A stretch of DNA of 64,000 bases from Craspedostauros australis. Its lineage: Eukaryota > Bacillariophyta > Bacillariophyceae > Mastogloiales > Achnanthaceae. The translations under genes were made by a program, and so were the position numbers. The notes under the pieces are model-generated. The model saw only the letters and a program-made list of their open reading frames with translations, did not search any database and was not told the origin of the DNA. Location: positions 1,736,001-1,800,000 of the forward strand of contig JAMXDE010000008.1 of assembly GCA_026770025.1 (NCBI GenBank), read 5' to 3'. This document shows positions 1 through 64,000 of the stretch, in pieces; the first letter of the stretch is position 1, and each line of letters opens with the position of its first letter.

Positions 1-386
1 AGCAACGGCCAGAACAGCGCCAGAACGACCGCCAGGAATGTGTAAACGATGGCGCGCTTCGTCACCTCCCGCTTGAAGTCGGTGCGCTCCTTCTCGCGCT
101 CCTTGTGTTCCTCGAAGGACAGAAGATGAATCAGCTCCTTCTTGTCCAGTATCCTCCCGACCTCTTCGGCCGAATATCCGTGCCGTCGTGTGAGTCTGCG
201 CCGCAGGTCACGCACGCGCATTTCGGAGACCTCCATCATGGTCAGCGTGGTGGTTTGGAACGATACGTGCTCGCTGCCACCCATGATGTCCGACCATTCC
301 CACGCTGCCGTCGGTGTGCTGACAAAGCACAGGCATAACAGTGCCAAGCAGACGATCCTGCGCAAGCCAGAGGAAACTGACACCAT
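1..386 (-). CDS. Secreted/membrane protein, N-terminal part only (runs off the left edge)
   Basis: The minus strand is open from an ATG at 386-384 to the window edge, giving 128 residues with no stop. The first 28 or so residues form a clear signal peptide: a basic start, then a leucine/cysteine-rich core (LALLCLCF) and an alanine-type cleavage region (TPTAA). Residues about 52-95 look like a small SAP-like helical unit, with MRVRDLRRRL followed by HGYSAEEV and DKKELI. A charged helix (EEHKEREKERTDFKRE) and the start of a membrane helix (TFLAVVLALFWPLL) follow. The protein is probably an ER or endomembrane protein with a lumenal N-terminus. I do not recognise the family. It is transcribed away from the WD40 gene to its right. 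The C-terminus and any introns are outside the window. Confidence 0.6.
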   Translation of the reverse strand, partial: MVSVSSGLRRIVCLALLCLCFVSTPTAAWEWSDIMGGSEHVSFQTTTLTMMEVSEMRVRDLRRRLTRRHGYSAEEVGRILDKKELIHLLSFEEHKEREKERTDFKREVTKRAIVYTFLAVVLALFWPL

Positions 387-1042
387 CGTCCCGTTCGTTC
401 GGTTGCGGAAGAGTTGTTGGTGTGTCCAGAGTGTGCAGAGTGTCCAGAGTGTTCAGAGTGTGCAGAAGTGTGTTGCAATGGATGATCACAGTGATAGTGA
501 TAATATGACTTGCGACGATGCTCGCGATCGATGGCTGCCAAATGTCCAATCACCAAGTCTTTCGGACAACTCTGCGAGCGGTTGAGCTTTTCAATGGTGG
601 AGTAGTAGTGCGAGCTGCAACAGGGGAACACAAAAGAGCGACGCCGAAGTAATGGTTGTCGTTTGGGTTGTTGATGTTTCATTTCCGTGGTGTCATTTCA
701 TTTGGTATTTGCGGCATTACATTGTTATTTTCCAGTTTACGCACTTGTGTCCAACATGGTCAGCAAGTCGTCCGGTGTTGCACACATATTTCGAACAAAG
801 TTACGGACACTAAGAGCCTGGGGCGGACCAATTCGTTCGACAAATACACGCTTTTGGCGGACATTTACGAACACGTTCGATCCGAAAACAAAGCGAAAAA
901 TGGAGCAGAGCGCATTCTTTCTGCAACTACATTCGCACAACCCAACACAAGCTCATTGCTTTGCAAACCAAAGTCGTACCAGTGTTAGTACATACTCCAG
1001 TGATTACCATACGCACATTGACTTCACGGAGCAGGCAAGATC
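387..1042. other. Divergent intergenic region
   Basis: This 656-bp spacer lies between the left-edge gene and the WD40 gene and should hold both promoters. It contains a short tandem array of a GTGT(C/G)CAGAGT-type unit around 421-470. I see no credible gene; the open frames across it are low-complexity products of that array. Confidence 0.5.
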
Positions 1043-2422
1043 ATGTTCTCAGCACACCCATGCGAGCTCTCGTTCGACTCGCCGTTGCACGCGGTCGACG
1101 CCGTGCGTGCCGAAGCATCGGATTCCATGTTCATCACGGCGACGTGCAATCCCAACGGTGCTGACAACTTCGTCCACTTGGTGCGCTTCCAGTCCGACAT
1201 CGACCAGCTCACCCACGTCGCGTCGCTGTCTAGCATCTCACCAGACCAGCAGGACTTTGACGATGGGGGCGTCAACAATGCAGGGATCCAGAAGATAGTC
1301 ACAAGCCCCAACGATCGGTCTCTCTTCCTCTCCCTTTCGCGTCCAGATCCGCGGTCGGCTTCCACCGCCGCATCGGCTGGCGCTGCCTCTGTGGCCAGCC
1401 TTTGTCGCATCCCGCAAGATGTCTTCGACCGGACATCCATCGATGACGCTGAGGCGTATGGTTCGGAGGATAACTTCATCGAGCAGATCGCAAACCTCAC
1501 GCCGACTTCGACAGACGGCACCAGCAATAGTGCCAGCAATGATGCTGCTCAAATCTCTGACATCTGCTGGCGTGGTTCCGAGGAGGAGGCATCGATCAGC
1601 GGCGATGTCATTTCACTTTCCGCATCTGGGATGCTCACTCAGTGGGACTTGTCGATGGGCACAGCCGAGCAAAGCCGCACCATGTCCATCGACCTCGCAG
1701 CAAAGGCGACTCCTGCCGCAGCGAGGTCCGATGCATGCGCGCTGTACTATCCCTCCAAATTGGCATGGGATCCGCACAATTGCGATGCCATGGCCGTTTC
1801 TCGCGGATCGAGCATCCATATGTTGGACTGGAGGTCGCCAGAGAGCAGCAGCACCATCTTCAAATCGCACCGTGGAGGTGTCACTGGTCTGGACTTCAAC
1901 CCCAACAAACCCAACGTGCTGGCAACATCCGGGATGGACGGCTTCGTCAAGTTTTGGGATACGCGGTATGCCTCCTCATCGGTACAAGCAAACAGCAACA
2001 GCAACACCAACAGCAACAACAGGAAGCTGCAACGCCCGCTGTTCATGGCGCGTGGCGGACATCGCCATTGGTCATCGTGCGTCAAGTACAACCCATCGCA
2101 CGATCAGTTGGTGCTGTCCGCCGGCACGGATGCCATCGTCAACCTGTGGCGTGTCAGCACCATTTCTAGCGCACCCTTGCTGGCGCTCAACACGCCCACC
2201 AACGCCAGCACCATGGCTGGTGCGTCAGGCGCAACCAACGATGATGACAACTCGGACGCGTCCGGTCCCAACGTCCGTGTGGGTTACCACGAGCACATGG
2301 ATTCCATCTACTCCGTGGCTTGGGGTCACTGCGATCCGTGGATGTTTGCATCGGTTGGATTGGATGGCAAGCTGTACGTTCACCATGTACCTTCCAAGGA
2401 GAAATACAAGATTCTGCTGTGA
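1043..2422 (+). CDS. EIPR1: EIPR1/TSSC1-like WD40-repeat protein
   Basis: Single exon, 459 residues. In animals EIPR1 (TSSC1) binds the EARP and GARP tethering complexes and supports endosome recycling, retrograde transport and dense-core vesicle cargo sorting. The sequence shows WD40 blades, for example HRGGVTGLDFNP...VLATSGMDGFVKFWDTR and HWSSCVKYNP...LVLSAGTDAIVNLWRV. The C-terminus (HMDSIYSVAW, DPWMFASVGLDGKL and a final KYKILL) closely matches the EIPR1 ending with its YHILL-type terminus. Two low-complexity inserts, Ser/Asn-rich near residue 320 and Asp/Ser-rich near 400, separate blades and are typical of this genome. The start is the first ATG of the frame. It converges on NDUFA9 with a 333-bp spacer. 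Confidence is good for the WD40 fold and fair for the orthology. Confidence 0.8.
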   Translation: MFSAHPCELSFDSPLHAVDAVRAEASDSMFITATCNPNGADNFVHLVRFQSDIDQLTHVASLSSISPDQQDFDDGGVNNAGIQKIVTSPNDRSLFLSLSRPDPRSASTAASAGAASVASLCRIPQDVFDRTSIDDAEAYGSEDNFIEQIANLTPTSTDGTSNSASNDAAQISDICWRGSEEEASISGDVISLSASGMLTQWDLSMGTAEQSRTMSIDLAAKATPAAARSDACALYYPSKLAWDPHNCDAMAVSRGSSIHMLDWRSPESSSTIFKSHRGGVTGLDFNPNKPNVLATSGMDGFVKFWDTRYASSSVQANSNSNTNSNNRKLQRPLFMARGGHRHWSSCVKYNPSHDQLVLSAGTDAIVNLWRVSTISSAPLLALNTPTNASTMAGASGATNDDDNSDASGPNVRVGYHEHMDSIYSVAWGHCDPWMFASVGLDGKLYVHHVPSKEKYKILL

Positions 2423-2755
2423 ACTGACGCGCGAGTACCCCAGTAAATGCTGCAGCTACTTCCATGTGTCGGCAAGTTCTGTACGTCAGGGACGTGATGC
2501 TCGTTGTATAATATATTATACAGCATCGCAATGAAAATGCTCCTTTTTGGTTGAAGCATTGTATTACACCCTACTCTCTCTAGAGGTATATCGTAGTGTA
2601 GTTGTATTAGTATGAGAGGAAGCAGTGGTGCCACAAACTGAGTGTTGAAATGTTGGAGAACTGTTCCAGGACGCGAATTCGGCTGCCTCGTGACAACGTT
2701 GCCACCATCATCGCCATCACTTGCAACATCAATGGCATTACTGACATCATCATGA
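2423..2755. other. Convergent spacer EIPR1/NDUFA9
   Basis: This is the 3'-UTR region shared by two convergent genes. Its only notable element is a perfect AT-rich palindrome at 2505-2522. No gene is seen. Confidence 0.5.
2505..2522. repeat. 18-bp perfect palindrome between convergent genes
   Basis: The sequence TGTATAATATATTATACA equals its own reverse complement. It sits about 80 bp past the EIPR1 stop and 233 bp past the NDUFA9 stop, where both transcripts should end. It could serve polyadenylation or termination in both directions, but that is inference. Confidence 0.7.
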
Positions 2756-4329
2756 TCAATGGTATCCCTTGACACGGCTGAAGTGTCCAGCCTTACGGAA
2801 TCGATGCAAGTAGTTGAAGGCTTCCGCCTCGACTGGGGTTGCCGTGATGCCAAGATCAGCCATGGTGAGGATCTTGTCGTTGTTGTCAGCCTGCTCGGCG
2901 TACGCTTCTGGTTTCATGGCTGGAATGTAGTCCTCGGACCACAGCTTGGCTATGTCCTCGTTCATGAGGATGTACTCCTGGTAGTTCATCAGCTTGGCCC
3001 ATTGCAGGTAGACGGCCTTGGGGAGGTTGAGGATGGGGCGGTCCTGTTCGGTCAAATCAAGGACGAACTTGGCGAGCTCGTCGTGCGTGTAGTCGGATGG
3101 GCCGAAGCAGTCGACGGTGCGTCCCTCGAACTTGGCCGGATCGTCCATGATGCGGCTGATGGTCTTGGCGACATCCACAGCCCACACCGGCTGCGTGAGG
3201 GCGCTGCCGTCCTCGATGAGCGGCACGAAGCGGTAGAATTTGGCCATGTTGGCGTAGAAGTGGAGGAACTTGTCCTCGGCACCGAAGAGCTGCGTTGGAC
3301 GCACGACGGTGGCCCACGGGTAGATGTCCTTGACGGCCTGCTCTCCCGCGAACTTGGTCTTTGCCCATTCCGAGGCGGAATCCGGCGACGCGGCGGCGGA
3401 GGACACGTGGATCAGGTTGTCCACCTGCATCTCCACACAGAGCTCGGCGATCTGCTTCGACATGCCCAGGTTGGTGTCCTCGAAGGTGAAGTTCCTTTGG
3501 TAGCCGATGTATGGGAACTTGTCGGTCTGGATTGGCTGGCCGGTCTGGTACGGCTTTGAGATGAGGTTGACGACGATGTCGGCATCGGCGATGACTTCAC
3601 GCATGGAGTCAACGTCGCGCGGGCTGTAGTACACAAATCGTGTGTGGCCCAAGTCGAACATCGGCTTGATGTCGCGGTGCTCCATCTCGTCGCCGCGGTT
3701 TCCAATGTACGCAAACGCACCATTCTTGCCTGTTGGTGTGACGGTATCGTTTGACGGTATCGTTTGGCGTAGAGTACGGGTAAGACAGAATGAATATTGC
3801 GATTGGCACGATGAAGACAGTTTGCAATGGTGAGGGACCCCACAGATCGGTGATGACAATGACAAGGATGGCGTTGATGACAACTGGAGTAGCATTAACA
3901 TTTGTTCACAGCAACATGAAGCACGAGACGGGCCACGCAGCAGAATCCTGAACCAGAGCATATGTCGAGTAGAGCAAGTGCTCAATTCCATCTCATCACA
4001 TCTCTTCACTTGGCATCGCACGGCATGACATCACATGCCATGACTTCATCACTGCTGCGTTCTGCTCTTGCCAACATTCTGCGATACAAAGCAACGACGT
4101 TGCCATGCAGTGCGGCGTGATGTGCATGAAGCGTACCGATTTGATTGCACACGTGCTTTCCAAGGAACCCAGTCGCACCGAAGATGGCGACTCGCATGCC
4201 AGCGACGGACTGTCTGCCTCCTGGACCTTCCTCGCCCACCTTCTTGTGCGGGATGGTCTCGAGGAATGGCTGCGTGGCAAAGCACCGGCGGCTGTGCCGC
4301 ACGGCATTTCTCTGGATTGAGCTCAGCAT
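2756..4329 (-). CDS. NDUFA9: NADH dehydrogenase (complex I) subunit NDUFA9, 39 kDa
   Basis: Two exons, 4329-4137 and 3729-2756, joined across a 407-bp GT-AG intron in phase 1, give 388 residues. NDUFA9 is an accessory matrix-arm subunit of respiratory complex I with an atypical short-chain dehydrogenase fold that binds NADPH. Evidence: a basic mitochondrial presequence (MLSSIQRNAVRHSRR), the Rossmann motif FGATGFLG near residue 50 running across the splice into GKNGAFAYIGNRGDE, then DLGHTRFVYYSPRD, the region LIHVSSAAA...KTKFAGEQAV, VRPTQLFGAEDKFL and QPVWAVDVAK. The C-terminal part has DLGITATPVE, as in the family. The join restores the conserved Rossmann region exactly, so the splice is secure. 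An in-frame ATG at 4392 would add 21 residues, but the presequence fits the 4329 start better. Confidence 0.92.
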
Positions 4330-4937
4330 GCTGTTACTTTCAACGTGTTTGATGGGATGGAAGGATGGAGGAAGAACGGCACCAGGGGACAATTTCCTGT
4401 GTTGCCGGAGATGCCGGGGGTGCTGCTGATGGTGATTTGGCGCCGATGTTCTTGGTCGAGGCTCCTGTGTTGCGTTTGTGGCCGATCTTCACGGCGCCGT
4501 TGTTTGTCGTCGTGGTGTTGAGACCAATTTTGGGGGAGTTCTGGAGGAAATCAGGGGATTCCCCCCCGATAATCGTCAGATTAACGAAAGACAAACATCG
4601 ATCTACGCACGAATCTAGAGAGAGTGAGAGAGAGAGGGCCTGCTCTTGTGTTGGGCAGCAACAGACCGCAATGATGGTGCTGCGCCACGATGCGGCAGCT
4701 ACTCCTACCAATACCGACACGTCGAGAGCAAGGCATATTATATATTGCAGAGTACTACGATGCTTGTGTTCATGTTGACATTATTACTAAAGGTATGCAC
4801 TCACAAGATTGAAGCATGGTGGCATACTTACCATACGTACCATACTGCAGAGCAGTGGAGACGAGGAAAAGAAGCCATCGTTCGACGGATCCGCCAGGCC
4901 ATCATGCAGTAGAAGTATCATCTTTGGACCCATCAAG
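4330..4937. other. Intergenic region NDUFA9 / sorting receptor 1
   Basis: This 608-bp stretch contains the NDUFA9 promoter and the 3' end of the next minus-strand gene. It has an impure GA tract at about 4615-4640 and a homopolymer of seven C near 4561. No gene is recognised. Confidence 0.4.
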
Positions 4938-7444
4938 TTACCCGATGAGAGATTGGGTTCCACCCTGTTGCGCGAAGGCCATTGGGGCGCCTCCGGTTTG
5001 CTGTGCGCCTTCGGGATCATCCAGCGGCATGTAGTCCGACAGTATGCCGCGGACTTGGTCTCTCATGTCCTGTCGGGTCTTGTTGTGGTACCAGAATCCA
5101 GCGCCCGAGAATGCGGCAATGATCACAATCATGGTGAAAGCAAAGGAGTGGTGGGACACGCCGCCGGAACTTCCCTTCGACTTCGGGATCACAGGCGTTG
5201 AATCTTCGCAGTATCCATTCGACAAGCACGTGGTGACGTTGTTGCATCCACTGCACTGGCTGCAGATCTCTGGGCTGGTGCTTTCAGAGAATCCAGCGCA
5301 GATGGCGTTGAATACGTTGGAAGCGGTGAGCTCGCCACGGAGTGGAGCAGTGTTCACGAACGCCGTTGGCAGCACGACGACACCTCGTCTTCGCTGCATG
5401 CCAAGCTCCTCCTCGAGGAAGGTGTTGGCGCCATCACCAACCAGCCCCCCGCTGTTGGACATGCATCTGTCGATCTTTTCCTTGTCGATGCCGGAATGGT
5501 CGTAGACATCCTGGATGCATTCCTCTCTGGTGAAGAAGTTCTTGCGGGTGCAACGCTTGTCGAACTCGGCAACGTACGCCCACCATGGCTGACCGACGCC
5601 GTCGTCCTTTCCGTAATGATCCCAGATACAAAGTCGTCGGAGGGATTCGGTCACCACGTCCGCACCTGAAATACCTCTGTCGAGGTCGTCGTCTGGGTCA
5701 GTCGCGCAGTAGCGGCCGTTGTTCGTGCAGAGGTTGGCACAGTAGTTTTCTCCGTCCTGCGATTGGCAATGCGTTCTCAACCCGTCAAAGATGTACATGC
5801 GGGGCGTGAGCTGCGCCTTCTTTCCAAACTTCTCCGCGATGTTCTTGAATTCGACGAGGAACTCGCGGCTGACTGGATCTGCTGGGACGGACCAGAGCTC
5901 GTATTCGACACGGTCTTCGGCCGATGGTAGATTCCACTTCATCTCCATCTTCACTGGATGGTTGTCTTTGAGCTGCACCTTCACCTTGTCGGCATCTGTT
6001 CGGGTCATGAGGAACGCAGGGATGGTGATGCCACCACCAGATCCGTCGTCTGCCATGATGGGTTCGTTCCCCTCGCAGTCGTCGCTGCCGTACTCTTTCT
6101 TGCAAGCTTCGTCGCTGCACAAGCATTTGTGGTCCGCGATAACGACACCGGAAGCACCTGCCATTTGTGCGTGGCGGACCTGTCGTCATGAACCAAGAAG
6201 CGAATGATGATACAAGTACATGTGTGTTGGAATTACATAAGATATCCGACATTGGAGATCGAAGGATGGAAAGTCAAAGACAACGAAGTGAGTACACGGA
6301 AACCACGGCAGTTGGGTTGGTGCGCATACAGACAATACAGGCAAAGACTGACTGGCCAACCAGCTTGGCATATCTGCATGCATACATGCAACCAGAGCGA
6401 TGATGACAAGAAAGCCAACGCATAGGGGACACGTACCTTCCTAACGAATGTACAGTCCCCACGGTCCACCATCAGAATGAATGGCGGGTTCCAGGAGTGG
6501 AACTCATTGTCCAGCTCGATTTCTGGGTAGCCCTTTGTGGTGTCGAAGTCCGCATCGCAAAGGGTAGAATCGGAGTAGATCACGTTCTGCGAGATGGAAT
6601 TGCCGTAGGGTGGCTTTCCAAAAAGGGCCTCTCGGTGCTCGTAGCCGCCTGGCTTGTCCATGCTTTGTGGGACCTACAATGCGCAACCAAGATGTTGCAT
6701 GTGTTTCGATTGTTGGATTGATCGATCGGTCGATTGGAGAGGCGGAATGACGCGTGCGTATTTTGCGTTGATGAATTGCGTGGGTGTCGAAGGTCGTCAT
6801 GGCAGTACCATGAGTAAGCAGAGAAACACAGCAGCCAAAGAGAGAGAGAGAGACGGAGGAAGATGTGAGTGAACGGACTCTGGTTTGGTTCGGTTTGAGC
6901 TCCAGTTTGAATTCGACAGCAGAGTCATGGAGAGATCGCGCGGAGCAGGTTGTCGTGCCGGCATGTCGGGTCTGTGCGCAGCGGCAAATCAGCAAGATTT
7001 GACATCGGCATCTACGCCGCTGCCTTTGATTTGGGCCACCACATCGAGGCTTCTAGCAATCGTGGCTGTGCTGGCATCGTTGCCAGTCGTCGGGCTTCCT
7101 TTCAGAGCGGGAGGGAGGCCATGATGTCCACCCTCATGACCTTCACTTCGATCAGAACCATGGCGCAGCGTGGCGCCCATTCCAGATATTTTCCAAATGA
7201 AAGCGATCTCCCTCTGCGTGGCCTCATCCTGTTCATGCGCTGCACGGCTCCGTCAATTCTTCTGGTCCAAACACCACCATCGTGGTGATAGTCGCGCAGA
7301 AATCTTTTTGGCCTCCTCGCGTTCATCCCAGATCCCACGAACACGCATGCAAACGCATCGTCATGGACTCACATGAATCATCAGCTTGCTGTCGGCGGAT
7401 GCGGCGGCGGCAGCCATCGCTGCGATGGTCAAGCGCAGCATCAT
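4938..7444 (-). CDS. Vacuolar sorting receptor-like protein 1 (PA domain, type I membrane protein)
   Basis: Three exons (7444-7373, 6673-6437, 6179-4938), all introns phase 0, give 516 residues. Plant vacuolar sorting receptors bind cargo in the trans-Golgi or early secretory pathway and deliver it to the vacuole through clathrin carriers. The signal peptide is MMLRLTIAAMAAAAASA. The PA domain follows (FGKPPYG, FILMVDRGDCTFVRKV, HAQMAGASGVVIADHKCLC, IMADDGSGGGITIPAF). The cysteine-rich central receptor region has GRYCATDPD, ESLRRLCIWDHYGK, WWAYV, CMSNSGG and LPTAFVNTAPLRGEL. A single membrane helix lies near residues 447-468. The cytosolic tail holds YMPLDD at about 486, the tyrosine sorting signal typical of plant receptors. 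EGF repeats of the plant proteins are not seen. It is head to head with a paralogue 1.3 kb away. Intron 2, inside the PA domain, is absent from that paralogue. Confidence 0.88.
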
Positions 7445-8744
7445 GGTCAGTTCTTTCCTGCTTCTCTGCGTGCGTGAGATTGTGCGACTGAGGATTCTTG
7501 CGATACTCTCTCTTGGTGTGATTTCTGGCCGCTTTTGTTTTTATTGTGATGAGATGTCGCAGCACAGAAAATCCTGTTGCGGCAAATTCTCGTGCAATGC
7601 AGCTGATTCGTGGAGACACAACAACACAGAACGACGGAGAGGGGACTTTGGCCTCCGTGGGATGACGCCAAAGTCACAAAGGCAGTGACAACCGTTGCGC
7701 TTCGCGAGGGCATGTTTGGGTGATTGCACGCTGTTGTTCGTGCTCGCAGAAGCGCATGGCGTGGCAAAATGCTCTCCTCTTTTTTCGTCTTGTTGTTTCT
7801 TGTTCGTTTCCTTTCCTTTTCGCAAGGGTGACTTGTCAAGAAGGTGCGCGCCACGACACAGCGCCCCAATCGAATTACAGAACAGAACATTGAACCACAC
7901 ACGACTTTGAATGTGTGTCCGACACAATGTCGTTCCTCATAGATGCCGGACTCAGGATTTAACATAATACGACATTGAGAGCGTTAAGATATCGTTAGCC
8001 CCCGCCATGTTGTCGTGTGTTCACTTCAACAGCCAAGTCTAAGGAAGTCCCTCCAAACATTGATGCTTGGTTGCACGCAAAACGATACACAAACAACAGA
8101 CTCGTGCTTCCTGCCCAGCGAGCAGTAGTTCTTGTTCTCGTTGTTTGTCCGTGTGTTCAACGATGGGGTTTGCGGTAGTACAATACATACAATTGCAATA
8201 GTATATTTTTGGTCATGTGAACGAATTTCATTTCAACGCAATTGGGGAGATCTTGGAATGACTTTGAATTTTAGTCAATGCAACTATTGCCGATTGATCT
8301 AAATCCACGTTGACTTCCAACATGTTCTTGCTTGGTGCCCGGTTGTTCGTGTTTGCGCGTTGGTGGCAATTGTCGTCGTGGTCATCGTGGTTGCCTCTTG
8401 TTTCTCTTTTTGTGCTCTGCTCATCCCTCATGTGACTGTTGGATCACTTGGCCGTTTCGCACGACCTCGCAGCACCCCTGCGGCGCCTCGTGTTGTCTCT
8501 GACTTTCTGCATCCGACAAATTTGCGATCTGTTTTGGTCGTTCACCATCCCACCACACGCATCCAGTACAAACAGGCGGCACGAGCAAGGAGACAAACAA
8601 ACAAGAAAGATAGCAAAACAACAAACACAGAAGGAAGGACACAGAGTATCTGCCTCCGCCTGCTTCTGATCGACACAGACAGACACCATTGGAAACCACC
8701 ACAGGACATTGCTCCACTCCACCAGAATCGTGCCCTGCGAAAAG
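7445..8744. other. Divergent promoter region of the two sorting receptors
   Basis: This 1.3-kb spacer separates the start codons of the two receptor genes and must hold both promoters. Open frames across it have no domain, no initiator context and low complexity. I see no RNA gene. Confidence 0.4.
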
Positions 8745-8921
8745 ATGAGATTCTTCTCCGTTCAATCAGCAGTGGGCATCGCGGTAGCCATCGCGTGCAT
8801 GCTGTCATTGGGAACAGCCAGGGCCTCGACGTCGAGCAAGCTCCAGATCCAAGTGAGTTGTGTTGGACCATGCTCTGCTCTGCGATGGTGTGCTGGGATG
8901 CATGATGTGTGATCGCAGGAC

Positions 8922-8959
<38 letters not shown>

Positions 8960-10773
8960 CTTGGGCAAGCATGACGAATCCTTGGCCACAGCAGCAGCAG
9001 CACCATCAAATGTCCTTGGGACCTCCAACATCACCGAGGATGTAGACAAGAAGCGACATGCGTGCGATCCGCTCTCTGGAGTACGAGCTATGCGGATGAA
9101 CGAACAGCCTCTGTATGTGCTGTTATCGTCGACCTCGTTGATGCACTTCTAACCATACGCACGTACATTCATAAAATATGATATTACTCTTTAACCATCC
9201 ACTGCTCTGCTCTATCCGCAACACAATCACTAAACGTGGCACGGTATGGTTCCAACGCGATGATACGCCCATTACCACACCATTACCCTTACCCTTCCAT
9301 ACCAACGAATACTGCAAAATACAATATAATATAACGGAATAGATCCCACCGTCGCTGAAGAAGGAAGGTGGGTACGAGCACATGGAAGCGCTGTTCGGCG
9401 ACCCGCCGTACGGCAAGAGCATCGAGGCAACGGTGTACTACGCTGACGAAACAATGTGCGATCTCAAAATCGATTACTCCCGTGGCGGTTATCCACAAAG
9501 ACCACAGGCGGACGATGGACAGATGATCCGCATGCAGGCGCCGTTCATCATGATGGTGGATCGCGGAGATTGCAGCTTCGTCAAGAAGGTGCGCAACGCC
9601 CAACGGGCAGGCGCTTCCGCGGTGCTCATCGCCGACGACAAATGCCTGTGCGCTGCGGCGGGCAAGTGCATCATGGACGACCCCGACGACAAATGCGAAA
9701 CCTCGGAACCCATCATGGCCGATGATGGATCTGGGGCTGACATCCAAATCCCAGCCTTCCTCGTCTTCAAGCAGGAGGCCGATCCCATCAAGAAGGTCCT
9801 GCTGGACAACCAGAGCGTCCGCGCGAAAATGGCATGGAGCTTGCCGCAGGAGGGCGACACGGTCGAGTACGAAATCTGGTCCACACCCACAGACGACACC
9901 AGCCGTCCTCTCATGCGTGATTTCCGCCACGTCGTCAAGGCCCTCAAGGGACACGCGACCTTCACGCCGCATATGTACATGTTCGATGGCATCAAGGCCG
10001 GATGCCAGACATACGAACAGACCAACCAGTGCTCCACTTTGTGCACCAACAGCGGACGTTACTGCCTCATGGACCCTGACAGCATCAACGGCGGTGTGAC
10101 GGGCGTCGATGTGGTGGAGGAGAGTGTGCGTCGTCTTTGTATTTGGGACGAGTACGGCAAGGACGGCATGGGGTTGGAATGGTGGCTGTACGTCGAGGAG
10201 TTTCTCTACAGATGCAACGACAAGCACTTCACGAACGAGGAGTGCATCAAGGATGCCATGTCAGCGGCAGGTGTCAGCCCTTCCAGGATCCAGGCCTGCA
10301 TGGAAGATTCAGGCGGCTTCGAGGGCAACGTGGAGAATAAAATCGTGGAATCCGAGCTCGCCCAGAAGGAGGCCACGGGAGTCATCGTCCTGCCCTCGTT
10401 CTACGTCAACAAGACGCCGCTGAGAGGCGCATTCACCACGGCAGAAACCTTCGAGGCCATCTGCGCTGCATTCCCAGACTCCTCCCAACCGGCTGTTTGC
10501 AAGACCTGCCGGTACTGCCGCGATGTTCTGGAATGCATCAAGACGGAAGAATGCGCCGAGAGCCTAGTCGAGGAGCCTTCCAATTCCGTGTCCACCCCTG
10601 TCTTCGTCACGTCCTTGGTCGGCCTCACAGTCTGCCTTGCGTGTATCGGCATCATCCAATGGCAACGATCGCAGCGACAGATGAGAGCGCAGATCCGCGG
10701 CATCATGGCGGAGTATCAACAGGTCGACGCAACCATGAAGGTCGAGACGGTTGGCTTCGACGAAGATGAGTAA
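8745..10773 (+). CDS. Vacuolar sorting receptor-like protein 2 (paralogue of receptor 1)
   Basis: Two exons (8745-8852 and 9343-10773), phase-0 GT-AG intron, give 512 residues. The signal peptide runs MRFFSVQSAVGIAVAIACML to about ARA. The intron falls at the same codon as in receptor 1: SKLQIQ is followed by IPPSLKKEGGYEH here, and SKLMIH by VPQSMDKPGGYEH there. The PA domain has FIMMVDRGDCSFVKKV and NAQRAGASAVLIADDKCLC. The receptor region has SGRYCLMDPDS, ESVRRLCIWDEYGK, WWLYVEEF, CMEDSGG and VLPSFYVNKTPLRGAF. One membrane helix lies near residues 455-475. The tail carries YQQV at about 494 in place of YMPL and ends in acidic FDEDE. Role is as for receptor 1, but tail sorting may differ. 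The PA domain is not split by an intron here. Confidence 0.88.
8926..8958. repeat. (GA)n microsatellite in receptor 2 intron
   Basis: About 16 uninterrupted GA units lie 70 bp inside the intron. Similar GA/TC tracts occur at 15219-15245 and 31121-31139. Confidence 0.9.
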
Positions 10774-11435
10774 ATTGTGCACTTGTGCCTGCGACGTAGA
10801 GTCGGGTCAAAGGATCAAAGGATCAATCAACCCGCAGGGCCTTGTCATGCAATCATGATTGGGAGGTTGCAACGGCTGTCGCAAGTCGCTGCATCTCACA
10901 ACATACGTAGCACTCGTAGTTGAATATCACTAAATTCGTACTTTGCTCGCGTGATGTCATGGTTGTCGCAGATTCTCGTCTTCAGAGCATGCGGTTGCGG
11001 GCCAAAGCAAAACGCAGCTTGCCCATCGCACATTGCATGGCACTCCAAGATGCCATGATTCAGTGTTCGGCACGTGGTGCCCTGTTGCTGCTTTTCCGTC
11101 CTCTTATGCGACGAGCTGATGTATTACGCGCTGTTTGATGTGAACATCGACAACACAATTTTAGTCTCTGAGGTCGATAGTGCTGTGTACCGCAAGTGTT
11201 GTTGACCACATACTCCAAAGATATTAATTGCCGGGGCTTCAAGAGTGGCACTTAGTTGTACTACCTATGGTACTACAACCATCACACATCATCGTAATGG
11301 CACCATTGATACGGAGAGTTGAAAAACGAGGGGCACAAGAATGCTTGACATGGCAGAATGTGATGTGTAGGGCATTGCATGATCGGCAAATTCGTCCGTC
11401 CGTCATTCCAGTCACTCCCTTGCCACCAGGCTCCT
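10774..11435. other. Convergent spacer, receptor 2 / coiled-coil gene
   Basis: This 662-bp stretch holds the 3' ends of two convergent genes. I see no gene, repeat or structured element. Confidence 0.4.
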
Positions 11436-12311
11436 CTAATCGTCATCGTCGCTGTCGTCGCTGGCATCGCTGTCGTCATTTCCCGCGCTGGCCGCAGCAG
11501 CTAACTGCTCGTAATCAATATCGGGCGAATCGTCGCCGGCCTTGACCTTGAGGTCCTTGATCTGCTGTATCTTCTTTGCGACCTCCGCCTGCATGCGTTC
11601 AATCTCCTCCTGACCCTGCGTTAATATCTCCATGAGCTCTTCGCGTTCTTCCTCATCGTCCTCTTCATCTTCGTCGTCGCTGTTGGCATTCCTGTTCTGC
11701 GCATCCTCGATCTTCTGCTCCAGCGCATCCTTCTCCGACCAGAAGGTCTCCATCATGCCCTTGTGCTTGGTCTCGATCTCTCGCCGCTCGTTGTCCTGGA
11801 TGACGAGATCGTTCATGAGCTTGAGCTCCACCTGCGACTTCTCCTCCACCATTCCCGTGTTGCATTCCTTGAGGAACTTTTGTATCTGATCCGCGTGCTT
11901 GTTGGTCATCGCCAGCTGATTCTCGATCATCCCCATGCTGTGCATCGCCTTGCATAGCTGCGCCTGCATGCGCATGACGTAGGACGAGTCCCTGGATTCG
12001 GGCGTCGCCACGGTCTTCATGACCTCCGTGTAGGCATGCAGCGTGGTCCCCTGCGCCTGCGCCTGCTGCTTCTTCATGTCCATCTGATCCTTCTGCTGGC
12101 TGTGCTCCTCCACGAGCTTGCGGTACCGTCGCAGCAGCTGCTCCCGTTCCTTCTCCAGTTCGCCCTTCGTCTGCGTGCGTTCGGCGCGCAGCTCGTTGAG
12201 TTCGCTGGTGAACCGGGCAGTCTTCTTGTCGGAGTCCTCGACCTTGCGCTGGATGAGCGTGATCTGGGCATCGCGGTCGCGGATCATTTCCCTCAGCAGT
12301 TCTTCCTCCAT
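11436..12311 (-). CDS. Coiled-coil protein with acidic tail (paralogue of 13849-14787)
   Basis: Single exon, 291 residues. It is almost wholly alpha-helical and charged: RDRDAQITLIQRK near residue 11, a long Lys/Glu/Gln heptad region to about 215, an acidic break (DDEDEEDDEEE), another helix (QEEIERMQAEVAKKI) and a C-terminal Asp/Ser tail (DDSDASDDSDDDD). There is no known enzyme domain. The segment YTEVMKTVA...DSSYVMRMQAQLCKAM matches EYANLIKGVA...DSQYVMKLQSQLAKAV in the divergently transcribed neighbour at 13849, and RDRDAQI matches RARDASI at about the same distance upstream, so the two are related. Function is unknown; a structural or adaptor role is only a guess. The start is the first ATG of the frame. 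Confidence 0.75.
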   Translation of the reverse strand: MEEELLREMIRDRDAQITLIQRKVEDSDKKTARFTSELNELRAERTQTKGELEKEREQLLRRYRKLVEEHSQQKDQMDMKKQQAQAQGTTLHAYTEVMKTVATPESRDSSYVMRMQAQLCKAMHSMGMIENQLAMTNKHADQIQKFLKECNTGMVEEKSQVELKLMNDLVIQDNERREIETKHKGMMETFWSEKDALEQKIEDAQNRNANSDDEDEEDDEEEREELMEILTQGQEEIERMQAEVAKKIQQIKDLKVKAGDDSPDIDYEQLAAAASAGNDDSDASDDSDDDD

Positions 12312-13848
12312 GGTGATATACTCGAATGACAGATGTCGAAATAGCTGTGGCAGTAGCCGTGATTGTGGTTGTGACTGTCGCAGGATGAGTCAACTCAGGT
12401 GGAGTGCTCTTCGCTGTTGTTTTTTGTATGGTGTAATGCTATCGAGTAGTCGTGTGCGAGTACGCGGAGCGGTACAAGGTGGATGTGTCTGATTGAACGA
12501 GCCGATGTCGATGGCTGCGATGAACAGTCATGAATTGAACTATTGTACCACTGGGATGTTGCAGGCCAAGTGCGAAGCGCCTTCGAGTATCCGCAGAGTG
12601 GATGATGTTGCGAAGTTTGGGGAACGCTCACAACTTGGGTACTTGCTGGATTGGTTGTTGGATTGGTTGTTGGATTGGTCGTTGCACTGAAGCTGAATCT
12701 GAACCTGATGCTGGACTTGATGAGGTGCCGAACGTAATGGACTTTCTGGTACGGTTGTGTGTATTGTAGAGTAGTGCTGCTCCAATCTCGAGTACACTCT
12801 CCCAAGCTATCCAATTCGATTCACCTCGATTCGATTCGATTGCAAATGGTGATCCTTCACGCTCCGGTTCGCAAGTCCAATGGTCAAGCTGGTCCTGCAA
12901 ATGGGACGTATCGGTTGTTGCCGCGTCCTTCGCTGTGATTGCTGCTGTTTGTAATACGATTGCCGTTCCTTGCTGCTGCTGCTGCTGTCGCTGTTGCTGC
13001 TGATTGTTTTGTCGACGATGCAGTTACCACAGCATCATCCACGTCTCTTTCTCTTCCTGACGACTCTCTCCAGAGATCTCTCGACATCGACGCAATCCTG
13101 TCGGATGGTGAATGGGTTTTGCGTTCCGGACAGCGGCACAAGTTTCTCGCGACGATCCATGGGAAAACCAGTCACGATTTTTGCTTTTTTGGCAGTTGAG
13201 TCTTGCAGATCCCCAAAAAAGAGTTCAATCACGATCTCAAACGTGCCTCACGGGAATGACTGGCATTTTGGCTTCTCCTCCCGCCACAACAAACGTCCGA
13301 ATTCTGCCGCTGTTTTCATCGTCGCTGTCGTTCTTGGCGTTCTTGCCGTTCTTGCCGTTGGTGCTGTGACTCCTTCCTTGCTTTTGTTGCTGTTGTTGCT
13401 GTCGTCGCTACTGCCGTTGTTGTCGCGGGAGACGAAGATACTCAGCGGCTGAATTTGGTGTTCGCACTGAACCATCTGCCTCTCTCCTCCCTCTCTGTTG
13501 GCCCTCTCCGAGTCATCATCGATCATCATCTTCGACATCAACCACCAACCATCATTCCGGAACGCGACGGAATATACTTGCGCACTTTGGAACAGAGGGG
13601 TGACAGGAGTATCGTATCGGCGCCGACAAGGGAGTCAGCCAGCCAACTCGTCAGGCATTCAATCAATTCACAACCACCAACGACAACGACGACAACGACA
13701 ACGACAACGCCAACAACGACATATATAATAGTGCAAGCACAATACCACATCGGTACGAGCCACCAATACACCAGCATTCGTCACAACAATTGCAACAACA
13801 GCGAACAGAAAACAGAAACAGTGCCACCAGAAAGACCCATTGAGAAAG
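12312..13848. other. Divergent spacer between the two coiled-coil genes
   Basis: This 1.5-kb spacer is rich in short repeats: three copies of a 12-bp unit (GGATTGGTTGTT) at 12648-12683, CTG/TTG-rich tracts near 12970-13010 and 13380-13430, and an ACAACG-type tract near 13678-13720. Several open frames arise from these tracts and encode only homopolymer-like peptides. I call no gene. Confidence 0.45.
12648..12683. repeat. 12-bp tandem repeat, three copies
   Basis: Units at 12648-12659, 12660-12671 and 12672-12683; the third has one T-to-C change. It lies in the divergent spacer, 337 bp from the start codon of the left gene. Confidence 0.9.
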
Positions 13849-14787
13849 ATGTTTGCCCGATTCCGAAGGAACGAATCGCAGGGCGGCGGCGCCGCAAACG
13901 ATGACGGCCCAGCCAACGGCGAAAACGAGGCCGCTGCCGGAGGCGGAATGCCGTCGCCCACACCGCAGTCGGCACCAAACGTCGACATCCCGACATCCCC
14001 CATCGCCGATCCCGCGCTGGTGGAAGAAGAGGACGACGGAGAACGTGGCGATCTGGAGAAGCAAGTGCGTGCCCGCGACGCCAGCATCTCCAGTCTGGAA
14101 AAGACGAGGCTCGAGAAGCATCAGGAACTTTCGGCCCTGCAGAAGGAGCTCGAGGAGGAGCGCCTGCGACAGATGAAGGAGGCCATCCTGCACCGCATCG
14201 AGGTCGAGCGTCTCAAGCGCCAGACCAAGGCCGTCGAGGAGCGTCTCGAGGCATTGGAGAAGGACATGCACGACAAGGACGCCATCCACGAGTACGCCAA
14301 CCTCATCAAGGGCGTGGCACCAAAGGGCGGTGTCGACTCGCAGTACGTCATGAAGCTCCAGTCGCAGCTCGCCAAGGCCGTCAAGAAGATGGACGCCACG
14401 GCCCATCAGATGGCGCAGGTCGAGCAATCCTGCGAGGAGGTGGTCAACTCCCTCAAGAAGGAGATCTCCGACATCGTCGAGGACCGCTGTCGCACCGAGC
14501 TCGAGCTGCGCAAGCAGCTGGAGTTGCTGGAGGAGCAGAAGGCGGAGATGCAGACCGAGTACGACGATCGCATACAGGACAACCAGAAGGAGCTGGAACG
14601 CCTCAAGGAGAAGGCCAGCGCATCCGTCACCACGAGCATCGCCGATCTGGAAAACGAGCTCGAGGAGACGGAGTCCAAGCTGGAGCAGCTCAACAACATC
14701 CACGAGATGCAGGAGCGCACCATCGAGGAGCTCAACCAGAGCCTGGACAACGCTCCGGCGGATGCCGTTGATAACGCGGCAGAATGA
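13849..14787 (+). CDS. Coiled-coil protein (paralogue of 11436-12311)
   Basis: Single exon, 312 residues from the ATG at 13849. The frame is open further upstream only with a non-ATG codon, so I chose this ATG. The N-terminus is MFARFRRNE, then about 60 disordered residues rich in Gly, Ala, Pro and Asn. From RARDASISSLEKTR onward the protein is one long charged coiled coil of about 230 residues, ending in a short alanine/asparagine tail. No catalytic domain is visible. HEYANLIKGVAP...DSQYVMKLQSQLAKAV is shared with the divergent gene on the left, which supports an old head-to-head duplication. It differs in lacking the acidic tail and in having the disordered N-terminus. Confidence 0.75.
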   Translation: MFARFRRNESQGGGAANDDGPANGENEAAAGGGMPSPTPQSAPNVDIPTSPIADPALVEEEDDGERGDLEKQVRARDASISSLEKTRLEKHQELSALQKELEEERLRQMKEAILHRIEVERLKRQTKAVEERLEALEKDMHDKDAIHEYANLIKGVAPKGGVDSQYVMKLQSQLAKAVKKMDATAHQMAQVEQSCEEVVNSLKKEISDIVEDRCRTELELRKQLELLEEQKAEMQTEYDDRIQDNQKELERLKEKASASVTTSIADLENELEETESKLEQLNNIHEMQERTIEELNQSLDNAPADAVDNAAE

Positions 14788-15212
14788 GCACGGGATCTCG
14801 ATGGGCAATCATTGCAACACGCTCTACGCATACGAGTATGCATGAGCGTTCGCGGAAGCATAGTACGGTCTCCTAATAGCCGTATGGTATTATCGGTAGC
14901 ATAGGTATTATAGGTATTGGTACATACGATGAGCAGCCAGCATGTGCGTGTCTCCAGACATTGGCGCGGTCTCTCCATCCCAAACGTGTCACCTCATTGT
15001 GATTCGTGATTGTGTTCGTGATTCAGTTCGCTGGTGTTCTTGGCGTGTTTCTCGACGATGTGGTGACAACGACAACAACAACAACAAAGAAACACAAGGA
15101 GACACCCCAATACTCGCCCACTCAACATCTCTCATTCGGTGTGGGTTTGGCCACCAGGAATGAAAGAATAGAGGATTGGGCGGACTTGGAAGCGGCGTGT
15201 CCGAGGTGTGCA

Positions 15213-15245
<33 letters not shown>

Positions 15246-15474
15246 TGAGAAAGGAAGGCACGGCGACCACAATCTCTGGATTGTACCGCATTCATTGCTT
15301 CGCGTGAATTCTGGGTCTGCTCGCATCAGGAAGGTGTCCTTGGACCAGGTCGCATAGTAGAGTACTCTGCGTCCATATCACGCTGCTGACAACATCGGCA
15401 AGCCAGCCAGCCAGCCAGCCATTCATCCAACCATCAAGGAGACAACCAAAGGTGACCACGCATCGTAGTCGACC
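14788..15474. other. Spacer upstream of TAF1
   Basis: This 687-bp stretch includes a (GA)n microsatellite at 15219-15245, an ACAACA-type tract near 15065-15090, and a (CAGC)n run at about 15398-15420 just before the TAF1 start. No gene is recognised. Confidence 0.4.
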
Positions 15475-18400
15475 ATGGCGTCATCCTTGTCAGCGCCGCA
15501 GATCGACTTCGAGGGATTGCTGACGCGTGGCTTCAGACCGGCCAACCTCTCGCGAGTCATCCCCCGCGATGTGCTGAAGCGCAGCAACAAGGCCCATCGG
15601 CATGATCCGCCCAAGGACACCAGCAACCTCAGCGATGATGATGATGATCACGACGACGATGATGACGACGATTCCCTCAACGGCGGCAAGAACGGCGATC
15701 GGGATGGCAAGGCATCGCAGACGGACGCGACGAGTCGCAACCAAAAGAAGAGCGAAGCGGATGAAGAGACCATCCGTCTTGTCATGCAGCTTGTCTCAAA
15801 GACACCCATTCATCAGCAGCACTTCAAGTCGGCGGACAATGCAAACGAGGAGGACGAAGCGGCCGCGGTCACGAGGAAGGAGACATCTGACAATTCCGAA
15901 GACGGTGAAGACGGCACCAACGGCAAAAGCAAGAGAAGCTTTCTCAAACCGCAGCGTCCCTACAAACAACCCACCCACGTGCTGCGCATCCCATCCAAGT
16001 TCCATCAGGTGGAGCTCAGCGACTGGGAGAACAAGATCGAATGGGACGGATACAAGAAGCCCGATGCACCAGCATCGCAGGCAGCAACTCAAGGGCAGAA
16101 TCAAACACAGAGCCAGCTGCAGCAGCAGCGTCAATCCGCCGACGAAGTGCTGATCAACAGAATCGACCCGCAGGACCTGCTGGCGAAGAAGCGCAACCCG
16201 TTCCTTGAAGACATATCCGGGACTCTGGAAAGCATGATCAGCTGGTCCGGTTCCAGAGCCGACGCCATGGAACGCATCAAGAACCAACCTCTGGTTCTGG
16301 AATTGGGCGTCGCCGGGCGTTCTGTCTCCAAGCAACTGCTGCCATCGCACCGTCCTCTGCCAGCCGTCAAATCGGAGGAGTATCAAAACCGCATCCAAGC
16401 CAACTGGAAGAGCGACGTCACGACCGCCGAACTCAACAGCCGCTCCTTGCAGACGGACAGGGAAAAGATGGCGCGCTTCATCGCGCAGCAGCAGGCAAAG
16501 CGTCGTCAGATGGCCAAGGACAAGACGGATCGTGTCAAGGACGCCTTGGGCACGCTCGGCGTGCTTGGAAGCGGTAAGGGACGCACCATCACCAGTTCCC
16601 TGATGGGACCCGGAGGTACGGAACGCACAGGCCGTCCCTCCAGGCACGTGGGCAACGCCATCCATGACACCGAGTACATCGAACAGCTCGACATGGTGTC
16701 CAATCACGTGCTCTTCCGTGACCTCTCCAAGGTCTCGCTGCGGCAGTACCACAGACCCAAGCTCCCCATGGCCATCGTGCGCACCACCTTGATCTGGCAA
16801 TTCCAAATCCGTTACAACGGCAACACCGTCTCCAAGAGCAAGATGAGCACGACCGGGCAAGGCGGCGAGAATTCATCCAGCTACCAAGCCATGATGATGG
16901 GGACGCACCCTGGCGCAGTCAGCAAGGCCAAGCTGCGGACGGAGGCCGACTTGTCACCCACGGAGGGCAACCTCATCCTCTTGGAGTTCTCCGAGGAAAG
17001 GCCGCCCATCCAAATGACGAAGGGCATGTCCAGCAAGATCGTGACCTACTACCGAGGGGACAAGTCGAGATGTCCCGTGTCGGCCGGAGGAGGCGATCGG
17101 CCCGTTCGACGCAAGCGACCCGGCACGGAGTCCAAGACGACCAAGGACGAATCCAGCAACCAGAACAAGTTCGATTCCTTGCCCAAGCTCGTCGGTCCCG
17201 ACCACGCTCTCACGGCCACCACGATGAAGGAGTGGGTGGGAAAGATACCGAAAAAGACGAGGGAGGAACGCAACGAGAATGCCGGGATCAACGTGCTGCC
17301 CGAGGGTATCACGGAGATCCTGCATCCCAAGGTCCACGGACCTTTCATCGGCGAAATCGAGCACGGCCAGGCAGTCACTGGATTGATCAGCAATCTCTTT
17401 GTCGCTCCGCTGTTTGGCCATGAACCGGAGCAGACAGATTTTCTCATGATCCTGGGACGCAACTCTGGCGTGTCCATGCCAGGCCGTCACGAGTCCTTGG
17501 GCGTCGTCCTTCGCGAACTCCCCTCCAGCGTCTTCACGGTCGGCCAGACGGAGCCGCGCGCCCGTGTGTACGCACCCAACACGCAAGGTGAGAAGAACTT
17601 TGTGGGTCCCTTCGTGTCTTACCAGATCGCCAAGGCCCTGTCCCGAGCAGAATCCAGGGAAGGCCACGGCCTGCGTTTCGATGAAATCCAACACTCGGTC
17701 CTGCCGAATTTGGGACTCCAGAGCAACAGCATCCGTCAGCGTCTAAAGCTCGTGGCGACGTACGACAAGAACACGCAGATTTGGACCAGCAAACCGACGG
17801 GCGTGGATGATTATCCAGGCGTGGACGCCCTCGGCAAACAGATCCCAGCAGAAGGCGTGGCGGCATTCGAGGTGGCATCCGCGACCGTGCGTCGGTTGAA
17901 CGATCTGGGCATCCACCAGCTCTTTGCCGGGTCTCACGCCACCAGCAGCGTCGGCGTCGCGATGATTTACCTCGCAGGTCAGGTGAATGCGGCTAAGGAA
18001 CTCGCGCGCAAATTCAAGAAGCTCCATGAGGCCAGCAAGTCCGCCAAGCACATCCAGAACCTTCAACTCAACTTCTACGAAAGGGTCGCGGCCGATCTAG
18101 ACACGTTCTCCAAGACGATCCGCCAGAAACACGAGGTGGCCAAGTTCATTTACGAGGAGCTGCAACTGGCCTCGTGGCACATCACGGGCGAATTCATCGA
18201 TGTGCACAAGAAGGGAGAAGGAACTGGAATGATGAAGCTCACCGGCATGGGAGACCCCAGCGGAGTTGGTGATGCATTCAATTTCCTCCGCGAAGTCAAT
18301 TCCAAGCCAAGCAAATCGCTCGGAGCGGGTGCGGCCGCCCAGACAGCGCAGATGAAGAAGATCACGGGAACCGACGATGATCTCCGTAAGCTGACGATGA

Positions 18401-20446
18401 ACCAGATGGCAAGGATTCTACGATCGTACGGCATGGTGCAGAAGAAGATCGACACGCTGAAGCGATGGGATCGCGTGCACGTCATCCGTGACCTTTCGAC
18501 CAAGAACGCCTCCGACGGCATGAGCGACGGACTGGAGCGATTTGCTCGTGGTGAAAAGATGAAGCTGTCGGAGCAGAAGCAGATGTACCGTGACCGTATC
18601 AAGATCATCTGGAAGCGTCAGGTGGCCGCGCTTTCCATGGCCGATGCCATCGATGGACGAGCCGTCGGTGGAGACGGCGTCGGCGGTGCTGGCGAGGCGG
18701 ACGACGCAGCCCCGAAGACCGCCCAGCAACAAAAGAATGAAAGCAAGGAAGAGTCCGATTCCGAGTCGGAAGACGACGACTTCATCGCGGATTTGGAAGA
18801 GGAGATGATGGACAGACCCGAGGCGAATCAGCTGGTGATGGCACAGGCACGCGATAAGGGCGGGATGGGCGGAGATGCGTCCCTCGGCAGGCTGCGCAAC
18901 GCTGCTCAAGATCAGGATCTCACCAAGGATGCCCGCGAGTACGCCGCGTTGAAACGCCAACAAGAGGAGGAACGCGCTGCTCGTGAGGGCATGTCGTCCA
19001 CCAAGGCGCCGGCGGAAAACATGAAATTGTCGTATGCCAACAGGAAGGTCATTAGAAAGAAGGTGACCAAGACCTTCCCCGATGGTACCCAGACAACGAC
19101 GTTCCAGTTCATCGTCAAACCCGACGAGGTTGGAAAGATCATGGCACGGCTCGAGCAAGTCAAGGAGAAGGCACCCCCGAAACCAAAGGAACGACCTGAG
19201 TACCAGGCTGATGATAGGCTTGTTGGGCATGCACAGTTCGAAGATGAAGACGATTTTGAATACAACACACGCGGGCGCAGGGACGCCCTCAAACGCAGAG
19301 GTGGTCGACGTGGCCGTTCCGGCGCGAAGACCCGAAAGAATGAATTCCAATTCGGCAAGCTCAAGAACAAGGTTACCAAGGAGCAGCGCATGAAGAAGCG
19401 CAGGCGAGAGGAAGAGGAGGCCGAACTCTACACCGCAGTGTCGAAGCGCAAGGGGACCAGCAATCGCAAGGAACGAGGTTCCATCCGCGAGAGACGACCG
19501 CATGTGATCATGGCCGACCGTCTGGAAAGCATCCGATCCATGATCGAATCCAGACCGAGCAGCGGTGCATTCGTCAAACCGGTCAACCGCAGAGAAATCC
19601 CCAAGTACTACGAGGTCATCAGCAATCCGATCGACCTGTCCACCATTCGGGACAGGATTCAGAAGTACGTCTCTCAACGCGCGCTGCATCTGTTGCTTCT
19701 ATCATTACTATTGATGGTGCTGTTGATGCCGCGGTTATTGATGAAGAAGAAAATGATCACGACAATTGTTGCGGAATGTATGTGGATAATTATGTCGCTT
19801 TCAATGCATGCATGCAGTTACTCACTATCAGTGCGCAACGCAATTCTAACACACTCCCGTTTCATGGTTCCGATTTGATTTGCTTGCAACACCATGAAAC
19901 TTGGACGTTCTGTAGGTATGAGTACCGAACTGTCGATGCCTTCCTCAAAGACTTCGAACTGATGAAGTCGAATGCGCTCAAGTTCAACGGTAAGTTCTGC
20001 GAAGTTTCACGTTTTATTCATTGAGGTGGATGGGTACCTTGGATGGTGCGATTAGTGAGAGGGCGCGAGTGTGTGGCCGTTTGGCCGTGTGATACTTGTG
20101 CTCGCTCCGCTCTTCCTCTCACCAGACTCGTCCACAACTTCTGTCCTTCTGATGGCTGAACCGTGCATTTGAAATCATAAACAATGTCGCAGGGAGTGGG
20201 TCGATGATTGCTGAGGAAGGAGCGGCAATCTACCAGCTGGTCAAGGACAAGGCGGATGAGAATCGGGGCGAATTCGAGCATCTCGCGGTCGCAGTCGAAG
20301 AACAGATGAACGGAAAGCCGAAGAAACGCAAGAAGAAGGATTCGGCGGCCAAAAGCGGCGCGGCCAAGATCAACCTCAGCATGAGCAAGATCCCCGACAA
20401 CCTCAATCTCTTCGAAGACATGAGCGATGACAGTGGGAATGACTAG
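15475..20446 (+). CDS. TAF1: TFIID subunit TAF1 with C-terminal bromodomain
   Basis: Three exons (15475-19664, 19916-19989, 20193-20446) give 1505 residues. TAF1 is the scaffold of general transcription factor TFIID, binding TBP, TAF7 and core promoter DNA. The TAF1 central domain (DUF3591) runs from about residue 265 to 820: LELGVAGRSV, LRQYHRPKLP, GNLILLEFSEERPP, ILHPKVHGPFIGEIEHGQ, NLFVAPLFGHEP, TDFLMILG, LPSSVFTVGQTEPR. Acidic stretches lie near residues 50-60 and 1085-1110. From about 1345 there is one bromodomain: PKYYEVISNPIDLSTI, then across two introns KYEYRTVDAFLKDFELM and NALKFNG, which keeps the acetyl-lysine-binding Asn. Only one bromodomain is seen, as in plants; the C2HC zinc knuckle was not found. 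It converges on IleRS with a 106-bp spacer. Both small introns lie in the bromodomain. Confidence 0.93.
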
Positions 20447-20552
20447 GACTGACCTGTTGGCAAGGGAAATGCAGGAATGCACTCCTACGCGAATGCAGTT
20501 AGATCGCTCCATTCTAGTTTCGTGTAGAGTGTTAAAACCGTTGATATCTATC

Positions 20553-23500
20553 TTAAGCCATTGTCTCCACTGGCTCCTCTGGCGCAGCCTTGACGAACTT
20601 CTCGCTGTTGACTTCTTCCCACGCAGCGATGGCATCATTGCAACGTTGGCAGACATCGGAATGTGGAAGATCCTGCTCACCTATCTGCGTGTCGTAGAAC
20701 CAGCACCTCTCGCACTTCTTTCCTTTTGCCTTGGCGACACCGACGGTGCAACCGCTGGCTGTGTCTGTGGTCGATATGTACTTCTCATCGCATTCTGCTT
20801 CGATGGTGGCAACGTCATCGACGATCTTGACACCGGACAGCATGAGGACTGTTCGAAATTCGTCGACACCATTTGTTTTCACTGGTGGATGGATGAGGCT
20901 CTCGTCACCCTCCAACGATTGGAGGATCGCCTTCACCTTGTCGTCGCTGGTGTACACGTAAGCGGACGCCTCAAGTGATGCGCCCACGAGCTTGTCGATG
21001 CGGGCAAGCTCCAGAACCTTGTTGACATCGTCTCGAAGGTTGCGAACGAGTTCCCACTTTTCGGATTCGTAAAGGTCGAACTCGGCCAGGTGCTTCGGCC
21101 ATCCGCCTTCGAATACGCTGTTTCCGGATGTCTCGAAGGGGAGATTCTGCCAGATGTCTTCGGCCATGTGAGGCAGGATTGGAGAGACTGCCTTGGCGAA
21201 GCCTTCAATCACCATCTGGAGGACGGTCTGGCAACTGCGCCGTCTTGGATCATCCAACGACGAAATGTACAGCCGGTCCTTGGCAACGTCCAGGTAGAAG
21301 TTCGAAAGATCGGCGGAGGCGAATCGGAGCAATTCCTGGATCGCTCTCTGGAATTGGTATTGGTCCATAGCTTCGTCAACCTCCTTCAGGACTTCGCTGA
21401 AACGGCCAAGCATGTACTTGTCGAGCGATGGCAAGTCTTCGTACGCGATGGCGTTGCTGCCAGCTGCGGAAGCTGGCTCGAAGTCGGCAAGGTTGCCAAT
21501 GATGTATCGTGCAGTGTTTCGGAGCTTGCGGTAGCCCTCGAATGTTTGCTTGATGATGTTTGGTCCTACGGCGACATCTCCGGAGTAGTCCACGGAGGCA
21601 ACCCACAGTCGGAGGACGTCAGCACCGTAGGCTGGGTCCTTCTTTTTGTTGTTGCCACCCTCGATGATCTCCATCGGATCGATGACATTACCGAGCGACT
21701 TGGACATCTTGAAACCTTTCTCGTCGAGGACAAAGCCGTGTGTCAGGACGGCCTTGTAGGGCGCTTGTTCATTGACAGCGACACTGGTCAGCAGACTGCT
21801 TTGGAACCATCCACGGTGCTGGTCGCTTCCCTCGAGGTACAGATCCGCTGGGTAGTGCAGCTCCTTGCGTGCGCTGGCCACACCAGACCAACTGGATCCG
21901 GAATCGAACCATACATCCATGGTGTCGGTTCCCTTGCGCCACTTGTCGGCCTCACCCTTGTACTTGTCTGGGAGGAGGTCCTCCTCGTCGAGCTTCCACC
22001 AGGCATCGCTGCCCTGTTCCTCGAAAAGCTTGACGATATGATCCAGCGTGTCGTCATCGAGCAGGACTTCTTTTCCGGTTTCCTTGTCGTAAAATACTGG
22101 GATTGGCACACCCCAGGATCTCTGGCGGGAGATGCACCAATCATTGCGCCCAGAAACGAAGGATGTGATTCGGTTCTTTCCAACCTCTGGGATCCATTGA
22201 ACCTGTTATGACGTATCCACGGGTTTGTGCGCGTGTGCGATTTAAATGTCAAGATTGGACGGTAAGCGCGTAGCAAGCGAGTTCGCAGACAGAGGCACGC
22301 GAAAGTGTTCATGTGAGTGTGTTGGCCATAGATTTGAGCATTCCATATGGCATCGCTCATGCGTATATCGATCCACCCGTTGGTTTTGTTGCAACAGATG
22401 GTATCACTGCCATTTTTCTCAAGGCTATTGCTGGTTGCATCAGAGTTAAAAAGTTCGATTTCAAATTGAAACATCAGGCAGCGTGTAATGCTGCATTCAG
22501 ACCCTCAGGATATTGAATTCTTCATCATTTGCAAACAGAAAATGTGCAGCGAAATTGGATGGGATGGGATGTATCGTGTCGTGCATGACGCAACACATCG
22601 TATCGTCAAGCGGTCAATGCTGTCGTCGACATCCATCCATCCCAACAGATGCACATGATGTACGTGAACTCACAGTGTCAATAGCCTCGAGGGCAGAGTC
22701 TCTGAATCCTTCCACGCTGGCGAACCACTGGTCGGTGGCACGGAAGATGGTTGGTTTCTTGGTGCGCCAATCGTATGGATACTTGTGTCCGTAGTCTTCA
22801 ACCTTGAGCAGAGCACCGAGATCGGTGAGGCTGTCAATAACGGCCTGGTTCCCGTCACCGAGGACACTCATTCCGACGAAGTTCTCGCCGGCTTCGATGG
22901 TGAACTTTCCAGCGTCGTCGACAGGGCTGAGAAGCTCCAGACCGTTCTTGAGTCCCGTTTGGTAATCCTCCTGACCGTGTCCTGGTGCTGTGTGCACCAG
23001 TCCAGTTCCAGATTCGGTGGTGATGTAGTCTCCTCCCGCCAGAACTGGAGATGTTCTGCCGTACATGGGGTGCCTGTAGGTGGCACCAACCAAATCGGCT
23101 CCTGGGAGTGTCTTGAGAATTTCGAACTCCTGCCCTTCCTCAAAGTCGAACTTGGCCTGTGGCGAGCAATCGATGAATCGATTGATGGATGATACAAGAA
23201 TAATGGGTGCGCGGGTGAGTTAATTGGTGATTCAGTGAATCGGTGGGCGAACGCTTGACTGGCTGGATGGCTTGGGACGTGTGCACCCCAATGCATCGGC
23301 GAATGCCGAAGATGACAAGAATGAACGATCGGATGGCATATCACAGAGCAGCATCATTACTTAAGATCGAGCGCAAACACATACCTTCAAGGCATCGATG
23401 AGATCGGTCGCGACAACAATCTTCCCAGTCTTTTCGCTGGTGACGACGGAGTATGACAGATCAGGGTTGATAGCAACAGCCAGGTTTCCTGGCATGGTCC

Positions 23501-24664
23501 ATGGGGTTGTCGTCCAAATGGCCACGCTAACGGGGCTGTCTGAGTCATGCAATTCCTTCAACGCCTCGCTGGGTTCTTCGATAGGGAAAGCGACGTAAAT
23601 ACTCTTGGAAGTGTGTCCTTCTGGGTATTCCAGCTCGGCTTCGGCAAGCGCCGTGCGCGAGGATGGAGACCAGTGCACTGGCTTGCGCCCGCGGAAGATG
23701 TGTCCCTTCTGGAACATTTCTCCAAACACACGGATTTGAGCGGCTTCGAATTCGGGCTGGAGGGTGAGGTAGGGATTTTCGAAGTCTCCGTACACACCGT
23801 ACCTTTGGAAGCTCTTGGATTGCTTCTCGACGGTCTCCTTCGCAAAGGCAGCGGCCCTCTCACGCAGACCGATTGGGGAAAGGCCTTGGCGTTCCTTGGA
23901 TTTCATCTTCTGAAGCACCTTGAGTTCGATGGGCAGGCCGTGGCAATCCCAGCCGGGGATGTAGTGGACCTGCTTGCCATTGAGAATCTGCTTGCGGTTG
24001 ATGAAGTCCTTGAGCAGTTTGTTCATGGCATGGCCCGTGTGCAGATCACCATTGGCGTACGGTGGACCGTCATGAAGAATGAAGCGATCGGCACCGGCCT
24101 CCTCGGCGGTTTTGGAAAGCTTGTCATAGAGACCGTACTCGTTCCAGAAGGCGTGGATCTCTGGTTCTCGCTTGATGGCATTGGCACGTTGCGAGAATTC
24201 TGTTTCTGGCAGTGTGATGGTGGGAGCGAAGGGATTCTTCGGCTTCTTCCCTCCTCGGCCGTTGCCTTCATCGAGCAAATGAATGAACAGTTGATTGATT
24301 GATTGATTGATCGATTAGTTGGAAGATAGGGAGATGCAATGGTGTCAGCGATGGGAGAGTGGGAAGCTGGGGAGAGATTGATCGATGGATAGATGGGATA
24401 GCAGCAGGCTACGGGCATGCATGCTCGAACATGGACATGGACATACTGCCAATCAGCCATCAAGCAGCAACCAAAGATCGCAAGAAGCCACGTACCCTTT
24501 GCATTGAGCGTGGTGGCCAGGCCGCTCCGTCTCAACAAGGCATGTCTGCTGGTTGTTGTTGCATGAGGGATGAAACCTTTGACGAAGTGTCGACGTCCTC
24601 CCTGCAACAATAGCATGGTGGTGGCCAAGAGGACGACGACCTGTGATCCTTGTGTTTGTCTCAT
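20553..24664 (-). CDS. IARS2: Organellar (bacterial-type) isoleucyl-tRNA synthetase
   Basis: Four exons (24664-24496, 24265-23385, 23156-22674, 22202-20553) give 1060 residues. The enzyme charges tRNA-Ile with isoleucine using ATP and is a class I synthetase with a CP1 editing domain. Motifs: HDGPPYANGDLHTGHAMNK (HIGH motif), WDCHGLPIE, WTTTPWTMPGN, GTGLVHTAPGHGQEDY in the editing domain, DWCISRQRSWGVPIP, DVWFDSGSSW, FKMSKSLGNVIDP (KMSKS loop). The C-terminal bacterial zinc finger has CERCW and CQRC. The first exon is a presequence: MRQTQGSQVVVLLATTMLLL, then a basic Ser/Thr/Arg stretch beginning FIPHATTTSRH, which fits a signal peptide plus plastid transit peptide with Phe at the junction; mitochondrial dual use is possible. 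An in-frame ATG at 24706 would add 14 residues. IARS2 is the symbol used for animal mitochondrial enzymes and is used here by analogy. Confidence 0.93.
24285..24316. repeat. (GATT)n short repeat in IleRS intron 1
   Basis: Tandem TTGA/GATT tetranucleotides lie just upstream of the second-exon acceptor of the synthetase gene, in the polypyrimidine-tract position when read on the minus strand. Confidence 0.6.
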
Positions 24665-25609
24665 TGCAACGTTTGGTTTTGGACGGAAATGTATGGAGGA
24701 TTCCAAACACTCCGACAGGCACGGCGGCAGTGGATCAACAAGAGCCGGGTTTTTGTTGGGAGGGCTTTCAGGTTGGTGGCTGCGACTCGCGAAATGGACG
24801 GAAGGATGGACGAACCTGGTCTCCAGAAAGGATCTCCCCGTCAGGTGTACTAGAACTCTTCGTTGAGTTGATGGGTTTCTGGTTACTGTGTCCCTTCAAG
24901 GGGATACTCGCACGCGTAGAGCACTTGTAGCATAGATTTTATGACATGTCTGTGGGCGCCAACAATCAACAAACAGCAGCGTGTGTAGCGGTAGGTTGCG
25001 ATCTTCCGTTGTTGTCGCTGCCACCGATTTTGTTGGTGTGGTTGTGGCTGTGATGGTGATGGTGATGTGCTGGAACTGTTGGTGGCGGTGGTTGTTCAGG
25101 ATGTTCTGCCATCGTTCCTCCTCGGAATCCAACAAATCGAAACGTGTCGTCTCGCTCTGGCTGATTGTGATGTGTGTGCGTCAGTTTTCCATCACTTCGG
25201 ATGCAAGGACAGACGGATTCGGTCTTGACACCACAAATGAGACACTTTGCACGCGACTTGGCGCTCGTCATTTTTTGTTTGCTGATTGCAAATTGTTCTT
25301 CGAAGAGAGGCAAGGGAAGGACAGGAACAACAATGTCGTGAACATTTTCCATTGTTCCACAAAGGGCCCTTGACCAAGACGATACATCTCCCGTGCCCTG
25401 TTCCAACTTGGAATGGAATAGAATACAATCCTTGCTGAAGATTCGTACCATCATACTCGTAGTAGCAAAGGGGCGCCTCCAACACCAGCAGCTGCATCAA
25501 GTTTGACAGCAAGAAGGAAGGGAGACAGCGCAACCCCCAAGACGCATCCGAGCAAGGCTTTGGGCAAGTGCCGTCCACGTGTCATCGCAACGACACCGCC
25601 ACCCCCAAC
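24665..25609. other. Divergent spacer IleRS / mitochondrial carrier
   Basis: This 945-bp spacer holds two promoters. A minus-strand open frame from an ATG at 25271 to 24966 encodes 101 residues beginning with a CLICG...C-C cluster, then Pro and His runs. It has no recognisable domain and a low-complexity second half, so I do not call it a gene. Confidence 0.35.
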
Positions 25610-26767
25610 ATGACAGAGCCATGCGCTGACAACTGTCACTGTGATCGCAATCTGCGATGTCAACAACGGGGGCAACATCAAACGCCAATGCTCCTAGCAA
25701 CGTCGCCATCATCGGCATCGTCCACAGCACGGAGGCAGGCAACGTCGAGCAACCGGAGAATTGCCAATTCGTTGATTGCGGGCAGTGTGGCTGGAATGGC
25801 ATCCACCATTGCGTGCCATCCATTCGATGTGCTTCGAGTCAAGCTGCAGTCGGCAGCTGCTGTGCAGCATGGTGTTGGTGGCAAGCACATGAGCTTATCT
25901 ACAGCGGTGCGAACGACGATGTCGAATGGCGGATTTGCAGCTCTGTACACCGGTTTGTCATTGCCGCTGGCAGCTCAAGCCATTTACAAGGCGACCATCT
26001 TCAGCGTCAACGCAGCAGCGCGCGATGCCATCCGATCTTGGAAGGTGGGAGATGGTCATTCGGATCGCGCCATACAGCTGACGCAATGGGACAACTTCCT
26101 CTGCGGATCTGTGGCGGGAGGCATCAACGGTGCCCTGTTCGTCACGCCTGTCGAATATGTGCGCAATCAATTAATTCAGCATCAAAGCACACACGGCACC
26201 AGCAGCGGCAGCCACCGCAGCGCCAAAAGACCCGCAATGCATGTCATGGACGTCATTCGAATGACAATCCGCACCGACGGCGTGCTGGGTCTGTGGCGTG
26301 GAACCATGAGCACCGTCGCGCGGGATTCCGTGGGATGCGGCTGCTTCTTCGTCGCCATTTCCGTGTCACAACGATACTTTGTGCAACGTCGACAGCAGCA
26401 GCAGCAGCACCATGCAAGCGGAACATCTGCAAATGACACGATGCGAGACAACAGCGACTGCGACAAACAAAAGTACGAAGCAAAGCCAAGCTTGCCTATC
26501 CTCCTCACATCCGGAGCATTCGCAGGTGTTTCGTTCTGGATTTGGGCCTTGCCCGTTGACACCATAAAAACATGGATCCAGGCCGGTTCCTTCCCCAACA
26601 TGACCAGTGTTGCACGGCACCTGCAGCACTTGGGTTGGCGAGATGCCATACCCACCATATTCCGTGGATGGGAGGTGGCTTACAGCCGTGGCGTGCCATC
26701 TGCAGCAGTGACGGTCACTGTGTACAGCCTGGTGCATCAAGAATTGGAACGCATCAGCTCGTCATAG
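25610..26767 (+). CDS. Mitochondrial carrier family (SLC25) transporter
   Basis: Single exon, 385 residues from the ATG at 25610; an ATG at 25688 would remove 26 residues and is also possible. Mitochondrial carriers exchange metabolites across the inner membrane with six helices in three repeats. All three signature motifs are present: HPFDVLRVKLQ, TPVEYVRNQLIQ and LPVDTIKTWIQAG, each preceded by a small-residue helix (AGSVAGMASTIAC, CGSVAGGINGALF, SGAFAGVSFWIWA). The loops GFAALYTGLSLPL, GVLGLWRGTMSTV and AIPTIFRGWEVAYSRG match the family. Matrix loops carry low-complexity His/Ser and Gln inserts. The layout is closest to the amino-acid and carnitine/ornithine carrier branch, but I cannot assign a substrate. 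It is divergent from the IleRS gene. Confidence 0.88.
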   Translation: MTEPCADNCHCDRNLRCQQRGQHQTPMLLATSPSSASSTARRQATSSNRRIANSLIAGSVAGMASTIACHPFDVLRVKLQSAAAVQHGVGGKHMSLSTAVRTTMSNGGFAALYTGLSLPLAAQAIYKATIFSVNAAARDAIRSWKVGDGHSDRAIQLTQWDNFLCGSVAGGINGALFVTPVEYVRNQLIQHQSTHGTSSGSHRSAKRPAMHVMDVIRMTIRTDGVLGLWRGTMSTVARDSVGCGCFFVAISVSQRYFVQRRQQQQQHHASGTSANDTMRDNSDCDKQKYEAKPSLPILLTSGAFAGVSFWIWALPVDTIKTWIQAGSFPNMTSVARHLQHLGWRDAIPTIFRGWEVAYSRGVPSAAVTVTVYSLVHQELERISSS

Positions 26768-27602
26768 AGTAGTGAACGTGAACGCATCTCGATCTTACCG
26801 GGACATTTTATAACAATAGAACAATAGAGATAGAGGCAACAAGATAATAGAGTGTCATATGTGGAGCACATTCAAGTAGACTCCATGGACAATGCAGGAC
26901 TAATCGAGAGATTGGTGCAACAAACATTGATGTCGTGGACTCACTCTACTATTCTACCCTAACTTATTAGTATTCTGCTGGAATACCACAGAGCAGATGT
27001 CGATTCGGCTCCTTCTATACTCGATATGGATAGACTTCTCAGAACTTCATTTGCGTTCTCTTTCGTTGAATTCGTTGTGTGTGTTTCTCAATTCAGCGAC
27101 CAATTGACCGTTAAGTATCGGTTTGACACAAGAATAAACGCAACGCACGGCGGCAAACAACTCCAACCAATCGCCAAAGTTCTCCTTTTTTCTTCTGTTT
27201 GGTGGCAACGTGACAACGAGACGACGAGTCCGCAGCGGAAGAGGACAGTGCGACTCCGGAACACTCAACCAAGCACCAGACACAGACACAGACAAGAGCA
27301 AGAAGAGTCCTCGATCATCCTTTGTGGAGGCAATCAATACACTGCAATCGAAGAAGCAAGCAAGCAAGCAAGCAAACAAATAAACAAGGAAACAAGGAAG
27401 TCCAAAAGAGGAAGTGATTGCTTGTCGATGGCCAGAGCTGATTGAATTGAGACACCAAGTAAGCACGCCCCGTCACTCAACCAACATCATTGAGGCGCCA
27501 CATTACATCACAACGTAGCAAAGCAGAGCACAGCATAGCAGATCATAGCACAGCACAGCACAGCACAACGCTGAGAGTATCCAAATCCAAGACATCTGCA
27601 AC
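26768..27602. other. Spacer with 5'-UTR repeats
   Basis: This 835-bp stretch between two plus-strand genes contains a (CAAG)n run at about 27352-27376 and a CAGCA/CATAG-type run at about 27520-27570 just before the next start codon. The frames across the tracts encode low-complexity peptides only. No gene is called. Confidence 0.4.
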
Positions 27603-28592
27603 ATGACCGGAACCAAACCCAACACCTTGCTGAAGGTGGACAGAGGATCGATGGTCCAGTTCCTACTGACGACGCTGCCGCTGCTGGCCGTCCTGGTGTA
27701 CTTTCTCTACGCCGCCTACAAGCGCCCGCAGGAACCCATATACAACCTGGGCGATGGCTACACAGACGCGCAGTGGGAGAATGCCGTCGCGGAGACGGGC
27801 GACCTCATCAGCCTCATGGACATGCTGACGGTCTTCCTGTGCATCTTCCTGTGCTGGACCTTCTTCTGCGTCTACATGATCTTCTTCGTGCCCAAACGCC
27901 GCCATCTCATCGGCCGGTACCTCAACGAAGGCCAGGAATGCGTCGGCGACATCGTCTTCGATCGCACCTCGCGGATGTGCGGACGGTTCAACGACTACGG
28001 CTACGCCCTCTACCCACATCCCGATCACAAGGACGGCACCGCCGTGCGCAAACGCGTGCGAGTCTACCAAGGCTACACCCGCGAGAAGACGACCATCCTC
28101 ACCCTGCCCGGCCGGCCTCTGTCGGGACAATCCAAGATGGACATCGAGATCGACCTCCTCAGCGCCACCAGAGATCGGGACACCAAGAACTCGTTCATCT
28201 CGTGGGTAGCCATCTTCTGGGTGTTCTTCACCCTGGTGGCCCCACTGTACATCCTGCACCAGATGCACGTGATCGCCGATCGTGGAGACGACTTCTCCAA
28301 GGGACTCAAGGTCTACCTCGTCGTCGTCCTCCTCTCCCTACCTTTAGCTTTCCTTCTCAACTGGGCCCGCTTCCTGTCTTACCGCAACTGGCTGCTCAAC
28401 CGAGGTGCCTTGGTCGGTAGCATGGACGAAGGAAAGAATCCTCACGGATGTCTCGTCAAGGCGCCCTCGGAAGACGGCTCCGACTTCGTCCCGTACAGTA
28501 TCATGAACGAAGAGGAATGCAGCTACTTGGGCGCTATCCCGGACCACAAGAAGGACGAAACTGAGAAGCGGTCGTGGGTGGAAGTCAGCTGA
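27603..28592 (+). CDS. Membrane protein of unknown function with four predicted helices
   Basis: Single exon, 329 residues. I do not recognise the family. Helix 1 (QFLLTTLPLLAVLVYFLYAA, about residues 19-38) and helix 2 (LTVFLCIFLCWTFFCVYMIFF, about 76-96) flank a short soluble segment with PIYNLGDGYTDAQWENAV. A roughly 100-residue soluble domain follows (VGDIVFDRTS, FNDYGYALYPHPD, VRVYQGYTREKTTILTLPGRPLSGQSKMDIEIDL). Helix 3 (FISWVAIFWVFFTLVAPLYIL) and helix 4 (VYLVVVLLSLPLAFLLNWA) come next, then a tail with LLNRGALVGS. The soluble part looks beta-rich, but that is inference. GC-rich third codon positions and clean codon use support a real gene. Confidence 0.75.
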   Translation: MTGTKPNTLLKVDRGSMVQFLLTTLPLLAVLVYFLYAAYKRPQEPIYNLGDGYTDAQWENAVAETGDLISLMDMLTVFLCIFLCWTFFCVYMIFFVPKRRHLIGRYLNEGQECVGDIVFDRTSRMCGRFNDYGYALYPHPDHKDGTAVRKRVRVYQGYTREKTTILTLPGRPLSGQSKMDIEIDLLSATRDRDTKNSFISWVAIFWVFFTLVAPLYILHQMHVIADRGDDFSKGLKVYLVVVLLSLPLAFLLNWARFLSYRNWLLNRGALVGSMDEGKNPHGCLVKAPSEDGSDFVPYSIMNEEECSYLGAIPDHKKDETEKRSWVEVS

Positions 28593-29117
28593 GCGTCCTG
28601 GAATGGATCTGGATGAAATGTATTATACCAGGATGGGATGGACTCGACGCAGATGAACTGAGCCCGTCATTAACCCCTTGAATATCCGTAGATGGGATTT
28701 ATAAACTTGAACTGTAATGTCCTACACTGGGCAATACCCTTTGTCGTGCTCGTATCCTTGATGCTCGATGAGTTGGTGTTTGGGTTGCGTCTGCTCTATG
28801 TGCGAGCGACACCTTGGTGATAGCAGCGTCCCCAAAGACCAAAACAAGGATATGATCGTATCAATCCCGCCATTTCATGAATGAATGTTGAGCAAGCAAG
28901 ATGAGGGTTCGACATGAGATGATGATGTGGCGCCACCCTCCATCCGCTCAACGAACATACTTCCAACCCAGAACACTCTGCAACACTCTGCGACACTCTG
29001 CACAACATCCAAGTTGCACACGCATTCTCCTCCCTCTCCAGCTACTATACTCGTGTAATACTGATCTGCTCTGCTGCAGCAAAGCACATTCACAGCAGGA
29101 GAACAGCATCATCCACG
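28593..29117. other. Spacer between two plus-strand genes
   Basis: This 525-bp stretch has several near-repeats of CAACACTCTGC around 28974-29002. No gene or structured element is recognised. Confidence 0.4.
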
Positions 29118-30086
29118 ATGGCCGCACGCAAATCATGCACCCACATGACTTGGGCCGAGGCCAAGGGCAAGTCGGGTGACACCGGCATGGCCAAGAAGAA
29201 GGGCGAAAAGCCGAAGAAGCTCAACCACGTCGAGAAGATCATTGCCAAGAACACCACGTCTGACGAGGACCGCAACCGCGAACGTTCGCAGCGCAAGCAG
29301 GAACAGCGGCAGCTGGAGAAGCTCCAGGCGATGGCAGAGAAGAAGTCCCTGGAACGGCAAAAGCTGATGACGATCCCGGATGTGTATCCTCACGAGCAGG
29401 CCAAGGAACGGCGGAAGAAGCTGGCGGAGGCGCTTGCGACGAAAGGCAAGCTGCCCACCTTTCGGTGCGACAAGGATGACTGGGATAGCGTGCTGGAAAA
29501 CAGGGAGATGCAGCTCATGGAGCTGGATGCGCTTGAGGCGATCTTTGCCGATACCGACCAGTACCGGGTGTGTGGCGCGTCCAAGCTGCCACAGCTGCGC
29601 GAAGTCATGGAAGGGTACTCGATGGACCCAGATGCTGTGACGGCACGCACAAAGGCGGTCGGGCATCCCGCTACCTCCATGCTCATCATGATGGATATCG
29701 AAGATGAGGAAACGAACTTCTCGTCAACCTTCCCCGCCGGTGATGGCGCAGTTGGATTGCAACAGCTCGTCTCGGTCGTCATGCTCCGCATCACGTTACC
29801 ACCGTTTTATCCATCACGACAGCAGGAGGACGATAGCATTCCATCTGTCTCGTTGGAATTCCATTACGCGTCCGATGCTGCCTTCCAGGCAAAGGCGGAC
29901 AAGCCAGTCGAAACGTTGGTGAACCTCGACGAACAGAAATTGCTGGATGGTCTGAAGCTGCAATTTGAACAAACGCAGCCAGAATTCGCTCTCTACGAAG
30001 TGTGTGTCACATGGCTGACGGAACACTTCTACGAGTACTGCAAATGGAACATGTCTCATCCATTGCTCCAATCAGCATCGAGTTGA
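29118..30086 (+). CDS. RWD-domain protein with basic N-terminal coiled coil
   Basis: Single exon, 322 residues. RWD domains are alpha/beta protein-interaction modules found in GCN2 kinase, RING ligases and ribosome-associated factors. Residues 1-110 are very basic and helical (MAKKKGEKPKKLNHVEK, RNRERSQRKQEQRQLEK), as in RNA- or ribosome-binding tails. The RWD fold begins near residue 130 with QLMELDALEAIFAD; the typical strand and turn are VVMLRITLPPFYPS; helices near the end contain LLDGLKLQFEQ and LYEVCVTWLTEHFYEY. An insert of about 40 residues lies between the first helix and first strand. There is no kinase or RING domain. The start at 29118 is the first ATG; a second in-frame Met lies nine residues later. 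Confidence 0.75.
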   Translation: MAARKSCTHMTWAEAKGKSGDTGMAKKKGEKPKKLNHVEKIIAKNTTSDEDRNRERSQRKQEQRQLEKLQAMAEKKSLERQKLMTIPDVYPHEQAKERRKKLAEALATKGKLPTFRCDKDDWDSVLENREMQLMELDALEAIFADTDQYRVCGASKLPQLREVMEGYSMDPDAVTARTKAVGHPATSMLIMMDIEDEETNFSSTFPAGDGAVGLQQLVSVVMLRITLPPFYPSRQQEDDSIPSVSLEFHYASDAAFQAKADKPVETLVNLDEQKLLDGLKLQFEQTQPEFALYEVCVTWLTEHFYEYCKWNMSHPLLQSASS

Positions 30087-32586
30087 ACTGAATGGTGCAT
30101 TGAATATTGGTGGAGTATGCTACAGTGCTGCAGATTAAATTGTCGTACCCGCACTTGCCATTCCCGAGCAACAGCAGCAAAGACGGACCCCTGTCGCGTT
30201 TCTTTCCAGCAAAAGCTAGATAAATCAATACTGTATCGAAGCCTCTTTCATTGTTCAATTTGTGTAGACTTCGTACCGGACTTGTCTCTCGACATGCATC
30301 TGCTGTGGTTGCAGTCAGAATCTTTCTCGTAGGCTCCCTCTCTGATAACACCGACATTGAATACTGCATCGCTCTCCACATTCAAGCCTGTCGCGTGAGC
30401 CGTTTTCATGGTATGCACGTATTAATTGCCAAGCTCCCACACAATGAAGATTGCGGCTATGGTGCGAATACCATGAACAACAGCCACCCCTCAAGCCAGA
30501 CTAGGGTAGCATGTACGCACAACGGTGATGCACATGATGAGGTGCGATTCACTTGGTATCAGCTCACGAGCATGCCCTATTTTTATTCGACGTTGGCATT
30601 TGATCACCAAACGGGTTCAATGAAAAGAGGAGACAAAGAAACTTGTCGATGCCTCCGGGAGTGACAATGTGTGATCGTGCGAATGAAACGAAGCACTCAG
30701 TGGCCGACATAGAAATAAGCCCACCAGGCAACATCCATCGACGTAATTCCAACCTTGGAGGCTTGTGTTGTGTTCGAGCGACGCCCTTTCGTTGGTCCAC
30801 GAGAATCTCTCCTCGATTCCACTCCAAATCTGCACCTTCGATCGTTTTGGCTCGCACATAGGAGTAGTGTCGATGGTGCCAGAGATAGCTTCAGCCTCCG
30901 AGTATGCCGACTGGATGCCGGCCATGTATTTAGAATCGGAAAATGGGGTGATATAATATATTTTAGCAACTCGTGTGAGGGGTGATGGACTCTCTCTCTT
31001 CTGTACCACGAGAGCCTGTGATCCATTCTTGCTTTATCACATGACGGTGGTGCCTCCCAAGAGCCCAAAAGCGGGAATAGGGATAGAGGCGGAGAATTGT
31101 TCGTGCTGCCATTGCTACCTCTCTCTCTCTCTCTCTCCGGAGGGAGAGAACGCAGATTGTGCCGTTCGCATTCCTTCAGCTTCATCCTCCTTCGGCCACA
31201 GAGCCTGCACGAGCTCAATTTGGCGATCGATTTCGCCGAACTTACAACAGTTCGTCGATTGATGTTCCTTTTCGATGGAGTTGGAGTTGGTGCCATGTGC
31301 TACTCCACTCTGGCCACACATAGTGAGACTCAGAAATGAGTTGGAGTAGAGGACTTCGATGGATGTTCGCAATTTTACAGATCCACCGAAGCGACTCGCT
31401 CAACTCTACTATTTGCATGATGGGTATCGTCCTCCACTCCTCATGGTACGTATTGATGGATGACCCTCTTGACGTCTCTCGCCACGATTTAATCGCACAT
31501 AGTACGAATGCTCTCCAGAAAATGAACCTCAACAGATTGCTGCTCGATGTATTCTATTCTACTATATTGTGCCAGACACAATCCATTATGGTGACATGGC
31601 ACGTGCAAACTACGAGCTACAACTCGGAACGGTGCGTGGTGCTGTCTGTCATGGTAAAAGTCGGTTTTGGGCGAGGTTCGTCTTTCGTCGTGATCGGTTT
31701 TGTGACGTTGTGATGTTTGGCCACGACGTTTTCGTGTGAACAGTTCCTGGACAGAAACGTGAGTGGATGCCGTTACCGTTGGAGCTCCACACTGACAAAA
31801 TATGCAGATCGCGCTATTTCAAATCATAGAGAAACACATGATCCCAATAAGTGTCATCTTGTCACACTATCGGATGGAATGTGTCGTGCTTCCTAAATAA
31901 GTTGCCATAGTGAGCGTACAGCCGCCACAAAGCGCACACGATGCGAACGATTTCGAAGGGATCGTGCACGTAACAACTGCTCAACAGCCTGATTGAGGCA
32001 ATTTGTTCGCGCTGATTGGACACCAAAACGTAAGATCGCCTCTTCTGCCGATCGAGGAGGCACCCAACGAAAGCAACGCAAACCACAAGCGGAGAGAGGC
32101 GATGACCAAGAAACACAGAGAGAGGAGGATGCACGACAAATGGCCAGCCAACCAAACACCACACAGTAGCAACGAAGGACTACCAAGGAACCGACGCAAA
32201 GTCGTTGGGGTCGGCACCGTCGTTCCAACGACAAGTTTGACGGGATCAAGAGAGAAGCAAGTCTTGGAACAGAGAGGCACAATTCACAAAAGTGAGAGCC
32301 ACATCGACTCCGTCCTCCCACGCAGTCACAACCACACACTCCATCCAATCACATCATCGTTGCGGCTCTCATCAGCTCAACCTCATTCCATCCCGATTTG
32401 TGTGTTGGTTCCTGTGCAAGTGTTCACAGCATGGCAATCAGCAACATCGATAGCCACATCATCCAGCAACCTTGACAACTCTAACAAACGACGGCAATAG
32501 TACCACCATCAGCACCGTCATCGGCACCGTCATCGGCACCAAGGACGCCATCCCCAGCAACAACAGCGGCAGCAACACCAGCAGCA
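30087..32586. other. Gene-poor 2.5-kb stretch
   Basis: This is the longest stretch without a convincing gene outside the transposon. It holds a TC microsatellite at 31121-31139 and a twice-repeated 12-bp unit (ACCGTCATCGGC) at about 32515-32538, just before the next gene. A minus-strand frame at 30617-31009 reads a plausible short peptide (AYSEAEAISGTIDTTP) but has no homology I recognise. No tRNA-like arms were found by eye. Confidence 0.4.
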
Positions 32587-33363
32587 ATGGCACCGGCTGA
32601 CTGGACGAACTACGGCCCCGGCGGTCTTGTGACCATCATCCGTCCGACGACGTTTGACAGCGCCGACAGCAGTTGTCTGTACGACCTTGGAGAATCCAGC
32701 TTTGAGGTCATCCACATCGATGACGGCTGCAAGCGATCGACTGCGCAAGCATCCAGAGCAGCCGAACATCACAGCGACGGTGACTATCATCATCGACCGC
32801 AAGAACAGCAACAAGAACAGCCACAAGAACGGCCACAGCCACGTAGGCAGCAGAGACGAACGGTATCGTTCTGCAATGAGCCCGATGTACTTGCTGTTGT
32901 TCCAAACAGAAGAGACATTCCAAGCCAAACCAAGCGGCAGGTGTGGTACCACAGCTCGGAACTCAAGCGTTTGCGACAGCAAGAACAGCAGACATTGCGA
33001 AAGATTCGGAATGGAGAGGCAGCGGATGAGATCGATCAAGAATCGATCGTGCCTCAGCTGTACGCACTGCAGCGGACTCTCCATAAACTCACAGCCCAGG
33101 CATTGGTATTGGAGGAGCAGTCTTCGGAGGATAGCTCCGATCGTGAGCAACGGACAGCGGCGGTGACAACAGGCCATGATGCTGCTACAACCATCACGTC
33201 ACCAACAGTCACCAACGATCACAACATCGCTTCCAAGTACAAAGATTTCTGTTCGAGATGCAGCCATGCGACGTTCGTGTCGACATTGGCCATCCTTCAG
33301 AACTCCACAAAGAGCAGGCAGCGAGTGCTGGACGTCCTGCCCATTGTATTTGAATGCCAATGA
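32587..33363 (+). CDS. Hypothetical protein with diatom-type V-F...WY motif
   Basis: Single exon, 258 residues. There is no enzyme domain. After a Gln/Arg-rich stretch (QEQQQEQPQERPQPRRQQRR, about residues 73-92) comes TVSFCNEPDVLAVVP, IPSQTKRQVWYHSSELKRLRQQ, a pattern common in diatom hypothetical proteins (VxF, then IP, then WY plus an acidic residue). A charged helix follows and the C-terminus (FCSRCSHATFVSTLAIL) is short. The role is unknown. The 5' side has trinucleotide-rich CAGCAG and ACCGTC repeats, which may be part of a repetitive UTR. The lineage claim for this motif is from memory, not a search. Confidence 0.6.
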   Translation: MAPADWTNYGPGGLVTIIRPTTFDSADSSCLYDLGESSFEVIHIDDGCKRSTAQASRAAEHHSDGDYHHRPQEQQQEQPQERPQPRRQQRRTVSFCNEPDVLAVVPNRRDIPSQTKRQVWYHSSELKRLRQQEQQTLRKIRNGEAADEIDQESIVPQLYALQRTLHKLTAQALVLEEQSSEDSSDREQRTAAVTTGHDAATTITSPTVTNDHNIASKYKDFCSRCSHATFVSTLAILQNSTKSRQRVLDVLPIVFECQ

Positions 33364-33847
33364 GCAAATGGGCAAATGAGTGAATGGACCAACACGTGCA
33401 GAGAAACAGGAGGATGCAATGATTGAATGCAACAAGGAGTGAGTGCACGGCAACCCGGCAACAGGGGAGAATCCGATTGCCACAGCACAATCATTCGAAG
33501 CCATCGTTGCCACACCAGTCACATGCTCGTAGAGAACAACCTGAGCTGAGAGGAGCCACGTAGGCGCATCACGACACAACGCGCTCAAAAGACGGAGAAG
33601 AGCAGCAGAGCCATCAATGCGGAGATTCGATTGGATGAGTGCATCAATCAATAGTACCGCAACCTCTCAGCAATCACTCGACCCATGGCACATCCAACAC
33701 ATGCACATATACAAACACGAGTACACATTCCATAAAGATAATAATATACATTTAGACATAAGATACCACTTACTCGTAGCTTCACTCGACGAACTCTATG
33801 AGTATGGTGGATGCATTCACACATGCGTGTCCAAGCACTTTGGCAGA
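33364..33847. other. Short spacer
   Basis: This 484-bp region lies between the hypothetical protein and a minus-strand open segment. I see nothing recognisable in it. Confidence 0.35.
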
Positions 33848-34218
33848 CTACGAGTACGCTCCGCCACACTCGGGCTTCTGTTGAAGAATCTCAGGAGGGT
33901 CTTTCCGTGGAGGCGCTTGGACGGAGCAGCAGCCCTCGGAGCCATCCCATCCTTCCTGTTTGTCGCTACGAATCAAACTGCAGTTGCCGACAAAGTTATT
34001 GAATCCATGGTGACGACCGTCAAAGGCTTGCACAACGTCAGGTAACATACTTCCATCACCGGTCGGGTACGAGATATATGGTGCTCTGTCAACGTCGACC
34101 GACGGCAGATCTTCCTTTGGCAACGATTGTGCAACTGAGTGCTTCAGCGCGGATCTTCCATTCCCGTCTATGTAAATTGCATATGTCCACCATCGTTGAT
34201 GATGATGGCGATGATTGA
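33848..34218 (-). CDS. Possible 3'-terminal exon of an unidentified minus-strand gene
   Basis: The minus strand is open for 123 codons from a potential acceptor (TGTGTAG, 34225-34219) to a TAG at 33848. The translation looks protein-like: WWTYAIYIDGNGRSALKHS, then DVDRAPYISYPTGDGS, and a C-terminus rich in Cys, Pro and Lys ending CGGAYS. If real, upstream exons should lie to the right, where the transposon starts only 104 bp away. An internal ATG at 34123 could instead start a 91-residue protein. I recognise no family and give it low confidence. Confidence 0.3.
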
Positions 34219-34279
34219 CTACACAAGTTCAAGCGCCCAATTGAGATCAGTCTCGTGACAAGCTGGCGCCCTGCAGAGC

Positions 34280-34321
34280 GCATGGATGGGTGGATGGATG
34301 GATGGATGGATACATGGATAC
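34280..34321. repeat. (GGAT)n microsatellite abutting the transposon
   Basis: An imperfect run of GGAT/GGGT units ends in ATAC immediately before the left terminal inverted repeat. The final ATAC (34318-34321) is the proposed left target duplication. Confidence 0.8.
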
Positions 34322-34457
34322 GACCAGGTTGTGTGACGGGACCTGCAGTCGGTCCTGGAGGGGTGGCAACTTACGGGGCTTTCAGCCAAGCCACCCACAT
34401 ATTCATAAACTAGAACAAAATCTAAGAATCACAGTGGACGCCGATTTTGCTTTAATG
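34322..34457 (+). repeat. Left terminal inverted repeat
   Basis: 136 bp, beginning GACCAGGTTGTG. It matches the inverse of 38789-38924. Weaker similarity extends about 17 bp further inside, over the T-rich stretch. Confidence 0.9.
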
Positions 34458-34908
34458 CCTTCTTTTAATTTTTATCCACCTTTGTAGATTTACGGTCCTC
34501 TTGGTCGAATATGAACACTGCTCCGTGATGATCGCAAGGCATTGATTAGCTTTTCCGATGCAAACAACGCAATGTGCGCAGACACGTTCGGGAAAAAACT
34601 TTTTTTGACGGGTTGCGTACGGAATTTGACATTTCAGCGACGTCATTGTTCGGCCTGTCCGAACACGTTTTTGAAATAACGAAACGTTAGTTGACGTTAT
34701 CATTCAAATTCAAATTTGGCTCTCGTCACATGTCACCAATCTCCTCACATTTTGCCGCCAAATCGAATTTTGCTTTTCTGTGGTGGTGTGCTGTGCTTGT
34801 GGCATGCTCATGTAGTTCTTGTATTGTCACCTTCTTGCACTCCTCCTGCTCAGTTTATTTCCATCATTACTAGTTTTCTCTATCCACCCATCAGTACCAA
34901 TCAGCATC

Positions 34909-37900
34909 ATGCCCGTCTCTACCACGAAAGCTGCGTCGAAGGACGCCAATCCTTCTCCCTCCAAGAAGCAGCGTTTTCCCTCCTCTCCATCCGTGCGTCC
35001 CTTCCCATCCAATCCGATTGATTGCAAGGAACTCTTCGCACCATCTACTGCTGAGAAGCTCTTGCCTCCATTGGATATGGATGGTGAGCAGCACAATCCA
35101 ACTTCTGCAACAGACAAGCTCCTCCCTCCTGTGCTCGAAGGCGCGACCTTCAACAACGAGTGTGACATTGAGATCCTAGGCAACCACGAGCAAAATCGCA
35201 CACTCAATGCAACCAACGAGAAGCTCTTCGTCTGTGTGCACATCACCACCGATAATGGCATGATTCTTGACACCTCCAAGGCCACAGTCCAGGCCTTTGG
35301 ACAGGGCTCCAATGCTGGGACAAAAGTGCATGTCAAAGTTTGCGTCCCAACTCCTCCAGCTTTCCCCGCACCCCTTCCCGCACCGACTATCCAACCAGCA
35401 AAGAAAGGCAAGCGCATCCAATGCCGCAAGGCTGGCGACAACGAAGCCTTCCGCCCCAAGGGACGCAACAAAATCAAGAGCAGGAAATCAAATGCGGGAA
35501 GATTCCAAAACAAGCACAACATGAACAAGAGAGATGCGTTTGAAACCATCCACAAGGTTTGCAAGAGCTTGGAGTGAAGAACCTTGCGACTGTGCTGACC
35601 AAATTTCCTCGTTGCAGATTTGTATTGGGGCGCAAATCCAACAAGCAAGTGTGGAGCAAAGCGAAGAAGATCTTCGCGGTGGCCTCCAATGCGCTGTGGA
35701 AAGCGCTGATTCTGGCAATGAACTTGCCAGTTCCTCAGATGGAACAGGTGGTGGTGTTCGTGCGCGCAGGGGTAGACTTGCCGCCTATCAAGCTGGCTCC
35801 CAACCTCTACGCGATTTGCCTCGTCGGCAAGAAAAACATTGCACGCAAAGCAAGGTGCATTCTTGCCATGTCTGTCTCGCCACGCCAATGTACTAACCTC
35901 CTCTTGCGACACAAGAGCGAACTTCCTGACGATCAGCGTCTTCGCTTCTTGCCAGAGCAATACACCATCACACGGGGCCAGCTCCTCACTCTGCGCAACT
36001 ACTACGAGCTCTTGCGCGAGGGCAATGTGCTTGGTGCTGCTGTTCACGACTATCGTGTCAGCACATACAGCTTGGCTGGCATGGTGTCCTTCATCAGCAA
36101 CACAACCACATACAAGGTGGGCCTTTGTCACAATATCAAATTGGGAGGGGTGATATTTGAAAATGTGTCAGTATTCGAATGTGGCAGAACAAGCGTAGAC
36201 GAGCTGTTCCACATGTACAAGATTACGACGAACAATCCAGTCAGCAAGCCAGCATTCTGAGCAATGACGGGCCTGCTCACACGCAGAGACAAAGTGGTTA
36301 CTGGTCTCTCCTCTTTTGAAAACTACTTCTTGATGGCAATGAAGACGTTGAAGGAGATGCTCATGCGCTTGAATACCCTACTCGAGGATTCATTCAACAG
36401 TGATGACGGACACGACGACCTAACTGTGGAGTATATTCAAACCTGTGAGACATTGGTGCGCGATCTGGACCTAATGATCACATGCCTCAAGTGGGAGTAT
36501 ACTGCGTCGCACATGCAGATCAAGTGCAAAGAAGACTGCATGCACTGCGCTCATTTCGCGCTTCGCCGCGATCCAAAAACGTGACAGGCTAAATCTACAC
36601 TCAACACCACCACCACAACAGCACCTGCCAGCACCGATATGACATGCGTGGTCATTCATCCTCCCACAACAGCAACAGAGTGTGATGCCAATGCCATTTC
36701 TCCCATCACTCATGATCAACAAGGCAAAGTATGCAACAGATGTGGAGACACGATGCGATTCATGGATGTTCACGTCGCACCATTCATCGAGACGCTCAAG
36801 GCCAATCATCTTGGCGACCATGAGGATGAATTAAGCAGGATGCTGGAGGCAGTACTGGGCTTCAACAATGAGATCACTGTGTACATGGCACACCGAGTGA
36901 GAGCAAAGATCCAATTCAATCAGATGAACAAGTACAAGGCCAAGCTCAACAACAATGACAAGTGCGCCTATGTCGTCATCAATCATAAGCAGAAGATTCT
37001 GCTGACAGCGCAAGGAGAATTGCAGACAGAGTACTGGGGCAAGAAGGGCATGTCGCTCCTTGGCATTATGATTGTCACTTGCAAAGATGACGAATTCACG
37101 TATCGCTTTGTTGACATAATTGTTCATGACCTGCCAACCCAAGACACACTTAAAGTTGGTGGGCTTCTCAAAGCCATCCAGAAGAAGGTACGCGATCTCC
37201 TACCATCGGTGACAGAAATCATGCTGCAGTCAGACAACGCTGGCTGCTTTGCCAGCCACGAGCACATCGTGCTCGTCTCATCACGGATCAACAAGAATGC
37301 GTCATGCAACAGACTTCCCAATTTGTCATTTGGATCTACACAGAAGCCCAAACCGGCAAAGGGCGAATCGACACTCACTTCGCCTACATCACTATCGTAC
37401 TACGATCCTATGTGCAAAGTGGCGGCAAGATTCAAACCGAACACGAAATTTTCGTCGCGATGCGAATGGGAAATATCAGAGGTACTACCACCGTCTTAGT
37501 TGACGCATCGGGTTTGGAAGGTCGCTGTGTGATGCACAAGACAAATGCACGCATCAGGTTCCGCGCGAAGGGCATGAATGTACGATCAACGCACAAGGTG
37601 CAACACAGAAACGGCTATGCAGACGTACTTGCAGCTTCAAATGTTCCTGATCCAGTGCATGTGGAGGAAGCTGAATGGGAAGACTATGACGTCATGAATT
37701 CCAAGGTTCCTATCATGATAGAACACCGGTCCACACAAGAGCCACTTGCAGCAACATCACCACGGAAGCAGAAAAAGACCCTCAGGTTCGCGAAGAGTGC
37801 CACTGAAAGCAAGGCGCTGACGTACCTCGAAGGGATCAACATGGCAGCCTTGGAGACACCTGACGTAAGTAGTGTGCTGCAGGACACCACAGCAGCAACA

Positions 37901-38233
37901 GAACATCCGCGATTGGCTGAACCTGGCTGGGCTGCGAAAGCCGTACGACGTAACAAGCCCATTCCCCCATACCTGGTGGAAGTGTTGGAGGAGGTGTGCA
38001 GAGTGGCACGCGCGGACCCGAAGAACAGACCAACTGAGTACGAGGCATTCAGGCGGTGCATGGAGACGACCGAAATGAAGACTGACTGGTATGCACGGGT
38101 ACACGTGAACCCAATGCGAGTGAAGCAATACATGTCCGCGTCGTACCAGCGCACGAAACCGAAGCCCACGAACATGAGTACCCTGGAAACCACGATAAAC
38201 AAAAAACGCGACAAACACAACGAACACAACTAA
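34909..38233 (+). pseudogene. Decayed transposase of the 34.3-38.9 kb element
   Basis: Four reading blocks form one broken coding sequence. 34909-35577 starts at ATG and has a Ser/Pro/Lys-rich leader ending in FETIHKVC. Block two, 35559-36260, continues in another frame as ELGVKNLATVL, so a frameshift lies near 35556. Blocks two to four share one frame but are cut by TGA at 36258-36260 and 36582-36584. Block four (36639 on) holds a CNRCGD pair, YWGKKGMSLLG, and LQSDNAGCFASHEH. A further frameshift near 37285-37320 leads into YTEAQTGKGRIDTHF and IRGTTTVL, running to 38233. These strings resemble an RNase H-like DDE transposase family known to me from eukaryotic genomes by its 'DNAGCYHS' and 'GKG-CD' signatures, but I cannot name its superfamily. 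The expected first acidic residue seems to be Asn (VVINHKQKIL). Confidence 0.7.
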
Positions 38234-38276
38234 CACCCCACCACTGACGAACGCGAACAGCACCCACACAGAGATC

Positions 38277-38492
38277 GTGCCTGCACAACACACAACAGCA
38301 GATGAGAAGGAAATCGCGCTGCAACAAGAAGAAAACGAAGCATCGGAGCAAATTGCGTGCGAGACACAAACAATGAAGGAGAATACGGAATCTCCGGAGT
38401 TGGTGGAACAAAATGTGAGGACACAATTGTTGCGGCGAGTCAGAGCTGCAATGGAGGCAAGTTATGACACACGTGAAACCCAATTAAGATGA
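38277..38492 (+). pseudogene. Short charged open segment inside the transposon
   Basis: 71 codons rich in Glu and Gln, with the helix-like stretch EIALQQEENEASEQIACE and a C-terminal VRTQLLRRVRAAMEAS. It follows the last transposase block and may be the remains of its C-terminus or of a second element gene. It has no recognisable domain. Confidence 0.3.
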
Positions 38493-38788
38493 AAAGGGGT
38501 CAAGATGCAGATTATGAGTCTTATCGATGTCGTACGAGTCTGTGCAACTGCTTCACTGCTGGATCGTCCTTGATTGGTGCACGTGTTCACAGCGTAACGC
38601 CAATTCAACGGTTTCACACGTATCCTGGTTTGGAGGGACTAAGAAAATAAATTAGCACTGCAATTGACATCGATAATTCTTCTTTTGGTGATACGAATCA
38701 AGGCACCAAGACACCGAATCTGGCCGTAGTGCGCTAGTCGTGTCTAGATGAGCGCGAAATTGATGGGTCCATAAAACTTAAAATAAAC

Positions 38789-38924
38789 CATTAAAGCAAA
38801 ATCGGCGTCCACTGTGATTCTTAGATTTTTCTCTAGTTTATGAATATGTGGGTGGTTTGGTTGAAATCCCCGTAAGTTGCCACCCCTCCAGGACCGACTG
38901 CAGGTCCCGTCACACAACCGGGTC
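38789..38924 (-). repeat. Right terminal inverted repeat
   Basis: 136 bp; read on the minus strand it begins GACCCGGTTGTG and follows the left repeat without gaps. It is followed directly by ATAC (38925-38928). Confidence 0.9.
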
Positions 38925-39444
38925 ATACAGAGACCACCTTCTGAGCAACATCAAGACACACAAGACTCGTTTGGACGGAAGCAGCGGTACAATACAATAC
39001 AGGCAAAATAGACTCCAGTTTCCTACCTGAATCAAGCTAGTCGAATGACGCTTTACGAGAATGTCTCATCCAACGCACAAAACATCACAAATTTCGTCGC
39101 GACAGACCACCTTGTCTGCACGGCACGACCCGAAGAACACAGCAGCGGCAGCTACGGGGCGGTGAGGGAGGTGAGCACAACAGAGAAGGACGAAGGGTTG
39201 GAGCTGGTGAGGCAGAGAGGAAGGCATTCTGGACAGGGACAAGGCTGAGAACAGAAGACACGACGAGAGGTGCAAAGCATCAAGAGCGTGCGCCATACGA
39301 GCAACGAGCAGGTCGGAGAAGGCACGACCACACCTGAGACAGACAAAGACAAAGCAAAGGAAGCCCCTCGCACTCGCTGCCGCTCTCGCACGACCACGAT
39401 AGAACGAAGACGAGTGAGATACCGAAAGGCAGACAGCCCCGGAC
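38925..39444. other. Spacer between transposon and large coiled-coil gene
   Basis: This 520-bp stretch should contain the promoter of the next gene. Minus-strand open frames in it are probably shadows. A GT-type donor (CAG then GTAGGA on the minus strand) lies near 39025 and is the only hint of an upstream exon for the segment left of the transposon. Confidence 0.35.
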
Positions 39445-42400
39445 ATGATCAGGGATTGCGGTGGTATGCAGACACCAGCGATGAACCAGAAGATCAAGTC
39501 AACAGAAACTTCGTCACTCGATGAATTGGACGCCATCATGAATCTGCAACGCCAGGAGGCATTTGGCCACCCAGGCGCCAAAGGAAAACTCAATGGCAAT
39601 GGCAGTGGCAATGACAAAGCTGGCACTGGGGCAAGCTCCAACAGTCCCAAGCAACAACAGAACCAAAACCAGCATCAGCATCAGCATCAGCATCACCTTG
39701 AACAATCAAAGAAGAAGATCCCGCTGCATGAGACCATCGCCTTCGAAGAGGCGCATCAGCAAGTCACCCTCGAACGGCACCAGCAGAGTAGGCGCGCCAG
39801 CGGTAACGCCGCTTCCGGCCGCAGAAGCCGGAGCCGCAGTCGCAGTCGCAACATGCCACTCACAAAGCCGAGCAGCCGCCGCCAGTTGATGGATGGCAAC
39901 CGTCAGCAGAGCATCGGCAACATCAAGGTGGGCAGCAAACCATCTCCCAAGAACAGAGCGCGCTCTGTCAGCCGGGTCAGGCGCCTGGGATCCTCGCGTG
40001 CCTTGGTTTCCCCAGAATCCAGCCCGAAGACGGCGCCGGTAATGAGATCGAACTCGTTGGATAGCTCGGACAACACCACGCGCCGTGCCATGCTGGAGCG
40101 CAAGTCGTCCCAACGTCGTTCCATGACTCCCCTTGCCACACCAGGCAGCGCGCCATCCAGGAACTCTAGGCGTCTCAGATCGGGTGGAGGATCTACACCT
40201 AGTTCTGGTGGCGGTGGCGTGCCCATTCCCACCAATAGTAGCAGCAGCAACAGCAATGACAACAGTGAGCTGCCACCCGTCGGCAACGTGCATCAGAGGG
40301 CAGACGGCAACAGACACAAGGACGATCGCCCAGATGCTGGCAATGGCGACGAAAGCCAAAATGGGAGACGACGGAGGAGTTCATCAGTCTCAGGTTCCAG
40401 ACGAAGGAGCTCCAGCAGGAAGGCATCCTATCGTGGTGGCAGTGGTGTCGATACCGGCAATCACAGTGATATTCCACCAAGTCCGGGACCTGGACGACGC
40501 AAGGTCCCCTCGTCATCCTCATCTTTCCGAAGCGCCGTTGACAATGGCAATGGCAATCTTAACGGTCAGGGTCGGCAAAAGAAACGCTCCAGCTCTATCG
40601 ATAGGCGCACTGCAAATCAACAGCACCAGCACCAGCAGCAATACCAGGACTCTTCAATGGAGCACCTTGCCGCGTCTATTTCCGTTGAATCGGACGGCAT
40701 GCCCTCTCGTCAGTCATTCAGCCAACGCGATTCCGAACGCGGTGGCTCGACTGCGTCGGAGGACATCAATGGATCGAACTTCAAGAAAAAGACCAAGATG
40801 GAAAAGATCATCGAACTGCAAGCCAAGTACGACAAGTACAAGCAAGAGTTCATTGAAACATCGCGGGAGAAGCGAGCTCTCAAGAAGGAGCTCCAACAGC
40901 AAAAGAACGAATTCAGTTCATTGCAGAAGGAACTGGATTCGAATCGCGAAGAGAAGCAAACGGTCAGCAATCAGCTCACAGATGCGATGAAGCGGTTGGA
41001 GCATCTCGCCGAGGAACAACGCAAAGAGCGAATGGAATTCTCAAACACCGCCAAGCAGTTGGCCGAGGCACGGTTGGATCAGACCAATGCCATCGATGAA
41101 ACGCGTAAGGTGCGCACCGAACTTGACGATGCCAAGCGGGAGCTGGAGGAGCAAAAACGCAAGGAGAAGACGCTCTCAGAAACCATTGAGACTCACTTGG
41201 ATAAGATCTACGATCTGGAGAACAAGCTTCTGCGTGCTGACGACGAGATCAAGCATCTCGACGATGACATTCGCCATCTCGAGCAGGAGCTGGAGGTCTA
41301 CCGCAAGAAGTCATCGAATGAATCGGAGCAAGGCAGCACGGCGACAGCCGCCACTGTCAGCACCACCGAAATGGAAATCCACGAGCTCAAGATGAAGCAG
41401 CTCAAGGAATTGCAGGACCGCGTTGGCAAGCAGGAACTGGAAGTCGAAGAGAAGACGTTGGCAATGAAGAAGGATCAGATTCAGCTGGAGGAACGTGAGA
41501 AGGTGCTGGAAGAGAAGCTGCAGGAATTGCAAAATGCGGTGACAGACGCCGAAGCTGCCACAGCCGAACACACGGAAGATCCCATCGATTCGGAAGAGTA
41601 CAAAGAGTTGCAACAGCGAACTGCGGAATTGGAAGGCCAGATATCCGCCCTGCAAGCCAAGCTGAAGAGCGAGCAGCTCATGTCGACGGACAAGATTAAG
41701 AACCGGGATGCAAGCATTGATGAGTTGAAGCGGATGCTATCCACCACAAAGGAAGAACTGAGGCAACGTGATGCAGACCCCAATAGCATCGTCTCTCTCA
41801 AGAAGCAGATTCAAGACCTGGAATCCAAGATCTTGAATCTTCAGAAGGTTATCGCGGACAACGCCCAGCACGCAGATCAACTGGAGGAATCAATGGAGGA
41901 ATCCAAATCCACGACCCAGGAACTCCAATCTGCTATCAAAGAGAAGGAACGAGAGCTTGCGGATTCGAAACGCCAGGTCGAGGATTGGAAGCGCAAGGCT
42001 GACGACTTTCAAAAGAAGGCCGGCGAATGGACGGAAAAAGCGTATCAATGGAAGGAGAAAGCAGAGAAAGCTGCCGAGAGCAATGACGCAGCAAACGGAG
42101 GTGGCGCTACTGGTGCCACTGGTGGTGGCGCAGACAGCGGCGGTGGAACGGAACCCACTCCTCAGGAATTATTCCTGCAGGCGGCCATGGAACGTAAGAA
42201 GGCGGTGGATACCACAGCTGCAAGCGCCGGTGGTTGGGGATTGACCTCCATGTTTGGCAAGCGGACAGATACCAACGATGAAGGCGATACTTCCACGAAA
42301 GTTAAGGCGTTGGAGGAAGAGAATGCGAGCCAAGCAGAGACCATCAAGCGGTTGCAAACGGAGCTCTTCCAACAAAGGGCCAAGTTCAAGGAGGACATGT

Positions 42401-42534
42401 ACAGTGCACAGAAACAAGCCAAGAAAGTCCAGGATGAAGTGGACGCCATGCAACTCAAGAATGAGGATTTGGAACGGGAGCTGCAGTTGGCACGCAAGCT
42501 ACAGCGCGTTGCCCAAAACCATGGTTCCGCGTAA
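39445..42534 (+). CDS. Large protein: disordered SR/Ser-rich N-terminus and long coiled coil
   Basis: Single exon, 1029 residues from the first ATG; in-frame ATGs at 39466 and 39481 are alternatives. Residues 1-430 are disordered and low complexity: Asn/Gln/His runs, an RS tract (RRSRSRSRSRN), Ser-rich basic repeats (RRRSSSVSGSRRRSSSRK) and Gly/Ser runs. Residues 445-870 form a nearly unbroken coiled coil. A glycine-rich linker (GGGATGATGGGADSGGG, near residue 890) precedes a C-terminal segment with GWGLTSMFGKR and another coiled coil. No motor, ATPase or known domain is present. A cytoskeletal, centrosomal or Golgi tether role fits such a layout but is not shown. The gene begins about 520 bp after the transposon. 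Confidence 0.8.
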   Translation: MIRDCGGMQTPAMNQKIKSTETSSLDELDAIMNLQRQEAFGHPGAKGKLNGNGSGNDKAGTGASSNSPKQQQNQNQHQHQHQHHLEQSKKKIPLHETIAFEEAHQQVTLERHQQSRRASGNAASGRRSRSRSRSRNMPLTKPSSRRQLMDGNRQQSIGNIKVGSKPSPKNRARSVSRVRRLGSSRALVSPESSPKTAPVMRSNSLDSSDNTTRRAMLERKSSQRRSMTPLATPGSAPSRNSRRLRSGGGSTPSSGGGGVPIPTNSSSSNSNDNSELPPVGNVHQRADGNRHKDDRPDAGNGDESQNGRRRRSSSVSGSRRRSSSRKASYRGGSGVDTGNHSDIPPSPGPGRRKVPSSSSSFRSAVDNGNGNLNGQGRQKKRSSSIDRRTANQQHQHQQQYQDSSMEHLAASISVESDGMPSRQSFSQRDSERGGSTASEDINGSNFKKKTKMEKIIELQAKYDKYKQEFIETSREKRALKKELQQQKNEFSSLQKELDSNREEKQTVSNQLTDAMKRLEHLAEEQRKERMEFSNTAKQLAEARLDQTNAIDETRKVRTELDDAKRELEEQKRKEKTLSETIETHLDKIYDLENKLLRADDEIKHLDDDIRHLEQELEVYRKKSSNESEQGSTATAATVSTTEMEIHELKMKQLKELQDRVGKQELEVEEKTLAMKKDQIQLEEREKVLEEKLQELQNAVTDAEAATAEHTEDPIDSEEYKELQQRTAELEGQISALQAKLKSEQLMSTDKIKNRDASIDELKRMLSTTKEELRQRDADPNSIVSLKKQIQDLESKILNLQKVIADNAQHADQLEESMEESKSTTQELQSAIKEKERELADSKRQVEDWKRKADDFQKKAGEWTEKAYQWKEKAEKAAESNDAANGGGATGATGGGADSGGGTEPTPQELFLQAAMERKKAVDTTAASAGGWGLTSMFGKRTDTNDEGDTSTKVKALEEENASQAETIKRLQTELFQQRAKFKEDMYSAQKQAKKVQDEVDAMQLKNEDLERELQLARKLQRVAQNHGSA

Positions 42535-43027
42535 AGCCAAAAGAGAAGAGTGCGGGTACATTGGAACATAATAAAGATAGGAATAGAGAGTGTCTGTGGT
42601 TGTATGCGTGTCTGTGTGTATGTTCAGTATCGTACACTGTGGCTTGCACTCCACTTTAGCGCTCGTTGCGTGCGGACACTGGCACGATGCGAACGTCTTG
42701 GTGGGCTGATGCTCCCGTTGTCATTGCGACGACGTACCTCTGTCTCTCTCCATAGATCGTATGTACCATACAGCACCAATACTGATAATCTAATTCACTT
42801 CTACTCTGCATTCTGCTGCTGCTGCTGCCATTCACTCCTGCGAGTATTGGCATGCTGGAGTCGCGTGGTATGAGTTCGTTCTACTGTAGAATCGTGTAGT
42901 ACATGGTTCTCCTGAATATCGCCCCCGGCCCCAAACCTCGATTCATGCGAAGTTCTGGAGTGGAGTAGTTCGTTTTCGGAGTTCTGCGTTCCATGTTCCA
43001 CACGTAGCGGTTGCTATTGGCGATATC
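42535..43027. other. Convergent spacer
   Basis: This 493-bp spacer holds the 3' ends of the coiled-coil gene and the DUF1517 gene. A short CTG run lies near 42812-42830. No gene is seen. Confidence 0.4.
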
Positions 43028-44297
43028 TTACAGATCGATCAATTCTGGAAAGTCGGCAATGATGTCAGATCGTGTCAACACCTCCTTGCCGTCACCAGGT
43101 GTCCAGAAGGCCTCCACAGCATTGACGCAGTATCCGTCATCGACCATGGTATCGCTGGCAATGCTGGCAAGAACTTCCTTGGTCTTGGCGAACGAAAAAC
43201 CCGCGCCCTCGAAACTGTGGCCACATGCCGGAAATGAACAATAGTTAGAAAAGAGCGTTTTGTGTTGTTGTGTCAAGGATGAGATGAGGAGGCAAATATG
43301 AGTTGGTTGGATGTCGAGTTGTCAGGTGGTATCACACGTGCCGCACAGTACACGAACTTGTCAGTTACGGTCTGAGCCCAGGATCGGACCCAGATGCTGA
43401 AGCACTGCATCGCGCTACGGCGCGACATCATTGATTCGATACTTACGTCGTGGAATCGCCTTGTATTTCCACCACCAAACTGACAACGGCGAGGGTGCTG
43501 CCGCCGGTCTTTTCTTTCGAGTCCGCACCTGGGATGTACTCCTGTGGAGAGCGTACAGTATGCACCGAGGATGAGTATTTGACAGCAGGTATATTGTATA
43601 CAAGTACGGTTGTGCAATCAACTGAGGGTGAGTTTGTGGCAGTTCGAGTTTCCAAGCAAGCACCGTGATTGCGCACTGTGGTATAGGATGGGACTTCTAT
43701 ACATTGCCCTGGAAGAGAGTGTGCTCAATTGAAGAGGGGGCCATTCTCATCCACGCAATGGGTTCATAGGTGCAAGCAGCATTCATGAAGCAGGCATGGG
43801 CACAAATGGAAATGTACCTTCTCGAACTTGACTGCTTCCGCGTTGGCAAGCTCATTGTAGTAGCTCTCGGCCTTGCCGGCATCATTCTCGCTGAACCACT
43901 TGCCCACGCTTGCTGCCGCTGTCCAGGAATCGGAACGCCTCATCAAGGCTAAGCAGATTTCGTTGGCGAACTCTGACAGCTCCTCCGGTGAGTTGCCTCC
44001 GTGGGCGGCCTCGTCTTCCAACGCGGCAAAGATCGAGGTGTCGGAACGATCGGGGACCATCAGTGCGACTTGGATCTTTCCAACAGTGATGCCCTTTCCG
44101 AGCATGCCCTCCTCTTCGAAGATCTTGTCGAAGAAGTTGAGGGCGGTGGAAGAAGCCGCATCCCCGCGCACGATGGAATCGCGAGTGATGGCGGACGGAG
44201 TCGCCGTTCGTCGGAATGCTCGGCTCTGTGGGCCGATGCTGGAAAAACAAAGGGCGCCGGAAAGGAATGGAAGGATTCGGAGCATGGAGATCATCAT
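43028..44297 (-). CDS. DUF1517-family protein, probably plastid-targeted
   Basis: Three exons (44297-43818, 43541-43447, 43214-43028; intron phases 0 and 2) give 253 residues. DUF1517 proteins occur in cyanobacteria and plastids and are mostly uncharacterised. The N-terminus MMISMLRILPFLSGALCFS looks like a signal peptide, followed by a basic region with SRAFRR, suggesting a bipartite plastid presequence. The conserved part runs GITVGKIQVALMVPDRSDTSIFAALEDEA, RRSDSWTAAASVGKWF, EAVKFEK then (exon 2) EYIPGADSKEKTGGSTL and VVSLVVEIQGDST, and (exon 3) FEGAGFSFAKTKEVLASIA and GYCVNAVEAFWTPGD. All three joins restore this continuous domain. The frame is open upstream only with a non-ATG codon, so the ATG at 44297 was chosen; ATGs at 44294 and 44285 are alternatives. 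Confidence 0.85.
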
Positions 44298-45983
44298 GGT
44301 TCTGGTTTCAATCGGTTTCAATCGGTTTCTTGTGCATTGCAGGATTGCAGGATTGTGGGTGAAATGGATGTGGAGAATGGTCGATTGCTTGGGCAGTCAA
44401 TCGGAGGGTTGGTTTGTTGAGAAAGGGAAGAGGTCATCACCGTCGTCATCGTTGTCGTCAGCGCGAACAAAGTGACGATCTTCGCGATCTTGTGAGGTTG
44501 AGTTGTGACGATGACGTCACACACCAAACAATTGTATCGATATCTGCTCGTAGTACTTCAATCAGAAAAGGGTATCTTTAAGGGGGTACTGTCTCACGTG
44601 ATTGGAACTAGAGATCGTTCATGAAACGCGACAAGTGGCAATCTCCATTGTTCGCACACTCACATGCCTCTCTCCCTCAAGCTATGGTCTGAGTGAGATT
44701 GGGAAAGATGCCGCACTGTCCTGATCATCAGATATTGCTCAAGCGGCACACATATAGTACAACCACCGCCCACGCTGTGGGTGTATTCCGAGGATCCACC
44801 GAGTACCCTATTGGCCATGGTTTCCGGTTCGGCTGCGCTCGGGATAGAGGAGGAACATGAAGTGATACTTTCAAACTCTGCATCGCTCGCACTCCTGCTT
44901 CGTTCATCGTCCACAAGATCCGACGGCTGCCGTCGCCATTCATTGTCGCTGTCGATGCTTGTGCTCGCCACTTCCAATCCCACCGTCCCACTTGTGAGAG
45001 GTCCGCACTCAACCGATTTTCATCATCATCATGGTCGTCGTCGTCGTCGTCGTCGTCGTAACTGTCTATGCCAATCATAGAAGCGGTCCATAGTGAGACC
45101 AGGATCAGGAACACTACGCAGGGACAGTCCTCTATCTGTACTCTGTTGGAGCCGAAGTCACATTCCCATCAATTCAAATGAAGCAGCGAATTCAAACGTC
45201 TCAGCAAGGAATTTATGTTGTGAAATTGTGGTTGCGCATCGGCGTGCTCGGTGACCGTTGCGATCATCGCTCCGAGCATATTTACAATGGCGAATATTTT
45301 CGAATCTATCCCGATCGTTAAATACTGCTTGTCCGTTCAACGGATCACTCCACGAAATTGTGTGGAATCTGGCCATCACCATGATCACACGATTTCCTCC
45401 TTCTGCGTCGCTTGTGGCGTTTTCTCTTTTTCGCCTTTGTGCGAACGATGTGATTGGTGTTGTGATTCTGGTTGGATGTGTCTGTCTGCGCGTTTGTGTT
45501 GTTGTCCTCCTCTTTGAGGCTTTGTTGATGTTCATCGAGATGCTGAGTGAGGCTGAACTGAACTGGGCCGAAATGAACTGGAATGAGGTTCGTGACAGCC
45601 GACCGTTTTGAAATCGTACTCTTCCTCCTCCCAGAGTACGTCCCACCAAGTCGTACCAAACAATCAATCAATCGATCCAGAGCAATCGAGTGGAAGTAAC
45701 CGCAGCGAAGAACAAAGGACAGCATACCACCAAAAAGGAACGGTGCCCAACCATCATCGCATGCACTACGCCAACCAACTTTCCAACGTGCCAACATATC
45801 ATCTTCCCAACAAGCAATCTACTGGACCACCCTCGTGTTGGTGGCATGGCAACGAGACGACTATAGAACCAGCTTGTCACTGCTCGTACTCGTACACGGG
45901 GCACGTGTTGGTATCTTCGTCCTGGTTCAGCCGTCGTCTTCTTCGTTTCTGTTTCGGTCGCCCTCCTGTATTCGAAAGTCAAG
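44298..45983. other. Divergent 1.7-kb spacer
   Basis: This spacer should contain promoters of the DUF1517 gene and the giant coiled-coil gene. It includes a GTC trinucleotide run at 45034-45059. A minus-strand open segment (about 45010-44660) reads a Ser/Asp-rich peptide (SIDSDNEWRRQPSDLVDDE) without a usable start codon, and is not called. Confidence 0.4.
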
Positions 45984-48900
45984 ATGATTCGAAAGATGAA
46001 AGGCTTCAGAAAGCCAATGTGGATGAAGCAATCGAAGAAGGCGCCAGCGTCGGGAACGGCGTCAGCTTCAGCGTCTACACCTGCCCTGAAGCCAACTCCA
46101 GTCGCTGTAATGACGCCTCCAACGCATCCCAACACACAGCCAGAGGATCGTTCTCCCATCGGCATGACGGTCATCTCCAAATCGCCACGTACCGAGTCTC
46201 GCCAGCCACCATCACCACGCGGGAACGAGAGCAGAAAAGACCTGCCGCAACCAAAGAAACTCCTGACGTCTCCGTCGCCGGAGCAGATGGATGCTGTGAA
46301 ACGCAATCGTCGAAGGGTATCGTTCGGTGATCATCAGGACCGGCAAATCGAAAGCAGAGCCCCGGTTACTCCTGATACACCCACCAAAACACCCATCAAC
46401 GAACACGAACATGACAGCACCCCCAAGACTGCCATCGACGCAGATGAAATAGCAAGCAGCAATACCCAGGGTCACGTGAATGTCAATACCAACGCCTATA
46501 CCCAGGGCAAAGTGAATGTCAATACCAACGCCAATACCAACACTACCATCGATCACGACAACGGTCGTTGCACCAACAGCGAGCTGAAGGCAACACTTGT
46601 GGAAAGGAACCGTGAGATACGTTCAATGCATGACAAGTTCCATGCAGTTCAAGACGGACTGCTGCGTATTGACGAGGAGCGCGATGCGTTGATGGAGCGA
46701 ACAACGAGCTTGGAGGACGAAAGCAAAGCGCTTCGGCGCAAGCTGGATGTGCGAGAGCAGGAGATCCTCTCGTTAGTCAAACGATGCGCAGCACAGGAGC
46801 TGAAAGTCAAGGAGCTTGCAAAGCTCCGCAAGCACAACAGGGATCTCTCCGAATCATTGCACAGCGTCCGAAACAAACTCCACGATGTAGAGCACGAGCA
46901 AGATGAGCTCGAAAAACTTCGGAAGGAGCTCCGCGACTCCGAACTATCGCGTGAGGAATTGGTCAGCCGACTTGACGTTGTCCAGAGAGACCATGACAAG
47001 CTGGCGGAGACTCTGTCAGATTGCCTGTCCAACATGAGGCGCTTGACGGAGGAGAAGGAGCTCCTTCAGCTGGAATGGCAACGTGAAGTGAAGCAGATTG
47101 CGATGCAGCTGGAGAGAGAGCGGATCGACCACATCTCCGCCAACAATGATCTCAAGGCCGAACTGCAACGCAAGAACGACAAAATGGCCGAGGCTGAGCA
47201 GAACCTGCAGAAGGCACTGAACACGAACAATGACATCCGGCAGACCAAGGTGCAGGTGTCTCAGGAACACAGCAAGACGGTCAATGACTTGAAGGTCGAA
47301 CTCGACGAAGTCATGGCGTCGGTCACAGCCAATCGACAGAAAATCAACGATGTGAATAACAAGAACCAACACTTGGAGGAAGAGTTGGAGCGCACATCAT
47401 CGATGCTCACGTCCCGGACCAACAGCTTCGAAGCGAAGGTTCACGAATTGAATGACGACTTGCATGAGAAGGAAATTGCTTTCGTTGCATTGGAGATCGA
47501 GTTTTCCGATCAGATGGAAGAGCTCATGCGCAAGTCTTGCCAGGTGGACGAGCTGTTGGAGGAGAAGGCTGCGCTCGAGGAGAAGCTGGCAGACTTCAAC
47601 GTCATTTCAACCAAGTATGCCGGCCTTCAGGAGTACATGGCACTCTTCGATTCCACCGTCGTGGACGTGACCACGGAAAACGCATACCTGACCCTCGAGA
47701 AGGAGACTTTACACGAAGAGATCGCTGAGCTCGAGAATAAGATCGAGCTGCTGGAAAGCATCACAGGCATTGACCATTACCAAGTGCAGAGCGATGACAT
47801 GCAACCTATGGGGGAGGACGAGGATGACGACATTGATGACGACTGTGCCAGATTGAATCCTGACGCATGCGAAGGTATGACGAATAATCACGCTCATGCC
47901 GACAAGCGTTCCGCTCTGCATGAACAGGGTAGCATTCAGATGATGCCAGATAGCGGAACGGGGGATTTGTCAGACCCACAAGCAGCCACACCAGTCGAAC
48001 GCAGAAGTCCTCTGGATGGTAACGCAGATCAAGCAGAAGGCATGGCGGAGCTGGGGATCGTCAGCATGGAGACGACAATACGGCAGCTGGAGCATCGCCT
48101 GCGGCAACAGAAAGAGGATCACGCCACGGCATTGAAGAAGTTGGAGGACGAGGTGGAGCAGCTCAACCAAACGAAGGATGAGATGTCAAAAGAGTTGGCG
48201 AACACAGCGTCGCTCAGAGAACGGGCTGATGATAAGGTGATCAACCTCCAAGCAGAATTATCCGAGAGCAACGAAATGTTGGCATCCATGACCTCGACGC
48301 TGTCATTGAGGAATGACGCGATGACCCATCTCAACAATGAACTGATCGCAGCTCGCGAGCTCCATGATACCATGGTGGTGGAACTATCCTCGACCAAGCA
48401 TCAGCTTGAAGAATCCGAAGGACTTGTTCAGAAACTCCAAGGCCAGTGTGCTGAAGCAGATGCGGCACGTGCATCACAGCACCGTAACTTGCGAAATGCC
48501 ATCAAAGAGAAGGAAACCTTGCAATCGACTGTGGATGAGACACGTTCATGTTTGACCGCATTGAAGGCAGATCTATGTGCCGCGAACCAGATAATTGAAG
48601 AGAAAGCGCGAAAGGAAGCATTACTCGTTGCTTTGACTGCTGAGAAGCAAGGTATGGAACAAACGCTGTGTGATGCCAACGAACAAATAGATAATTTGAA
48701 GGAGGAGATCGACAGGCGCTCTTCGGATTGCGCCAACTGCATGCGTGAGCTTGAAAGCCGTCGCCTTGCAGAAATCGCAACGCAAGAATCCATGGAGGAA
48801 CTTCGTAGCTTGCACGAAACACAACAGCAGTCTCTGAAATCTGAGCTGGAAGCAATGAGACTGCATGTTGGTGCGGTGAATGCGACGCTCGCACAAAAGA

Positions 48901-50225
48901 CGGATGAACTCGCGGAGATGCAGAAGGAGCTTGCCGAAACCAAGCAGGAGCTGGACAAGGAACGACGACTGAAGGAGGCCATCGCTGCATCGGCGCCCGC
49001 AGCGGCAGCCACTTTATCTCTTGTCAAGGATGAGGCAGCAACGATGGACACGCGAACGAAAGGACCAATCAGCCCCCAGTCGTTCATGCAGCTGGAGCAG
49101 GCGATGTCCGATCAGGAGGAGGAACTGCGTCGGCTCGAAAGGGCGTGCAACAACAAGGACATCGAAATGCAAGATCTGGTGGAGGTGAATGACTGCATGC
49201 ATGGTGAGAACCAAAAGCTCAAGACAGAGATTTCCAACCTCGAGAACGTGATCACGAAGTTGCAGACGGAGGTCGCGTTGAAGACCGACGAAATCCGCGA
49301 CCTTCGATTACTGGATCTGAAAGATGCCAATGAGATGATCGTTTGCCTGGAAGAGCAGATGCTCGAGCTCGAACTTGGTTGTCAGGAGAAGGAGTCCACC
49401 ATCCAGAAACTCCGACAACAGCTCCAGCAAAGCCAGAAGAAGAAAGAGCAGATGGAGGAGGATATTGCCAGCACAACACTACCACTGCCACCACCATCAC
49501 GACGCAAGATCGGCTCCGATGCATCCATTGCCAACGAGAAGGGCGTGATGATTGCCTGTCTCGCGCAGCATCAGTCAGAGCTTGAGAGGGAGAAGATTGA
49601 GCTGAGGGGACAGCTGGATCAGGTAAAGAAGGTCGCACAGCAACTCAAAGACGAGAACAGCGCGCTCCAGGACGAATTGAAACAAGTGATGGACGAATCG
49701 GAGGCGTGCATGAAGGAGTTGGAGGAGCAGCTTGAGACAGAACGCGCCAATGGCATGTTGTCCGCGAAAGAGCAACGAGAGAAGGTCAAAGAGTTGGAAT
49801 CGATACTTGACCAACGCAGCACTCTGCTGGCTGACATGGTGAAGTACAACAAGGAGATACAATGCAAGTGGGATGCGGATCGATTGAAGCTGTTGAAGCA
49901 CGAGGAGGATGCTAAGGAAAATGGAGCGGCGTGTACCGCCCAAATATCCAATCTGCGGCAACAGCTGAAGAGCGTCGAAGGCAAGCACAGGCAGGAGATG
50001 GAGAGACGCGGTGAGCAATGCAGAATATTGGAAGCCGATCTTGCAAAGATCAAGGTGAAGGTGCGAGGATCTTCGGTCGATGACAACAAGGTCGTAGCTG
50101 AGCTCCAAAAAGAGAACGGCAAGCTCAAGGACAAGATCAGCCGGCAGGAGGCCTACTTGCAACGCAAGTTACAGAAGGAGAAAGAGCAGAGGGGCCGCTC
50201 CCTTCGAAGCGCCCTGCCCAAATAA
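45984..50225 (+). CDS. Giant coiled-coil protein, 1413 residues
   Basis: Single exon of 4.2 kb. The N-terminus is basic (MIRKMKGFRKPMWMKQSKK), followed by about 200 disordered residues rich in Ser, Thr and Pro with the motif KRNRRRVSFGDHQDR near residue 110. Residues 160-195 contain an in-frame 36-bp duplication giving NTQGHVNVNTNA then YTQGKVNVNTNA. From about residue 200 to 1400 the protein is almost pure coiled coil (LEKLRKELRDSELSREELV, IAELENKIELLESI, LKEEIDRRSSDCANCMREL). One acidic break (GEDEDDDIDDDC) lies near 615. There is no motor or ATPase domain. The basic C-terminus is KEKEQRGRSLRSALPK. Structural scaffold or tether is likely by shape only. Confidence 0.8.
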   Translation: MIRKMKGFRKPMWMKQSKKAPASGTASASASTPALKPTPVAVMTPPTHPNTQPEDRSPIGMTVISKSPRTESRQPPSPRGNESRKDLPQPKKLLTSPSPEQMDAVKRNRRRVSFGDHQDRQIESRAPVTPDTPTKTPINEHEHDSTPKTAIDADEIASSNTQGHVNVNTNAYTQGKVNVNTNANTNTTIDHDNGRCTNSELKATLVERNREIRSMHDKFHAVQDGLLRIDEERDALMERTTSLEDESKALRRKLDVREQEILSLVKRCAAQELKVKELAKLRKHNRDLSESLHSVRNKLHDVEHEQDELEKLRKELRDSELSREELVSRLDVVQRDHDKLAETLSDCLSNMRRLTEEKELLQLEWQREVKQIAMQLERERIDHISANNDLKAELQRKNDKMAEAEQNLQKALNTNNDIRQTKVQVSQEHSKTVNDLKVELDEVMASVTANRQKINDVNNKNQHLEEELERTSSMLTSRTNSFEAKVHELNDDLHEKEIAFVALEIEFSDQMEELMRKSCQVDELLEEKAALEEKLADFNVISTKYAGLQEYMALFDSTVVDVTTENAYLTLEKETLHEEIAELENKIELLESITGIDHYQVQSDDMQPMGEDEDDDIDDDCARLNPDACEGMTNNHAHADKRSALHEQGSIQMMPDSGTGDLSDPQAATPVERRSPLDGNADQAEGMAELGIVSMETTIRQLEHRLRQQKEDHATALKKLEDEVEQLNQTKDEMSKELANTASLRERADDKVINLQAELSESNEMLASMTSTLSLRNDAMTHLNNELIAARELHDTMVVELSSTKHQLEESEGLVQKLQGQCAEADAARASQHRNLRNAIKEKETLQSTVDETRSCLTALKADLCAANQIIEEKARKEALLVALTAEKQGMEQTLCDANEQIDNLKEEIDRRSSDCANCMRELESRRLAEIATQESMEELRSLHETQQQSLKSELEAMRLHVGAVNATLAQKTDELAEMQKELAETKQELDKERRLKEAIAASAPAAAATLSLVKDEAATMDTRTKGPISPQSFMQLEQAMSDQEEELRRLERACNNKDIEMQDLVEVNDCMHGENQKLKTEISNLENVITKLQTEVALKTDEIRDLRLLDLKDANEMIVCLEEQMLELELGCQEKESTIQKLRQQLQQSQKKKEQMEEDIASTTLPLPPPSRRKIGSDASIANEKGVMIACLAQHQSELEREKIELRGQLDQVKKVAQQLKDENSALQDELKQVMDESEACMKELEEQLETERANGMLSAKEQREKVKELESILDQRSTLLADMVKYNKEIQCKWDADRLKLLKHEEDAKENGAACTAQISNLRQQLKSVEGKHRQEMERRGEQCRILEADLAKIKVKVRGSSVDDNKVVAELQKENGKLKDKISRQEAYLQRKLQKEKEQRGRSLRSALPK
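46461..46532 (+). repeat. 36-bp in-frame tandem duplication
   Basis: Copies at 46461-46496 and 46497-46532 differ at only a few bases and encode a 12-residue unit (xTQGxVNVNTNA). A shorter ACCAACGCC-type echo follows. Confidence 0.9.
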
Positions 50226-51295
50226 GCCTAGATTCGTCGATTCTCTCCAGAGACAGAGAGCGAGAGTACACACTGTCGCTTTAGATTGGAGATGCTGTGC
50301 ACATAGTTGTGGAATCATCCAGCGGTACCGCGCCAACCGGATTCTTTGGACAAATCATCTGAGCTCCAGCGAGATCGATGCGGCGTACTCTATGAATTCT
50401 CCCTCCATGTTGGCGACGACCGATTGCCAAGCATCTTCATACCTGTTGTTGAAGCATGTATGCGTTACCCGTAAACACCCCAGGACGGGAACATGCAAGA
50501 GAACATGGACTTTCACAACCGTGGTGGAATACCAGGGGCGGACGACTTGGTGCAGTCCAAACATCTAAGAAGAGAGCTTGACGAGCAAAAGAAGCAACCC
50601 ACTGAGGAGTGTAGGTTTTGAACCTCATGGCTGACACATAGTTCCACGGAGCAAGTGCAAGAAGCCAGCGGTCAGCGATCCATGACCTATGCCCGCCGTA
50701 TACCCATATGCCTTCCTCCGAAGTGCTCCCAACTATGTTCGTTTGGCGGATGTCCCTGTCGGCCGCCATGGATCGAGCATCGGTCTGCTGCAATTCACGA
50801 GCCACGACGGGGGTGCCTCTACATCTGGTTTGAACGTAGATATTCGTGGTCTGCGCCCTACGATCAGTGAAGGCGACGCGATGCCGCTGCGCCTGTTGCT
50901 TTTCGTTGGTGTCGAACCATCCCAATGCGTCATACGGTGTTGGTTTAATGTTGATGGTGCTAGTTAGCTATGCTGAGCTTGATCATCGCAATGCGACAGG
51001 ATGGCAGCCTGTCGAATCAGAATGAGATGGATGGTCACCAACAAATCCAATCACATCGGTGGCTCCTGCGCGTACTATTGCCAATAAACCAGATGTCCGA
51101 ATGCCTGATTGGTATCGAGGAAATTCGAGGAAATTCAGAACCTGGTTCGTGAATTTCCTCGAGTGCAATACACACTCGTGAATGGATGGTGTTGGCAATG
51201 CCGGACTGTCATGACCTATTTTTTAGCGACCATCCCAAAAGTTGGCCACATCGCCATCACCATCATGACTATCCTCCCTCCACAAATCATCAATC
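50226..51295. other. Spacer with possible gene remnant and inverted repeats
   Basis: A 1.07-kb stretch upstream of the piggyBac-derived gene. On the minus strand two frames (50355-50564 and 50437-50925) read protein-like strings, the first ending CFNNRYEDAWQSVVANMEG then YAASISLEL, which may be a decayed gene. Near 51116-51161 a direct repeat and its inverse form a potential hairpin. Confidence 0.35.
51116..51161. repeat. Direct repeat plus inverted copy (potential hairpin)
   Basis: CGAGGAAATTC occurs at 51116-51126 and 51126-51136, overlapping by one base, and its exact inverse GAATTTCCTCG at 51151-51161. It lies 135 bp upstream of the piggyBac-derived start codon. Confidence 0.85.
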
Positions 51296-53014
51296 ATGAC
51301 GAAGTCCACGCCTGCCCCCATCCACCCACACCGCCTCCAATCTGAGAGTGATCTTTCACGAGCTGCTACGATGGAAGCTACCTCTCGAGATGATGGTACC
51401 GCACGAACAATGGACAGCACCCGCCAATCCGCGACTTTTCGAGACGATTCGACCAATCGCAACGATCACACTGGCAGCGACGCCGAGCCGGATACCACAG
51501 CCCGGATCCCCCTCCCAGGAAGATTCCATTCACCCAGGTTTAGCTCCGGTCAAGATGATCCCATCACTGTTGATAGCATTCTCGATGTCTTCTTCCCCAG
51601 GCAGATGTTGACGAAGATGTGCACACATACCAACAACCACATCCTCAACAGTGGTGTATCAGCAGCGCCGGTGGAGCCGAAAGACCTCTATCTTTTCTTC
51701 GCCATCTACTACTACATGGGGTACATCGAGGGACCATCGAAGATTGACTACTGGAATCGGACCAGCCCCTTTTCGCCGAAACATGCGCTGATGGAGCGCA
51801 TGTCGTGGTCGCGGTTCCAGCTGATTTGGGACAATATTCATTTCACCTGTCTCCGCGACGCTGGCGATGCTGATACTGATACTGATGAAGCATCTGGCGT
51901 CTTCGACACCTCTGATTCAGTGGATGAAAATTTCGATTTCGATGATGAATGCTCACGTATGGGTGATTACTGGGGGCAAAGCTCCGACGACAGCGATAGC
52001 CTCGACGAAATCTCTAGCTCTCCCGAGGACGACGAGGAACCTGAAATCATTGCCACCATCAAGAGCTGGCTCCGGGAGATACAGCCGTTCCTGGACCACG
52101 TGAATGAAGTCTCGAAGCAACTCTGCAAGTTCCCTGGCTCCGAGTGTGCCGTCAATGAAATGATAGTCCGATTGACTCGCCAGTCGCGACAGGCCATCCG
52201 CATGGGGGAAGATCAAGCCAAGCACACCCACAAGTTCTACGGTCTCTGCTGCTCCACGACCGGCTTTGTGTACCACGTGCTACCAGCCAGTGGCATGGAT
52301 GGGATGGCAAACGCTGGCGGCACCATCCTCGACTTGCTGAGAACGCTGGATGATCAACACCAGTACGTTGTGGCTATGCAGAGACGGCTCGCCACCACTA
52401 CAGTGCTGCAGAAATCGAGGGAGATGAAGGTTGGCATAGTGGGGCCAGCACAAATGCAATACGGAGTTGCCATGGGCAAAAGTACTCGTCTCATCAACTA
52501 CTGCAGACCCGACCTCCGATGCAAAAGGCCGTGGGTACGAGTCATATTCCACCTGCTGGACATCATGAAGGCCAACGCCAAGATTGCCTTCAGTGCTCTG
52601 GCAGAGAGGGATAACCAAACCGATCCGAATAGATTCTTGCAGAACATGATCGAGGCATTGGCCCGTAAAGCGGGCGCGCAAGAAGAGGCCACGAAGAAGC
52701 GAGGCTCCAACGAAGCAACGGTCCCAAGAGGCGTGAGGGTGCGACAGAGGTGCAGGATGAGCAGCACGAGGCCAAGTCTAGACAACGCCAGATTCGAAGG
52801 CGATCCGTCAGACCACCTGCAAGTCATCAGTCAGGAGACGAGCCAAAGGGTGTGCAGGTACTGTGCCTATCTGAACGTCGTTGCGAAGAAGGAGGGCAAA
52901 CAGGCCCCGAAACTGAGACGAGTGCGAAGGATGTGCATTGTGTGCAATGTCCACATATGCAAATCGCATTGGGACGATTATCACAAAACGAGGATCCCTG
53001 AAGACAAAGAATGA
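51296..53014 (+). CDS. piggyBac transposase-derived protein, apparently without catalytic aspartates
   Basis: Single intact exon, 572 residues. It has the piggyBac (DDE_Tnp_1_7) layout: a disordered Ser/Thr/Asp leader; DLYLFFAIYYYMGYIEGPSKIDYW; FSPKHALMERMSWSRFQLIWDNIHF; an acidic insert; FLDHVNEVSKQL; then HTHKFYGLCCSTTGFVYHVLP. Active transposases use three aspartates. The first normally lies in a VDExM-type motif, but here it reads VNEMIV (Asn 287). The second normally lies in an MDNFFT-type motif, but here it reads VAMQRRLATT (Gln 362). The third site, in a GVDxxDQ motif, is not seen before LLDIMKANAKIAFS. The C-terminal cysteine-rich zinc domain is kept (CRYC, CIVC, HICKSHWDDYH, residues 520-565). 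An intact frame with lost catalysis suggests domestication. No piggyBac terminal repeats were found. Confidence 0.8.
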   Translation: MTKSTPAPIHPHRLQSESDLSRAATMEATSRDDGTARTMDSTRQSATFRDDSTNRNDHTGSDAEPDTTARIPLPGRFHSPRFSSGQDDPITVDSILDVFFPRQMLTKMCTHTNNHILNSGVSAAPVEPKDLYLFFAIYYYMGYIEGPSKIDYWNRTSPFSPKHALMERMSWSRFQLIWDNIHFTCLRDAGDADTDTDEASGVFDTSDSVDENFDFDDECSRMGDYWGQSSDDSDSLDEISSSPEDDEEPEIIATIKSWLREIQPFLDHVNEVSKQLCKFPGSECAVNEMIVRLTRQSRQAIRMGEDQAKHTHKFYGLCCSTTGFVYHVLPASGMDGMANAGGTILDLLRTLDDQHQYVVAMQRRLATTTVLQKSREMKVGIVGPAQMQYGVAMGKSTRLINYCRPDLRCKRPWVRVIFHLLDIMKANAKIAFSALAERDNQTDPNRFLQNMIEALARKAGAQEEATKKRGSNEATVPRGVRVRQRCRMSSTRPSLDNARFEGDPSDHLQVISQETSQRVCRYCAYLNVVAKKEGKQAPKLRRVRRMCIVCNVHICKSHWDDYHKTRIPEDKE

Positions 53015-53480
53015 TTGTCGTGATGGTTGTACTCCTACGCATAATCCCAGCATGAGTGTTAATAGGTAAGTAAGAGTAGCGTACATATAGTAAGAAAGTA
53101 GTGATGGAGTATATGCTAACATCCTCGAGAACAAGACAAACATTGAGCACTCATCGAGTAGATTCGATTCCGACATCTATGAATGAAATTGGGTGTTCTT
53201 GTATTGGCAGTGCCCAATGATTATTAACAGCCACTACTGATGCAAAACTCACAAACTTACTTGTATCATCATAATACACACAAGTACTCTCTCTCTCTCG
53301 AACTCAAGGTTCTCCTGAGGCAGATCTTGTGTCATCCATCGTTTGTGAGTTTGAAGATATGACTATTAGAGTATTGCATTTGTCTTTTGTGTCCGCGTTG
53401 CGGTTGTACAGTACTGCGTTGCTGAAGGTATTACTCCACTCGATAATACCTGGCTGTGATTCTGTGTTGTGATTACATGA
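53015..53480. other. Convergent spacer
   Basis: This 466-bp spacer holds the 3' ends of two convergent genes. It has a short TC tract near 53286-53299. Nothing else is recognisable. Confidence 0.4.
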
Positions 53481-56398
53481 TCAGTAACCGGGACCACCCT
53501 GGTATGGTTGTTGGGCGTACTGCTGCTGTTGCGGTGGTGCCTGCTGGTGGTATTGCTGCTGCGGCGGTGGGGCACCTCCATAGTTGTTTGGTGGCGGTGC
53601 CTGTTGGTACTGTTGTTGCTGCTGTTGTTGCTGCTGCGGCGGCGGGGCACCTCCGTACTGGTTGCCCTGGTCGTACGCCTGCGGCTGCTGCTGGTGTTGC
53701 TGCGGCTGGCTTTGGCTGCGGCGACCATCGTACTGGTCCCTGCTGGCGTTGTTGCTCGTGCTGCGGGAGTATCCGCCGCCGCCACCACGGTCACGCTGCT
53801 GGGCCAGCAGGACACGGCGGATGCCTTCGTGCACCGGCTTGAGGCGGGCGAGGTTGGGGGAAGAGATCTTGATCGGATTCCTGGCAACCGGAAGCACCAC
53901 GATGTACTTCCATGGGTGGAGCTTGTTCTTGTACTTGACCATCTGCGGTCCCTGCCAGTCGTTCTGGATGCGCGCGCCCTGAAGGGAGAACTGCTTCACC
54001 TTCACGGACACGGGACGTCTGGCCTGGGTCTCGATGACGGCAATGTCGTACTCGGACTGTGGTCAGAAGAGAATGAAACAGCACAAGATGGAACGTGACA
54101 CAGGAAGCAAGCGGTATGTAGAGGAAGAGTGAATTGAAGAGGAATGGAACGGTGCCAAAGTAGAACATCAGAACGCGATGCGATGAAGGTGAGTATTTGT
54201 GAATGTTGCGTCAGGAGTGTTGAAACGCGATGAGAAGGTGAATTTTTGCAGGCAACGGCGCAACCTCCTTGTTTTGCGGCCGATCTGAATTGTCTGTGGC
54301 ATCGTCGCCGTTACTTGATGATTGGTTTGGCTTGACTTACTTTGGAACGGTACATGTTGATCATCCACGGCTGGGCGATGATTCCTCCGATGACAACATA
54401 CTTGGGCTTCCAGTCCTTGGCGCTGTTTGGCGCGTTGGTCTCCCTGGTGTCGTACTTCACCATGTGCTCACCCTCAGCGATGACGACCTCAGCGTTGGGG
54501 ACGTAGAAGAGGAGCGGCAATGGACGCGGTCCTTCCTTGATGAGACGGGATGCCTCCTTTGGATTGCGGACGTCCACACCGTTGACCTTCAGCAGGACGT
54601 GTCCCAGCTCGACTCCTGCGGATCTTGCGGAGGAACCTTCGACGATGAATGCGACGACTGGGCGGTCGGCAAGACCATCCACAATCTGCTTCTCGGTGTT
54701 CAAGAAAAGGGAATCGGTGAGCTCCTGTGGCTTGAAGAACATGACACCGAGGGTCGGGGTGAAGATTCTGGCATCATACCACTCTCCGCCCGGAGGAAGT
54801 CCATCGTCCTTCTTCTCCCCACGCTCCTCGCGTGTGGTCTTGACCGGCTCGACGGCCTCTTGTGCTGGGACCGGTGGCTGCGATGGGGCAGCGGAATCGA
54901 ATCCCATGCTTGCGAAGAAGTCGTCATCGCTCTGCTGCACAGGTTGGAGCTGCAACTGCTGCTGCTGAGGTGGTTGCTGTGCCGGTGGAGCCTGCGCAGG
55001 CACGATTGCTCCCTGCGATTGACCTTCAAAGACGGAGAATGGGTCGGCAGCAGCTGGGGCCGCGAGGGCCTGCTGTGCCGGTGGCTGGCCGTATGGTTGA
55101 CCGTACGGCTGCTGCTGCTGATACTGTCCCGGGACCTGCGCATACGGCTGGTTTGGCTGCTGCGATGGAACCAACGCACCGAGGCTTGGGTCCGCTGGCG
55201 GTGCTGAAGCCGCCGGTGATGGCTGCTGCGGTGCGCCCCATGGATCGGCGTATGGCGCTGGTGCCCCCGGTGGTGGAGTTCCCTGGGCCAGTTGAGCTGC
55301 GTCTGACTGCGGAGCTGCACCTGGTGCCATGAGTGCTGGGAAGCCGGCCTGTGGAGGTGCGGGTGCGCCCTGCGGAGGTGGTGGTGGGTTGGACGGCGGC
55401 ATTCCGAAGGCCCCGGCCACTGGATCGTTGGCTGGTGGAAACATGCCAGGGGCGGGTGCGCCCGGTGTTGGAGCGCCGTAGGGGTTGGCGCCTCCGAACT
55501 GGTCGGCAGGCGGTTGGGCTGGCTGGACCGGTGGAGCAGGTGCGGGAGCTGGTGCTCCGAAGCCTCCGAAAGGATCCGCGGATGCTGCTGGCTGTGGGGG
55601 CGCTGGAGCTGGCGGCGGGGCTTGGTTGTTCATCATTGGCTGGCCATGAGCAGGGGCAGGTGCTCCGAAACCTCCGAATGGATCAGCGGCTCCAGTCGAT
55701 ACTTGTGGTGTTGGTGCGGGTGGGGCCATGCCCGGCATGGTTGGTGCGGCCGGTGGCATGGCAGGTGGCTGCTGGCCTGGTGGGGCTCCGTAGGATGGCG
55801 TTGGGGTAGGAGGTGCGCCGAGAGCATCAGCGCCGCCAACGGACATACCAGGTCCAGCCGACATCTGCGGAGGCTGTGGTGGCATGCCCATCTGCTGCGG
55901 TGGCAGCTGTTGCTGCGGAGCACCGAATCCCATGCCGTTGCTGGCATTGTCGAAGCCAAAGGCACCGCCATTGGCCTGGGGTGCTCCGTACATGCCTGGC
56001 TGTTGCATGCCTGGCTGTTGCATACCTGACTGTTGCATACCTGGCTGTTGCATACCTGGCTGCTGCATGCCCATCTGTGGTTGGCCACCCATCTGAGGCT
56101 GGCCCATTGGTGGCTGCTGCATGCCCATTGGCGGCTGCTGCATGCCCATTTGAGGTTGGCCGCCCATTGGTGGCTGGCCCATGGGTGCGGCGCCATAGCC
56201 ATTGCTCATCATCGCAGGAGGGGCGTTCATGACGGGCTTGTCGGATGGAGCCGGTGCCGGAGCGGGCGGTTGGCCAAGACCGTTGGCGAATGGGTTGCTG
56301 GGGTCGGCACCTGGTGCAGCCGGTGGTGGTGCCCCAGGTGCGCCGGCTGGCAGAGCAGCCTGGAAGTCGGCCGCGAACTGATCGAATGGATTCGCCAT
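53481..56398 (-). CDS. PDZ and PH-like domain protein with NPF, DPF and DPW motifs
   Basis: Two exons (56398-54341 and 54056-53481, phase 0) give 877 residues. The frame is open upstream only to a GTG, so the ATG giving MANPFDQF was chosen. Residues 1-500 are Pro/Gln/Gly/Met-rich and disordered and carry two NPF motifs (EH-domain ligands), three DPF and one DPW (adaptor-appendage ligands), including twice DPFGGFGAPAPA. A stretch of five MQQPG-type repeats lies near residues 115-135. A PDZ-like domain spans about 550-640: FTPTLGVMFFKPQEL, RPVVAFIVEGSSARSAGVELGHVLLKVNGVDV. A PH-like region follows (DWKPKYVVIGG, PWMINMYRSK joined to SEYDIAVIETQA, LHPWKYIVVL). The tail is Gly/Arg then Gln-rich. 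The set suggests an endocytic or endosomal adaptor; that role is inferred from motifs. Confidence 0.75.
55991..56065. repeat. 15-bp tandem repeat, five copies, coding
   Basis: Unit CATGCCTGGCTGTTG and variants at 55991, 56006, 56021, 56036 and 56051, encoding five-residue QQPGM units on the minus strand. Confidence 0.9.
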
Positions 56399-57816
56399 GG
56401 TGTTGTTAATCTGTGTGCTTGGTTCCCAAGGTGCTTGGCGGTTGTTGGTCACTTGTTTTGGCCGTTGCGATTCTGCTGGGAGCTGTGGGGCGTTCTTTGA
56501 GGTTCTTGTTGCTCCGTCCGTGCTGGTGTGGGTGGATACAGCTCCTCTGCTCGTTCTCTCACGGCAGGAACAGCGGGAGTCAGAGCAAGATGAGAATGAT
56601 GCTCAGGCTGGTGCTGCGACTGGTGTTGCCGAAATGATGGATTGCGCACGATCGATTGTTCGGATAATCGATGCGTAAAACCACGAGTATGTTGTGTTTT
56701 ACTCTCCTCTGTGCGAATGCTGATGGCAATGATGGATTATGGGCGTGACAGCTGCCTCCGAATTGTTTCGTTTGTTTTTGTTTTGTCTTGCTTCATGTCG
56801 TGTCGTGTTGTGCTGCGCTCTGCAGTACCGCGCTGTGCTGTGTTCTGCTCTGTGTTCTGCTACCAGCACATCGCGTAAAGGGTGAATGTGGATTGCTGCA
56901 GTGTGGCGCGCTGTGTGTTCGCTTCCGGGAATGCAATCTTTTCGTGTGGCGCAACGTGATCTTTGCCCGGATCGCCACAAAACGTCACAAAGATAGGTCG
57001 TGTGGTACGCTGTTTACGCGCGCTGTTGCGCATCTTCGCTCTGTGTGTTGACTCAGACCAGTTACTACGGCAGTTCGAAGCAGTGCGCGCAGGATGTGCG
57101 CGATGTTGTTGGAGGCACATCACAACACAGCGATGTGAGCCAAGCGGCCTTTTCCTGTCCAACGGATCGATTTTGCACAGAGAGTATTATTGTATCGAAG
57201 CTTGAATAACTATCCATGATTGTGACCATGTGGGAAGACAGCGTGTCCGCCATTGGTACGAGCCAACGGGCGTAAAATTCAGAAAAATGTTGTCACGTTG
57301 AGTTTGCCAAAATTGGGTCACGGATGAGACAAATCGTGCGTAAGTTAGTCTGGGGAGATTGTTAGGAGAGTTGGGCAGAGCAGGCAGGGTAGAGTAGGTA
57401 GAGTAGAGTAGAGTAGAGTGGCTCCAATTGCGCTTCGGAGCAAGGCACTTGTAGCTCGTGGAGTATACAGGAGTCAGAGCAAGCAGCGATAAGGGAATGG
57501 TACCGTACCTGGACCATCCCCAAGACGATCGTCTGGAGAGAAAGAGAGTATTCTTGGCTGTAGCTGGGACAGCGGATGTGACGTCGCCCAGTGTCGTTGC
57601 AACATAGCGCTCTGCTTTGATGCTGTCAGGCAAAACACGTACACTCTGCTCAATGCTCTGTTCTCGCCTTCCGACATGATGAACACAGTGGAATATTGGA
57701 CACATCTGGTCTAAAGGTTGCCATACTCTGGAGAGTCCTCAATCATGACTATGCTCTGCCCCACTCTACATACAAATGATTTTCTCCATCACGGGATTGT
57801 ACGAACGGGTGCTATT
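56399..57816. other. 1.4-kb spacer
   Basis: This stretch contains a TGTGCTG/TGTTCTG-type run near 56810-56870 and a GAGTA-type pentanucleotide run near 57391-57420. A minus-strand frame at 57187-57705 crosses the second run and is not supported. No gene is called. Confidence 0.4.
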
Positions 57817-58779
57817 TCATGACACGATGCCACTGAGGGACGTTGAGAAAGACATGGTTCCCTTCGGGCAGGTTGCGGTGAAGTTCCTCCCACCGCTTTG
57901 ACGCAGACTGATGTTGGTGGGTTTCAATTTCTCGTACCAATCCGAGGCCGCGTGTTGTGTTCGCGAGAACACAAAGGCGACGGAGCATTCTTGAAGAAGA
58001 AGCTGCATCTGTCTCATGACCTCCGCTCGTGTCGCCGCATTGCTCTCCTCCGACAAGAACCCATCCCACACCACCAACGTCGGCGGATTGGTCGCGGAGT
58101 CATTGGATGGCAGCGAAGTTCGACACGCCTCGAGTATCGGCACCCATTCCGACAGCGCATTGGCACGCACGATGTGTATTCTGGATGAGCACCATTCCAG
58201 ATCCGCGCGAGTGTTGCCGCTTGTGCCGTTGGCTCCCCGCGACAGCATCTTGCCAAGGATCACCGACATCTTTTGCGCCGAGACATCGTACGTGCTGTCG
58301 AGGAACAGGACATGTGGTTGCAGTGCAGTCGGAGCTCCGCCCTCTTCTTCGCCGCCATCGTCGTCATCATCATGCCCGAGAGTTGACGACTCTGGTGGTG
58401 CTGTTGCTGCGGTTGCTGCTGTCGCTGTCGCTGCTTTGGAGGTGTGCCCTTCGAATTTGGATGTGCAAGTTGCCACGACAAATCGCGACGCCAGCGTCAT
58501 CAGGAACCATGTCTTTGCACTATCCCCGTTGAGGGATATGACGGGAACGCTGTCGCTCCCACCCTCACGATCATTGCCCTGGCCACTCGCCCAGATGGCA
58601 TCAACGACCTGGATGCCGGATTTGCCGCGGATGAAGCGCCACGCCGCACGCGCAACAGGGCTGGTTCTACTCTCTTCCTCGTCTTCGATCTGCTTCTGCC
58701 TTGTTCGCCGAAGCCACTGCGATGCGTCTTCCTTCAACGTTCTCGCCGCACCATGTCGACTTTGGTGGCCTTGGATCAT
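57817..58779 (-). CDS. XRCC2-like Rad51 paralogue (putative)
   Basis: Single exon, 320 residues. XRCC2 is a Rad51 paralogue in the BCDX2 complex for homologous recombination repair. The order of elements fits: SGIQVVDAIW near residue 54, VPVISLNGDSAKTWFLMTLASRFV (Walker A position, 79-101), PHVLFLDSTYDVSAQKM (the FIDTDYHFD-like segment), SRIHIVRANALSEWVPILE, and PPTLVVWDGFL as Walker B, then EVMRQMQLLLQECSVAFVFSRTQ. The Walker A glycines are replaced (NGDSAKT, where G-x4-GKT is usual), which XRCC2 can tolerate. A low-complexity insert (Ala/Thr, then DDDDDGGEEEGG) lies at about 115-150. The assignment rests on motif order and is moderate; another degenerate RecA-fold protein is possible. Confidence 0.55.
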   Translation of the reverse strand: MIQGHQSRHGAARTLKEDASQWLRRTRQKQIEDEEESRTSPVARAAWRFIRGKSGIQVVDAIWASGQGNDREGGSDSVPVISLNGDSAKTWFLMTLASRFVVATCTSKFEGHTSKAATATAATAATAPPESSTLGHDDDDDGGEEEGGAPTALQPHVLFLDSTYDVSAQKMSVILGKMLSRGANGTSGNTRADLEWCSSRIHIVRANALSEWVPILEACRTSLPSNDSATNPPTLVVWDGFLSEESNAATRAEVMRQMQLLLQECSVAFVFSRTQHAASDWYEKLKPTNISLRQSGGRNFTATCPKGTMSFSTSLSGIVS

Positions 58780-59464
58780 GATTGCTGTTATTACCGTTGC
58801 CGTTATTGTTTGCTTCTGGTTGCTCTCTGTTGTGGACGATGAGAAGAAACCAATCCAGGCCAGACCAGATCAAATCACTCCTTGCTTTGTGGTGGAGTGA
58901 AGTTTGTCTCCATCAGCGCTCCTGTTTTTGCTTGATTCATCCCTCTCCTGTGCGCGTTCGTTGTCTCCCCCACGAATCGTCCGCAAAAGATACCACCAAC
59001 AGAGAATGCGTCGGTGGTACTTTGCAATCTGTTGTGGTATCTCACACTCCAGTCGTGACACGTTTGATGATCTGTCCATTGATCCATCGACCCGTCACAC
59101 GTTTCTGGTCAACCAACCACGACCAAGACCTTCAACCAACCATCAAGACAACCACAACGACGCAACATGGAACCACGTTTGCGACTCCACGAAGATCATC
59201 GTCGAGCATCCCAGAGGAAACAAGAACAGACCAGGGCGGCGCAAAAGACAGGAGCAAAGGATCCAGAAACAGGGTACGAGTGGGGGAGTCGCACCAGATT
59301 GATCCCTCCATCATTCCCCCCACAATTCATCAATTGATCGATCGGAAGACCATCAACAACGAAGCTCCCGGACGGATCCGAGCATCTCACGGCGTGATTG
59401 ACCTCCTTCCTTCCTTCCTTCTTCCCTCCATTCGATTTGGTTTGGTTTGATTTGATTTGGAACC
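58780..59464. other. Divergent spacer
   Basis: This 685-bp region between the XRCC2-like gene and ketopantoate hydroxymethyltransferase has a short CTTC run near 59404-59420 and a TTTGGTTTGA-type run just before the start codon. No gene is seen. Confidence 0.4.
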
Positions 59465-60980
59465 ATGCTGTATTCGATGGCAAAGATGCGCGCAGCCGGG
59501 ACCTTCGCAACAATGGCCACAACCACGATGGCGATACCGGTTGGAACCGCAAACAGGGCTCACCGGATGGCCAGACGGTCACCTCTGGGCTTTGTCCCAC
59601 AACACGCGGTGCGCAACCTTTCATGCGGCACGCTCGGGAACAATAGCGGTCTTTTCCGTCGGGGTATCATTGCATCCAACGCTTCCAACAACGACAACAG
59701 CAACGGAAGAATCAACGTGCACGAACGTGGTGGAATCTTAATGACCGGCACAGCCGCCGCTGCTGCCACTGCCAAGACATCGCAGCAATCTAGGATGGCC
59801 CATTCGAAAGTATCTGCGCTGTCTCTCACGTCCAAGAAACGGAAGGGCAACAAAATCACCATGATCACAGCGTACGATTACCCATCCGCCATCCATGTTG
59901 CCCGGGCCGGGGTAGACATGGTGCTAGTGGGCGATTCTGTTGCGATGGTAGAGCTAGGCCATGAAACGACGCAGCAGATGAGCATGGAGACGATGCTCCA
60001 TCATTGCCAGTCCGTCAAGCGCGGTCTGGAGGTGACCAAGAGTGGGTCCATGCTGATTGGCGACATGCCGTTCGGCACGTACGAATTCAATGACAGGGAC
60101 ATCGCCTTGCGCAATGCCTTCCAGTTCATCAAGGAAGCGAGTTGCGACGCTGTGAAGATCGAAGGCGGAAGCAAGGATCGAGCACTGACGGCGAAGACGA
60201 TTGTGGAAGGAGGAGGTGAGTAGTTCGATCCGATCGTTCGTCCAGTCTTCACCACGTGTTAGCGAATTATTCCTTCCACATGTGTTTCCATTTACTTATC
60301 CTCGCGCTTGTATTCACGCTTCTCCTTCACATTCGCGACATGATTCTATCGTCCTCATCAATGCCAAACACACAATCGACGCACACGATCGCATGCTCAT
60401 GGTAACGCTCATAACAGTCGCCGTGATGGGGCACATCGGTCTCACTCCTCAGGCCATCAGCGTGATCGGGGGGTTCCGGGCACAAGGACGCACCGCGATT
60501 CGCGCCAGAGAATTGGTGGACGAGGCATTGCGGCTGCAGGATGCTGGGTGCTTTGCGATCGTAATCGAATGTGTCCCAGACAACGTCGCCAAGGCCATCA
60601 CGGAGAGTCTGGAGATTCCCACGATCGGGATTGGCGCTGGCGGGCATACCTCCGGACAGGTGCTGGTGTTCCACGACATGCTCGGGATGCTGAGCCATCC
60701 TCATCACGAGCAATTCGTACCGAAGTTTTGCAAAAAGTACGCCCAGGTTGGTCACATCATCCAGGAAGGGCTGACCGAGTTCATCGCGGACGTGAAGTCC
60801 GGCGAATTCCCCGGAGAGCAGTATGCACCTTACAGCATGAATGAAACGGAGCAGGCCATGTTCCAACAGCTGCTGCGGAATGATGCCGCCAAGCGGCAAA
60901 GGGATCACCAAAAGGCGTCGGAACGGTTGAAGCAGACAGATGAATACGAAACGTTGCACCTGTACGGTAAGAAGTCGTAG
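59465..60980 (+). CDS. panB: 3-methyl-2-oxobutanoate (ketopantoate) hydroxymethyltransferase
   Basis: Two exons (59465-60215 and 60418-60980, phase 1, 202-bp intron) give 437 residues. The enzyme transfers a hydroxymethyl group from methylene-tetrahydrofolate to 2-oxoisovalerate, the first step of pantothenate and coenzyme A synthesis. Residues 1-120 are a basic, Ser/Arg/Met-rich presequence, probably mitochondrial. The catalytic core has ITMITAYDYPSAIHVARAGVDMVLVGDSVAMVELGHETT (metal ligand Asp in VGDSV), HHCQSVKRG, IGDMPFGTY, AVKIEGG, then across the splice VMGHIGLTPQA, AGCFAIVIECVP with the conserved Glu, and PTIGIGAGGHTSGQVLVFHDMLGM. The splice restores the conserved glycine-rich junction. 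Length beyond the bacterial enzyme is due to the presequence and a charged C-terminal helix. Confidence 0.95.
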
Positions 60981-61518
60981 GAGAACACAGACAGAACGAG
61001 ACAGATGCTTGATTTGGAAATGTGCGAGTAGGTCGTCAACATGTTAGTGCTCGTTCCGGTGGTGCTAATGATACAAACGAATCTACGTGGAGTTCTGTAT
61101 CTTGGGTGCTGGTGGCACCGGGATGGAAACGAACGGCGCGCGGCACAAACGAAGTGTCATAATGTCTCATGAATCGAAATGTTTATGTTACTCCGGAATT
61201 CATTTATTGATTGAAAAGGTTTGCACGGACAACGGAGAGGTTCCCTTCCACCGGTGTCCGAGGAGCGCAGCGATGTTGCTGCCTTGAGCAGGAATCGTGC
61301 GAGTGTTGTTGTTGTTTACGTGCTATGATAACAGTTGTTGTTGATACTGCTGCACCTGCCTCGACGAAGACATTGGGTGATGCAGACGATCACAATGTGC
61401 CCTCCCACTTTCCCAGCCAGGTAGGGATCAGGATTCGGCGATCGCTGGCGGAACGAGAAACTCAGTTAGATTCTATCTGGCCAGAGAGATGCAGGTGTGA
61501 CGACGATGGGGAAGGGGT
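60981..61518. other. Convergent spacer panB / eIF5A
   Basis: This 538-bp stretch is 3'-flanking sequence of both genes. A short GTTGTT-type run lies near 61303-61340. No gene is recognised. Confidence 0.4.
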
Positions 61519-62690
61519 TTAGTTGTTCTCCTTCTTGTAAGCGATGACCTGCTCGATACCGACAGCGGACTGGACAGTCACAATGACACTGTTCTCGCCA
61601 CCGTTCCATGCCTCGCGGATCTCGTCGGCCATGGTTTCTGGGTAAGTTGGGAGGTTGAGGTCGGTCTTTTGGTTGCCGCCCTCGTCCATGAGAGTGAGCT
61701 CGTCTCCCTCAATGTCGATGATCTCCCAGTCAGCACGGACGACGACTGGAACGGTAGTTCCGTGGGTGGATGGGACCATATCTTCCAGCTTCTTTCCGGT
61801 GAAGATGTCGGTGGCGAGGAAGTTGCACTTGGCGTGACCGTGCTTTCCGGTCTTGGAGACAGAGATAGAGAGGACCTTGCATGGCTTTCCCTTGATCATA
61901 ATGAATCTGCACGCGATCCGAACGTTGCGACGATGTTAACATGGTTGCGTGCCCGTTTTTGTTTGTGCACACGGTCCATAGCCAATGACAATGAGCAGAA
62001 TTTACGGAGAGGGTGTACCGTCCGAACAGCAAATTGGGGAGGAGAAAGCGTGAGTTTTGTGACTGCGATGATGACACGCGACACTTCGACCGCGGGTATC
62101 GCAAAATTCTGCCATCGCTTGGGTAGCCAATGCTCGCCACCCGTGCTCGTTGGTGTCGACGTTTGCGGCAATGAAATGCATTCTGTTCGTCGGAGACATC
62201 CGATGAGCCCGCCCTTCATGTCGGCGCATTCAGCCGCTCGCGTGTCGCCATGCAAATGCCTGTGCGTTGTTGACCACAAGTTCGACCAGGCCAAGTGCAG
62301 GAGGGAGGGACCTTGCGATGCTGCGGTCAGCTTCCGATTCTGCACTTGTTGCGTGTGTTGGTGTTCGTGCGTCGATTGTGATTGTTTTTATCTGATGGTG
62401 GAGCAGCAGCATGCGTGTGCTTGCGGTGTGTTCATACTTTGCCGTTCTTCTGCTGCACCATCAGATAAAAGCATGGCAAGTCGACGGGACGAATGAAGGA
62501 CGGCGGATCGCAAGTACCCAGAAAACACAGCAACGCGCAGGAAAACCCCGTCAGGCGGATGGAATCCAAAATGAAGCGGAGATGTGTCGATGCAAACGTA
62601 CCCTCCCTTCTTGATCTGTCCGGCCTCCATTGGGATGGTGGCGGAAGCACCGGCATCGGTGGTCTCAATTTGGTAATCGTCGTCGGACAT
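61519..62690 (-). CDS. EIF5A: Translation factor eIF5A
   Basis: Two exons (62690-62602 and 61906-61519; 695-bp intron, phase 2) give 158 residues, the usual length. eIF5A promotes peptide-bond formation at polyproline and other stalls, and acts in termination; it needs hypusine on one lysine. The hypusine loop is SVSKTGKHGHAK in exon 2 (the modified Lys is in KTGKHGH). The N-terminus SDDDYQIETTDAGASATIPM is the family start, and the join gives KKGGFIMIKGKPCKV, matching the conserved KxGF(V)xLKGRPCK region. TDIFTGKKLEDMVPSTH and the C-terminal OB-fold DWEIIDIEGDELTLMD are conserved. It is divergent from DPH3 (975-bp spacer). Confidence 0.95.
62386..62470. repeat. Inverted repeat (21-bp arms) in the eIF5A intron
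   Basis: Arms at 62386-62406 and 62450-62470 match at 20 of 21 positions as inverses (TTTTATCTGATGGTGGAGCAG on the left), with a 43-nt loop. The RNA could fold into a strong stem within the intron, about 130 nt from the donor. Confidence 0.85.
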
Positions 62691-63665
62691 GATGGAAGTG
62701 CTTGAGTATTTATCTTCGTCTTCTTCTTCGAATTGTGGCTGTGCTGGAGGCAAAGCGGGTTGTGGTCGGCTTTGCTTCGTTGCTCTTGTTTTGCTGCTCT
62801 TGTTTGGTCGGTCGACTGGCTGCGTTTCGCATCCAACGTCTGTGCTTGCGCTGGCGTTTTTGGTCTTTTCGTCTTCCTTCTTTGTCTCCGTCACGTTTCG
62901 TGGTTGCTGTTGTTCTTCGTGTTGCCGCCAAAACTTCCTCTCCCCTCCTGTTTGTTTCTTGTTGCGTACGGCCAAAAGCCATGTCTGTCACGAATCAGTA
63001 CGGAGTGCTCCGCAACAAACAACGTGTCGCATGTGTGTGTTCTTGCGCGCGAGACGAGGTGTGCGGTGCACGAACGTTGGCACGGCATGTCTGGCCGTCA
63101 ACAGTATCACTCGCGATTTCCGCGTTTCGTGTGCCAACGAAAACGTCTTTGGGTGAGAACATGGCAGGACACAAACTCCTGGTGCGCCAGCATTGGTTGG
63201 ATGGTGTTGATTCTCCGCACAACCGACACGCAGATTCGTTCCGTTTTTCCATGACTCATGACCTATTATAAATATACACTGCATAAGGTATCTTTGATCT
63301 AGCTCAATACTCAGCGTATCAATGATGTACAAGTGGAATACCACGCGAAAGCAACTCCAACAAGGACCAACCAAATCTGTGCGTGTTGAAGCCCCTTTCC
63401 CTCAGGAGGGCAAGCGCTCTGGCTGTTGTGCCACCTGGCTCGTACGATCTACTCGCACCATCGTGCTCCAGAGAATCCTCGAGAGCGCTCTCGTGTTCGT
63501 GCTCGTGCTCGTTGTTTGGATGACCTCACCTGCCACAAACACAAGATGGGATTCATGCCAAGGACACGAGCACCGCCCACTCGAAGTGTCTCCCTCCTCA
63601 CCACAAGAGCGGAACTGATCTGATCTGAGCTGGCTGGAAGAAGGCCTCGTTCTGCGCGATCCACG
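62691..63665. other. Divergent spacer eIF5A / DPH3
   Basis: This 975-bp region holds promoters of both genes. Several long open frames cross its first 600 bp on both strands (a TTC/TTG-rich tract); none shows a domain. Nothing else is recognised. Confidence 0.4.
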
Positions 63666-63944
63666 ATGCCGTTCTACGAGGAGATCGAGATCGAGGACAT
63701 GACGTACGATGCTGAGGAGATGCTGTATTGGTATCCGTGCCCGTGCGGAGACAAGTTCAAGATTCCCCTGGAGGAGCTGTGGGATGGCGAAGATGTCGCC
63801 GACTGCCAATCGTGCACCCTCTTCGTTCGAGTCGTATACGAGAAGTCCGATCTGCAGCCTCTGCCAGAAGGATTCACTGTGGAGGAGGTTGATGAAGGTG
63901 GCACAGACGACAAAGATCAGGACGGCACTTCCTCCGGTGATTGA
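63666..63944 (+). CDS. DPH3: Diphthamide biosynthesis protein 3 (CSL zinc finger)
   Basis: Single exon, 92 residues. DPH3 (KTI11) is a small iron- or zinc-binding electron carrier that supplies DPH1-DPH2 for the first step of diphthamide formation on elongation factor 2, and also serves Elongator. The CSL finger is complete: YPCPCGDKF, then DCQSCTLFVRVVY, four metal-binding cysteines, with the typical start FYEEIEIEDM and LEELWDGEDVADC. The C-terminus is a short acidic Asp/Gly/Ser tail. It is divergent from eIF5A. Confidence 0.93.
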   Translation: MPFYEEIEIEDMTYDAEEMLYWYPCPCGDKFKIPLEELWDGEDVADCQSCTLFVRVVYEKSDLQPLPEGFTVEEVDEGGTDDKDQDGTSSGD

Positions 63945-64000
63945 TACAGCGATCCCCGAAGACTGAGACAGCGACGAGTCCTGCTACTTCGTAGTTCCAT

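Follow-up and report, generated by a model that had tools for sequence, protein, structure and literature searches.

A DNA transposon family with long inverted repeats and NTAN target site duplications in the diatom Craspedostauros australis

The window, a stretch of 64,000 nucleotides of Craspedostauros australis DNA (assembly GCA_026770025.1, contig JAMXDE010000008.1, positions 1,736,001 to 1,800,000), contains a 4,603-bp element with inverted ends (34322-38924), located between two copies of ATAC. The element is very probably a DNA transposon of the cut-and-paste type with a 4-bp NTAN duplication and a putative DDD transposase, and the copy in the window is a fossil of it. The family is multicopy, with defined ends, NTAN duplications, open reading frames in relatives and identical cores at some loci. 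From this copy, an earlier note had proposed a DNA transposon that has long inverted ends and duplicates 4 bp, and the proposal was supported by many copies and by the empty sites of four other copies. The element is of an ordinary kind, and the evidence for its insertion is unusually clean. It represents a well-bounded, recently active algal transposon lineage, of which many copies are intact and for which empty sites and several variants of the ends are available. The lineage is good material for studying how long-ended elements select 4-bp sites centred on TA, and it might serve for gene delivery in algae.

Structure and decay of the window copy

The terminal inverted repeats (34322-34457, plus strand, and 38789-38924, minus strand) were identical at 130 of 136 positions with no gaps, which bears out the gapless similarity of about 96% given in the earlier note. 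The ATAC it had placed on both sides was found at 34318-34321 and 38925-38928. Similarity of the ends continued to ~34480 on the left and started from ~38766 on the right; a repeat tool extended the inverted pair to 162 nt at 92% (34319-34480 and 38766-38927). The left flank (34280-34321) is a GGAT simple repeat, and another ATAC is found 8 bases upstream.

The coding region, on the plus strand, is broken across several frames by frameshifts and TGA stops. The N-terminal part of the transposase is preserved in a 222-aa frame starting with MPVSTT (34909-35577), with 69-97% identity to other copies (matched stretches of at least 220 residues). Past a frameshift, a 238-aa frame (35544-36260) and a 107-aa frame (36261-36584) follow in the same reading frame, each ending in TGA. 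The next remnant (36585-37499) includes the first and second conserved acid positions. The first is N (codon 36981-36983, VVINHKQK), where intact relatives have D (VVIDHKQK). The second is intact (codon 37233-37235, QSDNAGCF). Another frameshift leads to the remnant at 37154-38233, in which the third is intact as well (codon 37370-37372, GKGRID), and an acidic tail at 38199-38492 forms the C-terminal part. The two strings on which the transposase had originally been recognised, QSDNAGCF and YTEAQTGKGRIDTHF, were both present, but not in one frame (36585-37499 versus 37154-38233), because the window copy is frameshifted.

The window copy is dead, given its frameshifts, its stops and the N that replaces D at the first of the conserved acids, a state that the earlier note did not mention. 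Its mobilisation would be possible only through a protein from another copy. The decay leans to CpG: measured against the majority of seven copies, the sequence has 75 differences, of which 45 are C-to-T or G-to-A changes. Of these 45, 31 were on CpG, which accounts for 536 of 4,594 positions.

Copies and relatives in the genome

The 136-bp repeat was compared with its own genome (a 74.8-Mb assembly of 90 contigs, with the window in contig C6) and was found to be multicopy, with 40 scored matches (the best 40 of 115 candidates). Twenty regions were fetched from these matches. Both ends were present in 14, and only one end lay in the stretch fetched in the other six. Two-ended copies were mostly 4,446-4,865 bp long, with larger ones of 5,916, 8,719 and 8,720 bp and a short derivative of 1,423 bp (L044), in which the left repeat match is short.

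In the window family itself, most scored copies were fragments or contained stops. An intact relative on contig C57 (L040) has one uninterrupted frame for a protein of 1,197 aa, and the two 8.7-kb copies likewise have open frames. A search with the 1,197-aa protein gave 13 relatives of near full length at 46-49% identity among the best candidates scored, 12 of them with no stop. Two elements on contigs C64 and C8 (5,982 and 5,984 bp; 47-48% protein identity) form a second family, the ends of which are homologous to those of the window family; its inverted ends measure ~163 bp at 83%, and its duplications are CTAA and ATAG. With a 300-aa core as the query, at least 131 loci were scored (131 of 370 candidates). 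The core contained a stop in six of them and none in 125. Identical 900-nt cores were found in one set of three loci and in a separate set of two loci, meaning that the lineage moved recently.

Several copies carry additional segments. The 8.7-kb copies L037 and L038 are 97% alike and have a common insert, with different duplications (TTAT and ATAT); hence, the composite was apparently mobilised as a whole. The insert in L038 (about 4841-8732) contains a piggyBac-like gene (PF13843, 4.5e-24), and its borders are ACTAGT, not TTAA. A segment of ~400 bp bounded by ATGCC is located directly upstream of the start codon in L040 (1124-1528), L038 (4395-4796) and L037, and L035 is precisely without it. 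In or next to one copy (L043:1576-5142) lies a 1,188-codon frame for a Copia-like polyprotein, the family being named by eye from the sequence.

Two host gene families were also counted in the genome. PF00504 (light-harvesting) gave 61 matches. The silicon transporter family PF03842 is very large, with 88 matches over many contigs; 32 of these span at least 483 of 513 model positions, and 28 of the 32 are without a stop. This count is far above the number known for diatoms. Taken together, the two families indicate that the host is probably a photosynthetic alga that uses silica.

Element ends, duplications and empty sites

A perfect 4-bp duplication was found in 14 of 17 two-ended copies (14 of 16 in the tabulated set, which excludes L044), and all were NTAN, with TA in the middle. 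The duplications were TTAC, ATAA, GTAT, ATAG, ATAC, TTAT and ATAT in the first seven copies and CTAT, ATAG, TTAT, ATAG, ATAC, CTAA and ATAG in the other seven. When the flanks of the 16 elements were re-paired at random in 20,000 trials, 2.1 matches were obtained on average and never more than 8, compared with 14 observed. A TA duplication of 2 bp, as in Tc1/Mariner, was rejected, since the outer two bases of NTAN were duplicated as well; in the empty sites, they were single.

No matching duplication was found at L033 (TTAC/GTAA), L048 (TTAT/ATAA) and L044 (ATAG/TTAT). In L033 (500-535), nine bases are missing from the start of the left end, which abuts a near-palindrome of flanking host sequence (ATCCATCTCGTTTACGAGATGGAT). 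This could be the scar of hairpin or snap-back repair.

GACC was present at 31 of 32 element ends, the exception being the damaged left end of L033. From base 10 of each end, the box GWGTGA-N3-GACCTGCAGTC is common to the window family and the second family. This is a likely transposase binding box.

The joined flanks of 14 elements (10 + 4, with L048, L033 and L044 left out) were searched in the genome, and the best 40 of 746 and the best 40 of 183 candidates were scored. Among the matches listed, four of the 14 elements had a paralogous site that was empty and contained the 4 bp once. These sites were read base by base for L035 (ATAG), L039 (CTAT), L040 (ATAG) and the C64 element (CTAA). For the latter, one empty copy with 100% identity across 192 positions is located ~10 kb away from the occupied site. 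The joined flanks of the window copy gave its own right flank only and no empty site among the matches listed, so that the empty sites anticipated in the earlier note were obtained for other copies and not for the one it described.

Some insertions are located at the edge of multicopy repeats, which lie on the right-hand side of L037, of L050 and of the C8 element. The repeat matches for the L050 and C8 flanks start at the insertion point or at most 20 bases from it, and the L037 flank has the same repeat as the L050 flank.

Certain observations count against the cut-and-paste reading. Three copies (L033, L048 and L044) are without matching duplications, six of the 20 fetched loci are one-ended in the stretch fetched, the listed matches include no empty site for the window copy, and no clean excision footprint was seen.

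Transposase and placement among named superfamilies

An alignment of 23 cores showed D at the first and third conserved acid positions in all 23 and at the second in 21 (N in L060 and L078). The conservation of D696, D780 and D826 suggests an RNase H-like DDD transposase. Two AlphaFold2 models were poor (mean pLDDT of 36.1 and 45.8). In both, the first acid is placed on or just past the first strand, the second shortly past strand four and the third immediately ahead of a late helix. The predicted order of strands and helices around the acids would be that of an RNase H core, save for the fifth strand, which these weak models draw as a helix. The RNase H-like part of the earlier assignment to a DDE family is plausible from the conserved acids and the weak models. 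Because E817 is just as invariant as D826, with E in all 23 cores, a DDE triad is still conceivable.

Sequence searches of Pfam, NCBIfam, PHROG and PDB gave no convincing match for the transposase (best E of 0.013), and Foldseek with the weak models gave no match at E 0.001. The Pfam search works on this genome, because the nested piggyBac-like protein in L038 was found. No relative beyond this genome was confirmed in viral contigs, prokaryote genomes or phages. As these collections hold no eukaryotic genomes, their negative results say nothing on algae or animals. The C-terminal core (TE-Q-GK--D ... GTT--V) presumably resembles uncharacterised proteins of sponges and cnidarians.

Transposition may then proceed as follows. 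A single protein of ~1,200 aa from intact relatives would bind GWGTGA-N3-GACCTGCAGTC at both ends and cleave beside the terminal GACC by a DDD site formed by D696, D780 and D826 of the intact protein, the last being the presumed third acid. After excision, which we infer along with the chemistry of cleavage, the element would be joined into NTAN with a 4-bp stagger, and this would give rise to the 4-bp duplications.

Compared with the published descriptions of named superfamilies, the family would most likely belong to Sola or to a sister group similar to it, a placement to which we give about an even chance. It is favoured because the Sola description is compatible and because Sola has been reported in stramenopile algae: Sola-1 and Sola-2 families are listed for the brown alga Ectocarpus (PMC12477816) and Sola for the diatom Cyclotella cryptica (PMC7466962).

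Less probably, the elements form a superfamily-level lineage apart from Sola and all other named groups, characterised by an NTAN target and GACC termini of its own. It would be a lineage seen so far only in this algal genome, with the GWGTGA-N3-GACCTGCAGTC box, a single transposase of ~1,200 residues and a recent burst to well over 100 copies. The library searches without a convincing match and the lack of a confirmed viral or prokaryotic relative point this way, and so does the target: in two amoebae, Sola2 has AWWT or AT-rich targets and inverted repeats of 12-21 bp (PMC3627910), and only one of the 14 duplications here (ATAT) fits AWWT, the comparison of targets being with Sola2 alone. However, the searched libraries exclude eukaryotic repeats, meaning that the absence of a match means little, and the general Sola description fits. 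The literature search found no paper on an NTAN-targeting superfamily, which is no proof of absence from print. If the core is unrelated to Sola, the lineage would be one more superfamily.

It is more doubtful still that the family diverged from within a different named superfamily whose duplications are short (Ginger2, Chapaev/CMC, Academ or KDZ). Academ elements encode a transposase plus an accessory nuclease. Ginger1 and Ginger2 are similar in their 4-bp duplications and in their inverted repeats of about 40-270 bp, and Ginger2 prefers RTATAY, an AT-rich target that also contains TA (PMC2836005). But both have TGTNR ends and a Gypsy-type integrase according to the same source, whereas the ends here are GACC and no integrase or other Pfam match was found at the cut-off. 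The CMC group (EnSpm, Transib, Plavaka) is described with C(2)C and H(3-4)H between the second D and the last E, and the KDZ groups with duplications of 7 or 8 bp (PMC12730594); here, CxxC was absent between the second acid and D826, taken as the third, in 23 of 23 cores, and the duplications are 4 bp. The long intact frames in many copies could also be ascribed to a repeated host gene family that is no transposon and has inverted flanks by chance; this is next to impossible in view of the precise ends and the 4-bp duplications and is refuted by the empty sites.

PiggyBac and Kolobok are likewise DNA transposons with 4-bp duplications, but they target TTAA (PMC9587614), which was found in none of the 14 duplications. 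Moreover, Pfam recognises the piggyBac-like protein nested in one copy and not this transposase. In hAT, P, MuDR, Kolobok and Dada, C/DxxH lies between the second D and the last acid (PMC9587614); it was absent from all 23 cores between the second acid and D826, again taken as the third.

In view of Sola, the earlier note went too far in stating that the 4-bp duplication fits no common superfamily. The Sola description includes DDD transposases, 4-bp duplications, inverted repeats of 11-1124 bp and elements that are mostly 2-9 kb long (PMC10741241). A triad of D residues is conserved here at 23, 21 and 23 of 23 cores, yet E817 is found in 23 of 23 and the models are weak. The inverted repeats of 136-163 bp and the element sizes of 4.4-6.0 kb, or 8.7 kb with the nested insert, resemble those of Sola, as do the 4-bp duplications of the two-ended copies and their empty sites.
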